Below are positions 1-64,000 of a stretch of 64,000 nt of DNA, piece after piece. The stretch's first letter is position 1, and every line of letters begins with the position of its first letter. Where the stretch lies: NCBI RefSeq assembly GCF_007748035.1, contig NZ_CP036278.1:4092001-4156000 (forward strand). The letters run 5' to 3'. A model generated the notes under the pieces. The model was given only the letters and a program-made list of their open reading frames with translations. It was not told the origin of the DNA and made no database searches. Source of the DNA: Aeoliella mucimassa (GTDB taxonomy: Bacteria; Planctomycetota; Planctomycetia; Pirellulales; Lacipirellulaceae). Made by a program: the position numbers and the translations under genes.

Positions 1-1
1 C

Positions 2-274
2 TATCTGCAGCTCACGCGTGATGGGGGGATCGTCACTAGCTACACCCTCTATCGCGACACTGGAAGCGGTGCTGTAGTAGTTGACCGTATCGTCGATGTT
101 CCCGAAGGTACTCTTGTCACTACGGCCACGGATCAGTGGGCCTTCGACTTCGACGGATCCCTCGGCTCCGGCACCGGCGTCGGCACCATCCAGGTGACCG
201 GCCATTTCTACACATGGACCATTTCGGTCTATCGGGCAACCGGAACGATCTCGTCGAGCAAAGTCAGCTTGTAA
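2..274 (+). CDS. Pseudopilin-like protein, C-terminal part (partial)
   Basis: An open frame runs from the left window edge to a TAA at 272-274 and encodes about 90 residues, rich in Thr, Val, Gly and aromatic residues in alternating beta-strand style. No N-terminus is present, so the family cannot be read directly. The next three genes are pilin-like, which makes this most likely the beta-sheet head of a GspH- or GspG-like minor pseudopilin of the same operon (inference from position). It is separated from the next gene by about 145 bp. Confidence 0.5.
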   Translation, partial: YLQLTRDGGIVTSYTLYRDTGSGAVVVDRIVDVPEGTLVTTATDQWAFDFDGSLGSGTGVGTIQVTGHFYTWTISVYRATGTISSSKVSL

Positions 275-418
275 CGATACCAGCGCTTATTCCAGCGAAT
301 AGTTGCTGTTCATTATTTCGCTACCAGCGTGAAATCCACGTTGATTCGCGAACAGAACGTCCTAGATTTCAGGGGAGATTTTCATTCCCAGATGCTAGTC
401 ACGTTGTATTGCTGAACG

Positions 419-865
419 ATGAATCGACAATCGCCAAGCCACCGAAGCGGATACTCATTACTCGAGGTAGCAATGGCCTCGACGTTGTGTGCAGTTGCGC
501 TAGTTGGGGGACTGGAATTGTTGCGAGACGGAATGATCGCCAGCCGTACGATTGACCAACGACAACTAATGACCAACTACGCGGTAAGCAAACTGGAGGA
601 ACAGCTAGCCCTGGTAGCTGCGACCTGGACTTCAGGCTCAGCGTCAGGCGATTTTGCTGCCGATGGTCACGCGGACATACGTTACTCGGTGAATCGCTCG
701 GATGCCGAAGCCAACGGTGGCCTGGTCGACCGACTGATGCACATCCAGGTAACGACTTACCTGGATGAAGATAGCGACGACACCCTTGATAGCTCGGAGA
801 AGAATTGCACGTTCCGCACGAAAGTCGGAAAGTTTGCTCTGTATGAATCGCTTGCCACCCCATAG
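419..865 (+). CDS. Prepilin-like minor pseudopilin (GspI-like)
   Basis: A 148-residue protein with a short basic leader followed by G-YSLLEV and a hydrophobic helix (about residues 11-30), the class III prepilin peptidase site and N-terminal helix of type IV pilins and type II secretion pseudopilins. Residue +1 after the cleavage Gly is Tyr rather than the usual Phe or Met; Glu+5 is conserved. The rest is a soluble head. Gene order before GspJ-, GspK- and GspL-like genes suggests the GspI role, a minor pseudopilin at the tip of the periplasmic pseudopilus. The end overlaps the next gene by 23 bp, consistent with translational coupling. Confidence 0.75.
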   Translation: MNRQSPSHRSGYSLLEVAMASTLCAVALVGGLELLRDGMIASRTIDQRQLMTNYAVSKLEEQLALVAATWTSGSASGDFAADGHADIRYSVNRSDAEANGGLVDRLMHIQVTTYLDEDSDDTLDSSEKNCTFRTKVGKFALYESLATP

Positions 866-1367
866 ACGATCCGGCTTTACGCTGCTGGAACTGATGGCCG
901 CCACTGCAATGATGGCGACGCTCATGGTGGCGGTTGTCGTGTTGATTCGATCGAGCTACGCCGTGTGGCAGGCCCACGAATCGGACATGCAGGTTGCGGA
1001 GTCCGCCTACGCTGCTCTGCGACATATCGTCCGTAACGCTCGCCAAGCGAGTGGGGTTTCTGCGATTTCCGCATCGAGTGACACCACCGGCAACTTGTCG
1101 CTCACGATGGACTCCGGTGAAATCTGGCACTGGCAGCACGATGGCAGTGGTCAAGTGCTGTTCGGAATCGATCCGGCCTCGCCGACCGAGCCCTTGGCTT
1201 TCAACATCGATCAATTGACGTTCGTCGGATACGAAGCGGATGGCACCACTCCGACTACAGTCGTTGAAGACATTCACTCCATCAAATGCGCAGTCCAAAT
1301 CACTTTGCCTGCCGCTGGTGGAACGGTGCGCACCGTTTCCTGTTACGCCTGGATCCGCACCTGGTAA
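843..1367 (+). CDS. Prepilin-like minor pseudopilin (GspJ-like)
   Basis: The frame is open from 765, but the ATG at 843 gives a normal pilin start: a ten-residue basic leader, then G-FTLLEL and a hydrophobic helix. From that start the protein has 174 residues. The prepilin peptidase motif is canonical, with Phe+1 and Glu+5. The soluble part is beta-rich and ends in WIRTW. By order it corresponds to GspJ, a larger minor pseudopilin. It overlaps the preceding pseudopilin gene and is followed 3 bp later by a GspK-like gene, so the genes are almost certainly co-transcribed. Confidence 0.75.
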   Translation: MNRLPPHRRSGFTLLELMAATAMMATLMVAVVVLIRSSYAVWQAHESDMQVAESAYAALRHIVRNARQASGVSAISASSDTTGNLSLTMDSGEIWHWQHDGSGQVLFGIDPASPTEPLAFNIDQLTFVGYEADGTTPTTVVEDIHSIKCAVQITLPAAGGTVRTVSCYAWIRTW

Positions 1368-1370
1368 CCG

Positions 1371-1754
1371 ATGATTCACCTTTACGACAATCAGCGAAAA
1401 AGACGCCGCCACGATCAACGTGGCATGGCGCTACTGCTTTGTTTGTTTGTCGTGTTTATCGTTAGCTCGCTGATATTGAATGTGATCACCACAGAAACCC
1501 TTCAATACTCGGTAGCTCGCAACGTACATGACTACCAACGCGCCATCTATCTTGCCAACGCAGGTGTGCATCACGTCTGTGCAGAACTCGAGGCCGACAA
1601 CGCGTGGCGTGGCACAGTAACCGACGGTAGTTATCCAGCAAACAACACCTACTCCGCAACAGCGAGCGATGGGACGGATGGCGATGTGGACATCGTATCG
1701 ACCGGCGTCAGCGGCAATGTAACACGCACCGTGGAAGCAACAGTCGAACTGTAA
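1371..1754 (+). CDS. GspK/PilX-like minor pilin protein
   Basis: A 127-residue protein with a long basic N-terminus (QRKRRRHDQRG), then a strongly hydrophobic segment at about residues 19-40 beginning RGMALLLCLF, followed by a short soluble domain. Basic residues, Gly and a hydrophobic helix with the phrase YLANAGVHHV about 30 residues later are typical of the PilX/GspK N-terminal domain, where 'A-x-AG' marks the start of the head. It is much shorter than a classical GspK (about 300 residues), so it has only the N-terminal module. It lies 3 bp after the GspJ-like gene and 5 bp before the GspL-like gene. Confidence 0.65.
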   Translation: MIHLYDNQRKRRRHDQRGMALLLCLFVVFIVSSLILNVITTETLQYSVARNVHDYQRAIYLANAGVHHVCAELEADNAWRGTVTDGSYPANNTYSATASDGTDGDVDIVSTGVSGNVTRTVEATVEL

Positions 1755-1759
1755 TAGAC

Positions 1760-3334
1760 ATGAACCGTACATCTCCCCAACAACGAACGCCTGGCGATCG
1801 CCGCAAACGAGTCGATCGTCGCCAAAATGGTGATCGACGTCGCAATGCCGAGCGGCGGACTCCGGTAATCCATATCACCCCTTCCATGCTGCATGCAGTG
1901 ATCGTGGTCGAACGCCCTGGTGAACAACAAGATCTTGCTGTTTGCCGGTCGCTGCAATGGCGAGCCAGCAACGAACCGCTGCATGCCCCCGAAACCAAAC
2001 ATGAGCTCACCGCCGCTCTCACCAAACTCTCTACCGAGGAACGTTTGGCAGGCTCCGGCGCGGTACTGCTGCTCAGCAGCGAAATGTGCGTTACCCGCGC
2101 AGTCACTGGAACCACCGAACACGTTAACCGGGAAACTGGTCAACTACGTGAGCGGAGCCAACTTTATCTGATGCTCGGCCCAGGCCGAAAGGTAATTGCC
2201 AGCAGCAGCACCCCCTTGGATGCACGTCACTCGTACGCTTTGTTGTCGGTCGCTACCGAACAAACGCTGCAGGTTCTCAAGCAAACGGTAGAAGCATCGG
2301 GCATGGAGGTCGATTCGATTCAATCGTCGCAAGTCGCTCTCGCCCGCACGGTTCATCTTGCCCGCAGGTCAAAATCGAAAGCCGATCTGGTGATCAGTGT
2401 GAACGACTCACGCGTGGAACTCGGCGTGATGGGTGGCGGACGCATGTTCCTCGACTATCGCCCGGGTGGGGGTGTCGATATCCAGCAACTCGGCAAACTG
2501 CTCGTACAGCACCACACCCGATTGTGCCGGTACTGCCAGCGTCACCATGGCCTGGAAGATAGCAATCTGACTCAAATCGTGGTGAGCGGACCTCGCCAGC
2601 AAGTGCAGCAAGCATGCGACCAACTCGCTCCCCTTGATCGCCTGCAGGTGTTTCCATTGGAAACCGGCGGTCTCGAACTGCCCTGGGAGCTCCGCGGCGA
2701 AAAATTAACTCCCGAACTTGCAGCCGCTATCGGCGGGGCCTTGACGCTAAAAGACGAAGAAGCCGATCGAGGGCCCAATCTGGTAGAGGAGCTAACCGGT
2801 GTAACCCATCCTCCGCTCCTCCGGTTGCTGTTACCAAAGCTGGCTCCGATGGCTGCAGCCGTGTTGCTGGCAGCAGGCTTCATGCTGCTTAATTGGACGA
2901 CCAACCGTAATATGGGACAAATGAAATTCGACCTGGCGCAGCTCGCCCCGCAAGCTGCCCGGTCGTCGCAATTGCGAATGGATATTCTGGCGGATCAAAA
3001 GGAGCTGGAGCAGCTCAGTAAAATGGGCAGCAAGCTATCGAAGCCCCCCTATTCGCTAATGCTAAAGAATCTCACACAGAGCATTCCCGATGAAATCTGG
3101 TTGGCTTCTGTCCGCATCGAAGGTGCGCAAACCGCAACTCTCGCTGGCAGCAGTTATACGGAAAGCAGCATCTACGACCTTGTCGGTAACCTCCAGCATC
3201 TACCAGGAACTGGCCAAGTCGCCCTGCAAGGAACGGGAGTTGGACGCAGTCACAACCGAGATTCGACGACCTTCGACATATCGATGGACCTTGATTTAAC
3301 AGGGCGCAACACCCGGCCTGAGGAGGCACTGTAA
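1760..3334 (+). CDS. GspL-like protein (PilM-like ATPase fold plus PilN-like domain)
   Basis: 524 residues in three parts. Residues 1-36 are extremely basic (repeated DRR and RRR). Residues about 37-340 read as an actin-like PilM/GspL cytoplasmic domain. One transmembrane helix at about 364-382 is followed by a coiled-coil-like stretch and a PilN/GspL-type periplasmic domain containing IPDEIWLASV. In other systems PilM and PilN are separate or GspL is fused; this is the fused arrangement. Its role would be the inner-membrane platform linking the assembly ATPase to the pseudopilus. Its TAA stop overlaps the ATG of the next gene (TAATG), indicating coupling. The assembly ATPase and GspF are not in the window. 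Confidence 0.7.
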   Translation: MNRTSPQQRTPGDRRKRVDRRQNGDRRRNAERRTPVIHITPSMLHAVIVVERPGEQQDLAVCRSLQWRASNEPLHAPETKHELTAALTKLSTEERLAGSGAVLLLSSEMCVTRAVTGTTEHVNRETGQLRERSQLYLMLGPGRKVIASSSTPLDARHSYALLSVATEQTLQVLKQTVEASGMEVDSIQSSQVALARTVHLARRSKSKADLVISVNDSRVELGVMGGGRMFLDYRPGGGVDIQQLGKLLVQHHTRLCRYCQRHHGLEDSNLTQIVVSGPRQQVQQACDQLAPLDRLQVFPLETGGLELPWELRGEKLTPELAAAIGGALTLKDEEADRGPNLVEELTGVTHPPLLRLLLPKLAPMAAAVLLAAGFMLLNWTTNRNMGQMKFDLAQLAPQAARSSQLRMDILADQKELEQLSKMGSKLSKPPYSLMLKNLTQSIPDEIWLASVRIEGAQTATLAGSSYTESSIYDLVGNLQHLPGTGQVALQGTGVGRSHNRDSTTFDISMDLDLTGRNTRPEEAL

Positions 3335-3948
3335 TGGATGACCAGATCGTCATATTTTGCCAAGACCGACGAAGTTGGCTAATTGTCATTGCGGGAACAC
3401 TTCTACTAGGTCTTGTGTTCGTTCTGCCTGAAGTCGATGACTATATTGCACTTTGTAACGAGAAATCCGAAATCGCAGAGAAGCTGGCACTTGCCGAAGA
3501 ATCGGCTCGCATGCTCCCCGGTTTCGAAACACGTTACTCTGAACAAACAGCCAAGGCAGAGGAACAACGCAACAAGACACTCAACGAGAACAACGAAGCC
3601 GAGTTCCGCAACGCCATCGTGAAGATGGTACGCGACAGTGGTTGCCAGCTACGTCGATTGAATGTGGGAAGCCCAGTTTCACGCGAGTGGGGTCACGACG
3701 ACGACCCGTTGGAAAAAAACTTCAACCGCAAGTTAACGCCAACAACTTTTCAGTTGGAGCGTCGACAAGTAACGTTATCGCTGGCTGGGCCTTCGAATAG
3801 CGTGCGACGTTTGATTGAGAGTTTTGAACAAAACGATAAACAAGTCCATGTGCAAACATTGGACCTGAAACCTTCGACCGGTGATGGAAGCCGTGTCGAA
3901 CTTTCGCTTGAGTTGTGGTACTTCACGCTCGCTCGAAAAACGGCCTAG
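3334..3948 (+). CDS. GspM/PilO-like inner membrane platform protein
   Basis: 204 residues with one N-terminal transmembrane helix (about residues 15-33), then an acidic, Lys/Glu-rich coiled-coil segment (about 35-90) and a small alpha/beta domain. Topology, size and position directly after a GspL/PilN-like gene fit PilO or GspM, which dimerises with PilN/GspL in the periplasm. No catalytic motif is expected or seen. The assignment rests on synteny and topology, as this family is poorly conserved in sequence. The start is fixed by TAATG overlap with the upstream stop. Confidence 0.65.
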   Translation: MDDQIVIFCQDRRSWLIVIAGTLLLGLVFVLPEVDDYIALCNEKSEIAEKLALAEESARMLPGFETRYSEQTAKAEEQRNKTLNENNEAEFRNAIVKMVRDSGCQLRRLNVGSPVSREWGHDDDPLEKNFNRKLTPTTFQLERRQVTLSLAGPSNSVRRLIESFEQNDKQVHVQTLDLKPSTGDGSRVELSLELWYFTLARKTA

Positions 3949-4008
3949 CCGACAATCCCAGACCGCGTTCATGGACCGACAGTTCGCGCAACCGTCATTG
4001 GAGGACGC

Positions 4009-6099
4009 ATGCCGCACCAGGAGCCAGCACCGACCACTACGCGCAGCAAGCGTTCCGTTTGCGCGTACAGTGCATGGCTTCCCGCAACTTGGATGATGCT
4101 GGCAATCTGCTGCCTGTCTGTCGCGGTGCAGGCTCAACAGCCGGAATCTACCGGGCCTTCGATCAACTTTGGCACTGCATCGTCGCAGACCGCCAGCCCT
4201 GAATTAATGGCCGCCCTCGAAACCGAAGGCGACCTCGTGCTGCGCGGCTCAACCCTCGATGCGGCGTTGTTCACGATCAACGAGCTTTGGAAGGTAAACA
4301 TTATTGCCGGCCACCTCGAAGGCGAAGTCAACGGCGTCTTCAAGGATGCTCCGCTCAAGGAGATTCTCGACACCATCCTGCTAGGCAATGGCTACGGCTA
4401 TCGCATGGTGGGTAAGAGCATCGTGGTAAGCAAGCTCGATCAACTGGGACAGGTGAACCCTTTCTTCGTCTCCGAAGCCATTCAAGTAGCGAACGCGAAG
4501 CCTTCGGACTTAGTCGAAGCCGCCCGATTGCTGAGTACTCCCCAAGGTCGAGTGCAAGCGATCGATTCGGCGGGCAGTCTGATCGTGATCGACTTCCCCG
4601 AGCGGGTAAAGATGATTCGCGAGCTGGTGTCGAGTGTCGATGCCGCCAGCGGTGGGCCGGGCATGCTCGATGGCACAGGTCGGCCCAAACCACTTGAAGT
4701 CGGCTATTTCCATACACAATACATCACAGTGGCCGACGCTAAGCAGGTACTGAGCACGGTGCTTGGTCCCGTTGGACGCGTCGAGGCCATCGACAACGAA
4801 GACCGCCTAATCATCGTCGACTTTGCCGATAACCTGGCCATGGCCGAGCGGGTGTTAGCTCAAATGGATCGCCCGCGGCCGCAGGTGCAAATCACCGCTT
4901 TGATTTACGACCTGAGCCTAATCGACATTGAACAACTCGGCATGAACTGGGCGCAAACGGTCAATACTCGCACCACTGGCAGTGCTTCGACCGACTTCAC
5001 GCTCACCAACCCCTTCTCGCCTTCGGCTTCGGGGGCGTTGTTCACGTTTACACACATGGACAACAACTTCGATATTGGCGCGGTTGCCCAGGCGATTCAA
5101 ACCGCAAACGACTCGCGGTTGCTCGCCAATCCGAACGTCACGGTAATGGACAACGAGGAAGCTGCTTTCGAGGCGGTCACGCAGATTCCCTATCAACAAA
5201 TCACGCAAACTGGCCAAGGGGGACAGTTGGCCGGCACCGCGTTTAAGGATGCTGGTATTAAACTCGATGTAATTCCCAAGATTGCGGCCGACGGCACCGT
5301 GGAACTCACGATTCGCCCCGAGTTCAGCCGCCTGACCGGCTACACCCCAGGCGACAATCAGCCGGTGATCGATACCCGAGCTACCAGTACGACCGTACGC
5401 GTGCGGACGGGCGAAACACTCGTCATCGGCGGCATGCGTCAACGGAGCGATGTCGGCGAGTTCGGCGGCGTGCCCGGCTTAAAAGACGTACGATTCGTTG
5501 GCCAGTTGTTCCGTTCGCGGAGCACTGATATTCGAGAGAGTGAACTCGTGGTGTTCATCACCCCCCGGATTGTCGGCTACAGCGGACCACTCGATTGCCG
5601 TGAGCAGTTGGTGAAAGACACGATCGATTGCCGACTGAACCATGTACCCCGCGCCGAGGGGTGTCCTCCGTATGGCAACATGTGCAATCAGACCATCGCA
5701 GCACCTCCGTGCTGTGGTCCCGAAGTGGTTCCGACTCCCGCACCCGGTATCGCTCCCGAACCTCACAGTGCAGCTGATACGGTCCCTTCGGTTTCGCTAC
5801 GTCGTATGCCCGCTCCACCTGGCAGTGCTCAACCTCCAGCGGCAACGCTGGAAGTACGGCGGATGCCTCCTCCGCCAGGGCGTACGTCGGTGGCCCTGCG
5901 CCCCCCCGCTCCACCAGCAACTTCGGTCATGATTCCCGAAGGCCGGTTGCGTCGTGACTACGATTCACGATTCCGAGCCACCGGCGGAGTGTACCCTGGT
6001 CAGCAACGCATGATTGAGCGGATGCCGGAACCCGCAGCGAAGCCGGCGGAGGAGCCCACAGAGAAAAAGTCGTGGTGGGATCAGCTGATCATCCGTTAA
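4009..6099 (+). CDS. gspD: Secretin (type II secretion / type IV pilus outer membrane pore)
   Basis: 696 residues. A signal peptide is followed by N-domains (about 70-280) with two repeats of the 'VEAIDxxxxLIIVD' type, then the secretin beta-barrel domain (about 290-525). The secretin signature is clear: VRTGETLVIGGM near residue 464, then GVPGLKDV and LVVFITPRIV near 514. These proteins form the multimeric outer-membrane channel. The C-terminal 150 residues are an unusual Pro-rich tail with repeated RRMPxPPG phrases and a final KKSWWDQLIIR, possibly binding a pilotin or peptidoglycan (inference). The ATG at 4009 is chosen because it precedes the basic n-region and hydrophobic core. Confidence 0.93.
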   Translation: MPHQEPAPTTTRSKRSVCAYSAWLPATWMMLAICCLSVAVQAQQPESTGPSINFGTASSQTASPELMAALETEGDLVLRGSTLDAALFTINELWKVNIIAGHLEGEVNGVFKDAPLKEILDTILLGNGYGYRMVGKSIVVSKLDQLGQVNPFFVSEAIQVANAKPSDLVEAARLLSTPQGRVQAIDSAGSLIVIDFPERVKMIRELVSSVDAASGGPGMLDGTGRPKPLEVGYFHTQYITVADAKQVLSTVLGPVGRVEAIDNEDRLIIVDFADNLAMAERVLAQMDRPRPQVQITALIYDLSLIDIEQLGMNWAQTVNTRTTGSASTDFTLTNPFSPSASGALFTFTHMDNNFDIGAVAQAIQTANDSRLLANPNVTVMDNEEAAFEAVTQIPYQQITQTGQGGQLAGTAFKDAGIKLDVIPKIAADGTVELTIRPEFSRLTGYTPGDNQPVIDTRATSTTVRVRTGETLVIGGMRQRSDVGEFGGVPGLKDVRFVGQLFRSRSTDIRESELVVFITPRIVGYSGPLDCREQLVKDTIDCRLNHVPRAEGCPPYGNMCNQTIAAPPCCGPEVVPTPAPGIAPEPHSAADTVPSVSLRRMPAPPGSAQPPAATLEVRRMPPPPGRTSVALRPPAPPATSVMIPEGRLRRDYDSRFRATGGVYPGQQRMIERMPEPAAKPAEEPTEKKSWWDQLIIR

Positions 6100-6238
6100 A
6101 ACCGATTCCACCGGCCTGCACACGGCGCTGGTTTCCTTGGCACGAGTTTCTACATCGCCTGGCACTTAAGCTACATTTCTACAGCAACGGCACCCGGCCG
6201 CTGCGTGAGCTTTTGGCCATGCATGACCTCAGAAACGA

Positions 6239-6694
6239 ATGTCGCGTTCCCCTTACATCTTGGCATCCTTGCTACTCTTAGGTGCGACCATCGGCTGCCA
6301 GCAGGCGGAACCGCCGGTCGCCGCGCCTGCCGCATCGGCTCCCACGATTCAACCTGTGGTTGCAACCGTGGCTGCTACAAGCGACCAGGAAACGACTCGC
6401 CAGCAAGTGGTCGAGGCGATGAAGAACTACGTGGCCCCGTTTCCCACGCGTAATAACCTGTTCGTGCCGCCGAAAGTCACCCCCGGCACCCGCACCAGTC
6501 GTGTGACTGAGGGAGCAGTACAGCTACGTGGCATCGTTGATCTCGGCGAGCCTCAAGCCATTCTCGATATCGAAGGAGCGGTGGCTCTGATTCCTGTGGG
6601 CCGCGAGAAGTATGGCGTGAAGGTCGTGTTGATCGAAGATCAAACGGTCACCCTACAACGCGGCGGCACTCGTTGGACCGCCTCGCTCGACTAG
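6239..6694 (+). CDS. Small lipoprotein of the secretion operon (PilP/GspC-like)
   Basis: 151 residues beginning with a lipoprotein signal peptide; the lipobox is ATIGC at about residues 16-20. An Ala/Pro/Val-rich linker follows, then a compact C-terminal domain (about 85-150) of alternating beta-strand pattern (VQLRGIVDLGE, AVALIPVGREKYGVKVVLIE). A lipidated N-terminus, flexible linker and small beta domain next to a secretin gene is the layout of PilP, which links PilN/PilO to the secretin; GspC has a similar HR domain. Function is inferred from this context. It ends 3 bp from the convergent ABC permease gene. Confidence 0.6.
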   Translation: MSRSPYILASLLLLGATIGCQQAEPPVAAPAASAPTIQPVVATVAATSDQETTRQQVVEAMKNYVAPFPTRNNLFVPPKVTPGTRTSRVTEGAVQLRGIVDLGEPQAILDIEGAVALIPVGREKYGVKVVLIEDQTVTLQRGGTRWTASLD

Positions 6695-6697
6695 CCA

Positions 6698-8359
6698 TCA
6701 CTCCGCAGTTGTAGGTTCTTCGTCCCACGGACTCTGTGGCTTGATTTCCACGGGATGCAACTCGGCTTCGTCCTGCACTACCCGCGTTGGTAGCGCGACG
6801 CGTCCTTGCATCAGTTCTTTGGCCGCTCCCGGCAAGTTAATCCACATCACGCAGAGCGCCAGGCAACTCACCACCATCACGTGCAGCATTACCGACTCGT
6901 CGACACGGACGCCATCGCCGTATTCGGCCATGGTCCAGAGTGGATTCAACCACTGCATGAAGTTGTATCCCATGTTCCGCCAGTTTCGTAGCGAGCTCTG
7001 CAAGGCAAAGGGAATACCGCTGCCGGCCAAGATGACCAGCACGTGGATCAAGAAGCCTGCGACGGTGGTCACTTCCGTGAATCGGGCGACCACGCGGACT
7101 ACCAGCTTGCCGATTCCCAAGTAGAACACCATCAACCCCCAGTAGATCAGTACCAAGGCGGTGAGTTCATCGAGCGAAAAGCCGCGATTTGGTCCAACAC
7201 CTGAATACGAAATCCACCCCATCGCGAGGAAAGCTAACCAAACGACGGCAGTCAAATTGGCGACCGCAAAAAAGTAGCCGGTCCCAGGTCCAGGGTTGAA
7301 CAACCCAAACATCATCCTCCCCATGCCCGATTGGGGCAGTTTGCGACGCACGCGATGGGAGAGTTCTGCCGTTTCGGTCGTGAGCATCGTCCCCATGCAG
7401 TACCAGTAAATCGTGGAGATAATAATAAGCGAGGGAATCGCCAGTCGCGTGTAGCCATCTTCGATCCAGAAGTAAGCGATCCAGCCGACAAACGCTGCTT
7501 GTTGAAGCACCATACTCCACCGCAGTGGAGTCGAGCGATTGTCGCTGCTGTAAGCGGTGAGAGCGACCGTGGCCAAATAGAGCATCAAGAACGTCGTTGC
7601 ATAGAAAGTGAAACTACAACTCAGTACGATCCAGGCTTCTTCTCCGCTTAGTGACTCTCCACCTGAGATAAACTCAACGCTGCCGCTGATAGCGCCCATT
7701 AGGCTCAGCAGCAACGCCGCAACAAACAACACGGAAAGCAAGATTTGTCCTTGCTTGCGTTTCGAGAGCGCTGCCAGAAACAGCCCGATCATCGAAAGCC
7801 CAATGCTGGCCAGAGTAACGGTAACCAGCAACAAGCCGATGGTCAGCACGTCGATACCCCGCAACAGATACGTAAAAGCAATGCAGGGAGCGACCGCGGA
7901 CAGGTAAACCCCGTCTTGCACAATGGCGCTAGCGAGTTTTCCCCGCACGATTTGATGCGGACTAAGGGTCGACACCCTCAAAAGATCGTAGGTATTCTCC
8001 TCCCGCTCCCCCGAGAGGGAACGAAATGCAGCGAAAGGGACCATCACGATCATTGGGAAGATCAGTACGATGTAATACCACATCAGCAGCGATCGACCGA
8101 CGGCCGAGTAGTACACTCCCGGGCCGGCGGTGGTCATCGCGAAGATCGTGATCAGCCAACAGACAATCAGCAACAACACAAACGCCAGTCCGAACTGGCG
8201 ACTCTTGAGTGCTTGCCGAGTCTCTTTCACAAGAATTGGGTTAAGATAATCGCTAGCTTTCGACAACCAGGCTTCGAACTTCTCGAAGTGTTGCCGCCAC
8301 TTCTCGTAGCGAGTGCTTGCGGGCTCTGCAGTTGGTTCCACCACGGCGACGTCGCTCAT
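6698..8359 (-). CDS. ABC-2 type transporter permease
   Basis: 553 residues with roughly ten or more hydrophobic segments. The N-terminal region contains the ABC-2 phrase LNPILVKETRQALKSRQF, followed by a first membrane helix and a coupling-helix region with REENTYDLLRVSTLSP, typical of ABC-2 permeases linked to a separate ATPase. The C-terminal 30 residues are hydrophilic. Its ATG overlaps the TGA of the upstream ATPase gene (ATGA at 8356-8359), so the two are translationally coupled. The substrate is not evident; the neighbouring large membrane protein suggests an envelope or export function resembling gliding-type ABC systems (inference). Confidence 0.85.
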   Translation of the reverse strand: MSDVAVVEPTAEPASTRYEKWRQHFEKFEAWLSKASDYLNPILVKETRQALKSRQFGLAFVLLLIVCWLITIFAMTTAGPGVYYSAVGRSLLMWYYIVLIFPMIVMVPFAAFRSLSGEREENTYDLLRVSTLSPHQIVRGKLASAIVQDGVYLSAVAPCIAFTYLLRGIDVLTIGLLLVTVTLASIGLSMIGLFLAALSKRKQGQILLSVLFVAALLLSLMGAISGSVEFISGGESLSGEEAWIVLSCSFTFYATTFLMLYLATVALTAYSSDNRSTPLRWSMVLQQAAFVGWIAYFWIEDGYTRLAIPSLIIISTIYWYCMGTMLTTETAELSHRVRRKLPQSGMGRMMFGLFNPGPGTGYFFAVANLTAVVWLAFLAMGWISYSGVGPNRGFSLDELTALVLIYWGLMVFYLGIGKLVVRVVARFTEVTTVAGFLIHVLVILAGSGIPFALQSSLRNWRNMGYNFMQWLNPLWTMAEYGDGVRVDESVMLHVMVVSCLALCVMWINLPGAAKELMQGRVALPTRVVQDEAELHPVEIKPQSPWDEEPTTAE

Positions 8360-9300
8360 TGCACGCGGCCCTCCGTAACTTCGAGAAACACGTCTTCCAG
8401 CGACTTAGTACGGCACCGAAACTCCACGACATTGAGCCCCGCTTGTACGATCTCGCGTAGGAGTTGTGCCTGTGTAGCTTCGTCGCCAGCGTGCGACAGT
8501 GTCGCTTTCTTCAAGTCCCATTGCACGTCGTGCAGGTCCTCGCGGGCGGCAAACCATTGGTGAGCTGGCTCGGGATCGCCGACGAATCGCACCTCGATCA
8601 TGGCAACCTTTTGAGCCTTACGACTGATTTCGTCGACGGTGCCGACCGCGACTAACTGGCCCTGCTCGATAATGCCGACCCGATGGCACACCTCGGCTAA
8701 TTCGGTAAGGATATGCGAACTGATGAGCACCGCCTTGCCCAAATCGGCCAGTCGCGAGATCATCTCCCGCAGTTCGATCCGCGCCCGAGGGTCGAGTCCG
8801 GCCGCCGGCTCGTCGAGCACCATGACCGACGGATCGTGAATCATGGTTCGCCCCAAGCACAACCGTTGCTTCATGCCTTTGGAGAGCCCGTTGATCGGCT
8901 TGGTGGCCAACTTATTGAGCCCGGTGAAGTCTTCGACAAACGCGAGTGCGCGGGTTCGCTCGCTACCACGCAATCCGTAAGCGCGGGCAAAAAAGTCGAG
9001 GTACTCGTGCACGTCGACGTTCTCGTAGGTGCCAAAATAGTCGGGCATGAATCCGAGTCGCCGCCGCACCCGCTCTGGATCTTCGACCACCGAAAAGCCA
9101 TCGACCAGTGCGTCGCCGGTCGAGGGTTCGTCGAGGGTCGCCAGAATACGCATGCTGGTGGTCTTGCCAGCACCATTGGGGCCGATAAAGCCAAAGACCT
9201 CGCCAGCTTGCACAGAGAACGATACATCGTTCACGGCATGCGTATCGCCGAACCAGCGATGCACGTGGCGAAGTTCGATTTGCGGGGAAGATGCTACCAT
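8356..9300 (-). CDS. ABC transporter ATP-binding protein
   Basis: 314 residues with all nucleotide-binding motifs in order: Walker A GPNGAGKTT (about residues 40-48), an LSKGMKQR signature (about 139), Walker B VMVLDEPAAGLDP (about 160) and a switch His in SSHILTELAE (about 194). The C-terminal extension after residue 220 is the regulatory tail typical of ABC-2 partners. It energises the permease encoded immediately downstream. The gene lies 47 bp after the end of the interrupted membrane-protein gene, in the same orientation. Confidence 0.93.
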   Translation of the reverse strand: MVASSPQIELRHVHRWFGDTHAVNDVSFSVQAGEVFGFIGPNGAGKTTSMRILATLDEPSTGDALVDGFSVVEDPERVRRRLGFMPDYFGTYENVDVHEYLDFFARAYGLRGSERTRALAFVEDFTGLNKLATKPINGLSKGMKQRLCLGRTMIHDPSVMVLDEPAAGLDPRARIELREMISRLADLGKAVLISSHILTELAEVCHRVGIIEQGQLVAVGTVDEISRKAQKVAMIEVRFVGDPEPAHQWFAAREDLHDVQWDLKKATLSHAGDEATQAQLLREIVQAGLNVVEFRCRTKSLEDVFLEVTEGRVQ

Positions 9301-9936
9301 GCGAGCCTAGTCTATACTTTGTTGTTCAACATTCGACGGATCGTCTCCTACCAGCGACCTATCACCAAGTGCACGCTTGAGTCTTCCACGGCTTCAAGAT
9401 TCTTCTCCACCGGAACCAAGGTGGAATCGCTGACCATCACATAACTTCGCGCCGGCAGGTCAAGGGCAGGTGTACCGCTCACGCCGAGCAGTTCCTCCCA
9501 GCGGGTCATCAGCAGACTATTACTGGCTAACGAATCTTCGTAAGAAACACCGTTCCTACGATAGTATCGATAGCGACGATTGCCCGACCACAATATCGAG
9601 GATCCATCTACCGAGTCTAATCCGGCAGGTAGTTGCGGCTCCCGATCACGGAGGGTCTTGCGCAGCAGCGTCACTGCTTTAGTTCGGTCGATCTTGCTGA
9701 GCGAAAACACTTCGCCGGTGGGGGTGTTCTCGGCCGAGTACCAATCGCCCTCGTCGTCTTGCACAAGCACCAGTTCGGCACCATGCTGAAAACTGCTCTC
9801 CGCACGCGGCTTGCTTCCGAGTCGCACTTCGAGTTTCTCGGCTACTTTCTTTGGCTCAACGACTAAGAACTGGGTTGGAGTGCGCGAACTCAACCACCCC
9901 TTGGTCAACCGCTGCTCTCCCTCCTGCCATTCGATC

Positions 9937-10971
9937 GGCCTTGTTGAACAATTAGTCACAAACCTCCGTAAAAACTAACGTGGAATGGAACCACGTACCT
10001 TTTTTACGGAGATCGAACATGGCTACGAAAGAAAAACGAACCTACAAAGTCACGAACTGGAAGGAGTATAACAAGTCGCTCATCGAGCGTGGAAACATCA
10101 CTATTTGGTTTAGCGACGAGGCGTTGGAGAACTGGGAACATCCTAACGACCAGACAAAAGTCGGTCGCCCTTTTGTCTTCAGCGATACGGCGATCGAGTG
10201 CTTGCTGACGATTCGCGAACTGCTGAAACTTCCCTATCGGCAGACTGAGGGATTCGGCCGCTCGCTGGTGGCGATGTTGGGCGTCGAGGCAGCGATTCCC
10301 AATTATTCTTCGCTCGCCAAGCGAGCCAGCAAGCTGAATGTTTCGCTCGATATCGCTAACAAGAGGGGCGACATCGATATCGTGGTGGATAGCACCGGCA
10401 TGAAAGTGTTTGGCGAGGGCGAATGGAAGATGCGGACGCATGGCAAGTCGAAGCGGCGGACATGGCGGAAGCTGCATTTGTCGGTGAATCCTGACACCCG
10501 CGAGATTGTGGCGGAGATTTTGACCGAGAACAGTTGCCACGATGCCGATGCGGTTCCCGAAATGCTGGAGCAGGTGGAGCAGCCCGTAAAAAAGTTTCAC
10601 GGCGACGGTAGTTACGACAAGTGGAAGGTTTATGAAGGGCTGGAATCCGAAGGCATTGAGCCGGTGATTCCGCCGCAGCACAACGCCAAGATCAAACAAC
10701 ATGGCAACTCTGCGGAGGAGCCTTTGCCCCGGGACGAGGCAATTCGTCAGATTCGACGCAAGGGGCGTAGGAGTTGGAAAGAGGAAGTGGGCTATCATCG
10801 TAGAAGCTTGGCGGAAACGACCATGTACCGAGTGAAACAAAGCTTTGGGAGCCATCTCAAAAACCGAGTATTCGAAAACCAACAAACGGAAGCCCGCTTG
10901 CGCTGTAAAATCATCAATCAATTCACCCAACTCGGGCTTCCACAGTTCGAGTGGAGTTAGTCAACAAGGCC
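9937..10971 (+). mobile_element. IS5-family (IS903-type) insertion sequence, copy 1
   Basis: 1035 bp bounded by inverted ends GGCCTTGTTGA and its complement TCAACAAGGCC, flanked by 9-bp direct repeats CATTCGATC at 9928-9936 and 10972-10980. End sequence and 9-bp duplication are those known for the IS903 group of IS5. It contains one transposase gene. A second copy in the same orientation lies at 48139-49173 at a constant offset of 38202 bp, with identical translation and no base difference noticed by eye, indicating recent transposition. Confidence 0.95.
10019..10960 (+). CDS. IS5-family (IS903-type) transposase
   Basis: 313 residues from the ATG at 10019, which follows a GGAG ribosome site by about 8 bases; the frame is open from 9980 but that start lies in the IS end. 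It begins with the family-typical WKEYNKSLIERGNITIWF, and has the DDE elements: D in VVDSTGMKVFG, D in HGDGSYDK and E in the C-terminal SLAETTMYRVK region (YHRRSLAETTMYR matches the Y-2-R-3-E-6-K signature). It catalyses cut-and-paste transposition of its own element. The frame is intact. Confidence 0.95.
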   Translation: MATKEKRTYKVTNWKEYNKSLIERGNITIWFSDEALENWEHPNDQTKVGRPFVFSDTAIECLLTIRELLKLPYRQTEGFGRSLVAMLGVEAAIPNYSSLAKRASKLNVSLDIANKRGDIDIVVDSTGMKVFGEGEWKMRTHGKSKRRTWRKLHLSVNPDTREIVAEILTENSCHDADAVPEMLEQVEQPVKKFHGDGSYDKWKVYEGLESEGIEPVIPPQHNAKIKQHGNSAEEPLPRDEAIRQIRRKGRRSWKEEVGYHRRSLAETTMYRVKQSFGSHLKNRVFENQQTEARLRCKIINQFTQLGLPQFEWS

Positions 10972-12559
10972 CATTCGATCGCAGAGTTCTTGTAATTGTA
11001 ACCGCTCGAGTAGCCCGCTCCATTGTCTGGCTCGATGACGTAAACGGCCGCCTGATCCGAAAATGCGAGTCCATTACTCGGCGCGAAGGCGGCGTAATAC
11101 GACAGGCGGTTCCAAGTAGTGGCCTGATCTTGTTGTTGGTCGATCAAGGTGATCGATTGAGCTCGCATTCTTGTACTAAATCCGTCGGCCAGAAAACCGT
11201 AAGCCAACAAACAAGCGGTTACCAGAAAAGCCGCAGCGGGAACGGTTACCACCATCAGATGCAATCGCCCCGCTCGCCGTAGCAGCCAGTAATTGAGCGG
11301 ACCAATCGCGATCACAAACAAGGTGATGAGCACCTGGAAGCTAATGACCGGGGCAAGTCCCACACCGGGGATCAGCCAATTATTAAAGTCGTAGTTCGCG
11401 TATCCCGGCACTAAACCATGTCGGCGTGACCAGATATTGCTGGTCAGCTCATTGGACCCTGACTCGCGGAACCCCTGTTCGATGCTACTTTGATCATAAT
11501 AATTTGTGTCGAATGCAACGACCTTGCCCCAGCCATAACGTCGCTGGACAAACCAATCCTTGGAGAGCTTACCAAAGGGTTTGGCCGAAGGATCCGATGG
11601 CGTTAGCCGGGCTTGCTGTTCCGCCCCGTAGTCTTGCATCAGCGCCTGCCCTCCCGCATTCTGCAGATTCTGCGGGAGAAACGCATAACTCCAGTAGCGT
11701 TCGGACGCAGGGAGTCTGCGATCGGGCTCAAAAACATCCGTCGACTCATCGGCCGGCCAACCGAACAACGGATTGACTTCGCTTGCCAGCTGAGAGGTTT
11801 CGCCGGTTTGTTTGAGCCAGAGTTCTCCGCCTGCGTGGATCCAGGTGAGCAACGCCTGATACTGCTCGGTGCTGTTTTCCTTGAGATCGCTCAGCTCGCT
11901 CAGGCTGAGCACCACCTGATCATAGGGAGTGAAATCGAGCCAGTGCTCTGGCAACTCTCGGGAAACGCGTGTGTAATCGATACCCTCATTTTTAATCTGA
12001 TTGATTGTCCCTAATCGAAATCCTGAAGAGTTACTTATAGCATGGAGCTGAAGGATCGCCATGTCCTCCCAGCGACTATGCATTTGGTTGTTGTTGTATT
12101 CTGGGCGATCGATCGGACAACTTAGTTCGCGGTCCAGCTGGCCGTCGATGAACACGTCCCACCAATAAACGGTCCACTCCTCCATCTGCGGCACACGCAA
12201 GTCTAGCGTCGCCGACATGGCACCCGCTGGGAGCACGCCCTGATCAATCACAGTCATTGATTGCCGGCGGTAGTCGTAGTCGCTCACCCTGGCGACGACT
12301 TTGAACTCGATGTCGCTAGCCGCTGGTTTCGAGGTTTGCAACGTCCCAATCAGTCGGCGATAGCCAAACTGTCCGCCCCCCAGCCCGTCGTCGGCAAGTT
12401 CGAAAACCATGCCGGAGGCCTTCGAAGTGCCCCGCGTAGGTCGGCGGAAAACGGTTTGATTCGCCATCGCCTGGCCGAGCGACTCCTCCACGCAGCAGAC
12501 AACCACCACCAGGAGGAGTAAAATGCGGCAAATCGAGTTTTGGGCAATCCGAAGCAAGG

Positions 12560-12859
12560 CTATTCCTGGGCTGATGATTCGCCAACCGTGGTGGATGGTT
12601 CGGCTGTTGGACGAGTAGTGGGATAGTGACCACCGGTTGCTTGCTGCAGATTCTGACCAAGAACAAGGCGGGCGAACAGCGAGATAACCCCGTAGAATAG
12701 GATGTACATGAGCCAGCAGACCGCCAGGCTACATACCCCCACGGTAAAGGCGATCGCCCAAGGAGCCCCCTGCACCCCCTGCCCTGCGACCAAGGCAATC
12801 ATAGCCACCAGTGCGGCGAGATAGAGCACGGTTCGCATCGAATAACGAGGAAGCATCAT
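12560..12859 (-). CDS. Small membrane protein of unknown function
   Basis: 99 residues with two clear hydrophobic helices near residues 10-27 and 33-65 (the second long enough to be two segments), and a hydrophilic Thr/Ser/Pro-rich C-terminus. I do not recognise a family. It ends 2 bp before the TTG start of the interrupted membrane-protein gene and is the first gene of the minus-strand ABC operon, so it probably works with that exporter. The ATG at 12859 could be replaced by the second ATG one codon later. Confidence 0.6.
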   Translation of the reverse strand: MMLPRYSMRTVLYLAALVAMIALVAGQGVQGAPWAIAFTVGVCSLAVCWLMYILFYGVISLFARLVLGQNLQQATGGHYPTTRPTAEPSTTVGESSAQE

Positions 12860-13023
12860 GACTGCAATGGGAGAATAATAGGTACTTTGATTTCAACGCC
12901 TGGCCGGAAGCTACAAGTATCACGCATCGCCCCTGACGATGCCACAGGCAGAACCACATTTTTATCGCGATCGTTCCCTATTTCTAACGTTCGCTAGAAC
13001 CAAATTTATTGCTGAGTGTAATC

Positions 13024-15729
13024 ATGCAGTTGCGTGCTTTTAACCAATTCGCCGCAAGTTGGCAAATCTTGCCCAAGCTCTTACTGGTTTTGTTCGCCAT
13101 CGCCGGCCTGGGCGACGCCCGCTGCCAGGCGGACATTGAGGTCGAGCTCTTCTCCGGGCAACCGCTCGGAATCGGTCGGGTGAAGGTCGATTTGCCGAGC
13201 GTCGCCGACGGGGCGCCTGCGGTCGACCAGAGCTTTACCATTACCGACCCTGCGGGGCGGGTGCTCTACCCGGCCCAAGAGAAAAAGCGGGCGCGTAAGG
13301 TGCTGAACAACCTGCTGGGGCTCAAACTGCCAGAGAAGCTGACCTACTACTTCTGGTTCACCGGCGACACGCCGCTCGAGCTCGACATCTACGCCCCGCA
13401 CCACGTTCGCGTCACCGCCCAGCCGCGGTTCGATCAACGGGAGTATCAGAAGACGCTCGAAGACTGGTGGAAGCAATACATTGCGATGTACACCAAAGTC
13501 TACCAAGAAGCCGAGTACCCGATCGGCGTGCAAACCTATCTGACCGCCATGTGGTCGGCCCGCTTGAGCCAGCCGATGCCAAAGCTCGAAGGCTTCTTGA
13601 TTCGCGAACACGAACAGGGCGGCACCGCCACCGGCAAGCTGATCGCCGACGAAGCGTATCGCGCTTCGGTGCTTCGCGACTTGATGCTCGGCGCGGCCGA
13701 CGATCCCTCGGCCACTCAGCCACTGCCAGAGCACGCGGTGCCGGTGGCCACGGCCGCCCCCCCTGCCCTCGGCGGCGAGATCGCCATCGAGCCAATCGCG
13801 TCGTACGTGCCGGAAGAGTGTTTCTACATTCGCTTCGGCACCTTTACCAACTACTTGTGGTTCCGCGACTTCATCGGTCGCTGGCGGGGCGACCTCGGCA
13901 ACATGCTCATCCAGCGAAGCATCCGCCGCAGCAGTACCGACGCTATCTCGAAACGGCTGGCCCTTAAAGAGTCGAAGGTCGCCGAAATCCTTGGTCCGCA
14001 AGTGATCGAAGACATTGCAATCGTGGGACTCGATCCTTACTTCGCCGACGGCGCCGCGGTCGGTGTGTTGTTCCAGGCGAAGAACAGCTTCCTGCTCGGC
14101 ACCAGCTTGTCGCAACAGCGTTCGGCCGCCGCGAAAGAAGTCTCCGGTGCGACCAACGAGCAAGTCACCATCGCCGGGCAGAAGGTGTCGCTCCTCTCGT
14201 CGCCCGACGGTTCGCTCCGCTCCTACTACGTTACGGCCGACAACTACCACTTTGTCTGCAGCTCGGCCGCGCTGGTCGAGCGGTTCCTGGCCGCTGCCAA
14301 GGGGGAGCGTCCGCTCGCCGCCGCTACCGATTTTCAAGTCGCCCGGATGCGGTACCCAGCTAGCGACGACAATCGCGCGTTCGTCCACGTGTCGAGCGCG
14401 TTCCTCACGAACCTGACCAGCCCTGCGTATCGCATCGAACTCGACCGCCGACTGCGGTCGCTGCAAGCCGAGCGGGCGACGCGACTCGCTTACCTGGCGG
14501 CCGAACAGGAAGGATTGCCGCACGAGACGATCGACGACCTGGCCGCGGGGGCGTTTGTGCCACGCGACATTGGGCAGCGTGCCGACGGCGCTCAGTGGCT
14601 CACCGACAATCAGGGACGCACCTATGAGTCAGTGCGAGGGTATCGTGGCAACTGGTTGCCGATGGCCGACAACCTGCCGACCACCTGCACCGCTGGCGAG
14701 CGGGCGCGGTACGAGCAATTTGCCGCGCAGGTAACGAGCGAGGTCGCCAGTTTGGTACCGCTCTCGGTTGCGGTCGCGGGTAGCGAGCCTGCGCCGGGCG
14801 TCGAGCGAATCGCAATCGACGTTCACTTGCAGCGTTATTCGGTGAGCAACCTGGCCTCGTTTGCCAAGAAGCTAGGCGATCCTTCGCCGGCTCGTCTGGC
14901 ACCCATCGCGGGCGACGTCGCTGCTGCCGAGGTGGTACTCACCGGCATGATGGGCAGCAACGAACCGTTGCACCTGTTCGCAGGCCTGCGTGATGGTCCG
15001 GTGCCGCTGGTGGTCGAGCGTGGTTCGCTGGAACTGGCGACCTCCATCATGGATGGCATCGAAGGATACATCGGCAGCTATCCGAAACCGCAGTTCCTCG
15101 AACGCATGCTGCCAGTGCGAATGTCGCCGTACGACAGCCAAGGCTACTCGCGCGGCGTCGGATTGTTCGATCTTTGGTTTCGTCGCACCGACGACTTCTT
15201 GCTGATATCGTTCAAGCAAAATGTGCTGTTCGAAGTCGGCAATCAACTGGCCATGGTGCCAGCCGAACGCCCCGCCCAGGCGTGGGTCATGCTTCGCGAT
15301 TTGGTCGGCACCAAGTACGAGCAGGTGGTCACGTCGTACGCTTATGCACGCACCCGCGATACGTCGGCCAGCGGTAGCCGGTTCATGAACTCGCTACTCG
15401 AGCAACTACACGTCGCTCCCCCAGCGGCACACGAGTTGGCCAACGAACTGGTAGGCGGCGAGTTCATCTGCCCGCTCGGCGGAGAGTACCAACTGATGGC
15501 CACCCCTGCAGGGCGCGAGGTGTGGGCTTCCACCGCGGCGGCACCGAACAACTTGTTCCTGCTCACCGAGATCCCCCCCGGCTACCAGTTTCCACTGCTC
15601 ACCTGGTTCCGCGGTATGACCGCCGAGCTACTTCGCGACGAGGATACCCTCACGCTGTCGATGCTGGTCGACATCAGCAAGGCAGATTTTGCCGGAGAGA
15701 TCGTCCCCCCACCCCCGCCGGGCAACTAA
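13024..15729 (+). CDS. Large secreted protein of unknown function
   Basis: 901 residues from the ATG at 13024; the frame is open from a TTG at 13009, but MQLRAFNQF gives a normal signal peptide with a hydrophobic core LLLVLFAIAGL and a likely cut before QADIEV. After a beta-rich N-terminal domain the chain is an alpha/beta polypeptide without repeats, membrane helices or metal motifs I can identify. It ends with PPPPPGN. No enzyme signature is visible, so function is unknown; an envelope or periplasmic location is inferred from the signal. Gene quality is high: strong G/C third-position bias throughout. Confidence 0.8.
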   Translation: MQLRAFNQFAASWQILPKLLLVLFAIAGLGDARCQADIEVELFSGQPLGIGRVKVDLPSVADGAPAVDQSFTITDPAGRVLYPAQEKKRARKVLNNLLGLKLPEKLTYYFWFTGDTPLELDIYAPHHVRVTAQPRFDQREYQKTLEDWWKQYIAMYTKVYQEAEYPIGVQTYLTAMWSARLSQPMPKLEGFLIREHEQGGTATGKLIADEAYRASVLRDLMLGAADDPSATQPLPEHAVPVATAAPPALGGEIAIEPIASYVPEECFYIRFGTFTNYLWFRDFIGRWRGDLGNMLIQRSIRRSSTDAISKRLALKESKVAEILGPQVIEDIAIVGLDPYFADGAAVGVLFQAKNSFLLGTSLSQQRSAAAKEVSGATNEQVTIAGQKVSLLSSPDGSLRSYYVTADNYHFVCSSAALVERFLAAAKGERPLAAATDFQVARMRYPASDDNRAFVHVSSAFLTNLTSPAYRIELDRRLRSLQAERATRLAYLAAEQEGLPHETIDDLAAGAFVPRDIGQRADGAQWLTDNQGRTYESVRGYRGNWLPMADNLPTTCTAGERARYEQFAAQVTSEVASLVPLSVAVAGSEPAPGVERIAIDVHLQRYSVSNLASFAKKLGDPSPARLAPIAGDVAAAEVVLTGMMGSNEPLHLFAGLRDGPVPLVVERGSLELATSIMDGIEGYIGSYPKPQFLERMLPVRMSPYDSQGYSRGVGLFDLWFRRTDDFLLISFKQNVLFEVGNQLAMVPAERPAQAWVMLRDLVGTKYEQVVTSYAYARTRDTSASGSRFMNSLLEQLHVAPPAAHELANELVGGEFICPLGGEYQLMATPAGREVWASTAAAPNNLFLLTEIPPGYQFPLLTWFRGMTAELLRDEDTLTLSMLVDISKADFAGEIVPPPPPGN

Positions 15730-15773
15730 ATCGTGCGAGGGGGGGTACAGCAGCCATAGCGGGCTCGTATCGA

Positions 15774-16163
15774 CTAGCCGCTAATCTCTGATTCAATGCT
15801 GGCTTTTTTGTCCGCCGCGCGAAAGTAAACCACGGCCGATTTTTCCGCGGGCACCGTGGCCGACAAGTTGATTTGCGAAGCACCCTTCACTTCGGCCATC
15901 ACGAGATCGGTCGGCTTACCGAGGGTGATCATTCGGGTGACTTCGTCGAAGTCGTCTTCCAGAAAGAAGTACACATCAATCGGAGCGTCTGCAGTTGCCG
16001 TGACGGTGATCGTGCGATCGCTGCTGATTCCGTCGATATAGACTTCCTGGATGTCCTCGCCTGTTGGATCGAGGGTGAATGTCCGCGTGTCGCTAAAGCG
16101 GGCCTGGCAGCCAGCCATCACTACGATCACAAACAACGGCAACCACGCTTTCCACGACATCAT
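15774..16163 (-). CDS. Small lipoprotein of unknown function
   Basis: 129 residues with a lipoprotein signal peptide (hydrophobic LPLFVIVVMAGC; the Cys is the predicted lipidation site, about residue 19). The mature part is a single beta-sandwich-like domain with alternating Thr/Val strands. No family recognised. Its start overlaps the lipA stop (ATGA at 16160-16163), so it is probably co-transcribed with lipA; whether this has functional meaning is unclear. It converges with the large secreted protein gene, leaving 44 bp between stops. Confidence 0.7.
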   Translation of the reverse strand: MMSWKAWLPLFVIVVMAGCQARFSDTRTFTLDPTGEDIQEVYIDGISSDRTITVTATADAPIDVYFFLEDDFDEVTRMITLGKPTDLVMAEVKGASQINLSATVPAEKSAVVYFRAADKKASIESEISG

Positions 16164-17086
16164 TGCTTCGCCCTTTCGTTAGCAGCAGCTAATAATTCGC
16201 CAGCGCGGAACGAGCTGCGAACCATGGGTCCGGCTGCCGCTTCGGCGAATCCCAATTCACGTGCTTCGTGTTTCCAAGCTTCAAACTGTTCGGGGGTCAC
16301 GTACCGATCGACCGGCAAGTACCGCTCGCCCGGTCGGCCGGGAGCCAGGTACTGGCCGAGCGTCAGCAGATCGACATCCGCTGTGCGGAGCCGCTGCATC
16401 GCTTCGGTGATCTCGCGGTCGGTCTCGCCGAGCCCAACCATCAGGCTGCTCTTGGTCACCATGTCGGGGCGCAGTTGCTTCGCGCGGCGGAGCACTTCGA
16501 GCGACAACTCGAACGACGCTCGTGGGTCGCGAACCGTGGAGTCGAGTCGCTCGACGCATTCGACATTGTGAGCGAACACATCCAGATTGAGACCCATCAG
16601 CAGATGCTCGAGGGCTTGCCAGTTGCCAGCCAGGTCGCTCGACAATAGCTCGATCGATACTTTGGGAGCCCGCTCGCGAACCGCTTCCACGCACCGACGA
16701 TAGTGATCGGCCCCGCCGTCCGGCAGGTCGTCGCGATTCACCACGGTGATCACCACGTGGGACAGGTGCATGCTCGCTACCGCGGCGGCTAACTGCTCCG
16801 GCTCATTTGGATCAGGCGGTTCCGGCGCGCGTAGTGTTTGCACCGAGCAGAACCGGCACCCGCGGGTGCACTCTTTGCCAGCAATCATGAACGTGGCGTC
16901 GCCGCGGCCCCAGCAATCGTTCAGATTCGGGCACTTGGCCTCTTCGCACACGGTATGCAGACCACCGCCATCGACGGTGCCGCGAGTACGATTAAACACG
17001 GCCAGCGCTTCGCCCGAAGGGGGTTGCGCGCGGAGCCACTCCGGCAAGCGGGGGCGGGTAACAATAGGTAGGCTGTTGTTCGACAT
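16160..17086 (-). CDS. lipA: Lipoyl synthase
   Basis: 308 residues from the ATG at 17086 (a GTG six codons upstream is also in frame). It carries both iron-sulfur motifs of LipA: C-x4-C-x5-C in CEEAKCPNLNDCW and the radical-SAM C-x3-C-x2-C in CTRGCRFC. Further LipA signatures are SSLMVGLGETDREI and LGQYLAPG. The enzyme inserts two sulfurs into the octanoyl chain on lipoyl domains of pyruvate and 2-oxoglutarate dehydrogenases and the glycine cleavage system, using S-adenosylmethionine. It is followed by a lipoprotein gene with a 4-bp overlap. Confidence 0.96.
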   Translation of the reverse strand: MSNNSLPIVTRPRLPEWLRAQPPSGEALAVFNRTRGTVDGGGLHTVCEEAKCPNLNDCWGRGDATFMIAGKECTRGCRFCSVQTLRAPEPPDPNEPEQLAAAVASMHLSHVVITVVNRDDLPDGGADHYRRCVEAVRERAPKVSIELLSSDLAGNWQALEHLLMGLNLDVFAHNVECVERLDSTVRDPRASFELSLEVLRRAKQLRPDMVTKSSLMVGLGETDREITEAMQRLRTADVDLLTLGQYLAPGRPGERYLPVDRYVTPEQFEAWKHEARELGFAEAAAGPMVRSSFRAGELLAAANERAKQ

Positions 17087-17248
17087 GCCAATAGTATAAG
17101 TCACCTGCCGAACTCCACCAACAGCCCAAGCCGGGCGAAGGCGACCCGAAACTCCCCTTTTTCCGCAGGGCCACGGCCTTGCCGAACAAAGTCGGCCCAG
17201 GCCGTGCTCCTACGTTGGTGGGCAAAATCGGTTGTCCGCGACCGACTA

Positions 17249-18190
17249 CTAACCGGCCAGGCCTTCGAACAGCGGGGTCGACAGGTACCGCTCGCCCAGG
17301 CTGCACATGATGGTGACGATGCGTTTGCCTTTGTACTCGGGCTTGGCGGCAATCTTGGCCGCCGCACACATGTTAGCGCCGCTGGAGATGCCCGCCATGA
17401 TGCCCTCTTCCTTCGCCAGACGACGCGACCACTGGAAGGCCTCTTCGTTGCTGACGGTAATCACTTCGTCGATGAGCGAAGTATCGAGGTTGCCTGGGAT
17501 GAATCCGGCACCGATGCCTTGAATCTTGTGCGAGCCAGGCTGACCACCCGAGATCACAGGCGAATCGACCGGCTCCACGGCAATCGCCTTGAATTCGGGA
17601 TTCATCTTCTTCAGGTAACGCGAGGTACCAGTGATGGTGCCACCGGTGCCGACGCCGGCGACGATCACGTCGATGTCGTGGCCCGAGTCTTCCCAAATCT
17701 CCGGGCCGGTGGTCGCTTCGTGAATCGCCGGGTTGGCTGGATTCTCGAACTGCTGCGGCATGAACGTGTTCTCGCCCTGCTCTACCAGTTGCTGCGCCCG
17801 GCTAATGGCCCCCTTCATGCCATCGGCGGCGGGAGTCAGTTCCAAACTGGCACCCAGCGCCCGCAACAGCACTCGGCGTTCCATCGACATGCTCTCGGGC
17901 ATGGTGAGCGTCAACTTGTAGCCCTTAGCTGCACAGACAAAAGCCAGGGCGATGCCGGTGTTGCCACTGGTGGGCTCAATAATATGGGTGCCAGCGGTGA
18001 TCTTGCCATTGCGCTCGCCGGCTTCGATCATGGCTGCGCCGATACGATCTTTCACGCTGTTGAGGGGTTGGAAAAACTCGCACTTGGCGAACACGGTCGC
18101 ATGGTCGGCAGGAACCAAGCGATTGATTTTGATCATCGGAGTATCGCCAATGCACTGAGCGGCGTTGTCGTAAACTCGTTGGCGTGGCAT
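17249..18190 (-). CDS. cysK: Cysteine synthase A (O-acetylserine sulfhydrylase)
   Basis: 313 residues, full family length. The PLP lysine lies in LNSVKDRIG (about residue 44), the substrate loop is PTSGNTGIAL (about 71-80) and the phosphate-binding loop is AGVGTGGTITG (about 177-187). These are classical CysK features. It makes cysteine from O-acetylserine and sulfide. The gene stands alone; a 500-bp spacer upstream contains hairpin element A (18558-18700) in the same transcriptional direction about 370 bp before the start. Confidence 0.96.
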   Translation of the reverse strand: MPRQRVYDNAAQCIGDTPMIKINRLVPADHATVFAKCEFFQPLNSVKDRIGAAMIEAGERNGKITAGTHIIEPTSGNTGIALAFVCAAKGYKLTLTMPESMSMERRVLLRALGASLELTPAADGMKGAISRAQQLVEQGENTFMPQQFENPANPAIHEATTGPEIWEDSGHDIDVIVAGVGTGGTITGTSRYLKKMNPEFKAIAVEPVDSPVISGGQPGSHKIQGIGAGFIPGNLDTSLIDEVITVSNEEAFQWSRRLAKEEGIMAGISSGANMCAAAKIAAKPEYKGKRIVTIMCSLGERYLSTPLFEGLAG

Positions 18191-18557
18191 GGTAAAATCC
18201 TTTTCCTAACTGATCTAACTGGCCCAACATCGGCGAGGTGCTGTTTCTGGGCGAAACAAGAGGAGTGCTAGCTCCGAATTATCGGAGAAGCCTTCCAATG
18301 CGGCAACCCCGTCGACTATCTCATCGACACAAAGGCCCCTCCGACACATCGGGCTCTCTAATACATCTGATTCTTCGGCAGGTTGGGCTCTTCGACAAAC
18401 AAAGAGCGCACTTCCGCATTGTTTAGCAATCGGGAACTTTGCGATAGCAATTGGCCACCTAGTGCGGTCTAATATACACATGACCACCAACACCAATCGT
18501 GACCTTTGCACTCAGCATTCCCCAATCCGAAGGAATGCACCACCTGCTAGAGCCATC
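18191..18557. other. Intergenic spacer upstream of cysK
   Basis: About 370 bp with no convincing gene. It should hold the cysK promoter and leader on the minus strand, but I could not pick a reliable promoter by eye. A 98-codon open frame on the minus strand has no recognisable features. Confidence 0.4.
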
Positions 18558-18700
18558 GTTGTGCCCCCAGGGGGCAATTGAAGTTTTCACTTGCGACACT
18601 TCCCCCTACCGCAAACTGTTTTGCAGGAGCAAGTTACGACCACCAGGGTCGACGTAAGAATTGCCCCCACCGATCGTTTTTCGGCAAAGTGGGGGCAAAA
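18558..18700 (-). repeat. Dispersed hairpin element, copy A
   Basis: Read on the minus strand this is an 8-bp stem GCCCCCAC/GTGGGGGC (18663-18670 with 18689-18696) around a loop with a second small stem, then TTCTTACGTC, a variable middle of about 70 bp, and a 7+1+7 palindrome TGCCCCC-T-GGGGGCA (18562-18576) followed by CAAC. The same order and sequences occur at 27183-27327 on the plus strand. It lies upstream of cysK in the same direction. It could be a small RNA, a leader structure or a short non-autonomous repeat; no ORF is inside. Confidence 0.7.
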
Positions 18701-19112
18701 CTGAACTACTACCGGCTGGAAGCCGGTAGGTTTGGAAAGAGTTCGTGAGCTACGGACTGAAGTCCTTCACTCACGAAGGCGTTACGCGGAAGTTATCTTC
18801 CCCGTCTTTGGGCTCCGTTCCCCGCTGACCCTGGATATACGCGGTAATCGCTTCCTCAGTCACACTTCCGCTAGACGCCACAAAGTACCCGCGGGCCCAC
18901 AAATGACGCCCCCAGTACTGCTTTTGCAGATGCTGGAACTCCATCAGAAGCTTTCGCGAGTTCCTCACCTACTGTAACTTCTCGCCCCAAACGAAATGGC
19001 ATTTCAAAATAAAGCGGCAATGTGCCCCAGTCCGGTAACTATCCATCCTAGTAGTATATGAACCTGAAGGTTTCGCCTGAAGGCGAGGGTTCTAACCCCA
19101 TCGGTTGGATAA
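18699..19112 (-). mobile_element. Internally deleted IS200/IS605-type element
   Basis: About 414 bp. The left end (AACTGAACTACTACCGGCT, with hairpin ACCGGCT/AGCCGGT) and right end (ending CATCGGTTGGATAA, with hairpin CGCCT/AGGCG) are nearly identical to those of the complete 583-bp copy at 56761-57343, but about 170 bp of the middle of the transposase gene is missing. The left end directly abuts hairpin element A. It cannot make transposase but keeps both ends, so it might be mobilised in trans. Confidence 0.85.
18771..19046 (-). pseudogene. IS200-type transposase remnant
   Basis: Matches the intact 147-residue transposase encoded at 56834-57277. The first 20 or so codons (MDSYRTGAH...) and the last 60 (RKLLMEFQHLQKQYWGRHLW... 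to VTPS) remain, while the middle with the HUH metal site is deleted and the junction is frame-shifted. The catalytic Tyr segment AYIQGQRG is kept. Non-functional by itself. Confidence 0.85.
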
Positions 19113-19334
19113 AAGAGTGCAAAGCACTGCGCGTCGCGTTTCGGATCACTGCGCCATCATTCCGACGACACCCCCAAAGAGCCAATCGCCAGAAACTCGG
19201 GGTTTTTCACTTTGGCACACCAGCTGCATTACTAGGAAATCGAGCCACGAGGTCGGTCGCACTTCGATCGATCCACGGCTCGCGAGAACATGAAGTCACC
19301 CGCATCCCGCACTCGCCACGAAAGGTGCCCCACG

Positions 19335-20021
19335 ATGACCCGCCTGGAAATGTTGCTTTGGACTCTAGCTGTTGCCGCGTTGGCCTGGCCTTCGGCCGCG
19401 AAAGCTCAAACGTCGTACTACTATCAGAATCCCGCGTCGGAAGCCTTCTCGATGTCAGTGGAACTCGGTCGCGAAGCGAACGCGCTTGCGTACGACGCTC
19501 GCACCATGATCAGCGATCGCCATGACCGCAATGAAGTGCTCGACGAACTCGAAGACGTGATGGACGAATTGGAGGATCTGAACAAAGCGTTGCACGACGC
19601 GATTCGTGATCCCCGTCGATGGGACTGCGTTGCCAAGCGTGCCGAAGACGTGCTGGAAGATATCGAAGACCTCGACAAAGACGTTCACGAAGCGGTCGAA
19701 GACATGAATCGCTACAACCGCACCAAACGACCGGCGTTCGTGCCGATCAACCAACCGCACTATCGCACGAATATCCCGCAGCCTGGCACCAGCGTGACCC
19801 TACGCATTGGTAACAGCAGCCAGGTCACGTTCAGCAAGGGGTACACTCGCAACCGTACGGTGCACTCCTTCCGCAACGGCACGTTGCCACCTCCGCCAAA
19901 CCAACGCGTGCAGCAAGTTCCCCAGGTTTACTCGCCGATTCCCACCGGCAACGAACTGCTGAACCACGTGCACCTGATGCAAGCCTTGGCTCAAGAGATC
20001 CACCGCGTGGCGCATCAATAA
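19335..20021 (+). CDS. Small secreted protein, acidic helical region, unknown function
   Basis: 228 residues from the ATG at 19335, which has a GAAAGGTG ribosome site upstream and gives a normal signal peptide with the cleavage region SAAKA-QT; an ATG 45 bp upstream would bury the signal. Residues about 50-130 are a very acidic alpha-helical stretch with LEDVMDELEDLNKAL-type heptads, then a Pro/Thr-rich beta region and a C-terminal helix. No family recognised. A strong terminator follows at 20081-20116. Envelope location is inferred from the signal peptide. Confidence 0.7.
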   Translation: MTRLEMLLWTLAVAALAWPSAAKAQTSYYYQNPASEAFSMSVELGREANALAYDARTMISDRHDRNEVLDELEDVMDELEDLNKALHDAIRDPRRWDCVAKRAEDVLEDIEDLDKDVHEAVEDMNRYNRTKRPAFVPINQPHYRTNIPQPGTSVTLRIGNSSQVTFSKGYTRNRTVHSFRNGTLPPPPNQRVQQVPQVYSPIPTGNELLNHVHLMQALAQEIHRVAHQ

Positions 20022-20080
20022 CCTCGACCACTCTCTCTCCCCCGGGAGGGAGTCACGAGAGGGGCAAGGCGCCAACTAAT

Positions 20081-20116
20081 AACACGTTCCCGTGCTACGT
20101 AGTGCGGGAACGTGTT
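20081..20116 (+). terminator. Intrinsic terminator-like hairpin
   Basis: A perfect 12-bp stem AACACGTTCCCG / CGGGAACGTGTT with a 12-base loop that itself contains TACGTA, followed by a T-rich run (TTTGTTGTGTTTTG). It lies 60 bp after the stop of the small secreted protein gene. Confidence 0.75.
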
Positions 20117-20304
20117 TGTTGTGTTTTGTTTATACGACCGACAGGTTATTAACACTCAGAAATAGGAGAATTGGGCCTGATATGGTGACTCAATAGCATT
20201 CCATTGAAATGGCAAGCCAGACCGTGCATGATGATGGTTTGCTCCGGCATCACACAGCCGAGCCTATTGATATCGAACTCCCGCAGTCCTTTGAGAATAG
20301 CAGC

Positions 20305-21699
20305 ATGAAACGGTCTGGAATCCTCGTATTGTTTACCCTGATGTCATTCAGCATGGGCTGGAGCAACAGCTTCGCGCAGCAGACCGCTACAGATCCAACT
20401 CCCACGCTGCAGGTTTCCGAAAACGACTTCTGGGCGAACCGCGGTTGCAGTGCGGGCGACGCCCGGTGTCAGTGGTTCCGCGATGCAAAGTTCGGAGCCA
20501 TTATTCACTTTGGTGTCTACTCCGAACTAGGAGGCTACTACCAAGGTAAAGGACCTTACCGCCCGGCCGAGCAGATCATGGGACTTGGGGAACGACGCGC
20601 GGTGATCTCGCCCGACGAATACCTGAAGAACGTGGCCTCCAAGTTCAATCCCACCGGCTTCGATGCGGACGAATGGGTGAGCCAGATGAAACAGGCAGGC
20701 ATGCGGTACGTGATCTTTACGACCAAGCATCACGACGGGTTCTGCATGTTCGACACGAAGACCACCACGTTTGATGTGGTGGACTCCACCCCCTTCGGTC
20801 GAGACATCGTTAAGGAGCTTGCCGAGGCATGTCGTAAGCAGGACATGCACCTCTGCTTGTACTACTCCATTGGCGATTGGTCGGCTAAAGAGGTGATGGA
20901 CGATCAATACGCCAATTATGGCCAGTACATGAAGGCGCAACTCAAAGAACTTTTGACCAACTATGGAGACGTCGATTTATTGTGGTTCGACAATTGGTGG
21001 TACGTCGAAGATCAGTGGTCGACCGATACCCCTCACGCCCGAGAGCTGTATAACTTCGTCCGCGAACTGCAACCGAACATTCTGGTGAACGACCGCTGCG
21101 GCATCGGAGTTGAGTCGGACCACGGCGACTATGGCACTCCCGAAAATCAACTGAAAGGTTCGCTGCAGGAACGATACTTCGAGGTCGTGATGACCTGCAC
21201 CGCCGATGATAGCTGGGGATGGATGAAAGGAGCCGACAACTACCGCCGCCCCGACACGCTTGTTCGCAACCTGGTCGACTCGGTTAGCAAGGGTGGTGAC
21301 TTCACCTTGAACATCGGTCCCAACGACCAGGGCGAATTCCCGCGTCCTCAACAGGTGCTACTGCAGAAGATCGGACACTGGACCAATGCCAATGCGCAGG
21401 CGATCTACGGTACCGTGCCGGCACCTGAGGTCGACCTGCCGAGCGGCGGCACCGCGTACGCAACCAAATCGTCGAATGGATCGCAGTACTACCTGCATGT
21501 CCAGTCGTGGCCCCAACGGTCGCCGCTTAAGGTGCGATTGCCGGAGTCGTTTGGCGACAACGTACAAGTAACACAACTCTCGACCGGCGCGTCGGTCGAG
21601 GGAATCGAGACCGGCAAAGTGGGAGGACACCTCGACGTATTGATCCCACGCGTCGAACCTGAGGACGACTACTTTACCGTGATCAAAATCACCAAGTAA
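20305..21699 (+). CDS. Alpha-L-fucosidase (GH29), secreted
   Basis: 464 residues from the ATG at 20305 (MKRSG...), which starts a signal peptide cut near SFA-QQ; the longer frame from 20209 would place 32 extra residues before the signal. GH29 features: FRDAKFGAIIHFGVYS, YVIFTTKHHDGFCMFD, and the nucleophile Asp in DLLWFDNWW (about residue 230). It would release L-fucose from polysaccharides or glycoproteins in periplasm or outside, fitting the sulfatase 1.5 kb away, since fucosylated polymers used by planctomycetes are often sulfated. A C-terminal beta domain completes the enzyme. It ends 3 bp from a convergent gene. Confidence 0.93.
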   Translation: MKRSGILVLFTLMSFSMGWSNSFAQQTATDPTPTLQVSENDFWANRGCSAGDARCQWFRDAKFGAIIHFGVYSELGGYYQGKGPYRPAEQIMGLGERRAVISPDEYLKNVASKFNPTGFDADEWVSQMKQAGMRYVIFTTKHHDGFCMFDTKTTTFDVVDSTPFGRDIVKELAEACRKQDMHLCLYYSIGDWSAKEVMDDQYANYGQYMKAQLKELLTNYGDVDLLWFDNWWYVEDQWSTDTPHARELYNFVRELQPNILVNDRCGIGVESDHGDYGTPENQLKGSLQERYFEVVMTCTADDSWGWMKGADNYRRPDTLVRNLVDSVSKGGDFTLNIGPNDQGEFPRPQQVLLQKIGHWTNANAQAIYGTVPAPEVDLPSGGTAYATKSSNGSQYYLHVQSWPQRSPLKVRLPESFGDNVQVTQLSTGASVEGIETGKVGGHLDVLIPRVEPEDDYFTVIKITK

Positions 21700-21702
21700 C
21701 CA

Positions 21703-23037
21703 TTAAGGAGTAACTGGTTTAGCCTTGAATACTACCTCATACACACGACCTTCTTCCACGGTCCGTGGATTGGGCACCAGCACGAAATCATCGGTCACGA
21801 CCGGGTTGAGATCCGCCCCCGTGAGCACCGTGGCTTCCTGCATCCGCTCAGGGAGGAACGCGATGATCGGGCGGTAGCCGCGCTGTGAACCGTTGGTGTT
21901 GACCGGCTCGAACGACTTCGCACCGCGAGCAGGGGTGATGCGAAGCGTGTAGACGTCGCCATCGACAGTGAGCTGCTGATCGTACGCACAATCGGCCGAC
22001 TGCATGCGAGCTTCCCAGGCTGGGTCGCCGTAGAAGGCCAAGGTGTCGCGATCGTACTCCAACCCACGACGATCCTCGTTGGTGGTTTCGAGCTTATGCA
22101 CCAGCGCCAGCTGGTTGGCGAGAAACGCCTCGTTAAACGTGTATCGCCCAGGCTGCTCGACAAAGTAATCCAAACATCCCCATCCCGCATACCCAAACCA
22201 GGTAGGAACCGTGTAACCAATCATCTGCCGCACGCCGGCATCGTTCATCCAGGCCAGCGCCATGGCATCAGGTCCGTCGATATTGCCCATTAGGCAGTTG
22301 CCGATCGGCAGGTAGACCTTCACGTTCGGCGAGTCGACTTCGTGGATATCGCCAGCGGTGTCGCGGCCGACCATCTGCCCTGCCTTGGAGAGAAAGTACC
22401 CGTTTTGATAACGAAAACCAATTTGCCAATTTCGCTCGGTCGCATGCCCGGAGGTAACAAACAGATCGGGCTGGTAGTCGTTCAGGGTGTCGACAAGTGC
22501 CTTGGTCGAGTCGGCCGGACCTTCGGTCAGCTCGGCTTCGCCATCGGGCTGCTTAACGACCAGCTTGCCTTTAACCAGTTCGTCGAAACATTTGCCTTCG
22601 TGACACATCTCGAGCGCGACTTCCGTGCCGGACGCAACCTTGCGAATCACCAACGGCTCGGTGGTTTTGGCAATGGCCAGCGCCGAGTCGGCATCGTACC
22701 CGGTGAGAATGCCCCAACGGGTGTCGGTGTAGGGATCGTCGTCGTACTCGCGAGTAAGCTGATGCACTGCGGCGACAAACTCCTTGGTCGCTTCCTTCGA
22801 CTGTGCGACGAAGCAGGTGTAGCGTGGGTGCGACTCGACCAGGGTCGCCTTGGCTTGCTCCAAGCTATCAGTGTAAGTCACAACCGTCGCTTCGTGCTTC
22901 TCTACCAGGGTATCGACCACTTGCTTCCAAGCGGCATCGTCGGACGTCGCCTGCGAGACGACCACCACGTAGTCGCTAGCCAAAGTGAACGAAGCAGGCA
23001 GCACGGCCAATAGCAGAGCACAGAGCTTTGATTTCAT
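21703..23037 (-). CDS. Secreted protein with clan CD (C25-like) His/Cys dyad
   Basis: 444 residues with a signal peptide (LLAVLPASFTLAS). In the middle it has LFVTSGHATERNWQIG (about residue 195) and, 50 residues later, LPIGNCLMGNID (about 245). A conserved His after a hydrophobic strand and 'GH', then a strand ending in N-C-x-x-G, is the pattern of gingipain/caspase-like cysteine peptidases. A later WFGYAGWG and DPAWEAR also recall the C25 domain. I therefore suggest a C25-like peptidase fold, but no peptidase prosegment or C-terminal sorting domain is clear. It is divergent from the sulfatase gene (202-bp shared spacer). Confidence 0.55.
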   Translation of the reverse strand: MKSKLCALLLAVLPASFTLASDYVVVVSQATSDDAAWKQVVDTLVEKHEATVVTYTDSLEQAKATLVESHPRYTCFVAQSKEATKEFVAAVHQLTREYDDDPYTDTRWGILTGYDADSALAIAKTTEPLVIRKVASGTEVALEMCHEGKCFDELVKGKLVVKQPDGEAELTEGPADSTKALVDTLNDYQPDLFVTSGHATERNWQIGFRYQNGYFLSKAGQMVGRDTAGDIHEVDSPNVKVYLPIGNCLMGNIDGPDAMALAWMNDAGVRQMIGYTVPTWFGYAGWGCLDYFVEQPGRYTFNEAFLANQLALVHKLETTNEDRRGLEYDRDTLAFYGDPAWEARMQSADCAYDQQLTVDGDVYTLRITPARGAKSFEPVNTNGSQRGYRPIIAFLPERMQEATVLTGADLNPVVTDDFVLVPNPRTVEEGRVYEVVFKAKPVTP

Positions 23038-23239
23038 CGTTATTCAGTCCTTGAGAAAGGGAGTAGCAACACGCTTTTTAGAATACCATAGCGGCAACCC
23101 GTTCGCCAAACCGTAGACGCTTCACAAGCCGATCCCCACGCACCATGTGGTTGACCGGTGCACGTCGCGGGGTCACGTTAAAGGGAATGCCCTGGCTGAG
23201 TCGTCGGTACAAACCATGGAATGATAGAAGGTTCCCCAG

Positions 23240-24685
23240 ATGAAACGCCTGCTTTTGCTGTTCGCTGTGGTTCTCGGATTGATGCCGAGCAACGCGACTC
23301 TGGCCGCCGATACGGTATCGCCGGAACGGCCGCCGAACATCGTGTACTTGATGGCCGACGAGCTGGCGTACTACGAACTCTCGCACATGGGGCATCCCAA
23401 AATCCACACGCCGGAGATCGATCGCCTGGCGGCCGAGGGCATCCGCTTCACCCACGCCCGGGCGGGTGCGCCGGTGTGTGCTCCGCTGAGGTGTGCTTTG
23501 CTCACCGGTAAGCATATGGGGCATGCTTCGGTTCGCGCCAACGATGGCGGCACTCCGCTGCGGGCCGAGGAGCCGACGATCGCTTCCATGCTGCGTGAGC
23601 GAGGTTACGCGACCGGCGGGTTTGGCAAATGGGGCTGCGGCGGTCGCGATTCTACCGGCGTTCCCGAGAAGCATGGCTTCGACACGTTCTTCGGCTACTA
23701 CGACCAAGTGCACGCCCACAGTTATTACCCGCCCTACCTGATTTGCAACAGCGAAGAGGTTCCGCTGGCAGGCAATAACGGCGGCCGGCAAGGCGAAACC
23801 TATTCGCACTATCGCATCATGGACGAAGCCAAGAAGTTCATCCGCGACCATCGCGACGAGCCTTTCTTCTGCTATTTACCAATCACTCCTCCACACGGTT
23901 TGTACGATATTCCTTCCGACGACCCAGCCTGGCAGCAGTACGCTGGCTATTCCTGGATCGACGACCCGAGCGTGCCGCAAGACGTAAAGAATTACGCGGC
24001 CATGGTCACCATGATCGATAACAACCTCGGCGAGCTGCGTCAGTTGCTGACTGAGTTAAACTTGCAGGACAATACCATCGTTTTCTTTACCGGCGACAAC
24101 GGCGGCGAAGACCGCTTCAAAGACCGTGAGCACCCCCGTGGTTATCTTGGTCCAAACGTCGATCCGCGAACTCAACTCGGCTTTCGCGGCGGGAAACGCA
24201 ATCTCTTCGAAGGTGGGTTGAGAATCCCCTTCGTGGTTGCCTGGCCGGGGCACATTGCACCAGGCAGTGAGAGCGATCTTGCGTTCTACCATCCCGATTT
24301 ATTCCCCACACTAGCCGACCTAACCGGCGCGACTCCGCCGGGTGATCTGGATGGCATTTCGATCGCCCCCACGCTGCTCGGCAGCGACGCTTCGGCTCAG
24401 CAGCAGCGCGAGTACCTCTACTGGGAGTATCGCCAGCAGACGGCGGTAATTGCAGGCAAGTGGAAAGTGATTCGCCCCAAACCTCGCGCGGCTTGGCAGT
24501 TGTTCGACCTGAGCGCCGACCCCGGCGAAACAAAAAACCTCGCGAGCGATCACCCTGAGGTGGTTGCCAAGCTAGCCGGCTACGCCAGTGCGGCCCACCA
24601 ACCAGTACAGGCGGGCACGTACCTCGACCCCGCCCGCACACGGCACGAGCGCGACCGCCAGGCGAAAACCGGGTTCGAGCAGTAA
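23240..24685 (+). CDS. Secreted sulfatase (type I, formylglycine-dependent)
   Basis: 481 residues with a signal peptide (LLLLFAVVLGLM, cut near LAA-DT). It has the sulfatase fold: PPNIVYLMADELAYYELSHMG at the N-terminus, the modification site CAPLRCALLTG (about residue 80), FGKWGCGG, and FFTGDNGGED with metal-binding Asp/Asn. The Cys would be converted to formylglycine; the site is C-x-P-L-R instead of the usual C-x-P-S-R. A C-terminal subdomain ends with WKVIRP and DPGETKNLA. It would remove sulfate esters from polysaccharides, a typical planctomycete activity. The fucosidase upstream suggests fucan-like substrates (inference). Confidence 0.93.
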   Translation: MKRLLLLFAVVLGLMPSNATLAADTVSPERPPNIVYLMADELAYYELSHMGHPKIHTPEIDRLAAEGIRFTHARAGAPVCAPLRCALLTGKHMGHASVRANDGGTPLRAEEPTIASMLRERGYATGGFGKWGCGGRDSTGVPEKHGFDTFFGYYDQVHAHSYYPPYLICNSEEVPLAGNNGGRQGETYSHYRIMDEAKKFIRDHRDEPFFCYLPITPPHGLYDIPSDDPAWQQYAGYSWIDDPSVPQDVKNYAAMVTMIDNNLGELRQLLTELNLQDNTIVFFTGDNGGEDRFKDREHPRGYLGPNVDPRTQLGFRGGKRNLFEGGLRIPFVVAWPGHIAPGSESDLAFYHPDLFPTLADLTGATPPGDLDGISIAPTLLGSDASAQQQREYLYWEYRQQTAVIAGKWKVIRPKPRAAWQLFDLSADPGETKNLASDHPEVVAKLAGYASAAHQPVQAGTYLDPARTRHERDRQAKTGFEQ

Positions 24686-24697
24686 CCAAGCAAGCGA

Positions 24698-25462
24698 TCA
24701 TGGCTGTGCCCTGCGTTGCTCGGGCTCGACCCACATCATGAAGCCTTCGGTCTCGCCTGGAATCATTTCACTCGACCAACTATTTACATGGCCATCCGCC
24801 CTGCGGCCAAGCACCTTTACCTTGTTCGCCCGGGCGCGGTAGAGCACTAGCGGCTCGGTAGCGTCGTGCAGCTCTAAATCGCGACCTGGCTCCTGCCAGC
24901 TGTAAGCCATATTGCCAGTTTCCTCATTCACGATCCAGTCAACACCACGTTCGCTAATGGAGACCGTCGCACTCGAATTGCCGAATGGCTCTTGGTCGGT
25001 CGACTCGGAGCGTATCCGAAATATGGCGATTGGCTCTGGCTCACCGGTTTCCTTGTTGACAAATCGCTCGGCCTTGACCGTAAACAAATAGTTGCCTGGC
25101 TCGAGGACTTCGATGTTTGTCTGTTCGGGAATCTCCTGCTCAGGAATATCGTACCCGCGATAGCACCGCACGTACTTCCGCCCTGGCGGGAGGTAAACGC
25201 GGTATTTTCGCGGAGCGTTGTCTTCGGTCGGTACACGGATTACATGGATCTTCTCCGGGTCCTCAATTTTGAAGATGCCTAGCTCGTTGCGCATCCTCTT
25301 GTTTTCCGCTTCCATCGGAGCGAGTTTGGCCTGCTGCAGCACGACCGTGATCACCAGCCCAATGATGGTGGTGAGCAGCACCATCGTGAGCAGCGAAAAC
25401 CGAAACAACCTCCGTGGGCGTTTGTCGTCGGGCGGACTTACAGCGTCGGCTAGACTGGTCAT
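24698..25462 (-). CDS. Membrane-anchored protein, paralogue family P (member 1)
   Basis: 254 residues from the ATG at 25462, which overlaps the upstream stop (ATGA), so it is coupled to member 2. A basic N-terminus RPRRLFRFSLLTM leads into one transmembrane helix (about residues 28-47), a short coiled coil, then the family phrase IEDPEKIHVIRV and KYRVYLPPG, and a beta-rich extracytoplasmic domain ending in GFMMWVEPE. The same order occurs in three neighbouring proteins (25459-26085, 27585-28262, 29244-29891). Function unknown; no catalytic motif seen. Confidence 0.7.
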   Translation of the reverse strand: MTSLADAVSPPDDKRPRRLFRFSLLTMVLLTTIIGLVITVVLQQAKLAPMEAENKRMRNELGIFKIEDPEKIHVIRVPTEDNAPRKYRVYLPPGRKYVRCYRGYDIPEQEIPEQTNIEVLEPGNYLFTVKAERFVNKETGEPEPIAIFRIRSESTDQEPFGNSSATVSISERGVDWIVNEETGNMAYSWQEPGRDLELHDATEPLVLYRARANKVKVLGRRADGHVNSWSSEMIPGETEGFMMWVEPEQRRAQP

Positions 25463-26085
25463 TGCGGTTCGATCCAAATCAAGAAGCCCGGTACCGGATC
25501 ATCGGGCGAAGCTGGCGTGTTGTCGTCGTTCGTACAGCGCAACCTCATCAGCTCCACCCGCTCGCCAGCATCATACACCCGCGTAGTCCTGGTCCCGACA
25601 CCACTGCTGGACGTCGAGCGGCTACTCCAATCGACCCACGGCTGCGGGTCGCTTCCGGCGCTCGAGCCCCTCACTTTCAGACGGCCCTCCCAACGTTCGC
25701 TTCTCGGATCGTACTCAATCCCCCATTCCAGCACGTGCTCCCCTGGTTGGCTGAGTGTGATGGTCGCGCCGGTGTCGGGATACCCTTGCGCGGGAATATC
25801 CTCACCAAATCCCCGGGCGACGTAGTTCGCTCCCTCGGGCACCCACACCCGCCATTTCCAACGCAGCTGGTTGTCGGTCACCACTCCAACCGCGTGCACC
25901 TTGGTCTTGTCGGTAATGTCGAGTTCGCCGACCTCGGCCCGCAATCGCTTGACCTCGTCTCGCAAGGGAGCAACCTCCCAGTAGAGCTGCGCGACTGCGA
26001 TACCGAGCGCTACGATCGTGGTCAGCAGCACCAGCGTCAGTAGCGAGAAGCGAAACGAGCGCGAAGTAGGTTGAGAGTCGAGCAT
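25459..26085 (-). CDS. Membrane-anchored protein, paralogue family P (member 2)
   Basis: 208 residues with SFRFSLLTLVLLTTIVALG as the transmembrane segment (nearly the same as member 1), a coiled-coil linker LRDEVKRLRAEVGEL, then ITDKTKVHAVGV, LRWKWRVWVPEG and a beta domain ending GFLIWIEPQ. Start ATG at 26085. It overlaps member 1 by 4 bp. The shared N- and C-terminal phrases show that both arose by duplication. Function unknown. Confidence 0.7.
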   Translation of the reverse strand: MLDSQPTSRSFRFSLLTLVLLTTIVALGIAVAQLYWEVAPLRDEVKRLRAEVGELDITDKTKVHAVGVVTDNQLRWKWRVWVPEGANYVARGFGEDIPAQGYPDTGATITLSQPGEHVLEWGIEYDPRSERWEGRLKVRGSSAGSDPQPWVDWSSRSTSSSGVGTRTTRVYDAGERVELMRLRCTNDDNTPASPDDPVPGFLIWIEPQ

Positions 26086-26130
26086 ACGAATCGAATGGGG
26101 GTTGGGATCGACTGCCGCCAGGGCAGCGGG

Positions 26131-26928
26131 TTATTTCTCCAGCGGTGTTACCGTGACGTTACGGAAGGCGACCGCGCCGTGATCGACCTGCAGAAACAGC
26201 GGGGCTTCGGCGACTTCCTTCAGTGGATTGTCGATCGTTCCGGTCGGCGACTCCAGCTCGAAATCGCGCTGCACCTCCTTGCCATTGAGCATGACCAATT
26301 CGAACCGGGCGTTCTCGGTCTTCTTGCCCGACTCGTCGAACCGCGGGGCGCGGAACGTGATCTCGAGCTTTTGCCATTCGCCGGCCGGTAGCGCCGCATT
26401 CACCGCGGGAGGCGAACCTTTGTCGGTGTATTGAAAACCAGGCTTGCCGGTATGGTAACTCCAGTGAGGATAAACGCCACCGCAGTCGGCGCCGCCGGGG
26501 TTCTCTTTGCCATGACTGTCGTACAGCTGAATCTCGTAACGCGACTGCAGCTTGACGCCTGAGTTCGATCCGCCGGCAATCACGAACTCGAGCTCCACCT
26601 TGCAGTCGCCAAACTTCTGCTTGCTCAACAGCGGCTTCGTTTGATCGTAAGGCAGCTTCTTCAGGGCGGCCACCACGCCTTGGCCGGGCTCGGCGACGAG
26701 CTTCGACTTGTTCTCGCCGAGCTTCACATCGCCACACATGGTGATCGGATCGCTCGGCTTCTCAAGCCCAACGGGACCTTCGTCGTTGATGATCGCCACG
26801 GTCGGCGAATCGCTCGGCGCGGCATCCGCACTTTCGGCCGACGCCAGGTTAGGCGAACCTACAACGCAGGCCAGCACCGCGAGCGCGGAACACAAATGAA
26901 ATCGAGTGAAGCAAGTGTTGTTTGTCAT
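26131..26928 (-). CDS. DUF1080 protein (3-keto-disaccharide hydrolase-like, LamG-type fold)
   Basis: 265 residues from the ATG at 26928 (MTNNTCF), which begins a signal peptide ending near ASA-ES; the frame is open 12 codons further upstream. Family features: FGDCKVELEFVI, GGSNSGVKLQSRYEIQLYDS, ADCGGVYPHW and WQKLEITFRAPRFD, and a final LFLQVDHGAVAFRNVTV. These secreted jelly-roll proteins are numerous in planctomycetes, and some are reported to act on 3-keto sugars. A second member is at 33563-34288. Substrate here is unknown. Confidence 0.85.
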   Translation of the reverse strand: MTNNTCFTRFHLCSALAVLACVVGSPNLASAESADAAPSDSPTVAIINDEGPVGLEKPSDPITMCGDVKLGENKSKLVAEPGQGVVAALKKLPYDQTKPLLSKQKFGDCKVELEFVIAGGSNSGVKLQSRYEIQLYDSHGKENPGGADCGGVYPHWSYHTGKPGFQYTDKGSPPAVNAALPAGEWQKLEITFRAPRFDESGKKTENARFELVMLNGKEVQRDFELESPTGTIDNPLKEVAEAPLFLQVDHGAVAFRNVTVTPLEK

Positions 26929-27182
26929 GTTACTCGGAGGGAAAAAGTAGGTAGGAATTTCCAAGCGAGCCCTTTCGGCATCGCGCGATGAGTTTCTGCT
27001 ACTATATCACCCCAGCTTCTGAAAATCAGGCAAATCTGAGGGGTGGATCGCTATCTCGCCCCTCAGGCGGATGTTTGTTCGCCAAAACCGGAGTGTTCTT
27101 GGGCGTGAATCCGCAAGTTTGTCGAAACCGCCCACCCGTGCTGTCGCGCAGGCGTGACGACTCGTTCGTTTCACGGGCGTTA

Positions 27183-27327
27183 TTTTGTCCCCACTTTGCC
27201 GGAAAATCGATTGGTGGGGGCTTTTCTTACGTCATGACCATTCTCTGTAACTCCCTTGATTGTTTCGACTTGCAACTATCGCAATTCACGAAACTCAAAA
27301 CTCCAAATGCCCCCTGGGGGCACAACA
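27183..27327 (+). repeat. Dispersed hairpin element, copy B
   Basis: Stem GTCCCCAC/GTGGGGGC (27187-27194 with 27214-27221, one G-T wobble) is followed by CTTTTCTTACGTC, a variable middle, and the palindrome TGCCCCC-T-GGGGGCA (27308-27322) with CACAAC after it. Same architecture as copy A (18558-18700, opposite strand). It lies about 260 bp upstream of the family P member at 27585 in the same orientation. The rest of the 26929-27584 spacer shows no gene. Confidence 0.7.
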
Positions 27328-27584
27328 AAAGACTCGATCCATAAATAAGGGAATCGACTTTACTCATTCAAAAACAAACAACGCACCTCGACAGCGATAC
27401 CATCATCACGACTCCATCGAACACGACTCTTTTCAGTTTCACTCGCAATCGAGCGGGGCCATCAACACATGTACCCACGTACATTACACCAGAACAGGTG
27501 GCCAATTTCAACCATAAACTTGTCGATCCCTCGATTCCCCCGATTGCACTATCCCGCTAGCCAAGGCCGACGCATAATAGGCGG

Positions 27585-28262
27585 ATGCCTCCCCAAGCCT
27601 CCCCAGCCGACGCCCCCTCGATGGACGATACCCCCAAACGCCGCACGAGATATTCGCTCCGCACGTTGATGCTGGCCACCACGTTCGTTGGGATGGCCTT
27701 GGCGATTGCACTGCTAACGTTGGAAATCATCCCGTTGCGAGCCGAAGTCCAGCGACTCCACGACGAAGCGGGGTATTTGACGATTGATGATCCGACCAAG
27801 ATCCATGCGATTCAAGTGGAAACCGAGAGCCCGTTGGTTTGGAAGTGGAAGGTGTGGATACCGGAGGGCTCGGGTGTTGTTTGGCACAAAGCCATGGCTG
27901 GCACGATACCAGCCGCAACGGACCCTCTGCCAGAAAAAGGGGTTGGGTTCTCTCAAGAAGGTGGCGAGGAATTGCTCTTTACGGTCCGAGTTTACCAAGA
28001 TTTGTACGGCCAGTGGGTACTGGGGCACCAATTAGGCGGGAACAGTTCCTTCGTGAAACTATCGGATGACGACCTAGCGGCAATACGTGATACGACTGGG
28101 TGGTCTTCCCAGGGGGTTTGGGCGACTACGGTTACTTGTGACGCCGACAAACCGTTTATTTTAATGCGACGAAGTTACGCGCCTAGCAGCGGCGGTGGTA
28201 CGAATCTCCTGGGAGAGGGCCCCGGCATTTTGATTTGGCTGCGAATTACCGAGCAGAAGTAG
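27585..28262 (+). CDS. Membrane-anchored protein, paralogue family P (member 3)
   Basis: 225 residues. Basic KRRTRYSLRTLML leads into one transmembrane helix (about residues 27-48), then a linker LRAEVQRLHDEAG, and the family phrases IDDPTKIHAIQV and WKWKVWIPEG, ending ILIWLRITEQK. It is most like member 2. The ATG at 27621 (MDDTPKRR) is an equally possible start. Hairpin element B lies upstream in the same direction. Function unknown. Confidence 0.65.
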   Translation: MPPQASPADAPSMDDTPKRRTRYSLRTLMLATTFVGMALAIALLTLEIIPLRAEVQRLHDEAGYLTIDDPTKIHAIQVETESPLVWKWKVWIPEGSGVVWHKAMAGTIPAATDPLPEKGVGFSQEGGEELLFTVRVYQDLYGQWVLGHQLGGNSSFVKLSDDDLAAIRDTTGWSSQGVWATTVTCDADKPFILMRRSYAPSSGGGTNLLGEGPGILIWLRITEQK

Positions 28263-28280
28263 ATGCTGAGGATCAACCCC

Positions 28281-28305
28281 AGAGAGACGTGGCTCTCCAG
28301 CTAGG
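28281..28305 (+). repeat. Short hairpin repeat, copy 1
   Basis: 25 bp with GAGAG / CTCTC arms around ACGTGG, then AGCTAGG. It matches 29144-29168 in the fixed positions CGTGGCTC-N-CC-N-GCTAGG while both arms change together, which keeps the stem. It lies just after the stop of family P member 3. Confidence 0.5.
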
Positions 28306-28362
28306 GGTGCTACTAATTGCATGGCCGCTTTGCGTTTAGTTTTGGTACGTCGTAAACGACCC

Positions 28363-28596
28363 CTAGAGATACTTCACTCGCTCCCCAGCGCAAGGAATTC
28401 CAAAGGGAAGAAAAATTCTCTTCGACACTTTCTTGCCGTCTACAATAACTACCAGCTTCGCATTGCAGGGAGATATGGGGTCGCAATCGCCGCGAACGAT
28501 AACCTCGCTTGGTCCAACATGAGACAGGGGGATCTCCCGGTCACCGACAATTAGCCGTAACGTAACCGACGATGAATATCCACTGGTAACTGGCAT
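28363..28596 (-). CDS. Small protein, divergent partner of the mini-kinase
   Basis: 77 residues: a beta-strand pattern LRLIVGDREIPLSHVGP, an acidic turn with two Cys (GDCDPISPCNAKL), then VVIVDGKKVSKRIFLP and a basic end. I recall similar small planctomycete proteins but cannot name a family. Its ATG overlaps the ATG of the divergent kinase-like gene by two bases, so the starts share one short region. The alternative reading on the plus strand (28321-28554) looks less protein-like. Function unknown. Confidence 0.5.
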   Translation of the reverse strand: MPVTSGYSSSVTLRLIVGDREIPLSHVGPSEVIVRGDCDPISPCNAKLVVIVDGKKVSKRIFLPFGIPCAGERVKYL

Positions 28597-29098
28597 GTTC
28601 TTAGATGACTCAAAGTTGTTTGAGCGGGTAAAACTATATGCTCGGACTCACAACAGAATTGTAGCAGAACACAAAAAGCTGGGATATGGCAGCGACGGAA
28701 CGGTATGGAGATCGCGGGAAACGGCAATCAAAGCAATTCATCACGAATACAACTATCAAGTCGAGCGAGATAGTTACCTTCGGCTCAGGGAAGCAAACGT
28801 GAACTCCGTGGGAGAATTCGCCCTCCCGCGATTGTTAAACCATGACGACGATCTAATGATTATCGAGTTAGAAATCGTCGAGCCTCCATACATACTCGAC
28901 TTTGGGAAGGTGTATCTCGATATTCCACCGATATACTGGAATGACCAACAGATAAGAACAAATGCTTACGAAGAATGGCAGGAGCGTTTTGACAGTCATT
29001 GGGAGTCTGTCGCTGCAGCGATGGCATGGCTTGAGAGGCTAGGCATCTACTATGTCGACCCACGGCCGTCGAATATATGCACTGATGGGCTGGAGTAG
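28595..29098 (+). CDS. Mini protein-kinase-like protein
   Basis: 167 residues, far shorter than a normal kinase (about 260). Kinase-like marks: glycine loop LGYGSDGTVWRS (about 29-40), AIKAIHHEY with a candidate ATP lysine (about 45), a hinge-like MIIELEIVEPP (about 90), and a catalytic-loop-like YYVDPRPSNIC (about 151-161, Asp and Asn in the D-x-[RK]-x-x-N spacing). The chain stops only five residues after the Asn, so no activation segment or C-lobe follows. Similar short proteins occur in other planctomycetes as far as I recall. It may phosphorylate a small substrate or only bind nucleotide. The small gene on the other strand is a candidate partner. Confidence 0.6.
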   Translation: MFLDDSKLFERVKLYARTHNRIVAEHKKLGYGSDGTVWRSRETAIKAIHHEYNYQVERDSYLRLREANVNSVGEFALPRLLNHDDDLMIIELEIVEPPYILDFGKVYLDIPPIYWNDQQIRTNAYEEWQERFDSHWESVAAAMAWLERLGIYYVDPRPSNICTDGLE

Positions 29099-29143
29099 GC
29101 TCTTCTCTTCTTAAGAGCTGGAAGAGTCCACTCTGCCAATTCC

Positions 29144-29168
29144 GGCGAGGCGTGGCTCGCCGGCTAGG
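29144..29168 (+). repeat. Short hairpin repeat, copy 2
   Basis: 25 bp with a 6-bp stem GGCGAG / CTCGCC around GCGTGG, followed by GGCTAGG. Second copy of the repeat at 28281-28305, here between the mini-kinase gene and a 22-codon ORF. Confidence 0.5.
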
Positions 29169-29178
29169 AAAGGAAACA

Positions 29179-29247
29179 ATGGATTACCGGATGTACCTGC
29201 GACGCGAGTATGAGTATTACCTCGAAAATCGGAACCATTCGTCATGA
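29179..29247 (+). CDS. 22-residue ORF coupled to family P member 4
   Basis: ATG at 29179 follows AGGAAAGGAAACA, a good ribosome site, and encodes a Tyr/Arg-rich peptide of 22 residues ending at a TGA that overlaps the next ATG (ATGA at 29244-29247). It could be a leader peptide that feeds ribosomes to the next gene, or a small gene of its own. Only the ribosome site and overlap support it; it is too short to judge by composition. Confidence 0.35.
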   Translation: MDYRMYLRREYEYYLENRNHSS

Positions 29248-29891
29248 CAGACGCTGCACTCCATCTCGAAAAGCAACAATCACTCCGCTCGCGACTGCTG
29301 ATCGCAACGCTTGTGGTCGCTGGGTTCGCTCTCGTGCTGCTTGTGGCTACCGCGGTTCTTCCGCCAGGTAACTCCGCAGGGCTGGTGAGTCAGGAGCCTC
29401 CGACACTCACTATCACGGATCCCAGCCTGCTTCATGCTACCTGCGTGGAAAGTTATCGTCCTTGGCGGTGGAAATGGCAAATTTACGTTCCGGCTACGAA
29501 AGGCACGGTCGCATTACGCTTAAAGGCCGCCCCCACGACGAACGAACGAGCGTCGAACGATATTATCCAACTCGATGCCTCCAAGCCGTTTCGAGGAGAA
29601 TTGGTCGTGCAGGTCTCCAAACAGGTAGGCATACCCCAAGTGGAGCTAATGCTAACCGAACATAAACTGGGCCACTTAGAGACGAAGATAATCGACACTT
29701 GGCTAACTGAGGAATTCACGCAGGCGCTGCTCGATGATCGCTTCGAGGTGCAGGTGGCCGGAGAGAGAATCACCGCAACTAGCGAAAGGTACCACCCCTT
29801 CTCGCTACTGGAATTAAGTTGCCAGGAAGCTTCTGGAGTCGAATCGTCCGAGAACCCAGGCAGCAAGGTGTCGGTAGTGCTTGAATATTAA
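29244..29891 (+). CDS. Membrane-anchored protein, paralogue family P (member 4, divergent)
   Basis: 215 residues: one transmembrane helix (about residues 15-38), then ITDPSLLHATCV and WRWKWQIYVPA, which match the family P phrases, but the C-terminal half differs from the other three and lacks the final LIW phrase. It starts at an ATG overlapping the stop of a 22-codon ORF. Function unknown. It is the most diverged copy and may be the oldest duplicate or one recombined with another domain. Confidence 0.6.
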   Translation: MTDAALHLEKQQSLRSRLLIATLVVAGFALVLLVATAVLPPGNSAGLVSQEPPTLTITDPSLLHATCVESYRPWRWKWQIYVPATKGTVALRLKAAPTTNERASNDIIQLDASKPFRGELVVQVSKQVGIPQVELMLTEHKLGHLETKIIDTWLTEEFTQALLDDRFEVQVAGERITATSERYHPFSLLELSCQEASGVESSENPGSKVSVVLEY

Positions 29892-30008
29892 GAACGAGGG
29901 TTTTTGGCCGGTTTTGCTTGGTTTTTGGCCCCCGTCGAGCAAACTCCCCCAAATTGTTAGACTAACGGGTCTTTCCAGCTCCCCGACCCCTGACCCCCCA
30001 TCCCTCCG

Positions 30009-31487
30009 TTGCCTAAAGACTTTCTCAAAGACGCGAAATCGCGCTACGACGTCGTTGTGATTGGTGCCGGCCTGGCCGGGCTTACCGCGGCCAACATCCT
30101 CGCCCGGCAGGGTCGCTCTGTGCTGCTGCTCGAACAGCACTACAAGCTTGGCGGCATGGCCACGTGGTTCAAGCGCCCTGGCGGACACATTTTCGATGTC
30201 TCGTTGCACGGGTTCCCCTATGGCATGGTGAAGAGTTGCCGGCGGTACTGGTCGAAGGAAATCGCCGACTCCATCGTGCAGCTCGACGGCGTACGGTTCG
30301 ACAATCCGATGTTCTCGCTGTGGACCTCGTTCACTCGAGAGGACTTCACGAATCAACTGATCGAGAAGTTCAACGTCGCGCCGGAGCGGGTGCACGCCTT
30401 CTTCGACAAGGCCCGCGGCATGAACTTCTACGACGACCAGGCGACCACCACGCGGGAGCTGTTCGACGAGTTCTTCCCCGGCCGCGAAGACGTGATTCGG
30501 CTGCTGATGGAGCCGATTACCTACGCGAATGGTTCCACGCTCGAAGACCCGGCCATTAGCTACGGCATCGTGTTCAGCAACTTCATGTCGAAGGGGGTGT
30601 TCACGTTCCAGGGTGGTACCGACCGACTGATCGGCCTGATGGAGCAGGAACTCAAGAACAACGGAGTCACCATCGCCATTAACTGCGACGTGAAGAAGAT
30701 CAACCTCAACCACGGCGCGATCGCCTCGGTGGAAGTCGACGCCAAGGGAGCGACGCACACCATCGATTGCGACGCGGTGGTGTCGAACGCCAACCTGAAG
30801 GCGACCATCTTCAACCTGGTAGGCGAGGAGAAGTTCGACAAGAACTTCATCGACGACGCCCGCGCGGTGCGGCTCAACAATAGCAGCACGCAGGTGTACA
30901 TGGCCCTGAAGGAAGACGATCGGCTCGACGTGAAGGAGCTCGGCGACCTGCTGTTCAGCAGCACCGCGCCGTACTTCCGCACCGAGGCCTTGCTGTCGCG
31001 CGACATCACGAGCCGCACTTACTCGTTCTACTACCCGAAGACCCGCCCCGACGCCCCGCCGCGGTGCATGATCGTGAGCAGCACGAACGCCAACTTCGAC
31101 GACTGGGCGAACCTGCCGAAGGAAGAGTACGAAGCGAGCAAGCAGGACCTCTGCGAGACGACGCTCGACGCCCTGGAGGCCTACGTACCGAACGTCCGCG
31201 AGCGAGTGGTACACGTCGAAGCGTCGACGCCAGTGACGTTCAAGCACTATACCGCCCACCTGGCGGGGGCGAGCTTCGGCACCAAGTTCGAAGGCCTGGC
31301 GGTGAGCCGCGCGCTGCCGCAGCAAATCTCCGGCCTGTACCACGCGGGGAGTGTCGGCATCATCATGAGCGGCTGGCTCGGCGCCATGAACTACGGCGTG
31401 ATCGTCGCCAACGAAGTCGACAACCAGCTGATGAACTGCAACTCGCGATCGACTGCCGAGGTGGAGCAGGAACTGGCCAAGGAGTAG
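30009..31487 (+). CDS. FAD-dependent oxidoreductase (phytoene desaturase/CrtI-like)
   Basis: 492 residues. The N-terminal dinucleotide site [20 protein letters not shown] (about 17-36) and [13 protein letters not shown] are followed by a substrate domain and the C-terminal FAD motif [18 protein letters not shown] (about 440-460). This is the CrtI/phytoene dehydrogenase layout, used for carotenoid, squalene or retinol-type substrates. No carotenoid gene is nearby, so the substrate is open. The start is a TTG at 30009; the first in-frame ATG would remove the FAD loop. An IS427-type element lies 48 bp after the stop. Confidence 0.85.
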
Positions 31488-31534
31488 TTTGAGTTGGAGG
31501 TTGGCTGTTGGGGGTTGGAAGTTGGGAACACTAG

Positions 31535-32380
31535 GTCGTGTTGACATTCATGCCAAGCTGATCATGAGTGACGCCAGGCAGAGGAATCCATCGTAGTTTC
31601 GATCAGTTTTATCGTATCGTGTAGCGACCCTACGGTAGTGTTTTAACCGGTTGAAGAACCGCTCCACGACATTTCGGAGTTTATAGCGTGTGCGATCGTA
31701 CCTTTTCTGTCGAAACCCACGGCGAGTCGGAATCACCGGCTTCGCGCCTTGGCGACGAATCTGATCGCGAAACCAATGGCAATCATACCCTTTGTCGGCG
31801 ACGACGTATTCGGGAGTTAGTCCTTCCAGCAGCGTTTCTGCTTGGTGCATGTCGTGTCGGTTGCCACCCGTCAAAGTCAGACGAACCGGGCGGCCATCGC
31901 CCGTTACCGCGGCGTGGACTTTCGTTCCCCAACCTCCGCGCGAGCGGCCCATGGCTTCGCCACCGAGCCCCCTTTTACGCCCGCTGCGTGTTGATGGGCT
32001 CGGACCGTTGTCGAGTCGAGTAGCAAGTGCTCCAAGTCGGGCTCTTCGCCCAGAGTCTCCAAGACTTGCCGCCAGACGCCACGCTTGCACCATCGATTGA
32101 AACGCTGAAATACCGAATTCCAAGGGCCAAAGCGAGTGGGAAGATCGCGCCACGGCGCGCCTGTGCGGGCGATCCACAACACCGCGTTCACGAACCGACG
32201 ATTGCTCGCCGCGGTTCGACCGGGATCGCCGGATTTGCCAGGCAAATGGCCTCGAATCTTCAACCATTGTTCGTCTGTCAGTTCGTGCCGTCGCATCTAT
32301 TCGCTCCTCCATGAGCAGGTAGGGGACGACACCGTGATACCATTTCGACAAAATCTACGCTACATAAATGTCAACACGAC
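31535..32380 (-). mobile_element. IS5-family (IS427-type) insertion sequence
   Basis: 846 bp. Inverted ends share GTCGTGTTGACATT and are flanked by a 4-bp duplication CTAG (31531-31534 and 32381-32384); a TA duplication with longer ends is an equivalent reading. The transposase is encoded on the minus strand in two overlapping frames. The element sits between the FAD oxidoreductase gene and the DUF2007 gene, 50 bp before the latter, and disrupts no gene. Confidence 0.9.
31548..32296 (-). CDS. IS5-family transposase made by -1 frameshift
   Basis: Frame A (32296 to 31904, 130 residues) begins MRRHELTDEQWLKIRGHLPG and ends soon after VRAHQHAAGVKGG. Frame B continues GGEAMGRSRGGWGTKVHA... to the stop at 31548, with GNRHDMHQAETL, VVADKGYDC and the C-terminal RNVVERFFNRLKHYRRVATRYDKT segment. 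The junction carries A_AAA_GGG (31976-31970, minus strand) in the correct phase for -1 slippage, joining the DDE halves into a protein of about 249 residues. This is the known expression mode for several IS5 elements. Confidence 0.85.
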
Positions 32381-32433
32381 CTAGTGTCGATTAGCGAGGA
32401 TTAGTGTTCCCACAACTCCACTGCCCATAAAGC

Positions 32434-32883
32434 ATGAACGACGAGAATCCCTACAAGTCGCCTGAGACGCGGGCGGATAGTGACTACTCTGAATCGGAGT
32501 CGGACTCGCAGTCCGGGGAGTTTGGCGAAGAACGCTTGGTGAAGTTAACGTCGTATTCGACGATTGCCGAAGCCCAGTTGTGCCAGGCTGTTTTGCAGCA
32601 GGAGGGGATCGACTGCTTTCTGGAGAACGAAGCATCGGTCGGTGTGAACTGGCTTTGGTCGAATGCACTGGGTGGTGTCAAACTGTTAGTACCCCACGAA
32701 CAGCTTGAGGCCGCAACCACGCTGCTCGAGAGTGTGCAGTTAACAGAGAGTGCAAAACAAGACCTTGGCGACATTACTTTCGAGTGCGAAGACTGCGGCG
32801 CACAAATCACCTTCCCCGGCGAGCGCCGCGGCAAGACCGAGACCTGCCCCAAGTGCCATGAGTACGTCGACGTGCCGGAGTAG
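32434..32883 (+). CDS. DUF2007 protein with C-terminal zinc ribbon
   Basis: 149 residues. N-terminus MNDENPYKSPETRAD, an acidic Ser/Glu linker, then a DUF2007 domain (about 35-105: LTSYSTIAEAQLCQAVLQQEG, DCFLENE, VKLLVPHEQLEAA). The last 40 residues carry CEDC and CPKC, a four-Cys zinc ribbon. DUF2007 is described as a putative signal-transducing domain, but the biochemical role is unknown. A terminator-like hairpin follows at 33006-33047. Confidence 0.8.
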   Translation: MNDENPYKSPETRADSDYSESESDSQSGEFGEERLVKLTSYSTIAEAQLCQAVLQQEGIDCFLENEASVGVNWLWSNALGGVKLLVPHEQLEAATTLLESVQLTESAKQDLGDITFECEDCGAQITFPGERRGKTETCPKCHEYVDVPE

Positions 32884-33005
32884 GGTGCGATGAGGGAACA
32901 CGAATCGACGCTGATCTTCGCCAATCGAATCGATCCGCGTCTTTCAGCGGTCATCAGCGGTTTTCCAAATCCCCGATAGCCGCCAAGTCGGTCCGGGCTT
33001 ACACT

Positions 33006-33047
33006 AGGGGGCCCTACCGTATTGCCTTCCCGGGCCCCCTTTGTTTT
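33006..33047 (+). terminator. Intrinsic terminator
   Basis: Stem AGGGGGCCC / GGGCCCCCT around a 17-base loop, directly followed by TTGTTTT. Located about 125 bp after the DUF2007 gene and before fabZ. Confidence 0.7.
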
Positions 33048-33128
33048 CTCCCAGCTCATTCGTTGGCTTGCCGGGCCATTGCCTGCGGGCGAAACGAGCC
33101 TGAGTCCCTCCGCGCTTAACCGAGAATC

Positions 33129-33566
33129 ATGTCGCTAGAACAAATCAAAGCCGCTATTCCGCATCGTGAGCCGTTTTTGCTGATCGACGAGATCGTGGAG
33201 CAAGAGGAGAACCGTATTGTTTGCCGGAAGAAATTCTCTGGCGCGGAGTTCTGGTACGCCGGGCACTACCCCGACTATCCGATCACCCCTGGCGTAATTT
33301 TGTGCGAAGCGAGCATGCAGGCCGGCGCCGTGTTATTATCTAAGCACGCTGCCGACAAGCCGGGGGCGGTGCCCGTGGCCACGCGGGCCAACAACGTTCA
33401 GTTTCGCGATATGGTTCTGCCGAACAGCGAGGTCAACATCGAAGTCGAATTGACCGAGCGGCTAGCCGATGCGTTTTTCCTGAAAGCAAAAGTTACCAAC
33501 GTCACGAGTGGCAAGCTCGCCTGTCGATTCGAGTTCGCCTGCACCCTGACCAATCCACCACAATGA
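33129..33566 (+). CDS. fabZ: 3-hydroxyacyl-ACP dehydratase (FabZ/FabA-like hotdog)
   Basis: 145 residues with the FabZ active-site phrase AGHYPDYPITPGVILCEASMQAG, containing the catalytic His (GHYP) and Glu (CEA). The start IPHREPFLLIDEI is the normal FabZ N-terminus. It dehydrates 3-hydroxyacyl-ACP in fatty acid elongation. It is not next to lpxA or fabH as in classical operons, and is followed with a 4-bp overlap by a DUF1080 gene, so it may be a second specialised dehydratase. Confidence 0.85.
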   Translation: MSLEQIKAAIPHREPFLLIDEIVEQEENRIVCRKKFSGAEFWYAGHYPDYPITPGVILCEASMQAGAVLLSKHAADKPGAVPVATRANNVQFRDMVLPNSEVNIEVELTERLADAFFLKAKVTNVTSGKLACRFEFACTLTNPPQ

Positions 33567-34288
33567 GGTACGTCATGCGTTATTTGCTAAGCCTGTTGAT
33601 GCTTGCCGTTGCTACCACCGCTTTGGCCGAGACTCCCGAAACCATGCCCGAGGGCTTTACCTCGTTGTTCGAAGGCAAGGACCTCGAAGGCTGGGTTGGC
33701 GGCACCACGATCGATCCGGAAAAGATCACCGAGAAGCAGCAAGCGGAGTGGGATAGCCAGGTGCCGGAGCACTGGAGCATCGATGGCGACCAGATCGTCT
33801 CCGATGGCCACGGGCCGCATTTGGTGACCGACAAGAAGTACGGCGATTTCGAGATGTACATCGATTGGAATCTGGCCCCCAAGGGCGACAGCGGCATCTA
33901 CCTGCGCGACTGCCCACAGATTCAGATCTGGGATCCTGAGAACGAAGCCGCCCACGTGCATGGCTCCGACAAAGGTTCCGGAGCCTTGTGGAACAACCAA
34001 AAGGCCGAGAAGTGGCCGCTGATGAAAGCCGACAAGCCGTGCGGCGAGTGGAATCGCATGTACGTCCGCATGGTCGGCCCGTACGTAAAGGTGGTGCTGA
34101 ACGACCAGTTGGTGGTCGACGACGTGCTGCTCGAAAACTACTACGATCGCAGCAAGCCCGTGCCAGCCGAAGGACGCATCCAACTGCAAACCCATGGCAG
34201 CGAAACCCGTTTCCGCAACATCTGGGTCCGCGAACTCGATAAAGACGAAAGCGCCAAGCTGCTCGAGGAAATCGAGAGCAAGCAGTAG
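33563..34288 (+). CDS. DUF1080 protein (LamG-type, secreted)
   Basis: 241 residues with a signal peptide (LLSLLMLAVATTALA) and the family run FTSLFEGKDLEGWVGG, YGDFEMYIDWNLAP, GDSGIYLRDCPQIQIWD and GSETRFRNIWVREL. It is a full-length DUF1080/3-keto-disaccharide hydrolase-like protein. The ATG at 33563 overlaps the fabZ stop; MRYLLSLL at 33575 is the alternative start with a cleaner signal peptide. Role probably in polysaccharide breakdown. Confidence 0.88.
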   Translation: MRYVMRYLLSLLMLAVATTALAETPETMPEGFTSLFEGKDLEGWVGGTTIDPEKITEKQQAEWDSQVPEHWSIDGDQIVSDGHGPHLVTDKKYGDFEMYIDWNLAPKGDSGIYLRDCPQIQIWDPENEAAHVHGSDKGSGALWNNQKAEKWPLMKADKPCGEWNRMYVRMVGPYVKVVLNDQLVVDDVLLENYYDRSKPVPAEGRIQLQTHGSETRFRNIWVRELDKDESAKLLEEIESKQ

Positions 34289-34434
34289 CCGCCTGCGACG
34301 TCTCGTCGCGCGGATGGCCATCGAGCGCTACGCTCCTCGCACAATCTGCCCGAAGCCGAAGACGATGTCCGCATCGCCTACTCGGCTTCGGGTTGTTGCG
34401 CGTTCTACTTTGTGAATCCACGACGACATCGGCG

Positions 34435-34971
34435 ATGGACAACAATCCCTACGCGGCGTCAAACACATTGCCAACGCCTGAGGTTTCTGCCCCGCCAGGG
34501 CGGTGTCCTACCAAATGCGTTTATGGCGGCTTGGTAACCATTTACACCATCGCTTGGGGAGCGATCTCAGGCTGGATTGGGCTACACGTTCTGGCAGTGC
34601 TCTGCACTTGGTTCAATCTACCGGGATTGCTCACGCTTCAGCATGGAGAAGGACTGTTTCACCTTCTGTTTTTCCTGCTGTCGATCGTTGGTGGAATGGT
34701 GCTCGGGTGGAGCACCCGTCGGAGCTCTACGTGGCATCGCATTTGTATCTGGGGTGGGAGCATGGCTGTGCCGCTCTTTGCATGCGGATATGCATACAAG
34801 GTCTATCTGGTTCAACCATTCCTTGGTATCGAACATGTATTATTGTTTGATCTCATTACTGTCGACCTACTTGTCTGGACCATCGCCGGCGGTGTTGTGA
34901 TGCTGTCCGGGATGCTAGGCTGGGCGATTCGTTCCACACACCGCGTCCTGCGAGTTCCCCCCCTCCCCTAG
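34435..34971 (+). CDS. Multi-pass membrane protein of unknown function
   Basis: 178 residues from the ATG at 34435 (MDNNPYAAS, a planctomycete-style N-terminus also seen in other membrane proteins). Four hydrophobic helices: about 31-55, 70-90, 100-118 and 132-155. No catalytic motif or family. The 14 codons upstream in frame are not needed. It is 33 bp before fabI. Confidence 0.6.
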   Translation: MDNNPYAASNTLPTPEVSAPPGRCPTKCVYGGLVTIYTIAWGAISGWIGLHVLAVLCTWFNLPGLLTLQHGEGLFHLLFFLLSIVGGMVLGWSTRRSSTWHRICIWGGSMAVPLFACGYAYKVYLVQPFLGIEHVLLFDLITVDLLVWTIAGGVVMLSGMLGWAIRSTHRVLRVPPLP

Positions 34972-35004
34972 CCCTCCCTCGCCGCAAGGACTGGGAGCGA
35001 CGCC

Positions 35005-35832
35005 ATGCCGACCGATTTCCTACAACTTGCTGGTAAAACTGTCCTGGTCACTGGGGTGGCCAATCGCAAAAGCGTTGCCTGGCACATCGCCGAGCAACTC
35101 TCGCAGGCCGATTGTCGCGTGTTGTTTTCCGTACGCAGCGACGCCCGGCGGGAGCAAATTGCTCCCCTCGTAGAAAAAAAATTAGGGGGCTCTCCCGACG
35201 ACATCCTGGTGTGCGACGTCGAGCACGAGGACCAAATCGTTCGGCTTGCCGAACAGGTAGCCGAGCGGTGCGATCAACTCGACGGTTTGGTGCACTCGAT
35301 CGCGTTCGCCGATTATGAAGATGGCATGAAGCCGTTCCACGAGACCTCGAAGCGGGCGATGCTGCGAACGTTCGACATCTCGTGCTACTCGCTGGTGTCG
35401 CTCTCCAACGCACTGAAGCATCAACTCGCGAAAGACGCTTCGGTAGTAACGATCACAATTTCCACCACCCGCATGGCAAGCGAAAACTACGGATTTATGG
35501 CTCCAATTAAGGCAGCGCTCGATTCGTCGCTGGCCTTTTTAGCAAAAAGTTTTAGCAATTTTAGTGAAATTCGCTTTAACGGGGTCGCCGCCGGTTTACT
35601 GAAGACTTCCGCCTCGGCCGGCATCCCTGGCTACGTCGACAGCTACTTATTTGCCGAGCAGGCGACGCTCCGGCACCGGGCAGTGTCCACCGCCGAAGTC
35701 GCTTCTACGGCGGTTTTTCTGCTAAGTCCTCGCTCCGCAGGCATCAATACGCAGCGAATTGTGGTGGATGCAGGAATGGAAACCAACTATTTCGATGCCG
35801 ATATCGTCCGGCGGCACCTTGAGGGGTCGTAG
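35005..35832 (+). CDS. fabI: Enoyl-ACP reductase (FabI-like)
   Basis: 275 residues. NAD-binding [16 protein letters not shown] (G-x5-S-x-A, about 13-28), then [10 protein letters not shown], and the catalytic Y-x6-K in [12 protein letters not shown] (about 165-175). The C-terminus [16 protein letters not shown] fits FabI. It reduces trans-2-enoyl-ACP with NADH in the last step of fatty acid elongation. It lies with fabZ (33129) and KAS III (37769) in a loose lipid-synthesis neighbourhood but not in a tight operon. Confidence 0.88.
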
Positions 35833-36113
35833 CGGTTAGGCCTGGGATCGGGGGCCCGACACCATATTCCTAAGTGAAATCTACTGGAAGAGTTAGGACG
35901 TCCGTGCTATCGTGATAGATGAGAGGAGTACTGCATTGCTGGCAATGGTAGGTCCTTGCCACCCCTCTTCCAGTCGTACTGGCAGAGGTCCCCAGCACAG
36001 AGCACATGCGCAGGGCGGCGCGAAGGGGCCCGGCCTGACGAGTTGTTAGCTCGCGCGTACGACTACGGAACAGACTTATCCAGGCGGCCGACAATCCTAA
36101 GCCCCCCCCATCG

Positions 36114-37685
36114 ATGCCAGAGGCCATCACCAACAAGCTGCTGCACGATCTACGACGTAGCGAACTGATTGAGGACGACCAACTCGAGGCGTTTCTCAAG
36201 CAGCTTGCTTCGCGACACGGAGGGTCTGTACCTGATGCTCCCGAAGTGATCGCTGGCGAGCTGGTCGCCAACGGCCTGTTAACTGAATGGCAGTCCAAGA
36301 AATTGCTGGCCGGCAAGTACAAAGGCTTTCGCCTGGGCAAGTACAAACTGCTCGGCGAAGTCGGCAAAGGCGGCATGTCGGCCGTGTATCTGGCCGAACA
36401 TATCCTCATGCGTCGCCGGGTAGCGATTAAGGTGCTGCCTAAGGCCCGAGTGAAGGACTCTTCGTACCTCGAGCGTTTCCGGCTCGAAGCACGGGCGGTG
36501 GCCAAACTCGACGATCCCCACATTGTTCGCGCGTTCGATATCGATAACGAAGGCGACACCCATTACATCGTGATGGAGTATGTCGACGGGCAGGACCTGC
36601 ACCGCTTGGTCTCGCAGAATGGCCCGCTCGATCCCGACACCGCTGCCGATTACATCGCCCAGGCAGCCACCGGTCTGGCCCACGCTCACGAAAAAGAGCT
36701 GGTGCATCGCGACATCAAGCCGGCCAACCTGTTGGTCGACCGGGCTCAAACCGTGAAGCTGCTCGATCTTGGCCTGGCCAAACTGGCCGAGGAAGAACAA
36801 ACCTCCCTCACTCTGGCCAACGACGAAAACGTGCTCGGCACGGCCGACTACCTGGCCCCCGAGCAGGCGCTTAACAGCCACTCGGCCGATCATCGCAGCG
36901 ACATCTACAGCCTGGGTTGCACGCTTTACTTCCTGCTGACGGGTCGTCCCCCCTTCCCCGAAGGCACCATCTCCGAACGCCTGCTGAAGCATCAGGTGGA
37001 AGAACCGGAGAACCTACTGAAGCTGCGTCCCGACCTGCCGATGTCGCTCGTCGAGATCTGTCAGAAGATGATGCAGAAGCGGCCCGAGCTTCGCTTCGAA
37101 ACCGCAACCGAAGTGGCCGAGAAACTCACCCAATGGCTCGCCAGTCGCGGACGCACCGTGCGGGGCGGCAGCATCGAGCCCAGCGACGAAGGCAGCGGCG
37201 TCGGCAGCGGCATCCTCACCCGCTTTGCGGTCCGACCACCGAACAGCGCGATCGGCACTCCGCCGAGCAGCGAGACTATTTCGAACGTATCGGCCGATCG
37301 CGACACGAAGCGATTGAACGACTCGTCGGGCTCCGGCGTGTTCATCGACGACGACATCGCCCTGGCTCCGATTGAAGACGACGACGAGCCACGCAAGAAC
37401 AAAGACAAAGCCCGCTCGTCCGACGTACTCGGTGATGGCCCCACGAAGTCAAAGAGCGGCCCCTCGAGCAGCGGTCCTCCTACGATGTCGTTGCTTGAGG
37501 AAGAGTTCTCGAAGGAAGAGAAAGAAGTGAAGCCTCGCTTCTCAGGCGAGTACGAATACAACCCACTGCACCCGCCAGGATTCTCGAATCCCTACCAGAA
37601 GACCCCTTGGGGTCTGATCTTCGGCATCGGCGGAGCCATTCTCATTGTGCTGACAATCGTGTTGGTGATTATCAACAACAGTTAA
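36114..37685 (+). CDS. Membrane-anchored serine/threonine protein kinase
   Basis: 523 residues. An N-terminal region (1-75) with the planctomycete phrase [18 protein letters not shown] precedes a full kinase domain: glycine loop [14 protein letters not shown] (about 83), VAIKVLPK (about 104), [10 protein letters not shown] (about 198), metal motif DLG rather than DFG, and [21 protein letters not shown]. After residue 345 comes an acidic/Ser-rich linker, then a C-terminal helix [20 protein letters not shown] (about 498-517) as membrane anchor. There is no extracellular sensor beyond the short tail. Start ATG at 36114. Confidence 0.93.
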
Positions 37686-37768
37686 TCGCAGCTAGGCAAC
37701 GCTTCGACCGCAGCGATTTACATTTCATACTTGCTGGGTCTGCGTCGCTATCGCTCCGTGCCTGCACG

Positions 37769-38839
37769 CTACTGGGCGGTGATTTGCTCGATGCCGCCGG
37801 CGACTTGGGTTTTGTACCACTGGCAACCGAGCATCACGCAATTGATGCCCGATCCGATGCCGAGTAGGGCCAGCTTTTCGCCATCGGCTGCGGGACGCTC
37901 TTCCAGGCCGCGGGCCATGGTAATCGGCAGCGCGGCCGAACCGGTGTTGCCGAGCACTTCGAGCGTTGCGTAGTCGATCGCGGGATCGAGTTCGAGCGCG
38001 GCAAACAAGAGCTTGCGATGCGCGACGCCGACCTGATGACAGAACGTGCGATCGATGTCGTCGGGAGTCCACCCGGTATGTTGCTTGAATCGTTCGAAGG
38101 TTGCTTTGCCGGTCGCAATGCCTTCGTTCATCAGGGCCTCGCTGTCGGTCTGCATGAGTTCGACATGCCCATCGCTCTGACACAGGCCATGATGCTGGGT
38201 GCGGCAGTGAACCGCTCCCCCCAGCAAGCGATTGCCGGTTTGGCTCCGCTCGGCACTGGTTAGCACGAACGCCGCGCTGGCTGAGCCGATGGTGAGCGAG
38301 GCCACAGCCAACTTGATCTGGTTCCGCGTGAGCGACATATCGGCGTTCAGCTGGGCGATGGTGCCCTCGACCAGGTTGCGACCACTCTCGGTGCCAACCA
38401 CGAGCCCCGCTTCGATCTGGCCGAGCTCGATCATATTGGCCACCTGCACGATGCCATTCAGGAGTCCCAGGCACGCATTCGACAGGTCGTAAATCACGCA
38501 ATCGTCGGGCAGACCCAGCTCGTGATGCACCCGGCAAGCCGTGGCCGGCTCGAGAAAATCGCGGCAGACCGAACCATGCACCAGTGCCCCAATGTCGCTG
38601 GCAGCCAGACCGCTGGCCTCGAGCGCCCGACGAGCCGATTGGATACTAATGGTGCTGGGACGCGTTTGCGGGGCGTAGAAGCGACGCTCGGCGATACCGG
38701 TCATCAGCTCCAGCCGGCCTTCGGGGAGCTTCAGGCGCTGGTAGACCGGGGCCAATTGCTGTTCAATGGATGCGGTAGTTACGACTTCTGCCGGAAGCGT
38801 GTAACCAAGCGATTCGATGCAAACGCGAGAATACTGCAT
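37769..38839 (-). CDS. 3-oxoacyl-ACP synthase III family protein (thiolase fold)
   Basis: 356 residues with the Cys-His-Asn triad of the KAS III/FabH group: NACLGLLNG (Cys about 122), FCHQVGVAHR (His) and LGNTGSAALP (Asn). The N-terminus begins CIESLGYTLPAEVVT. The internal run IGSASAAFVLTSAE is typical. It may start fatty acid synthesis, or act in a specialised pathway such as olefin or secondary lipid synthesis (OleA-like); no oleB, oleC or oleD is near. The gene is divergent from the CPBP protease gene. Confidence 0.85.
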   Translation of the reverse strand: MQYSRVCIESLGYTLPAEVVTTASIEQQLAPVYQRLKLPEGRLELMTGIAERRFYAPQTRPSTISIQSARRALEASGLAASDIGALVHGSVCRDFLEPATACRVHHELGLPDDCVIYDLSNACLGLLNGIVQVANMIELGQIEAGLVVGTESGRNLVEGTIAQLNADMSLTRNQIKLAVASLTIGSASAAFVLTSAERSQTGNRLLGGAVHCRTQHHGLCQSDGHVELMQTDSEALMNEGIATGKATFERFKQHTGWTPDDIDRTFCHQVGVAHRKLLFAALELDPAIDYATLEVLGNTGSAALPITMARGLEERPAADGEKLALLGIGSGINCVMLGCQWYKTQVAGGIEQITAQ

Positions 38840-38930
38840 GGGAAACGACGGGGATGGAGTATCGGAAACCAGGAGTTAGAGCGTAGAGGTTCCACGTGCA
38901 TCGGTAAAGCGGCCCCGTGAGGAGCAAGAG

Positions 38931-39671
38931 ATGGCGGACAAACAACCAAAGACCCCCAGCGAGATCTCGGCCCAGGGCGAACTCATGGCGATCGGCATCG
39001 CCTGTGTGCTGCCGACCTTTGTGACACTCGCCTACTTCGTGGCCGCTGCCGAGATGGAGTCGGGCGTGCAGCAGGCTGTGTTTGCGGTGGCCAAAGTGGT
39101 GCAGTTTTCCCTGCCAGCCGCCTGGGTGGGACTCGTTTGCCGCGAGCGGCTCGGCTGGCCCGCCTGGAATCCCCGCGGCCTGGCACTCGGTATCGCGTTC
39201 GGGCTGGTGATCGCGGCGGCGACCTTCGGGCTGTACTTCTGGCTCAGCCCAACCGAGCTGATGCAGCAAGCATTGGTGCCTATTCGTGAGAAGATCACCG
39301 GCATGAACCTGAACTCGCCAGTCAAGTTCATCGGGCTTGGCGTGTTCTATTCGCTCTTTCACTCGCTATTAGAAGAGTACTACTGGCGGTGGTTCGTGTT
39401 TGGCCGGCTGCGCCGATTTGTGCCTGTTGGGGTTGCGATTGCCATCTCTTCGATAGCATTCGCAGCACATCACGTGGTGGTGCTCTGGGTCTATTTCTCC
39501 CACGCCCCCGCGGTCGCTCTATTGCTAGCAGCCGGGGTCGCGGTGGGGGGTGCATTTTGGGCTTGGCTTTATCATCGCACTCAATCTATATATTCCATAT
39601 GGGCAAGTCATCTTCTGGTCGACGCGGCCATATTTGGGGTTGGATACTTCATATCCGAACTATTAGCGTAA
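38931..39671 (+). CDS. CPBP family intramembrane metalloprotease
   Basis: 246 residues with about six to seven hydrophobic helices. CPBP (CAAX protease and bacteriocin-processing) signatures: EEYYWRWFVFG (motif EExxxR, about 145), FAAHHVV (motif 2 His) and WASHLLVDA (motif 3). The catalytic Glu and His sit inside the membrane. These proteins process small membrane peptides or modify signalling; no bacteriocin genes are nearby. Start ATG at 38931 with a GAGGAG ribosome site upstream. Confidence 0.9.
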   Translation: MADKQPKTPSEISAQGELMAIGIACVLPTFVTLAYFVAAAEMESGVQQAVFAVAKVVQFSLPAAWVGLVCRERLGWPAWNPRGLALGIAFGLVIAAATFGLYFWLSPTELMQQALVPIREKITGMNLNSPVKFIGLGVFYSLFHSLLEEYYWRWFVFGRLRRFVPVGVAIAISSIAFAAHHVVVLWVYFSHAPAVALLLAAGVAVGGAFWAWLYHRTQSIYSIWASHLLVDAAIFGVGYFISELLA

Positions 39672-40266
39672 CGACCTACCCCAACTAGGCGACTCAACAT
39701 CTACGGACCCCCACGGCTCGCTAGCACACCATGTTGTGCACTTTAATTTTTTTGAGCCAAATGAGGGAAAGCTCTTGCTATTTTAGCTTTGCCTCTTAAA
39801 GTTACTCCTTATCTGACTTGCATCCTTCCTGCTTGCCGCGTGACACGGCATCACATTTTGGAGTTCTGCAGAAGACGTTCGATAGGGAAATCGGGAGTTA
39901 TTCGTGGGGAGCGCTTATTGGAGCTGCTCTGGCGGATGAATAAGCAATTTTAGTTTCGTTATACATTCGTGCACAGGATGGCACGATGATAGCTAGTTCA
40001 TCGCTTTAGCATCGCCATACCCCTTCCTCCTGTTGACCAAGCAGCCGCTTGGTTGAACATACCAGCCATCCAGGTACCGTAGACTGGCAGCAGAGGCCTA
40101 GTACGGTATCGCTACGGTTGTTTTTTCACTTTCTTCGTCCATGCTCTACTTCGCAACGGCAAGTGAGTAGCACTCTTTCGACGATGAAGGCCCTCGATCT
40201 TCGGATCCCCTTGGGCTCAGTCTGTGCAAAGCCGCTACTCGCTACTTTCCCAGGGAGTGAAGAAAG
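39672..40266. other. 595-bp intergenic region
   Basis: No convincing gene. It has a small hairpin ACCAAGC-AGCC-GCTTGGT (40036-40053). The longest frame inside (77 codons, 40049-40282) overlaps the next gene and looks accidental. Lower G+C than the flanking genes. It should contain the promoter of the amidotransferase-like gene. Confidence 0.4.
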
Positions 40267-41010
40267 ATGTCGAAACCAGTGATTGGTTTGAATGCTGACT
40301 ATCGTGCGGCCAACGGTGATACCCCGGCCTTCTCTTACGTCGGTGCTGGCTACTACGATGCAATCCTCAAAGCGGATGCGATTCCGCTTGTGCTTCCGCC
40401 TTTGGAAGAGATGGACGATTTAAACCAAGTACTCGATTTGCTGGATGGGGTTCTGCTGGTCGGCGGTGCCGATCTCGATCCTCGTCGCGATGGCTGGATG
40501 CTTCATCCCACAGTACGACCTCTTGATCCCCGCCGCGAAGTGTTCGACCGTGCCTTGGCTCGCCTGGTTTGCGAGCGCCGGATTCCTGTATTCGGTATTG
40601 GTGCTGGCATGCAATTGTTGAACGTCACCTTGGGTGGCAACCTGCTGCTTCACATCCCCGAAGATCGCCCCGACGCATTGCCTCACCGTGATGCCCTTGA
40701 TCCACAACACCGCCACACGCTGGAAATCATGCCTGGCTCGCTGCTCGATCGCGTGTATGGCGATGGCGAACTACGCGTGAACAGCCGTCACCATATGGCC
40801 ATCGATGAATTGGCCGACGGATTTGCCGTGACTGCGAAATGCCCCGATGGCATCATCGAAGGCATTGAATACCAGGGCGAAGATTGGTTTGCCCTCGGCA
40901 CCCAGTTCCACCCCGAAGCCAACACCGCATCGGCTTTGGACATGCGTATTTTTGAAGAGTTCGTCATTGGCACCAAGGAAAACGCCGAAGCGATTCGTTT
41001 GGTTGCCTAA
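40267..41010 (+). CDS. Class I glutamine amidotransferase-like (peptidase C26 / PuuD-like), no catalytic Cys
   Basis: 247 residues with the peptidase C26 fold: IGLNADYR at the start, LDGVLLVGGADLDP (about 60-75), and a C-terminal GTQFHPEA with the family His and Glu. At the nucleophile elbow, where relatives have GICRG, it reads FGIGAGMQLLNV, so Cys is replaced by Gly. Relatives hydrolyse gamma-glutamyl-GABA in putrescine breakdown. Without the Cys this copy should not act as a usual amidase; it may be a binding or regulatory protein, or use another residue. Confidence 0.85.
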   Translation: MSKPVIGLNADYRAANGDTPAFSYVGAGYYDAILKADAIPLVLPPLEEMDDLNQVLDLLDGVLLVGGADLDPRRDGWMLHPTVRPLDPRREVFDRALARLVCERRIPVFGIGAGMQLLNVTLGGNLLLHIPEDRPDALPHRDALDPQHRHTLEIMPGSLLDRVYGDGELRVNSRHHMAIDELADGFAVTAKCPDGIIEGIEYQGEDWFALGTQFHPEANTASALDMRIFEEFVIGTKENAEAIRLVA

Positions 41011-41082
41011 CCAAAAGACACCTCGTTGAAGTCTTCCTCCCGCCAGCGACAGGATGTTGCTCAACGCGGAATGCCTCCGACC

Positions 41083-41126
41083 AACGCGTCATGCACACGG
41101 ATCGTGCATGACGCGTTTGGCTTTTA
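41083..41126. terminator. Bidirectional terminator
   Basis: A perfect 14-bp stem AACGCGTCATGCAC / GTGCATGACGCGTT with a 7-base loop, followed by TGGCTTTT. It lies between two convergent genes (stops at 41010 and 41178), so it can serve both. Confidence 0.8.
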
Positions 41127-41177
41127 TGGAGCGTGTTCGCGGTTCGCGAATCGCTCTTTCTAGGTTCAGCAACGGCT

Positions 41178-41756
41178 TTAGCTGATCTTGGTGCCAAGCA
41201 CCTCGAGAAACGCCCGCATCCAGTTGGCGTTCGCCGGCCAGGCGGGAGCGGTAACTAGCTTGCCATCGGTGATCGCGCTATCGAGTCCGGCCGAGGGGGT
41301 GTCCCAGGTCGCGCCGGCCGCTTCCAGCTCGGGACGCACTGTGGGGTAAGCCTGGCAGCGTTTGCCTTCCACCACCTTGGCAGCCGCCAGGATCAGCGGG
41401 GCATGGCACGTTGCGGCAATCGGCTTGTCGGCCGCGGCGAACTGCTGCACTAGCTCGATCACTCGCGAGTCGATCGCCAGGTACTCGGGAGAACGCCCAC
41501 CTGGCAGCACCAGCGCGTCGTAGTCGTCGGCCTTGGCTTCGGCAAACGCAGCAGTGACAGGGAAGTTATGCCCCCGCTTCTCGCTGTAGGTTTGCTGACC
41601 TTCGAAATCGTGAATCGCGGTGGCCACGGAGTCGCCCGCCACTTTATCGGGGCAGACGATATCGACCGTGTGCCCCACCATTTGCAGAATCTGCAGCGGC
41701 ACCATGGCCTCGTAATCTTCGACGAAGTCGCCGACTAGCATCAGGATCTTAGACAT
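41178..41756 (-). CDS. DJ-1/PfpI family protein
   Basis: 192 residues with the DJ-1 family fold: KILMLVGDFVEDYEAMVPLQ (Glu at the active-site position), DALVLPGG, and nucleophile elbow ATCHAPLIL (Cys about 117). It is full length. Members are peptidases, glyoxalase/deglycase enzymes or stress proteins. Here the catalytic Cys and Glu are kept. It is followed 48 bp upstream on the same strand by a thioesterase gene. Confidence 0.9.
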   Translation of the reverse strand: MSKILMLVGDFVEDYEAMVPLQILQMVGHTVDIVCPDKVAGDSVATAIHDFEGQQTYSEKRGHNFPVTAAFAEAKADDYDALVLPGGRSPEYLAIDSRVIELVQQFAAADKPIAATCHAPLILAAAKVVEGKRCQAYPTVRPELEAAGATWDTPSAGLDSAITDGKLVTAPAWPANANWMRAFLEVLGTKIS

Positions 41757-41803
41757 AATTGAGTTCCGGAGTGTTATGGAAGCGAGGAAGCGGCGATCGG
41801 TGG

Positions 41804-42202
41804 CTACTCTTTCATCAGCAGATACTCTGGCAAACGCTGCAGATTGCCTTGGCGGTCAATACAGGCGATCGTGCTCGAACCTTCGGCGATGAGCAGCCCG
41901 TCGCGGTACACCATGTACTCGTTGTCGATGCGGGCACCTCGCGCGCGAGTGACCCGTACCTTGATGTCGAGGATATCGCCAAATCGTGCGGGCATGCGAT
42001 AGTTGCAAGCGATCTTGTTCACCACCAGAAAGATGCCATCTCGCTCGAGATCGGCATACTCGTGCCCCCACTCCCTTAGATGGTACAGCCGGGCCACTTC
42101 GAAATACTTGATGAAGTTGGCATGGTGCACCACCCCCTGGGCGTCGGTCTCGTAGTAGCGAACCTCGAGTGGGAATTGGAATTCATGAGACACTTTTTGC
42201 AC
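41804..42202 (-). CDS. Acyl-CoA thioesterase (YbgC/4HBT hotdog family)
   Basis: 132 residues. The catalytic phrase VRYYETDAQGVVHHANFIKYFE carries the Asp and HxNxxxYFE pattern of 4-hydroxybenzoyl-CoA/YbgC thioesterases. The rest has the hotdog strand pattern (DILDIKVRVTRARGARI, EGSSTIACID). It hydrolyses acyl-CoA or acyl-ACP; the exact substrate is unknown. Start ATG at 42202. Confidence 0.88.
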   Translation of the reverse strand: MQKVSHEFQFPLEVRYYETDAQGVVHHANFIKYFEVARLYHLREWGHEYADLERDGIFLVVNKIACNYRMPARFGDILDIKVRVTRARGARIDNEYMVYRDGLLIAEGSSTIACIDRQGNLQRLPEYLLMKE

Positions 42203-42437
42203 ATCCCTCCGTGTTGAAGCCAGTCGGATCGTCGCCTTTATCTTAGTAATTTCCCTGGCAGGTGGCTTCCCGGGGGTTCCGGCAAATGCGGCCGTCCGGT
42301 CGGGCCCGGTCGAGGGGGCTTGCGTTGAATGAAACGCCGATTTCGCCTATAGTTACGGCGACAAGCGGCCCCCTTTCCCGACGGTTCGTAGATGCCGGGC
42401 ATGGTGGTCGCAGGGCATTTGAAACGAAAGCTACCAC

Positions 42438-42935
42438 ATGAGCATAGGCGAAGGAGCGGGAACCGAATTTGCAACCGCGCGTGGTCGCGACTATCCCTCC
42501 ATCCGACAATTCACCGTATTTCTTGAGAATCGTGTCGGACAGTTGCTGGAAGTGATTCGCAAATTCCACGGCAGTCAGGTCCGAATCGTGGCTCTGAGTA
42601 TCTCGGATGCCACGGAGTGCGCCCTGGTACGGTTTCTGCTTAGCGATCCCGAAGCGGGCCGCGAGATCCTGGAACGGGCCGGTCTGGCGATCGTCGAGTC
42701 CGACCTGCTGGGAGTCGAGCTACCAGAGACGCCGCAGCCAATGCTCGATTTGTGCACCGCTTTGCTCGCAGCCGAGGTGAACATTACTCAGGTCTACCCG
42801 CTGCTCGCTCGCCCAACCGGCCAGCCGGCCGTGGCGATCATGGTCGATAATACAGAGATGGCGCTCGACACCCTCTCGAATCGAGGGTTTCGAATGATTA
42901 ACGAAGACGAGCTCAGGCAATACGATTCGCAATAA
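42438..42935 (+). CDS. Tandem ACT-domain protein
   Basis: 165 residues with two ACT-type repeats: residues about 22-90 (IRQFTVFLENRVGQLLEVIRKF, then IVALSISD) and about 95-155 (LCTALLAAEVNITQVYPL, PAVAIMVDN). ACT domains bind amino acids and regulate metabolic enzymes; no catalytic domain is present, so this is a stand-alone regulator or ligand-binding protein. It is not a full IlvN or GcvR by length. The next gene starts 38 bp later. Confidence 0.8.
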   Translation: MSIGEGAGTEFATARGRDYPSIRQFTVFLENRVGQLLEVIRKFHGSQVRIVALSISDATECALVRFLLSDPEAGREILERAGLAIVESDLLGVELPETPQPMLDLCTALLAAEVNITQVYPLLARPTGQPAVAIMVDNTEMALDTLSNRGFRMINEDELRQYDSQ

Positions 42936-42973
42936 TTCGGCGCATCGTGGGTTAGAGAAGAAATACGACATCC

Positions 42974-43690
42974 ATGGCCATACAAGTTACATGTCCCGGT
43001 TGCCTGAAGCGATTCAGTGTCGGCGACCAGCACGCGGGTAAACAAGGCCCGTGCCCGAACTGCAAAAAGACGATCACCATTCCCAAGCTGGAAGATCAGG
43101 TGATCGTACACGAGGCGCCGCCCGAGGGGCCGGTCGACTCACAGGGCCGCAGTGTCCTCAAGACCTATCGCAAGAAAGACGCCAAGTTCTCGCCGATCAT
43201 GGCAGGCGTTGCCGTCGGCGTGGTGGTACTGGCCGTGGTGGCCGCGGTGCTGATGAAGTCGGCCGTCCAAGCCGACAGCCTAGCTTCTATCGCCATCATG
43301 GCAGTTGCCGCAGCAGTGCTGGCTCCGCCGATCGTGGCTGGCGGCTACATGTTCCTGCGCGACGACGAACTCGAACCTTACCGTGGTACCATGCTCTGGG
43401 TGCGAGCCATTGCCTGTGGACTCGGATTCGTAGTTGCCTGGCTGCTCTATGGATTTATCCTCAGTCGATTCACCACGCCTGAAGACATCGTAGCGGGCCT
43501 CGAATGGTGGCAACTGCTAATTCCTTTGGTCGTGATGTTCATGGTCGGGCTTTTGGCAAGCTACACAAGCCTCGACCTGGAACCGATCAGCGCGATCATG
43601 CTCTTCGCCCTATTCTTCATCAGCACGGGACTGCTGCGAGTGGTCATGGACCTGCCCTTCGTACCTGGCCTGGTGTTTGGTAGCAACTGA
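42974..43690 (+). CDS. Membrane protein with N-terminal zinc ribbon
   Basis: 238 residues. N-terminal zinc ribbon CPGCLKRF and CPNCKKTITIP (four Cys, about residues 6-30), a short linker, and five hydrophobic helices between about 75 and 235. This zinc-ribbon plus membrane design is common in planctomycetes; function is unknown. It is tightly spaced after the ACT gene and before the HD gene. Confidence 0.7.
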   Translation: MAIQVTCPGCLKRFSVGDQHAGKQGPCPNCKKTITIPKLEDQVIVHEAPPEGPVDSQGRSVLKTYRKKDAKFSPIMAGVAVGVVVLAVVAAVLMKSAVQADSLASIAIMAVAAAVLAPPIVAGGYMFLRDDELEPYRGTMLWVRAIACGLGFVVAWLLYGFILSRFTTPEDIVAGLEWWQLLIPLVVMFMVGLLASYTSLDLEPISAIMLFALFFISTGLLRVVMDLPFVPGLVFGSN

Positions 43691-43704
43691 GTACGACACC
43701 CGCG

Positions 43705-45027
43705 ATGCCCCATCCTTATGCTGCCATTCCTGAGTTTGCCGAGCGGTACTCGACGAGCGGGCTCATGCGAATGCCGCCGTGCGACGATATCCCCCTCACC
43801 CCGCGGGTGCGGCGATTGATCGACACGCCTGCGTTTCAGCGTTTGAAGCAGGTATCGCAACTCGGGCTCGTACGGATGGTCTATCCCGGCGCGGGGCACT
43901 CGCGCTTTGAACACTCCCTCGGCACGTATCGTACCGCCCTGCAGTTTCTCGAACGACTCTCCGGCGACGACCGTTTCACCGCGGCAGTCTCATCGCGCCA
44001 GGCAGAGTTGTTCCTGCTAGCCGCGCTGCTGCACGATGTAGGGCACTGGCCGTATTGCCATCCGCTGGAAGACATCGCTGCCGAAGGCGTGGTGGTCCAC
44101 GAGCAACTCGCCCGCCAGGCGATTACCACAGGTCCTCTGGCCGAAGCGCTGGCAGACGACTGGCAGGTCGACCCTGCCGAAGTGGCCGACCTGATTGCTG
44201 GAAGTACCACATCAACTGGCGATGAGATCGTCGCCAGCATGCTTTCGGGGCCGATCGATGTCGATAAAATCGACTACCTGGCGCGCGATAGCCGTCACTG
44301 CGGAGTGCCCTACGGCCAAAACTTCGACCAGTCCCGGTTGGTTGCGAGCTTGTGTCTGAACGAAGCGGGCAATCGCATCGCAGTGACCGACAAAGGGAAG
44401 ACTGCTGCGGAGCTAATGGTGTTCGCAAGGTACGTGATGTTTAGTGAAGTCTACTGGCATCACGCGGTGCGTTCGTCCACGGCGATGTTGCAGCGGGCGG
44501 TGTTCGATGTGACCGACCGGCTGGATTGGGCGTATCTGTTTGCGTCGAGCGATGCCCAGTTTGCCGAACACCTTCGACAGCATACCACCAACATTCCCGC
44601 ATCCGCTCTGGTGGAAAGTTTGTTTGGCACGCAACGTTCGCTGTTCAAACGCCTGGCCCAATACAGCTATCTGGATTCGCCAGAATTGCATACCAAACTC
44701 GCCCGCCAGCCTTACGCCTGGCTCGTGGAGCGTAGCAGCCAACTTGCCGAATGCCTGACCAAGCAATTGGGAATCGATGTCGCCCCGCACGAAGTGCTGA
44801 TTGATGCTCCTCCGACCAAGCTCGAGGTGCAGTTCAACGTCGATGTCTGTTACACCAAACGCGATGCGTACCGCCCACTAGGCGAAGTCTCGCCAGTGGT
44901 GCGAACGTTGGCTCGCGAGCAGTTCGACAACTACGTAAAGCAAGTGCGGGTGTTCGTCGCGCCGCGCGTCGCACAGGCCGCCCGCGGAGTAGACATCGAC
45001 CGACTGCTCGACGAAGTGACCAGCTAG
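43705..45027 (+). CDS. HD-domain phosphohydrolase
   Basis: 440 residues. HD motifs in order: HSRFEHSLGTYRTA (first His), LLHDVGHWPYCHPLE (HD pair), MLSGPIDVDKIDYLARDSRHCG (distal Asp). This is the SamHD1/dGTPase-like group of HD proteins. The N-terminal FQRLKQVSQLGLVRMVYPGA matches the same group. Likely a nucleotide or phosphate-ester hydrolase; substrate unknown. ATG at 43705, 14 bp after the previous gene. Confidence 0.85.
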   Translation: MPHPYAAIPEFAERYSTSGLMRMPPCDDIPLTPRVRRLIDTPAFQRLKQVSQLGLVRMVYPGAGHSRFEHSLGTYRTALQFLERLSGDDRFTAAVSSRQAELFLLAALLHDVGHWPYCHPLEDIAAEGVVVHEQLARQAITTGPLAEALADDWQVDPAEVADLIAGSTTSTGDEIVASMLSGPIDVDKIDYLARDSRHCGVPYGQNFDQSRLVASLCLNEAGNRIAVTDKGKTAAELMVFARYVMFSEVYWHHAVRSSTAMLQRAVFDVTDRLDWAYLFASSDAQFAEHLRQHTTNIPASALVESLFGTQRSLFKRLAQYSYLDSPELHTKLARQPYAWLVERSSQLAECLTKQLGIDVAPHEVLIDAPPTKLEVQFNVDVCYTKRDAYRPLGEVSPVVRTLAREQFDNYVKQVRVFVAPRVAQAARGVDIDRLLDEVTS

Positions 45028-45066
45028 ACCACTGAAAGCTTTCGTCGAAGCCATTCGCTCGACAGA

Positions 45067-46242
45067 CTATTTATTGGCTGCCATCTGGGCAATCTGCGAA
45101 GAGCAACTCGACGCGTATACCATGACCACATCGGAAGCCAGCAAGTTACCGTAGTGCGTGAGCAGCTTCTCGAGTGCAACGCCCGAGAGTCGCTGCCCTT
45201 TGCGGAGCAATCGCGAATCGTCGCGTGTCATCACATCGTTGTACAGTACCATGCCTTCTTCGAGTTCTTCGACCGACAAGCAAACTGGAGCAAGGTGTTC
45301 GGTGTCGATGTGAGTTCGCTCCAGCTCCTCGACAAAGGCCTTGTGCAGTTGCGGGAGCAACTGTCGCATCTCCACCATGGCATCCTTGTTGCTCATTCCG
45401 ATGCGCGACAGGCAATTCCATTGCATGGCAATCCGCAGCAGGGTCGCCCCCGTATGAATGACTTCCTCTTCTTGAGGAGTGAGTGACACGGTGCAACTTC
45501 CATCGACGTTGACCGATTCGCGAATCATCGAAGCAATGGTGCCGAGTCGTGGAATTTTCTCCAATAAACGGGCACCGGTTGCTGCGCTGGCCGCAAGAAT
45601 CTCTTGGAGTTCAGGATCGTCAGGCGAGCAAGTCTCAAGCTTGTGTCGCTTATCATCGGGCAACAAAGCAAAGCCAACAATGCCCAACCGGGCAGCCAGC
45701 TTATATTCCCAACGATCAGTCGCGTTGATCGCTGCGCGAAGGTTGTCGACCATCGTTTGAATTTCGTTGCTGCGGCTGAAAATCTCAGGCTGCACGATTT
45801 CGAGCACGTCGGTCAGCACCCCCACCGCACCGCTAAACGTTTTATGTAGTAGCACCCGTTCGGCAGTGATTAGCCGATATTGATCCAGCCCGGCGTCGAG
45901 CGCGCGGCGGATATGATCGTGATCGCAGGGCTTATTGAGGAACCGGAAGACCTGACCATCGTTCACCGCCTTGATGGCTGTCGCCTGATCCTGGTTGCCG
46001 GTGAGCATCATGTACACAGAGTCGGGCGCGATCATACGTGCTTGCTGAATGAACTGAATTCCATTCATTCCTGGCATACGCATATCGGTAAGCACCACGG
46101 CAAATTCGCCATGGGTCTCGATTTCGTGCAGCGCCGCATCGCCTGAGTTTGCGGTGACTAAATCGTAATAGTCCCCCAAACGACGTCGTAGACCGTTGAG
46201 CAAAGGTTGCTCATCGTCGACGATCAATAGTCGCTCGCTCAT
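45067..46242 (-). CDS. Response regulator with HD/HDOD-like output domain
   Basis: 391 residues. Receiver domain at 1-120: LLIVDDEQPLL (acidic pair), LTDMRMPGMNG with the phosphorylated Asp (about 53) and LNKPCDHD (Lys). After it comes a helical domain with an HD-GYP-like overall fold in which the HD and GYP motifs are degenerate (no clear HD pair), and a C-terminal domain with LSVEELEEGMVLYNDV and LLRKGQRLS. It lies 69 bp after the interrupted histidine kinase, which should be its partner. It is intact while the kinase is not. Confidence 0.85.
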   Translation of the reverse strand: MSERLLIVDDEQPLLNGLRRRLGDYYDLVTANSGDAALHEIETHGEFAVVLTDMRMPGMNGIQFIQQARMIAPDSVYMMLTGNQDQATAIKAVNDGQVFRFLNKPCDHDHIRRALDAGLDQYRLITAERVLLHKTFSGAVGVLTDVLEIVQPEIFSRSNEIQTMVDNLRAAINATDRWEYKLAARLGIVGFALLPDDKRHKLETCSPDDPELQEILAASAATGARLLEKIPRLGTIASMIRESVNVDGSCTVSLTPQEEEVIHTGATLLRIAMQWNCLSRIGMSNKDAMVEMRQLLPQLHKAFVEELERTHIDTEHLAPVCLSVEELEEGMVLYNDVMTRDDSRLLRKGQRLSGVALEKLLTHYGNLLASDVVMVYASSCSSQIAQMAANK

Positions 46243-46835
46243 CGGTTAGCCCCCAAATTAAATTGATCTGACTCGCTAATAAACATAGCTCGTTCCCATC
46301 AACACTCTGCATTAAACAGGAACAGTCTCCGGGTTATCCGCATTCGATTCTACGGGTTCTTCCTGTTGATCCGTTGAAGAGATCTGTGCTCCCTGTAACG
46401 GCAACCGCACACAGAATTTAGTCCCCTCCCCAGTCTCTGTTTGAACATCGATATCTCCCCGATGCTTATTCACAATGATATCGTGCGAAATTGCTAGCCC
46501 TTGCCCTGTTCCTTTCCCGACCTCTTTGGTGGTGAAGAAGGCGTCGAAGACTCGCTGGCGAGCTTCCCGAGGGATGCCTGCTCCGTTGTCAGCTACTTCG
46601 ATCACCGCAAACAAACCATCTTGGTAGGTTCGCAAGACGATTTCACCTCGATGGGTTTCGTCTTTCGCATGCTTTTCGCGAATAGCGTCGGCCGCATTCA
46701 CAATAAGATTCAGTATCACCTGGTTCAATTCTGCCGGTAATACCGGCACCAGTGGCAGCTCGGCGTCCAATTCATAGAGCACGTCCGCATCGTACTTCCA
46801 CTTATTGCGACTTACCGTCGCTGTGCTGCGGACTA

Positions 46836-47995
46836 GTACGTCTTTCCTGAAATCCATTCCGCTGCTATATGCTGCGGAATGAAAAAGCACATTGTTTGCC
46901 TGGACCACCAGGCCCGTGGAGGTTTGGAGCAGCTAGCACGCTCAGGCGCCCGCGCGGCGCAAGTGGTGCGTCGCTGCCAGATATTATTGAAATCGGACTC
47001 GGGATGCACCGACGAAGAGATCGCCGAGCATGTGGGCTGCACGACGCGCAACGTCCGAGCCGTCCGAAAGCGGTTCTGCGAAGAGGGCGTCCAGCGGGCG
47101 GTGTACGATGCGCCTCGCTCGGGCCGCCCCCCAGAGTTCACCAAGCGGCAGCAGCAACAGGTAATCGCCCTGGCGTGCAGCGAGCCGCCCGAGGGACGGG
47201 CTCGCTGGACGCTGGAATTGTTGTGCGAGCACGCGGTGAAGGAAGGCTTCGTCGATTCGCTCAGCGTGACGGAGGTCTCGCTGTGGCTCAAGGAACACGA
47301 CCTGAAGCCGTGGCGAAAAAAACTTGGTGCGTGCCCAAGCTGAACGACGAGTTCTGTGAGCGGATGGAGGACGTCCTCGAGCAGTACGAGAAGCCGCTCG
47401 ACCCGAACGAGCCGGTCGTCTGCCTCGACGAGCAGCCCTATCAGAGGGTCGACGACGCGCGGCCGCCCGAGCCCGCGGCACCCGGCAAGATCGCGAAGCA
47501 GGACTACGAGTACCGCCGCTGCGGAACCTGCAGCGTGTTCGTGGCGGTCGAGCCGAAGGCGGGCAAGCGATTCGTTCAGGCCAAGCGTCACCGCAAGCGA
47601 GCCGACTTCGCCCGGTTCGTCCGCGACCTCTTGAAGCGCTATCCCGACGCAGAGCGGGTTCATCTGGTGATGGACAACCTCAACACGCACAACGAGAAGT
47701 CGTTGATCGAAACCTTTGGCGAGGAGGCGGCTCGGCCAATGCTGGAGCGGATTGTGTGGCATTTTACCCCCAAGCATGCCAGTTGGCTCAACATGGCCGA
47801 GATCGAAATCTCGGCCATACAGCGACAATGCCTGGGACGTCGGTTGGCTTCGCTCGACAAGGTTCAAAGCGAACTCTCCCACTGTTCACGCGACCGCAAT
47901 CGGAAGAAAATCAAAATCAATTGGACCTTCCATCGAAAAGACGCCAAACGCGTCTTCCCTGAACTCTATAGGAAATGACTTCCGGGACGACGTAC
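46836..47995 (+). mobile_element. IS630-family insertion sequence
   Basis: 1160 bp, with related inverted ends GTACGTC(T/G)T(T/C)CC(T/G)GAA, flanked by TA (46834-46835 and 47996-47997; the TA lies within CTAG on both sides). TA duplication is the family hallmark. It encodes one transposase in two frames and sits inside the histidine kinase gene on the opposite strand. Confidence 0.92.
46879..47978 (+). CDS. IS630-family transposase made by -1 frameshift
   Basis: Frame A (46879-47343, 154 residues) has a helix-turn-helix region (DEEIAEHVGCTTRNVRAVRK) and ends in PWRKKLGACPS. Frame B continues KKTWCVPKLNDEFCERM to the stop at 47978 with the DDE residues in VVCLDEQPYQ, LVMDNLNTH and LNMAEIE. 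The junction is a run of seven A at 47316-47322 placed as A_AAA_AAA in frame A, a -1 slippery site. The joined protein would have about 366 residues. Both frames are otherwise intact. Confidence 0.88.
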
Positions 47996-48138
47996 TAGGT
48001 GATTCAAATCGGTTGCGATGAGTACCTGACTTCCGGGATGAGAGAATTCTTTCATCGCACGCACAATATTCACGACCCGTTCGATGCCCTCCTGGTTTTC
48101 GGCAATCGCGGCTGGCACTTCCGCTTTCAATTCTTCGT

Positions 48139-49173
48139 GGCCTTGTTGAACAATTAGTCACAAACCTCCGTAAAAACTAACGTGGAATGGAACCACGTAC
48201 CTTTTTTACGGAGATCGAACATGGCTACGAAAGAAAAACGAACCTACAAAGTCACGAACTGGAAGGAGTATAACAAGTCGCTCATCGAGCGTGGAAACAT
48301 CACTATTTGGTTTAGCGACGAGGCGTTGGAGAACTGGGAACATCCTAACGACCAGACAAAAGTCGGTCGCCCTTTTGTCTTCAGCGATACGGCGATCGAG
48401 TGCTTGCTGACGATTCGCGAACTGCTGAAACTTCCCTATCGGCAGACTGAGGGATTCGGCCGCTCGCTGGTGGCGATGTTGGGCGTCGAGGCAGCGATTC
48501 CCAATTATTCTTCGCTCGCCAAGCGAGCCAGCAAGCTGAATGTTTCGCTCGATATCGCTAACAAGAGGGGCGACATCGATATCGTGGTGGATAGCACCGG
48601 CATGAAAGTGTTTGGCGAGGGCGAATGGAAGATGCGGACGCATGGCAAGTCGAAGCGGCGGACATGGCGGAAGCTGCATTTGTCGGTGAATCCTGACACC
48701 CGCGAGATTGTGGCGGAGATTTTGACCGAGAACAGTTGCCACGATGCCGATGCGGTTCCCGAAATGCTGGAGCAGGTGGAGCAGCCCGTAAAAAAGTTTC
48801 ACGGCGACGGTAGTTACGACAAGTGGAAGGTTTATGAAGGGCTGGAATCCGAAGGCATTGAGCCGGTGATTCCGCCGCAGCACAACGCCAAGATCAAACA
48901 ACATGGCAACTCTGCGGAGGAGCCTTTGCCCCGGGACGAGGCAATTCGTCAGATTCGACGCAAGGGGCGTAGGAGTTGGAAAGAGGAAGTGGGCTATCAT
49001 CGTAGAAGCTTGGCGGAAACGACCATGTACCGAGTGAAACAAAGCTTTGGGAGCCATCTCAAAAACCGAGTATTCGAAAACCAACAAACGGAAGCCCGCT
49101 TGCGCTGTAAAATCATCAATCAATTCACCCAACTCGGGCTTCCACAGTTCGAGTGGAGTTAGTCAACAAGGCC
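48139..49173 (+). mobile_element. IS5-family (IS903-type) insertion sequence, copy 2
   Basis: Same 1035-bp element as 9937-10971, in the same orientation. Target duplication ATTCTTCGT at 48130-48138 and 49174-49182. It splits the sensor kinase gene just after the phosphoacceptor region. The predicted proteins of the two copies are identical. Confidence 0.95.
48221..49162 (+). CDS. IS5-family (IS903-type) transposase, copy 2
   Basis: 313 residues from the ATG at 48221, identical in translation to the product of 10019-10960, with the same GGAG ribosome site and the same D, D and E motifs. Intact and probably active. Confidence 0.95.
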   Translation: MATKEKRTYKVTNWKEYNKSLIERGNITIWFSDEALENWEHPNDQTKVGRPFVFSDTAIECLLTIRELLKLPYRQTEGFGRSLVAMLGVEAAIPNYSSLAKRASKLNVSLDIANKRGDIDIVVDSTGMKVFGEGEWKMRTHGKSKRRTWRKLHLSVNPDTREIVAEILTENSCHDADAVPEMLEQVEQPVKKFHGDGSYDKWKVYEGLESEGIEPVIPPQHNAKIKQHGNSAEEPLPRDEAIRQIRRKGRRSWKEEVGYHRRSLAETTMYRVKQSFGSHLKNRVFENQQTEARLRCKIINQFTQLGLPQFEWS

Positions 49174-50145
49174 ATTCTTCGTGATGACATTCTTCGAGCA
49201 CCTCGAGAGCCATCTCACGGCGTTCTTGCCAGGAAACACTCGGGCCATTTAGGTCGGTTGTTTCGGCATAAGACTGGGCAATTCTCAAAAGTCGTTCCAT
49301 GCACTGCTGAAGATACAGCGAGTTGTCACTAATGAACTGCATGGGAGTGTTGATCTCATGGGCGACACCGGCCGCCAGCTGACCAATGGACTCGAGTTTC
49401 TGAGCCTGCGCGAGCCGCTGCGACATTTGTTGCCGCTCTTTCATCGAGGTCAGCAACTCTTCGGTCCGGCACTTCAGCTCGTTTGTGCGCTGATCGACGA
49501 TCGACTCGATATTGTCTTTTGCATCCTCTAGTTCCGCTTGACTGCGAGCGGAGTTACGCATCTCACGACTCCCTCGCAAACAGCTCCACACCAGAAAAAC
49601 ATCCTCAAACAGCACCCATCCTGCGTGTTCAAAGGCCCTGGTCGTACTGGCCGCCAGTGCTCCGAATACCGATTCGGGCCAGAAGACTCCTCGAAACAGA
49701 TGGTCGACGGTCACGACGACCGTAGCAGGCACCAGCACTCGCCAGTCCCGGTAAAACGCGAGAAAGGCCAAGGAACCGAAGATATGAAAATGAGTCTCAA
49801 TGCGTCCTCCTGACAAATGAATGAGCAAGCCCGAGTAACCAGCTTGGGCCAGTGATATGACCAACCGAGTCGCAAAGCTACCGGGAGCAATCACCGCCAG
49901 AGTCACTGGCAAAATCGAAAGCAGTCCTCCCAGCACGATAGCCGCAAAAAGGTGTACATTCCAAGAGCTCTCAGTACCGACCCAGGTCAACGGTGTAAAC
50001 CAAGCAGCCATCGCAATGGCCGCAATCCACTGCAAGATAAACAACAACGCGAATACCCGATCGGTTCCGATATACAATCGCTGCTGGCGATCGTATAGGA
50101 TCTCGTCGGTACGTCGGTCGATGTTGTTTTTGGAATTCAACGTTC

Positions 50146-50802
50146 TTATTGTTTGGCCGTCAGTTCGGACAAGTCACAACTTTCTTCGCAGGCTTCGATG
50201 ATAGGGCACCCATAAACGGGGGTCCGTCGGACAGCGGGTGGGTTGCCACGCACGATAGCCAGAATCGATTCCCCTCCAGGGCTAATCCCCTCATGACCTC
50301 GCGAGACAGTAACTCCACCACTGAAGAAGGGAGTTCCCCACTGGTTATAGAGTACGACCGCCCCCGAAGTATGCAGTGAGAGTTGTTTGGCTAACTTGCC
50401 GTCGATATCGGACTCGACTTGCGTGTAGGGCAGTTTTTCGGCGTACTCCAGTAGCTTAGTGCCCTGGAACTCCTCCAGATGGTCCGCTGGCTCATAGGCA
50501 AGTATCTTGCATTCAATCGCCCCCTCCGCATCACGCAGCACTCGATTGAGCTCGTCGATCGTCGCAAACGTGCAGGGACACTTAGGGTGAATGGCAACCA
50601 CCAATCGGTAGCTGGGCGTGCTATTCCACTCGAGCGACACCGTGGACAGCAGCGGAGGATCAACCTCGGGCCCGGCCGCCAAATTGTAGCAATAGAGCCA
50701 GTAGAAGCCCCCCGCAACGGCAACAGCCCACAAAGCAACCAGCCCATAAAGCCACCATGGCCGTAGGAGTTTATTCGCGATATTCGGCTTTTCCAAATTC
50801 AT
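50146..50802 (-). CDS. RedB-like membrane protein with thioredoxin-like domain
   Basis: 218 residues from the ATG at 50802 with a GGGGA ribosome site about ten bases upstream; the frame is open 25 codons further. One membrane helix (about 13-35) is followed by a domain with VVAIHPKCPCTFATIDEL, a C-x-C pair at the position of a thioredoxin-type redox site, then TSGAVVLYNQWGTPFFSGG. The C-terminus has CPIIEACEESC. I recall proteins annotated RedB with this pattern, but confidence in the name is low. It lies 5 bp upstream of the sensor kinase gene, so it may be a redox input for that system. Confidence 0.6.
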   Translation of the reverse strand: MNLEKPNIANKLLRPWWLYGLVALWAVAVAGGFYWLYCYNLAAGPEVDPPLLSTVSLEWNSTPSYRLVVAIHPKCPCTFATIDELNRVLRDAEGAIECKILAYEPADHLEEFQGTKLLEYAEKLPYTQVESDIDGKLAKQLSLHTSGAVVLYNQWGTPFFSGGVTVSRGHEGISPGGESILAIVRGNPPAVRRTPVYGCPIIEACEESCDLSELTAKQ

Positions 50803-51188
50803 CACGACCATTTCCCCTGGCATAGGAAACCAAGCTTGCCCCTTGCGACGTAACTGATCTGTAGATTTCGATCGCACATCCTTAAAGCTACGTTGCTACG
50901 GCAACCTGTAAATCAACTACTTCGGCAAGACGTATCAGCTACTCCTCGAGTCAGGATTTCAGATTCGGCACAATCGACATATCGAACGAAGCACTTGCCA
51001 CCTCGTCCGTCGAAGAAAGGGAGATTCGGTCATCCGAACCACAAAACTAGTGGTTCTTCTCCATGCAATCTCGATGACGATTCGGCCTTTTTGGGACAAA
51101 GTTTTTGACGTTTAGCTCTAGCTATTGATTCGATGTACTGCATAATCATTAAAGCGCTAACCATTTGTGGCTCAGACAGGCAATTACG
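50803..51188. promoter_or_regulatory. Divergent intergenic region upstream of marR operon
   Basis: 386 bp between two divergent operons, so both promoters should be here. A 7-bp hairpin GAACCAC-aaaacta-GTGGTTC lies at 51036-51056, and A/T-rich sequence with short imperfect repeats around 51120-51170 is a plausible MarR operator, though no clear operator can be fixed by eye. Confidence 0.4.
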
Positions 51189-51638
51189 ATGCTCCAATAC
51201 GACTTCGAAAACAGCCTGGGTTACTGGCTGACGACCACCCATCAGAGCTATATGCGGCTGTTCAACGAGCGACTTGCTCCCCACGGCATTACCTTTCGCC
51301 AGGCCCAACTGTTAGGCTGGTTGGCGATTGATGGGCCGATGAGTCAGACGGAGCTCGCCGCCCGCATGCTGGTGGAACCGCCAAGCCTCGTAGGGATTCT
51401 CGATCGGGCGGAACAGGCTAAACTCATTGAGCGACGGCCTTGTCCGAACGACCGGCGGGTAAAGCAAATTCACGCGCTACCATCGGCCAAGAAAACGTGG
51501 AAACAAATTGCCGAGGTGGGCCGCGAGATTCGCAAGCAAGCCATGGAAGGTCTAACGGAAAACGAAATTCGTACCCTTCAGCGGTTACTCGTAAAAGTGA
51601 GAGAGAATGTCAGTCCTCAAACAGCCGACACTCGCTAG
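51189..51638 (+). CDS. MarR family transcriptional regulator
   Basis: 149 residues from the ATG at 51189 (MLQYDFENSLGYWL). Winged-helix order is typical: LAPHGITFRQAQLLGWLAIDG, MSQTELAARMLVEPPSLVGILDRAE (recognition helix) and LIERRPCPNDRRVKQIHAL (wing). C-terminal dimerisation helices follow. It overlaps the efflux adaptor gene by 32 bp, so it likely represses its own efflux operon until a ligand, often a phenolic compound or drug, binds (family knowledge). Confidence 0.93.
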   Translation: MLQYDFENSLGYWLTTTHQSYMRLFNERLAPHGITFRQAQLLGWLAIDGPMSQTELAARMLVEPPSLVGILDRAEQAKLIERRPCPNDRRVKQIHALPSAKKTWKQIAEVGREIRKQAMEGLTENEIRTLQRLLVKVRENVSPQTADTR

Positions 51639-52917
51639 CCTTTCGGCTGGCTTGCTTTGCATCGCGGCATTCGCTTCCCCCACTGCGGCATTGGCCCAGG
51701 GTGGCCGCCCCCCTTCGCCGGTAGTTGTGGTCCCCGTGGTCGAACAAGAGGTCATGGCGACCCAGTCGTTCGTCGGTACGGTCATGCCATCGCAGCGTGC
51801 TACCGTGGGTAGTGCGGTGGATGGTCGTGTGATCGAGTGCAACATCGAAGAAGGCGACCGCGTCGAGGAAGGTCAGCCGCTGGCCCAATTGTTGACCGAC
51901 ACGATTAGTCTCGAAATCGCCAACGCGAGCAGCGAACTGGATCTCAAGAAAGCCCAGCTCGAAGAACTCGAAAACGGCACCCGCCCCGAATTGCTCGAGC
52001 AGTATCGCGCTCGCATGGCCAGCGCGAAGGCGCGTCGCGATTATTTGGCCAGCCGTCGCGAGCGTCTTCGCGATCTCGCTGAGCGAAGCAGCGCGGTGAC
52101 CGAAGACGAATGGTCCGAGGCCGTGTCGCTGGCCCTCGAGGCCGAGGAATCCGCTGCCGAAGCAGTCGCTGCTTACGAAGAAGCCAAGATCGGCCCACGA
52201 GCCGAGGTCATCGCCCAGGCGAAAGCCGAAGTCGCCATGCAACAAGCGGTAGTCGACCGACTGGAGGATCAAAGGAATAAATACACCGTTCGCTCCCGCT
52301 TTGCCGGCTACGTGGTCACTAAGCACACCGAGGTCGGTCAGTGGATGAGTAGCGGCGGCGACGTGGCCGACGTCGTCGGCGTCGATATCGTGGAAGTCGT
52401 GGTTCAGGTGCTCGAACGCAGCGTCCCCTACATCCAGGTCGGCGCCGAGGTGAGCGTCGAAATCCCCGCGCTCCCGCAATCCCCCTTCTCCGGCAAAGTG
52501 GTTGCGGTGGTTCCGTCGGCCGATGTTCGTGCGCGCACTTTCCCGGTGAAAGTCGCCATCGAGAACCAGTCGACCGATTCGGGCCCTATGATCAAGCCAG
52601 GTATGTTTGCCCAGGTTCGCCTGCCGGTCGGCAACATGACGACCTCGAAGCTGGTCCCCAAGGATGCAGTGGTGCTTAGTCAAAATGGCCCCGTGGTTTA
52701 CGTGGTTACCAGCCCTGGCGGACAGAAGCCCTCGGGCGTGACGCTTACTCCGGTGAAGTTGGGACAGGTATTCGGGCCGATGATCGAAGTCGAGGCCGCC
52801 GCGCTCACTCCTGGCCAGCTGATCGTCACCGAAGGCAACGAACGCCTGAACCCGAACTCTCAAGTCAGCGTCCTGCGACAGGACGATCCCCCCAGCGTTG
52901 CCTCCCCCGAACGCTAA
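51607..52917 (+). CDS. RND efflux periplasmic adaptor (HlyD/MFP family)
   Basis: 436 residues with a signal peptide (LLCIAAFASPTAALAQ). The lipoyl halves appear as GTVMPSQRATVGSAVDGRV and RSRFAGYVVTKHTEVGQWM, split by a long alpha-hairpin rich in Ala/Glu (about 100-225). The beta-barrel and membrane-proximal domains follow (SVEIPALPQSPFSGKVVAVV; LVPKDAVVLSQNG). It links the inner-membrane RND pump to an outer-membrane channel; no tolC-like gene is in the operon. The start lies inside the marR gene. Confidence 0.92.
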   Translation: MSVLKQPTLASLSAGLLCIAAFASPTAALAQGGRPPSPVVVVPVVEQEVMATQSFVGTVMPSQRATVGSAVDGRVIECNIEEGDRVEEGQPLAQLLTDTISLEIANASSELDLKKAQLEELENGTRPELLEQYRARMASAKARRDYLASRRERLRDLAERSSAVTEDEWSEAVSLALEAEESAAEAVAAYEEAKIGPRAEVIAQAKAEVAMQQAVVDRLEDQRNKYTVRSRFAGYVVTKHTEVGQWMSSGGDVADVVGVDIVEVVVQVLERSVPYIQVGAEVSVEIPALPQSPFSGKVVAVVPSADVRARTFPVKVAIENQSTDSGPMIKPGMFAQVRLPVGNMTTSKLVPKDAVVLSQNGPVVYVVTSPGGQKPSGVTLTPVKLGQVFGPMIEVEAAALTPGQLIVTEGNERLNPNSQVSVLRQDDPPSVASPER

Positions 52918-52984
52918 CCCCCTCCGCGTCCTGCCCCCCGCTTTCCTGCCTGCCTCCCTCCCTGCCTGCTCTGCGAGCGACAAC

Positions 52985-55900
52985 ATGCAACTGGTTGACT
53001 CGTTTGTCCACAACCCGGTCAAGGTCGCCGTCGGCGTGCTGCTGGTAGCTCTGTTCGGCGTGGTCGCGCTGCTGCGGATGCCGATGCAGCTGACCCCCGA
53101 GGTCGAAACCCCGACGATCACCGTCGAAACCCGTTGGCCTGGTGCCAGCCCGCAGGAAATCGAACAAGAGATCATTATCGAGCAGGAGGAGCAGCTCAAA
53201 GGTGTCGAAGGCGCTCGCAAGCTCTCTTCCGAAAGCTCCGACTCGGTAGGTCGCATCACGATCGAATTCAACATGGGCACCGACATCGACCAGGCCATCC
53301 TGAAGGTCAACAGTCGGTTGCAGCAGGTGCGGGAGTACCCGGAGGAAGCCGACCAACCGGTGCTGACCACCTCCGACGCTGCCGCGCGGGCGATTGCCTG
53401 GTTCATTCTCTCGCCACTTCCGCCGACGCCCGAGGCGATCGACCAGTTCATGGCCGAGCACCCCGATCTCGCCGACGAGATGCAACGCGTCAAATCCTCC
53501 CACAGCGGCGGTCTACAGCTGTTGCGTTTGCGTAACCTGGCGAAGGTGCATCCCGAAGTATCGGAGCTGCTGCCGCCGCCCGATCTCGAGATCCCCCAGC
53601 TTCGCCGTTTTGCCGAGGACGAAATCGAAGCTCGCTTCGAACGCGTCGCCGGCGTGTCGCAGTCGAACGTCATCGGCGGGCTCGAGGACGAACTGCAAGT
53701 GGTGGTCGACCTCGAGCGGCTCGCCGCCCGGCAGCTCACCCTTAGCCAGGTTCGCGACGTGCTTCGCGCCCAGAACCGCGACACTTCGGCCGGCACGGTC
53801 GACGATGGCAAACGCCGGTACGTGTTCCGAGCGCTCAACCAGTTTCGCAATCCCGAGCAAGTCGAAAACCAACTGCTCGCAGTCCGCGACGGTCGACCGG
53901 TTTACGTTCGCGACGTCGCCGACGTGAGCCTCGGCTTCAAAAAGCCCGATGGCTTGGTCCGCCGCTTCGGCGAGTCGAGCATCGCGATTAACTGCGAGCG
54001 GGCGGGCGGAGCGAACGTGATCGACGTGATGGCTGGTCTTCGCGCAGTGAACGAAGAGATCAATCGCGACCTGCTTAATCCCCGCGGCATGATGCTCACC
54101 CAGGTGTACGACGAAACCGACTACATCAACTCGTCGGTCGACCTAGTGCAGCAGAACATCTTCCTCGGTGCCGCGCTCACCATGATCGTGCTCATGGTGT
54201 TCCTGCACCTGGGGGTGCCGACGCTGCTGTCGATTCCGCTGATCTTTGCGTCGGCACTCGCTTCGGTCTACCTCTCTCCATGGTACTTCCTCGTCTGTTT
54301 GGCGATTTTGATTGCGGTCGGTTTTGCCTTCGCACGCGGTGCATTGGTCGTTGGTCTGGCGATTCCGGTGAGTATCATCGGCACGTTCCTGGTGCTTGGT
54401 ATCCTCGGTCGATCGCTGAACGTTATTAGTCTGGCGGGCCTTGCGTTTGCGGTCGGCATGCTGGTCGACAACGCAGTGGTCGTGCTCGAAAACGTCTACC
54501 GCCGATACAGTTTGGGCGAGTCTCCCTTCACCGCCGCGGTGCGAGGTACCCAGGAGGTGGCCGGCGCGGTTGTTTCGTCCACCCTCACTACCATTGCAGT
54601 CTTCCTGCCAGTGGTGTTCATGGAGGAAGAAGCGGGGCAGCTGTTCCGCGACATTGCCTTGGCCATTACTTCGGCAGTTGGCTTGTCGTTGATCGTGTCG
54701 GTCACCTTGATTCCGACCGCTGCGGCTCGCTTGTTCCATGGGCACCGCAACGATGGTAAGCCCGAAGAGTCGCCAACCGCCGCCACGGGACCACTGAGCT
54801 TCCTCAATCGTCTCGGCGAGATGTTTGTGAACCACGTGGTCGGGGTCAACGCCTTCATTCAACGCAGCATTTTCCTGCAAGTGACCACGGTGATGCTGAT
54901 GGTGCTGTTCGCGGTCGGCATCAGCTACCTGCTTTGGCCGCGCGTCGAGTACCTGCCGAACGGCAACCGCAACTTGGTGATCGGTATCGTGATTCCTCCG
55001 CCCGGTTACAACATCGATCACCTGATGTCGCTCGGCGAACAAGTCGAAGATCGCCTGCGACCAAACTGGGACATCGACGAAACCACAAACCTGGCCGAGC
55101 TCGATGGTCCCCCGATTCGCGACTTCTTCTTTGTCGTTCGTGGTCGCCAGGTGTTTGTCGGGGTGCGATCCGACGAGCCGCTCCGCTCGGCCGAGTTGGT
55201 GCCCGTCGTGCAAAACGCAGTCGGCGGATTGCCCGGTACGTTTGCCGTGGCCAAGCAAACCAGCTTGTTCGAACGCGGACTGACCGCTGGACGAACCGTC
55301 GACGTCGAAATCGTAGGACCCGACATCGAAAAACTCGTGTCGCTCGGCGGGCAGGTCTTCATGAAAGTGATGGGCACGCCCGACTCGCCGCCGGTGATCC
55401 CCGGATCGCAAGCGCAGCCAGTGCCGAGTCTCGACCTGACCAGCCCTGAAGTGCATGTGGAGCCAAAGCTGATCCAGGCGGCCGAACTCGAAATGAGCGC
55501 GACCGACCTCGGCTTTGCTGCCGATACGATCATCGACGGCGCGTACGTAAGCGATTACTACCTTGGTGGTAAGAAGATCGATCTGACCGTGATGGCCGAC
55601 CAGGAGTTCAACGCGTCGACGGGTAACCTGGCTGCCGCCCCGGTCGCGGTTCCATCGGGGCAACTCGTACCGCTCAACGCCTTGGCCGACATCACGCTGG
55701 CCAGCGGTCCCGAACAAATCAATCACCGCGAGCGTCAGCGGGCGATTACCATTCAGGTGTCGCCGCCGGCCGACGTAGCGCTCGAAGACGCGATGAGCTT
55801 GATTAACGATCAAATTGTGACTCCCATCCGTGAATCGGGACAACTCGAAGGGGGATATCGCATCACGCTGGCCGGCACCGCCGACAAACTGAGCCAGGCG

Positions 55901-56503
55901 TGGATTGCCTTGCGGTTCAACGTGCTCCTGGCGGTCGTCATTACCTACCTGCTCATGGCAGCCTTGTTCGAGTCGTGGATCTATCCGCTGGTGATCATCC
56001 TCAGCGTTCCGCTCGGTGCAGCGGGCGGGGTGATTGGTTTGGCCATGCTCAACATCTTTGTCATCCAGTCGCTCGACGTGCTTACCATGCTCGGTTTCGT
56101 CGTGCTGATCGGCACGGTGGTCAACAACCCGATTCTCATCGTGCATCAATCGCTCAACCATCTGCGACTCGATGGCATGTCGCCGCACGATGCGATTATC
56201 GAGAGCGTTCGCACCCGTATTCGCCCGATCTTCATGACCACCACGACCACGGTGCTCGGTTTGGCTCCGCTGGTGATGTTCCCGGGTGCCGGTAGCGAAC
56301 TCTACCGCGGTCTCGGCAGCGTGGTGCTCGGCGGTCTGGTGGTCTCGACCATCTTCACACTGGTGCTGGTCCCGACACTGTTCCGCTTGGCCCTGACCAT
56401 CTTCGGCGGCATCGACCCCGAACCGGAGCAGCCAGCAGAAGAGCAGAGCGAGTCGGACGAAATCGTGCTCGAATCGCACGACACGGTTCCCGCGCTGTCG
56501 TAA
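52985..56503 (+). CDS. RND efflux transporter permease (AcrB/HAE1-like)
   Basis: 1172 residues from the ATG at 52985, which precedes QLVDSFVHNPVKVAVGVLLVAL (first membrane helix). RND marks: MPMQLTPEVETPTITVETRWPGASPQEIE, GLAFAVGMLVDNAVVVLENVYRR with the proton-relay Asp, and RPIFMTTTTTVLGLAPL near the C-terminus. Two periplasmic loops are present. Between the second and third membrane helices it has an extra ~45-residue hydrophobic stretch compared with the usual pattern. The Asp-Asn pair LVDNAV replaces the usual VDDA. It pumps small molecules by proton antiport. Confidence 0.93.
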   Translation: MQLVDSFVHNPVKVAVGVLLVALFGVVALLRMPMQLTPEVETPTITVETRWPGASPQEIEQEIIIEQEEQLKGVEGARKLSSESSDSVGRITIEFNMGTDIDQAILKVNSRLQQVREYPEEADQPVLTTSDAAARAIAWFILSPLPPTPEAIDQFMAEHPDLADEMQRVKSSHSGGLQLLRLRNLAKVHPEVSELLPPPDLEIPQLRRFAEDEIEARFERVAGVSQSNVIGGLEDELQVVVDLERLAARQLTLSQVRDVLRAQNRDTSAGTVDDGKRRYVFRALNQFRNPEQVENQLLAVRDGRPVYVRDVADVSLGFKKPDGLVRRFGESSIAINCERAGGANVIDVMAGLRAVNEEINRDLLNPRGMMLTQVYDETDYINSSVDLVQQNIFLGAALTMIVLMVFLHLGVPTLLSIPLIFASALASVYLSPWYFLVCLAILIAVGFAFARGALVVGLAIPVSIIGTFLVLGILGRSLNVISLAGLAFAVGMLVDNAVVVLENVYRRYSLGESPFTAAVRGTQEVAGAVVSSTLTTIAVFLPVVFMEEEAGQLFRDIALAITSAVGLSLIVSVTLIPTAAARLFHGHRNDGKPEESPTAATGPLSFLNRLGEMFVNHVVGVNAFIQRSIFLQVTTVMLMVLFAVGISYLLWPRVEYLPNGNRNLVIGIVIPPPGYNIDHLMSLGEQVEDRLRPNWDIDETTNLAELDGPPIRDFFFVVRGRQVFVGVRSDEPLRSAELVPVVQNAVGGLPGTFAVAKQTSLFERGLTAGRTVDVEIVGPDIEKLVSLGGQVFMKVMGTPDSPPVIPGSQAQPVPSLDLTSPEVHVEPKLIQAAELEMSATDLGFAADTIIDGAYVSDYYLGGKKIDLTVMADQEFNASTGNLAAAPVAVPSGQLVPLNALADITLASGPEQINHRERQRAITIQVSPPADVALEDAMSLINDQIVTPIRESGQLEGGYRITLAGTADKLSQAWIALRFNVLLAVVITYLLMAALFESWIYPLVIILSVPLGAAGGVIGLAMLNIFVIQSLDVLTMLGFVVLIGTVVNNPILIVHQSLNHLRLDGMSPHDAIIESVRTRIRPIFMTTTTTVLGLAPLVMFPGAGSELYRGLGSVVLGGLVVSTIFTLVLVPTLFRLALTIFGGIDPEPEQPAEEQSESDEIVLESHDTVPALS

Positions 56504-56570
56504 GTTCCTCAATCTTCGTAAATCAATCAAATCGCGAATCCTCGCGCGCTCAGTCGAGACGCCCCGAGCG

Positions 56571-56760
56571 ATAGATTCCCAATTTACCCATCGGTGGGAA
56601 AATTGAATCCGCGCCCACGCTACAAAACCAGTGCTTTTCGCGCTCGAATAGATTCCCATTTCCCAAAACGCATCCATTGGGAATCTATTTTCACCGTGGG
56701 AATCAATCGCAAGTCGTTTCACTGTATGCATTTACATCAATACCTCCGCGGAAAGTGCCC
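56571..56760. repeat. REP-like palindromes before the IS200-type element
   Basis: Several copies of the word TAGATTCCCA or its complement. The clearest unit is a 12-bp stem AATAGATTCCCA / TGGGAATCTATT (56647-56658 with 56678-56689). Other units start at 56571 (ATAGATTCCCAATTT) and 56696 (GTGGGAATCAA). The same word begins directly after the IS at 57342. Confidence 0.65.
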
Positions 56761-57343
56761 AAACTGAACTACTACCGGCTGGAAGCCGGTAGGTTTGGGA
56801 AGAGTTCGTGAGCTACGGACTGAAGTCCTTCACTCACGAAGGCGTTACGCGGAAGTTATCTTCCCCGTCGCTGGGCTCCGTTCCCCGCTGCCCCTGGATA
56901 TACGCGGTGATCGCTTCCTCAGTCACACTTCCGCTAGACGCCACAAAATACCCGCGGGCCCACAAATGACGCCCCCAGTACTGCTTTTGCAGATGCTGGA
57001 ACTCCATCAGAAGCTTTCGCGAACTCTTGCCCTTGAGATACTGCATGATCTTGCTGGGCGAGAGATTCGGAGGGCATGACAACAAAACATGCACATGATC
57101 GGCCGAGACCGCCCCCTGCAGTATCTCAATATCGTTCGTCCGACACACCTCACGCACGATTTCACGCACCCGTACCCCGACGTCACCTCTCAGGATCGCC
57201 TTGCGGTACTTCGTGACCCACACGAAATGGTATTTCAAATCAAAGCGGCTATGTGCTCCAGTCCGGTAACTATCCATCCCAGTAGTATATGAACCTGAAG
57301 GTTTCGCCTGAAGGCGAGGGTTCTAACCCCATCGGTTGGATAA
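56761..57343 (-). mobile_element. IS200/IS605-type element (complete)
   Basis: About 583 bp with one transposase gene on the minus strand and subterminal hairpins ACCGGCT/AGCCGGT on the left and CGCCT/AGGCG on the right, as usual for single-strand HUH elements, with no target duplication. Ends are shared with the deleted copy at 18699-19112. Flanked on both sides by REP-like palindromes. Confidence 0.85.
56834..57277 (-). CDS. IS200-type tyrosine (HUH, Y1) transposase
   Basis: 147 residues, the normal length of TnpA of IS200. N-terminal FDLKYHFVWVTKYRK, metal site HVHVLLSCPP (HUH motif, about residue 62), LMQYLKG-like KIMQYLKGKSSR and the catalytic-Tyr helix EEAITAYIQGQRG (Tyr about 124). 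It cuts and rejoins single-stranded DNA at hairpins. The frame is intact. No TnpB gene accompanies it. Confidence 0.9.
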   Translation of the reverse strand: MDSYRTGAHSRFDLKYHFVWVTKYRKAILRGDVGVRVREIVREVCRTNDIEILQGAVSADHVHVLLSCPPNLSPSKIMQYLKGKSSRKLLMEFQHLQKQYWGRHLWARGYFVASSGSVTEEAITAYIQGQRGTEPSDGEDNFRVTPS

Positions 57344-57369
57344 TAGATTCCCACCCATGGGAAACTATT
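57342..57369. repeat. REP-like palindrome after the IS200-type element
   Basis: Arms AATAGATTCCCA / TGGGAAACTATT with one mismatch around a 4-base loop, the same word as in the palindromes at 56571-56760. It begins at the last bases of the IS. Confidence 0.6.
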
Positions 57370-57949
57370 CTGGGAAGGAGACACGATTGGGGATTTCGGA
57401 TTACGGAATGTCCTCCTGACGGGAGCTTCTAGCGACCCGAAGGATCTAGCCTATCGCTTACAGCCTAAAGCCTAGAGCCAATAAAGCTTCCAGCGACTGA
57501 AGAATCTCGCCTGCCGCTGAGAGCTTAGAGCCTACAGCCTTAACAACCGCGCAGCAGCCAGCGCCCACGCCGGCCAACCTTCGCCTGCGTGTCGCTTAAA
57601 GTTCGAGTTCATCGGAAACATCACATTTCGCAAACCTCCTTTCTTCAAAAGCCAACAGCCGAAAGCGGATAGCCGACAGCCACCTTTACCTATCCATTAG
57701 AACACTACCAGTGGCCAATTCCTAGCGAAAACTTCCCCATTCAGCAAGTTCTCTTCGTTTAGCCCGCAGCCGCAGGCGTAGGCTAGAGAGGTGGCCTACC
57801 GATGGACGCTTTTCTGGCTCAGGACCTGAAACCACAAGACCGTCCCCCATCATCGCGAATCCCTGAACACTCCCCCTCGGTTGCTCCGGAGAGGGCTACC
57901 AAGCATACTTGGGATGCACGACGACTCTGCCTTGCTGGGGAACGCATTG
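57370..57949. other. Repeat-rich spacer before cardiolipin synthase
   Basis: About 580 bp without a convincing gene. It contains two imperfect direct repeats of period 61 bp (57424-57480 and 57485-57540, both beginning AGCTTC and ending in AGAGCC or CAGCCT words), then low-information sequence with many TAGCC/AGCCT words. The promoter for the next gene should be near its end. Confidence 0.4.
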
Positions 57950-59410
57950 ATGGAAGCTGCTATCTACTCTTGGCTGCTGGTGATCGCCCACCTGGCCACG
58001 TTCGTGACGATCACGTTTCGCGTCGTCATGCGAAAACCGGCGATCGGCGTTGCCTTGGCCTGGCTGCTGTTGGTGATCACGGTACCGCTGGCGGGGGCTA
58101 TTTTCTACCTGCTGATCGGCGAACGCCGCGTCGGCCAGCGCCGCGCCCAGAAAATCGCCCGGCTGCACACCGACTACTCTCGCTTGTCCGACCTGATGCT
58201 CGGCGAGTCGATTACCCAGGTCGATTGGTCGCAGCATCGCGGCCACGCGAAAGCGATGAACGACCTCGGCGACAAGCTGATTGGGGTACCGACTGTCGCC
58301 GGAAGCACCGGAAAGCTGCTGACCGACTCGCAGGAGATCCTGCAGGCGATCGCCGACGATATCAATCGGGCCGAAACCAGCGTGCTGATGGAGTTCTACA
58401 TCTGGAACGAAGGCGGATTGGCCGACAAAGTGGTCGAAGCACTCGTGGCCGCCAGTCGGCGAGGGGTTTCGTGCCGAGTGCTAGTGGACGCCGTGGGGGC
58501 CCGCCCATGGTGGCGCAGCAAACAACCGGCCGAACTCCGCGAAGCGGGCGTGAAGCTGCTGCAAGCGTTTCCTGCCGGAGTGTGGCAGGCGATTTTCTCG
58601 CGTAACGATTTGCGACTCCACCGCAAGATCGTGGTGATCGATGGCAAGCTGGCCTGGACCGGCAGCATGAACTTGGTCGATCCCCGATTCTTCAAGCAGG
58701 AAGCCAACGTCGGCGAATGGGTGGATGCCATGGTGCGACTCAAAGGAGCGGTAGTGGCTCCCCTGGCGATGACCATGATCGGCGACTGGTTGGTGGAGTC
58801 GGATGAGTCGATCGAAGACATCATCGAAAGCGCGGGAATCAAACGCGTTGAGTCGCAAGGCGGGGGCGACGTGCAGGTGATTCCCTCAGGTCCGGTCGAG
58901 ACCTCCGACGGGCTACTGCAAATGCTGCTGGCCATCATCAACTCGGCCCACGAAGAACTGGTAATGACGACGCCCTACTTCGTTCCCGACGACTCGCTGC
59001 TGCGGGCGATTCGCGGGGCCGCCGCTCGTGGGGTGGAGGTGCATCTGGTGATGCCAGCGAAGGTCGACTCGCTGCTCACTCGTTACGCGAGTAGGTCGTA
59101 CCTCGACGAACTCATGGAGCTGGGTGTCGAAGTGCATCTATTCCAGGCGGGGCTGCTGCATACCAAATCGATCACGGCCGACCGCTCGATGTCAATGTTC
59201 GGCACCGTGAATCTCGACATGCGGAGCATCTGGCTCAACTACGAAGTGTCGCTGTTCGTCTATGGCGCGACTTACGCAGTACACCTGCGCGAATTGCAGC
59301 AAAGCTACATCGAAGACAGCAAGCTGCTCAATCCGGTAAGATGGCGGGAGCGTCCCCTTCGCGAGAAGCTACTGGAGAACATATTGCGTCTCCTAAGCCC
59401 GGTGCTCTAA
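57950..59410 (+). CDS. cls: Cardiolipin synthase (phospholipase D family)
   Basis: 486 residues from the ATG at 57950, which has GGGGAA about 8 bases upstream and opens directly into the first membrane helix; in-frame starts exist at 57914 and a TTG at 57881. Two N-terminal helices are followed by two PLD sites: LHRKIVVIDGKLAWTGSMN (about 223) and LLHTKSITADRSMSMFGTVN (about 402), each with H-x-K-x4-D. It condenses phosphatidylglycerol molecules to cardiolipin at the membrane. The nuclease gene follows 11 bp later. Confidence 0.93.
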   Translation: MEAAIYSWLLVIAHLATFVTITFRVVMRKPAIGVALAWLLLVITVPLAGAIFYLLIGERRVGQRRAQKIARLHTDYSRLSDLMLGESITQVDWSQHRGHAKAMNDLGDKLIGVPTVAGSTGKLLTDSQEILQAIADDINRAETSVLMEFYIWNEGGLADKVVEALVAASRRGVSCRVLVDAVGARPWWRSKQPAELREAGVKLLQAFPAGVWQAIFSRNDLRLHRKIVVIDGKLAWTGSMNLVDPRFFKQEANVGEWVDAMVRLKGAVVAPLAMTMIGDWLVESDESIEDIIESAGIKRVESQGGGDVQVIPSGPVETSDGLLQMLLAIINSAHEELVMTTPYFVPDDSLLRAIRGAAARGVEVHLVMPAKVDSLLTRYASRSYLDELMELGVEVHLFQAGLLHTKSITADRSMSMFGTVNLDMRSIWLNYEVSLFVYGATYAVHLRELQQSYIEDSKLLNPVRWRERPLREKLLENILRLLSPVL

Positions 59411-59421
59411 CGCAGCCTGCC

Positions 59422-60168
59422 ATGCAAGTTCGGATCCTCACTTATAACATTCACAAAGGCATCGGCGGCGTCGACCGGCGATATCGCTTGCCGCGCATCG
59501 TGGAAGTGATTGCCCACTACGAGCCCGACATTGTGTTGCTGCAGGAAGTCGACGACGGGGTGCCCCGCTCGCGGGGTGAGTGTCAGGTAGAAGTGCTGGC
59601 CGAGCAGCTTGGCTTCGCGCACTCGATCTATCAGCGGAACGTCACACTCAAAAAAGGGGCTTATGGCAACGCGATGCTGACTCGGTTCGCGATTCACGAA
59701 TCGGAGGACTTCGAACTGACCGTCTGGCCCAAGAAACGTCGCCGCGCGCAGATCGCCAAGCTCACCCTCCACCATGAGGGACACCAGCGCACGTTGGTGG
59801 TCACCAACTTGCACCTGGGCCTGGCGGGCTACGAGCGGCGCATCCAATTACGGCGGTTGCTCGACGATTCGGCCCTGGCGCGGGTGCATCATCACACCCC
59901 CAGTTTGATCGGGGGCGACTTCAACGACGTATGGGGAGCGATTGGCAAGCGGCTGATGGTACCGGCCGGATACGCTTCGGCTACCGGGCTGCAGCGCACG
60001 TTCCCCGCCAGGGCACCGCTCCGCCCGCTCGATAACATCTACTTCCGCGGCGATTGCCAGGCCGTGAATGGCTACGCGGGGCGACTCGCGGTGGCGCGAG
60101 CCGCCTCGGATCATTTGCCGCTATTGGCCGAGTTTGAAGTGCCGGTGCCAGGACCAACGACATCGTAA
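59422..60168 (+). CDS. Endonuclease/exonuclease/phosphatase (EEP) family protein
   Basis: 248 residues from the ATG at 59422 (MQVRILTYNIHKGIGG), the standard EEP start; the longer frame overlaps cls. EEP motifs: LTYNIHKG, DIVLLQEVD (metal Glu), VVTNLHLGL, IGGDFNDVW and ASDHLPLLAEF with the catalytic His. The arrangement directly after a cardiolipin synthase gene is common and fits a lipid or phosphodiester-related function. No signal peptide. Confidence 0.9.
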   Translation: MQVRILTYNIHKGIGGVDRRYRLPRIVEVIAHYEPDIVLLQEVDDGVPRSRGECQVEVLAEQLGFAHSIYQRNVTLKKGAYGNAMLTRFAIHESEDFELTVWPKKRRRAQIAKLTLHHEGHQRTLVVTNLHLGLAGYERRIQLRRLLDDSALARVHHHTPSLIGGDFNDVWGAIGKRLMVPAGYASATGLQRTFPARAPLRPLDNIYFRGDCQAVNGYAGRLAVARAASDHLPLLAEFEVPVPGPTTS

Positions 60169-60211
60169 CGGTCCAGCGAGCACGTTACCGGCACACGGCA
60201 ATGCTGGCTAT

Positions 60212-61090
60212 CTACGAGCGGCGGCGGATACCGTACCAGCCCAACAGGGCGAGTGGTCCAGCCAGCAAAGCCAGCGATGCAGGTTCCGGCACGTTGGTCG
60301 TCGACGTATTAGAAGCCGATCCCCCGCCCGAGGTGCTACCAAAGGCGAGTGCGGCGAGTTCTTGTTCCATTTCGCGCTGGGCGAGCAATGCTTCAGCGAT
60401 GGGTCCGACGAACGAGAAGTCGTCGCCGGGATCGACCACGTAGGCCCGCTTCACAACCACCAAACGCTCTTCCTCGGTGATCGGCACGTCGGTGAAAGCC
60501 AAGTTGCCGGAACTGCCTAGTTGCTCGCTCAAATCAAGCTGTTCGAGCCGCATGATCTGATCGATGGTTTGCATGTTCTGAATCTCGGCGAAGGGGACGA
60601 AGCCTTGCGAGTCGAGAAACGAGTTGTCGCCGAGATTGATGAAGAAGCTGCTGGTACCGCTGTTCACGTTGCCAGAAGCCAAGGCCAGCGACACGGTGCC
60701 GCGGGAGTTGGTGATCGAATCGAAGTCGACTTCGCCATCGCCATCGGCATCGGTGACAACCTCATTCAGCTTCTCGACCGATTGCACCATGCGGGTCCAT
60801 TGATCGGGATCGGGAGCAAATCCCATGAAGCCCCCCATTTGCAGGACAAAGTCGTCGCTGGCGTCGTCGTTGTCCTGATCGACCGCCCGGTTAATCGCAC
60901 TGAAGTGGTACCGTCCCAGCCCGACGTAGGCCAACATGTTGTTGACCAGCGGATCGAGATTGGGATCGTCGTTGGGGTTGAGCACCATGTCGAAACTGCC
61001 TACCGACGTTTCGAATCGCACGGTTTGTGCGAGCAGCGTCGAGCTGCATAAGCAAAACAACACTAGAGCGGTAGTGCAGAGGCGAATCAT
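60212..61090 (-). CDS. Cyclophilin-type peptidyl-prolyl isomerase domain with PEP-CTERM anchor
   Basis: 292 residues: signal peptide (LVLFCLCSSTLLA), cyclophilin-like domain (TVRFETSVGSFDMVL, NNMLAYVGLGRYHFSAINR, SNGR-like region and DSQGFVPFAEI), then the C-terminal sorting signal: VPEPASLALLAGPLAL, a helix and RRRS. The PEP-CTERM signal is processed by exosortase and anchors the protein outside. An active-site Arg expected in the FHR motif is replaced (YHFSAINR keeps one Arg), so catalytic activity is uncertain. Confidence 0.88.
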   Translation of the reverse strand: MIRLCTTALVLFCLCSSTLLAQTVRFETSVGSFDMVLNPNDDPNLDPLVNNMLAYVGLGRYHFSAINRAVDQDNDDASDDFVLQMGGFMGFAPDPDQWTRMVQSVEKLNEVVTDADGDGEVDFDSITNSRGTVSLALASGNVNSGTSSFFINLGDNSFLDSQGFVPFAEIQNMQTIDQIMRLEQLDLSEQLGSSGNLAFTDVPITEEERLVVVKRAYVVDPGDDFSFVGPIAEALLAQREMEQELAALAFGSTSGGGSASNTSTTNVPEPASLALLAGPLALLGWYGIRRRS

Positions 61091-61214
61091 GGAGACTGTT
61101 CCTGGTACAAAGGTGGGACGCTAGATAAGCGGGTGGGCGGCCAGCGCAACGGGGTGTTGGGCACCGCGGCCGCCGAGGGAGCAATGGATGCAAAGGTTCC
61201 GGTGAAACTTCATT

Positions 61215-62084
61215 TTACTTAGAGCTACGAGCTGTGCAAAAAAACTGCTCAAAAAACCGCCATATCACCTCGCCAGCGGGCAGCCCTAGGAGCGTTGGCC
61301 CCAGAAAACACCACAGCGGAGCCGAGCCCGGCCAGGTGTGTCCCCCGCCAGAAACGCGAATTTCGACCACTTGGTCGACTCCGTCGACTGTCGCGTAGAC
61401 CGCCCGATGGGCTGCCAAAGGCTCGTCGTTGGCCAAAGTGCGATCGTAGGGGTACTCGCGGTACTCCGGCTCGGCGGCTTCAAGGCCGCAGGCAGCCGAC
61501 CAGCGCGTGAGCGACTCGGCGACCGACGGAAACTGAATCTGCCGTAAGCTGCGCTTCCCCCCGCCCCCCTGGTACGGCACAAAATGGTCGGCGGTACCGT
61601 GAATATGCAGGGCGGGCACCGCCCTCGGCAACCGCGGCGGGTCGATGCTCAAACAGCCTGCGACGGGAGCGATGGCCGCAAAACGATGCGGCATTTCGGC
61701 CGCCAGGCGGTACGAGAACATGCCGCCGTTCGACATGCCGGTAGCGTACACCCGGCTCGGGTCGATAGGAAATTGGTCGAGCAAACGATCGAGCAAACGC
61801 CCGACGAAGCCAACGTCGTCGATGTTGCGCCGCGAAGCGTGCCCGCAACAGATGCCCGCGTTCCACGTGAGATACTCCGGCCAAGGGCCGCTGCCGGAGG
61901 GGAACACCACGGCAAACCGCTGCTGCTCGGCGACCTGCGTCAGCTGGCTGAAGCGGGCCATATCGAGCGGGGTGCTGCCGCCGCCGTGAAAGGCCAGAAC
62001 CAGCGGCAGCCGCTCGCCGGGGGGTACGTACGCGTAGTAGTACCGCGAAAGGGGTTCGTCCTGGAGTTTGTAACGCTGCAGCAT
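61215..62084 (-). CDS. PHB depolymerase/feruloyl-esterase-like alpha/beta hydrolase
   Basis: 289 residues. LPLVLAFHGGGSTPLDMARFSQLT (oxyanion region), nucleophile elbow VYATGMSNGGMFSYRLAAE (Ser about 118), then HIHGTADHFVPYQGGGGKR (Asp) and SGGGHTWPGS (His) complete the Ser-Asp-His triad of the LpqC/Esterase-PHB group. No signal peptide is clear, so it may be cytoplasmic or use a start further upstream. Start ATG at 62084. Divergent from rlmKL with 47 bp between. Confidence 0.85.
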   Translation of the reverse strand: MLQRYKLQDEPLSRYYYAYVPPGERLPLVLAFHGGGSTPLDMARFSQLTQVAEQQRFAVVFPSGSGPWPEYLTWNAGICCGHASRRNIDDVGFVGRLLDRLLDQFPIDPSRVYATGMSNGGMFSYRLAAEMPHRFAAIAPVAGCLSIDPPRLPRAVPALHIHGTADHFVPYQGGGGKRSLRQIQFPSVAESLTRWSAACGLEAAEPEYREYPYDRTLANDEPLAAHRAVYATVDGVDQVVEIRVSGGGHTWPGSAPLWCFLGPTLLGLPAGEVIWRFFEQFFCTARSSK

Positions 62085-62131
62085 GGCGAGTGGGGACCGG
62101 TCCGTAACATTCGTGAGCCTTACAGAGTATT

Positions 62132-64000
62132 ATGGCGTGTACCTTCGGCCACGACGAGGCTCAACCTTCCCCCCTGCCCTCCATCCCCCAACTACCTGCG
62201 AGCGCTACGATTTACGAACTGATTGCCACCACCGCTTTTGGCCTGGAGAAACTCGTGGTTCGCGAGCTCGAAAAGTTGGGCTACGCCCCGCGGGTGCTAC
62301 GGCCGGGGCGCGTGGCGTTTTCCGGCGACGAGTCGGCCATCTGCCGGGCGAATCTGTGGCTGCGGACCGCCGAGCGGGTGGTGATTGCCATCGGCTCGTT
62401 CCAGGCCGACGACTTCGGGCTATTGTTCGATGGTACCAACTCGCTCGAGTGGGAACGCTGGATCCCGGCCGACGGGGCGTTTCCCGTGCGAGGTCGCTCG
62501 CATAAGTCGCAGCTATCGAGCGTGCCGGCGTGTCAGAAAATCGTGAACAAAGCGGTCGCCGAGCGACTGCTGCAGGCCCATCACGTTGCGGCGCTCCCCG
62601 AGACCGGCGCGAGCTACGCAATTGAGGTCGAGCTATTCGAGAACACCGCGACGCTGCTGCTCGATACCTCCGGCTTAGGTCTCCATAAACGCGGCTATCG
62701 TACCAGCGTGGCCGAGGGTCAGTTGCGCGAGACATTGGCCGCGGCCATGGTATCGCTGAGCGTCTGGAATCGCGACCGGCCGATGATCGATCCCTTCTGC
62801 GGCACTGGCACCATTGCCATCGAGGCCGCCCTGCAGGGTCGCAACTCGGCCCCCGGGATCGATCGTGAGTTCGCCGCCGAGGCTTGGCCGGCCGTCGGGG
62901 CCGACCGCTGGCATACTGCTCGCGAGGAGGCCCGCGACCTGTGGGGGCCGCCGCTCGAGCAGCGGATCGTCGCAACAGACCTCAATCCCAAATCGCTGGA
63001 ACTGGCTCGCCATCACGCGGAGCGGGCGGGCGTGGTCGGCGACATTCACTTTCAACAGCGCGATTTTTACGAACTCACCAGCAGCCGCCAGTACGGGTGT
63101 TTGATCTGCAATCCCCCGTACGGCATCCGCATCGGCGACGAGCGTGAATCGATCGAGCTGCACAAGAAAATTCCGATCGTGCTTCGCCGGTTGCCGACTT
63201 GGTCGCACTACTTGCTGACCGCCCGACAAGACTTCGAACGCCTGATTGGCCAGACCGCCACTCGGCGTCGCAAGCTCTACAACGGTCGCATCGAGTGCAC
63301 GTTCTACCAGTTCCTCGGCCCACGACCTCCGCGCCGCGACGCCGAGGGTAAAGTGATCAAGACACCGAGCGTTGCGCCAACCGATGAGCACTCGCCCGAA
63401 CAGCAAGCTCCCGCTGAGCAAACGCCCGACGAACAACGAGGCGACCAATCGAGTCACAAGCAAACAGCCGCGCAGCAACCACCCCAGAAGCAGTTAAGCG
63501 ACACGCCCAAGCCCGCGCGCACCAAACGCGAACAACCGGCCCCTGTATTTGGTGGACTTAAAGAGGAAGCACAGCGGCAAGCGATCGAGTTTGCGAATCG
63601 GTTATCGAAACGCGCGCGGCATCTTCGCCGCTGGCCGACTCGGCGGGGCATCACTTGCTTTCGGCTGTACGAACGCGACGTGCCCGACGTGCCGCTGATC
63701 GTCGATCGTTACGAAGACGCGTTGGTGATCGCCGAGTACGTCCGCCCCCACGAACGCACCGCCGCCGAACACGCCGACTGGCTCGATCTGATGGTCACCA
63801 CCGCGGCGAAGACTTTAGAGGTCGACCCCAAGCGGGTGTTTACCAAGTTCCGTCAGACGCAAAGCGGCGCGTCGCAGTACGATAAGTTTGGCAGCGACCA
63901 TCAAATAATGATCGCTCACGAAGGAGGGCTGGAGTTCGAGCTAAACCTCTCCGACTACCTCGATACCGGGCTGTTCCTCGACCACCGCCAGACCCGCAGC
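62132..64000 (+). CDS. rlmL: Bifunctional 23S rRNA methyltransferase RlmKL (partial, runs off the window)
   Basis: Frame open from ATG 62132 to the right edge (at least 623 residues). After 29 weakly conserved residues: THUMP-like domain starting IYELIATTAFGLEKLVVREL, then RlmL methyltransferase with DPFCGTGTIAIEAA (SAM loop) and NPPYGIR (catalytic). A Gln/Pro/Glu-rich linker of about 60 residues follows, then the RlmK part (FANRLSKRARHLRRW, ITCFRLYERDVPD, LSDYLDTGLFLDHR). It methylates G2445 (N2) and G2069 (N7) of 23S rRNA in E. coli numbering. The unusual point is the long linker. Confidence 0.92.
   Translation, partial: MACTFGHDEAQPSPLPSIPQLPASATIYELIATTAFGLEKLVVRELEKLGYAPRVLRPGRVAFSGDESAICRANLWLRTAERVVIAIGSFQADDFGLLFDGTNSLEWERWIPADGAFPVRGRSHKSQLSSVPACQKIVNKAVAERLLQAHHVAALPETGASYAIEVELFENTATLLLDTSGLGLHKRGYRTSVAEGQLRETLAAAMVSLSVWNRDRPMIDPFCGTGTIAIEAALQGRNSAPGIDREFAAEAWPAVGADRWHTAREEARDLWGPPLEQRIVATDLNPKSLELARHHAERAGVVGDIHFQQRDFYELTSSRQYGCLICNPPYGIRIGDERESIELHKKIPIVLRRLPTWSHYLLTARQDFERLIGQTATRRRKLYNGRIECTFYQFLGPRPPRRDAEGKVIKTPSVAPTDEHSPEQQAPAEQTPDEQRGDQSSHKQTAAQQPPQKQLSDTPKPARTKREQPAPVFGGLKEEAQRQAIEFANRLSKRARHLRRWPTRRGITCFRLYERDVPDVPLIVDRYEDALVIAEYVRPHERTAAEHADWLDLMVTTAAKTLEVDPKRVFTKFRQTQSGASQYDKFGSDHQIMIAHEGGLEFELNLSDYLDTGLFLDHRQTRS

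Follow-up and report, generated by a model that had tools for sequence, protein, structure and literature searches.

The window, a stretch of 64,000 nucleotides from the Aeoliella mucimassa chromosome (genome G000; 6.6 Mb in a single contig), contains three members of one repeat family. Copy A, a 143-bp double-hairpin module of the GCCCCC subfamily, is located at 18559–18701 on the minus strand, where it was read from the sequence and scored 118 bits with a covariance model (R2). Its left hairpin GCCCCCA..TGGGGGC, with a loop of approximately 20 nt, was read at 18663–18696 (minus strand), followed by a four-box core at 18589–18657 (minus strand) that consists of TTACGnCG, GTAA, TTRC and CGTAAGT at fixed spacing and has 1 mismatch in 22 to the core pattern. 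The right hairpin, a 7+1+7 palindrome detected by a palindrome scan, lies at 18562–18576 (minus strand). A second module (ATTAGA block), which is promoter-like on the plus strand, was placed at 18428–18485 (minus strand) with a weak nhmmer match (E = 0.018, this copy being in the training set), and no boxA was recognised in it. Against the left end of copy A lies an internally deleted IS200-like element (18701–19110, minus strand) that is foreign to the repeat; base 18701 is common to the end of copy A and the last base of this IS. Copy B, also a 143-bp double-hairpin module, is located at 27182–27325 on the plus strand (104.6 bits with R2; sequence read). It is composed of a left hairpin TGTCCCCA..TGGGGGC with one G-U wobble (27186–27221, read from the sequence), a four-box core with 3 mismatches in 22 (27227–27295), and a right hairpin that the palindrome scan again gave as a 7+1+7 palindrome (27308–27322), all on the plus strand. 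Its second module (27472–27529, plus strand) has the form ATTACA..GGTGGCCAATTTC and is promoter-like on the minus strand (nhmmer E = 0.0012, copy in the training set); no boxA was recognised there. The third member belongs to the AATAGATTCCCA subfamily and holds its left hairpin and core at 56647–56783 on the plus strand (R2, 59.7 bits for 56647–56789). A complete IS200-like element (56784–57341, minus strand), whose 558-bp length was read from L150, is inserted at the foot of its right hairpin (57342–57369, plus strand), and its second module, an ATTAGA block, follows at 57686–57737 (plus strand; nhmmer E = 1.3e-4, outside the training set).

The sequence-only reading had described A and B as two diverged copies of a hairpin element, and this was borne out, as all the features it named are present at both sites. 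The GC-rich stem with a wobble change was found, the change being C to T in copy B, and the two 7+1+7 palindromes are the only ones in the window at up to 2 mismatches, a number (two) reached in 4 of 100 shuffles. The shared word TTCTTACGTC is likewise present in both copies, but it is not rare alone, occurring at 3 places in the window at up to 1 mismatch, as in shuffles. The two copies are identical at 92 of 143 aligned positions overall and at only 22 of 59 in the middle, in agreement with the "variable middle" of that reading; yet four fixed half-sites lie inside it, so that it is not simply variable. A second conserved block to the right of the hairpin module had been overlooked. When copy A was searched against the genome by blastn, 52 matches were obtained at E ≤ 10, itself included and many of them halves of one copy. 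A and B are hence not the only two copies, and these many further matches exclude chance as the source of their likeness.

Size, anatomy and distribution of the family

Thirteen complete copies were found in an evenly spaced 400-kb sample, in addition to the three in the window. Extrapolation from 13 copies per 400 kb gives approximately 215 for the genome, in which at least 150 matches were detected at E ≤ 0.01. The dispersal of this large, lineage-restricted intergenic family is clear, and it probably comprises 200 or more short, gene-free intergenic repeats in one bacterium and some relatives. The first alignment contained 29 of 30 extracted copies (L026 was left out; L029 and L035 have TTCCCA-type ends); all 29 were 142–144 bp long when trimmed at alignment columns, and the 76-column interior was gap-free in every one. 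Pairwise comparison of 35 copies with 400-bp flanks showed that homology starts most often at the left tip and that the best pairs stop near 143 bp, the best pair being 83% identical. Homology thus starts and stops at the element edges, instead of running on as a longer duplicated block. With gene calls from a codon model trained on the window, 28 copies were intergenic with the exception of two overlaps; in the sample, of which 78.6% is coding, 19 of 20 elements were intergenic.

From left to right, the first module comprises a hairpin with a loop of approximately 20 nt, a core, and a second, tight hairpin. Within the core, four half-sites (CTTACG/CGTAAG) in alternating orientation start at block positions 3, 23, 46 and 66; their 20/23/20 spacing is fixed, and many of the intervening bases are near random. 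Left and right stems share their sequence within aligned copies, with few hybrids, e.g., L029. No pair stands out in the covariation of the interior, for which the largest z over all pairs was 2.35 (29 copies); the score was reached by 119 of 500 shuffles, and the number of paired cells by 18 of 500. A long interior cloverleaf was rejected on this lack of covariation. The outer stems exhibited no covariation within the first 29 copies either, because they are too uniform to show any. A cross-species set of 49 chosen elements from two species, rather than every copy, was evaluated for the left stem against a shuffle control that ignores relatedness, with few stem types involved: pairing was 75.8% against 67.9% in shuffles, the covariation score 0.221 against 0.131, and the cells changed on both sides 33 against 16.6 (0/500 for each), whereas the number of pairs and the pair types were not above shuffles (129/500 and 327/500). 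Sliding this stem by one column gave a similar double-change count (34) and a lower score (0.158). The structured RNA suggested previously is supported only in part: the left stem covaries across subfamilies on three of five measures, whereas the interior and the first 29 copies exhibit no covariation. The RNA, if any, is more likely read from the strand opposite to that assumed in the previous suggestion.

The stems differ by subfamily and species, as exemplified by GCCCCCA and AATAGATTCCCA in G000. A covariance model also finds elements of approximately equal length with the ends AATAGATTCCCA/TGGGAATCTATT (AATAG type), so that inverted terminal repeats of two kinds, GTTTTGCCCCCA/TGGGGGCAAAAC and AATAGATTCCCA/TGGGAATCTATT, are observed, of which the outer 4–5 bases vary. 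The AATAG hairpin pattern occurs at 119 places in G000 (0 for the reversed-pattern control) and elsewhere in the genome collection, from which its own genome was possibly left out, in two other, unrelated records only. Homology of the AATAG copies with all 21 others compared begins approximately 77 bp left of the module. Some AATAG elements (L117, L118, L119 and L127) are extended leftward by tandem AATAGATTCCCA boxes with a period of approximately 22 bp. A third form of approximately 154–162 bp keeps the inner half-sites, as judged by eye. The congener G003 has other stems (TTGCCCCAA, TTGACCCAA, GTTTTTTC) with the same core, and, taken species by species, the forms are GCCCCCA or GATTCCCA; TTGCCCCAA or TTGACCCAA; and TTTTGGGCCCA. 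The congener G001 has two copies whose hairpins are of the GTTTTGGGCCCA type; their core differs, and their second module was detected only weakly (E = 0.009 and 0.048). The G001 layout matches the family at L255 (near 18000) and L259 (near 10100), the core words being GGGTTTTG/CAAAACCC. The genome G176, which comes from another family, has different flanks and the same core spacing; the core was detected at up to 3 mismatches in 6 of 7 loci, and the reversed control, allowed up to 4 mismatches, gave 0 over 668 kb of loci.

The distribution beyond these genomes is sparse. R2 matched 3 of 246 genomes of the order at E ≤ 1e-4, and an R1 search of 29 relatives matched three, namely G000, G003 and, once and weakly, G013. 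The core pattern at up to 3 mismatches was found in 7 of 397 genomes of the class, strongly in G000 and G003 and at 1–2 places in five others, which is fewer genomes than the reversed control matched (25); this draw of 397 left out G176. The exact core pattern was absent from viral contigs, and blastn with one copy (L002) gave no match in plasmids or phages.

The second module and its promoter-like signals

The second module is approximately 58 bp long and lies to the right of the hairpin module in a fixed orientation, 45–365 bp away unless an IS intervenes. Word counts in the 300-bp flanks of 35 copies detected ATTAGAC on the right in 10 copies, where 0.07 were expected, and weak signals on the left, where the best word occurred in 6 copies (1.0 expected). 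Within 700 bp of 57 copies, ATTAGA was found on the right in 39 cases on the element strand and 4 on the opposite strand, the corresponding counts on the left being 0 and 2. The block was placed beside all 35 core-bearing copies of G000 (30 with GCCCCC and 5 with TTCCCA stems) at a distance of 45–260 bp, by ATTAGA in 24, by GTGGCCA in 10, and by eye in one. An nhmmer profile made from 49 blocks was applied at E ≤ 0.5 to 464 kb, i.e., the window and evenly spaced regions, and gave 20 hits. For eighteen of them (7 training copies and 11 others), a same-strand hairpin module lies 62–897 bp to the left; of the remaining two, one is found 1.3 kb beyond a module on its right side, a predicted gene intervening, and the other approximately 280 bp from a lone hairpin. 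Counted from the modules, a hit lies within 900 bp at 18 of 21 places and not at L242, L234 (the 1.3-kb case) and L235 (at a region edge). L242 is the L003 copy, whose block was found by word search with no profile hit. The same profile, untrained on G003, hit 10 of 12 G003 copies; the G003 element that occupies the shared L012 site, identified by eye, gave no hit for the second module. This close linkage of profile hits to hairpin modules indicates that the element is most likely two-part, consisting of the hairpin module and the second module, which is an unexpected build for this repeat family. By eye only, the left loop and the second module seemed to contain imperfect terminal repeats, which are not claimed.

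On the opposite strand, the second-module consensus reads GGCCAAaaATcgttgttGAAt, approximately 16 nt, and TGnTCTAATg, with two forms of the upstream half. This gives a promoter-like order of a hexamer, N16 and TGnTCTAAT that faces the hairpins. TCTAAT and TATAAT disagree at a key position, and no promoter was called at the second module when one G003 copy was scanned for sigma-70. A sigma-54 reading was inconsistent by eye and was dropped. A boxA-like word GCTSTTTGRCAAYT, of the type known from rRNA leaders, was detected at up to 2 mismatches in 14 positions, 21–36 nt after TGnTCTAAT, in 15 of 59 copies, the set being those of 69 copies that have TCYAAT in the right flank. By group, it was found in 6 of 29, 2 of 18 and 7 of 12 copies, where shuffles gave an expectation of at most 0.03 each. 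At up to 1 mismatch, boxA has three sites in 464 kb, all to the right of a module; at up to 2 mismatches genome-wide it is no commoner than the reversed control (28 vs. 37). A general stem before boxA was not clearly above shuffles (3/29, 4/18 and 0/12 at p ≤ 0.05). Judging from these signals, the second module is likely to be a promoter with a leader, the elements may be transcribed by themselves, and each would probably form its own noncoding transcription unit.

Gene context, occupancy and candidate mobilising enzymes

Both copies had been read previously as lying upstream of a gene in the same direction. This is not general, as 8 copies point with the genes and 7 against in tandem-gene contexts, and the gene surroundings overall look like the background. 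Of 25 copies whose two neighbours were both called, one lies in a convergent space, but with 15 of 117 in the background this apparent avoidance is not compelling. Among the promoter-facing proteins, 30 of 34 were scanned, and neither a common theme nor a regulon was evident; they include PALP (cysK), an mfd-like protein, catalase, SAM synthetase, enolase, and two ECF-type sigma factors. When 12 G003 element loci were compared with those of G000, no common neighbouring protein was found at 1e-10. Rfam gave 0 matches at gathering in the window and 3 matches at E ≤ 1 in 10 loci, among which only Acido-Lenti-1 exceeded gathering, away from the element. This RNA lies outside the element at L103 2979–3024 (minus strand; 43.7 vs. 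gathering 37). Limited searches of the open-access literature yielded nothing describing this repeat family. Taken with the Rfam negatives, this is consistent with the former statement that no named family matches. A leader RNA or riboswitch is disfavoured by the neutral orientation and the gene context.

Six sites of G000 and G003 that are anchored on one shared gene were compared by eye, and five are occupied in one congener only. Beside the shared gene, G000 lacks a counterpart of the G003 copies L265 and L267, and G003 lacks one of the G000 copies L002, L030 and L296. The protein beyond the site on the other side gave no match at any of the six, so that they are not strict empty sites; synteny breaks there anyway. 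The L012 site is occupied in both G000 and G003. It holds an element with species-specific stems in three congeners (G000:C1:279154; G003 L263; G001 L193) in the same orientation, although in G001 just a hairpin is present, at a contig end. The alternatives are a hot spot at this site and the persistence of some positions; such shared occupancy and orientation is not predicted by independent insertion, and counts against a mobility reading. At the site of copy A, no element was found upstream of cysK in G001 or G003. G001 keeps cysK and lipA collinear; the other neighbour of copy A has a 37%-identical homologue there, inverted and approximately 0.9 kb away, and the intervening sequence contains no element words. 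No target-site duplication was noticed by eye in a few copies. The many dispersed copies, the sharp edges, and the occupancy that differs between congeners nevertheless support what had been proposed as a small non-autonomous repeat with conserved ends. Mobility of the elements is likely; no two-flank empty site was among those compared.

Neither a transposase nor a RAYT nor an autonomous copy was linked to the family. G000 has 13 Y1_Tnp matches, none of which is flanked by these hairpins as its own ends; they are six equal-score IS200-like matches, three deleted derivatives, and four others (three genes and one with an internal stop) that are not tied to the family. The IS200-like copies (L147–L152 and L155–L157) comprise six with 162 aa and three with a shortened 65-aa frame. 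All nine are inserted after TCTWTT, and five of the nine exactly at the 3′ foot of an AATAG hairpin. They sit at the hairpin feet as if the hairpin marked the target. The IS200-like element was set aside as the mobiliser, since it looks like an intruder inserting after TCTWTT. A RAYT mobiliser was not tied to the family either, as judged from the Y1_Tnp neighbourhoods. The Y1 match of L153 lies approximately 420 bp from an element. This RAYT-like gene (L153 1260–2000) is located between its own GC-rich palindromes GCGCCACCAGGCTACGC..CCGCTCCGCGGCT, which are unrelated to the family by eye. No paired element boxes were found near L154, L158 or L159. The Y1_Tnp gene at L154 1466–2130 has AAGGGGACATTCTACTTTT-like words, inverted, at its two ends. 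No half-elements separated by a gene were found in 464 kb. An identical 326-aa protein (partial in L124), apparently a transposase by its look, occurs in the right tails of four AATAG elements (L109 2080–3060, L117, L123 and L124).

Interpretation and likeness to known systems

Based on their copy number, sharp edges and species-specific occupancy, the elements would have spread through intergenic DNA as protein-free, non-autonomous mobile units. The second module would most likely fire a short noncoding transcript towards the hairpin module, on which a boxA antiterminator may act in some copies. The matched hairpins and the four half-sites would most likely be the recognition ends for a putative trans-acting protein, and a changing specificity of that protein would account for the concerted change of the stem arms between subfamilies and species. 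We hold this reading, i.e., a small non-autonomous mobile element with two modules in fixed orientation, its own noncoding transcript and protein-recognised ends, with slightly better than even confidence. Possible, and proposed only tentatively, is that it represents a bacterial counterpart of SINEs: mobile and protein-free, in 200 or more copies, with its own promoter and in part an rRNA-type antiterminator, the ends and internal sites being rewritten in concert in each species and the promoter module being kept.

Two inverted palindromes might instead be mobilised as single-stranded DNA by a RAYT-type Y1 transposase, as REPINs or BIMEs, with the right-hand module incidental. Both ends are indeed palindromes of the same stem in high-copy intergenic repeats, and besides the IS200-like copies the genome has three Y1_Tnp genes plus a fourth that carries an internal stop, the L153 match being near an element. 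However, the repeats on either side of L153 are different ones of its own, the other three loci have no paired boxes nearby, the second module is closely linked, and the interior exhibits no compensatory pairing, which PMC3116915 reports for REPIN spacers; we regard this explanation as rather unlikely. The regular 20/23/20 spacing of alternating half-sites without covariation, which recurs in a genome of another family, and the L012 position shared between congeners would fit a chromosomal protein-binding array, in which half-sites and stems co-evolve with a nucleoid, segregation or global regulator protein. Such an array is nonetheless unlikely, considering that five of the six one-gene-anchored sites differ between congeners, that the distribution is patchy (3 of 246 genomes of the order), and that one hairpin fills 119 places of one genome with two unrelated records elsewhere. 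A riboswitch or attenuator RNA acting in cis on the downstream gene would agree with the intergenic position, often 100–350 bp from a gene start, and with the left stem covarying on some measures, but it is highly improbable given the orientation of 8 with and 7 against the genes, the promoter-facing proteins without a common theme, the G003 and G000 loci without a shared neighbouring protein, and the lack of an Rfam family over an element.

On the reading of a two-module mobile element, two odd hairpins lead to a large, fast-evolving repeat family, which could account for an appreciable part of this genome's intergenic DNA. Were it transcribed, one chromosome would contain hundreds of self-promoted noncoding units, some with antiterminators. 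The concerted change of the stem arms between congeners provides a handle for finding the recognising protein, and also bears on how bacterial interspersed repeats spread and change specificity.

MITEs and non-autonomous IS derivatives are short, protein-free and dispersed, and have matching inverted ends. The present elements are likewise short, protein-free and dispersed with terminal inverted repeats, but each end alone forms a hairpin, a target duplication was not noticed by eye in a few copies, and no parent element was found in the 464 kb examined. The likeness to rRNA antitermination leaders, to which boxA belongs (PMC5725501), is that a subset of copies has GCTSTTTGRCAAYT downstream of TGnTCTAAT on the strand that reads into the module; here, however, the carriers are dispersed repeats and not an rRNA operon, a general stem ahead of it was not clearly above shuffles, and the transcription is a prediction. 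REPINs, REPs and BIMEs with RAYT are similarly high-copy intergenic palindrome pairs with species-specific stem families and a near-constant length (PMC3116915, PMC3733652), and two inverted palindromes as a unit are found here as well. IS elements also insert at these repeats, as they reportedly do into REPs (PMC8450116). The present module is 143 bp long, as compared with 71 bp between the two 16-mers of GI REPINs (PMC3116915), and differs by its four conserved half-sites, the closely linked second module, an interior without compensatory pairing, and having no linked RAYT. The GTAG/CGTC tag described in PMC3733652 was not noticed by eye at the stem foot, though CGTC occurs some bases beyond, inside the first half-site. 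From what PMC3116915 and PMC3733652 report, REPINs and the GTAG/CGTC REPs are the nearest systems in behaviour. The family is best read as REPIN-, BIME- and MITE-like, yet it is filed in none of these.
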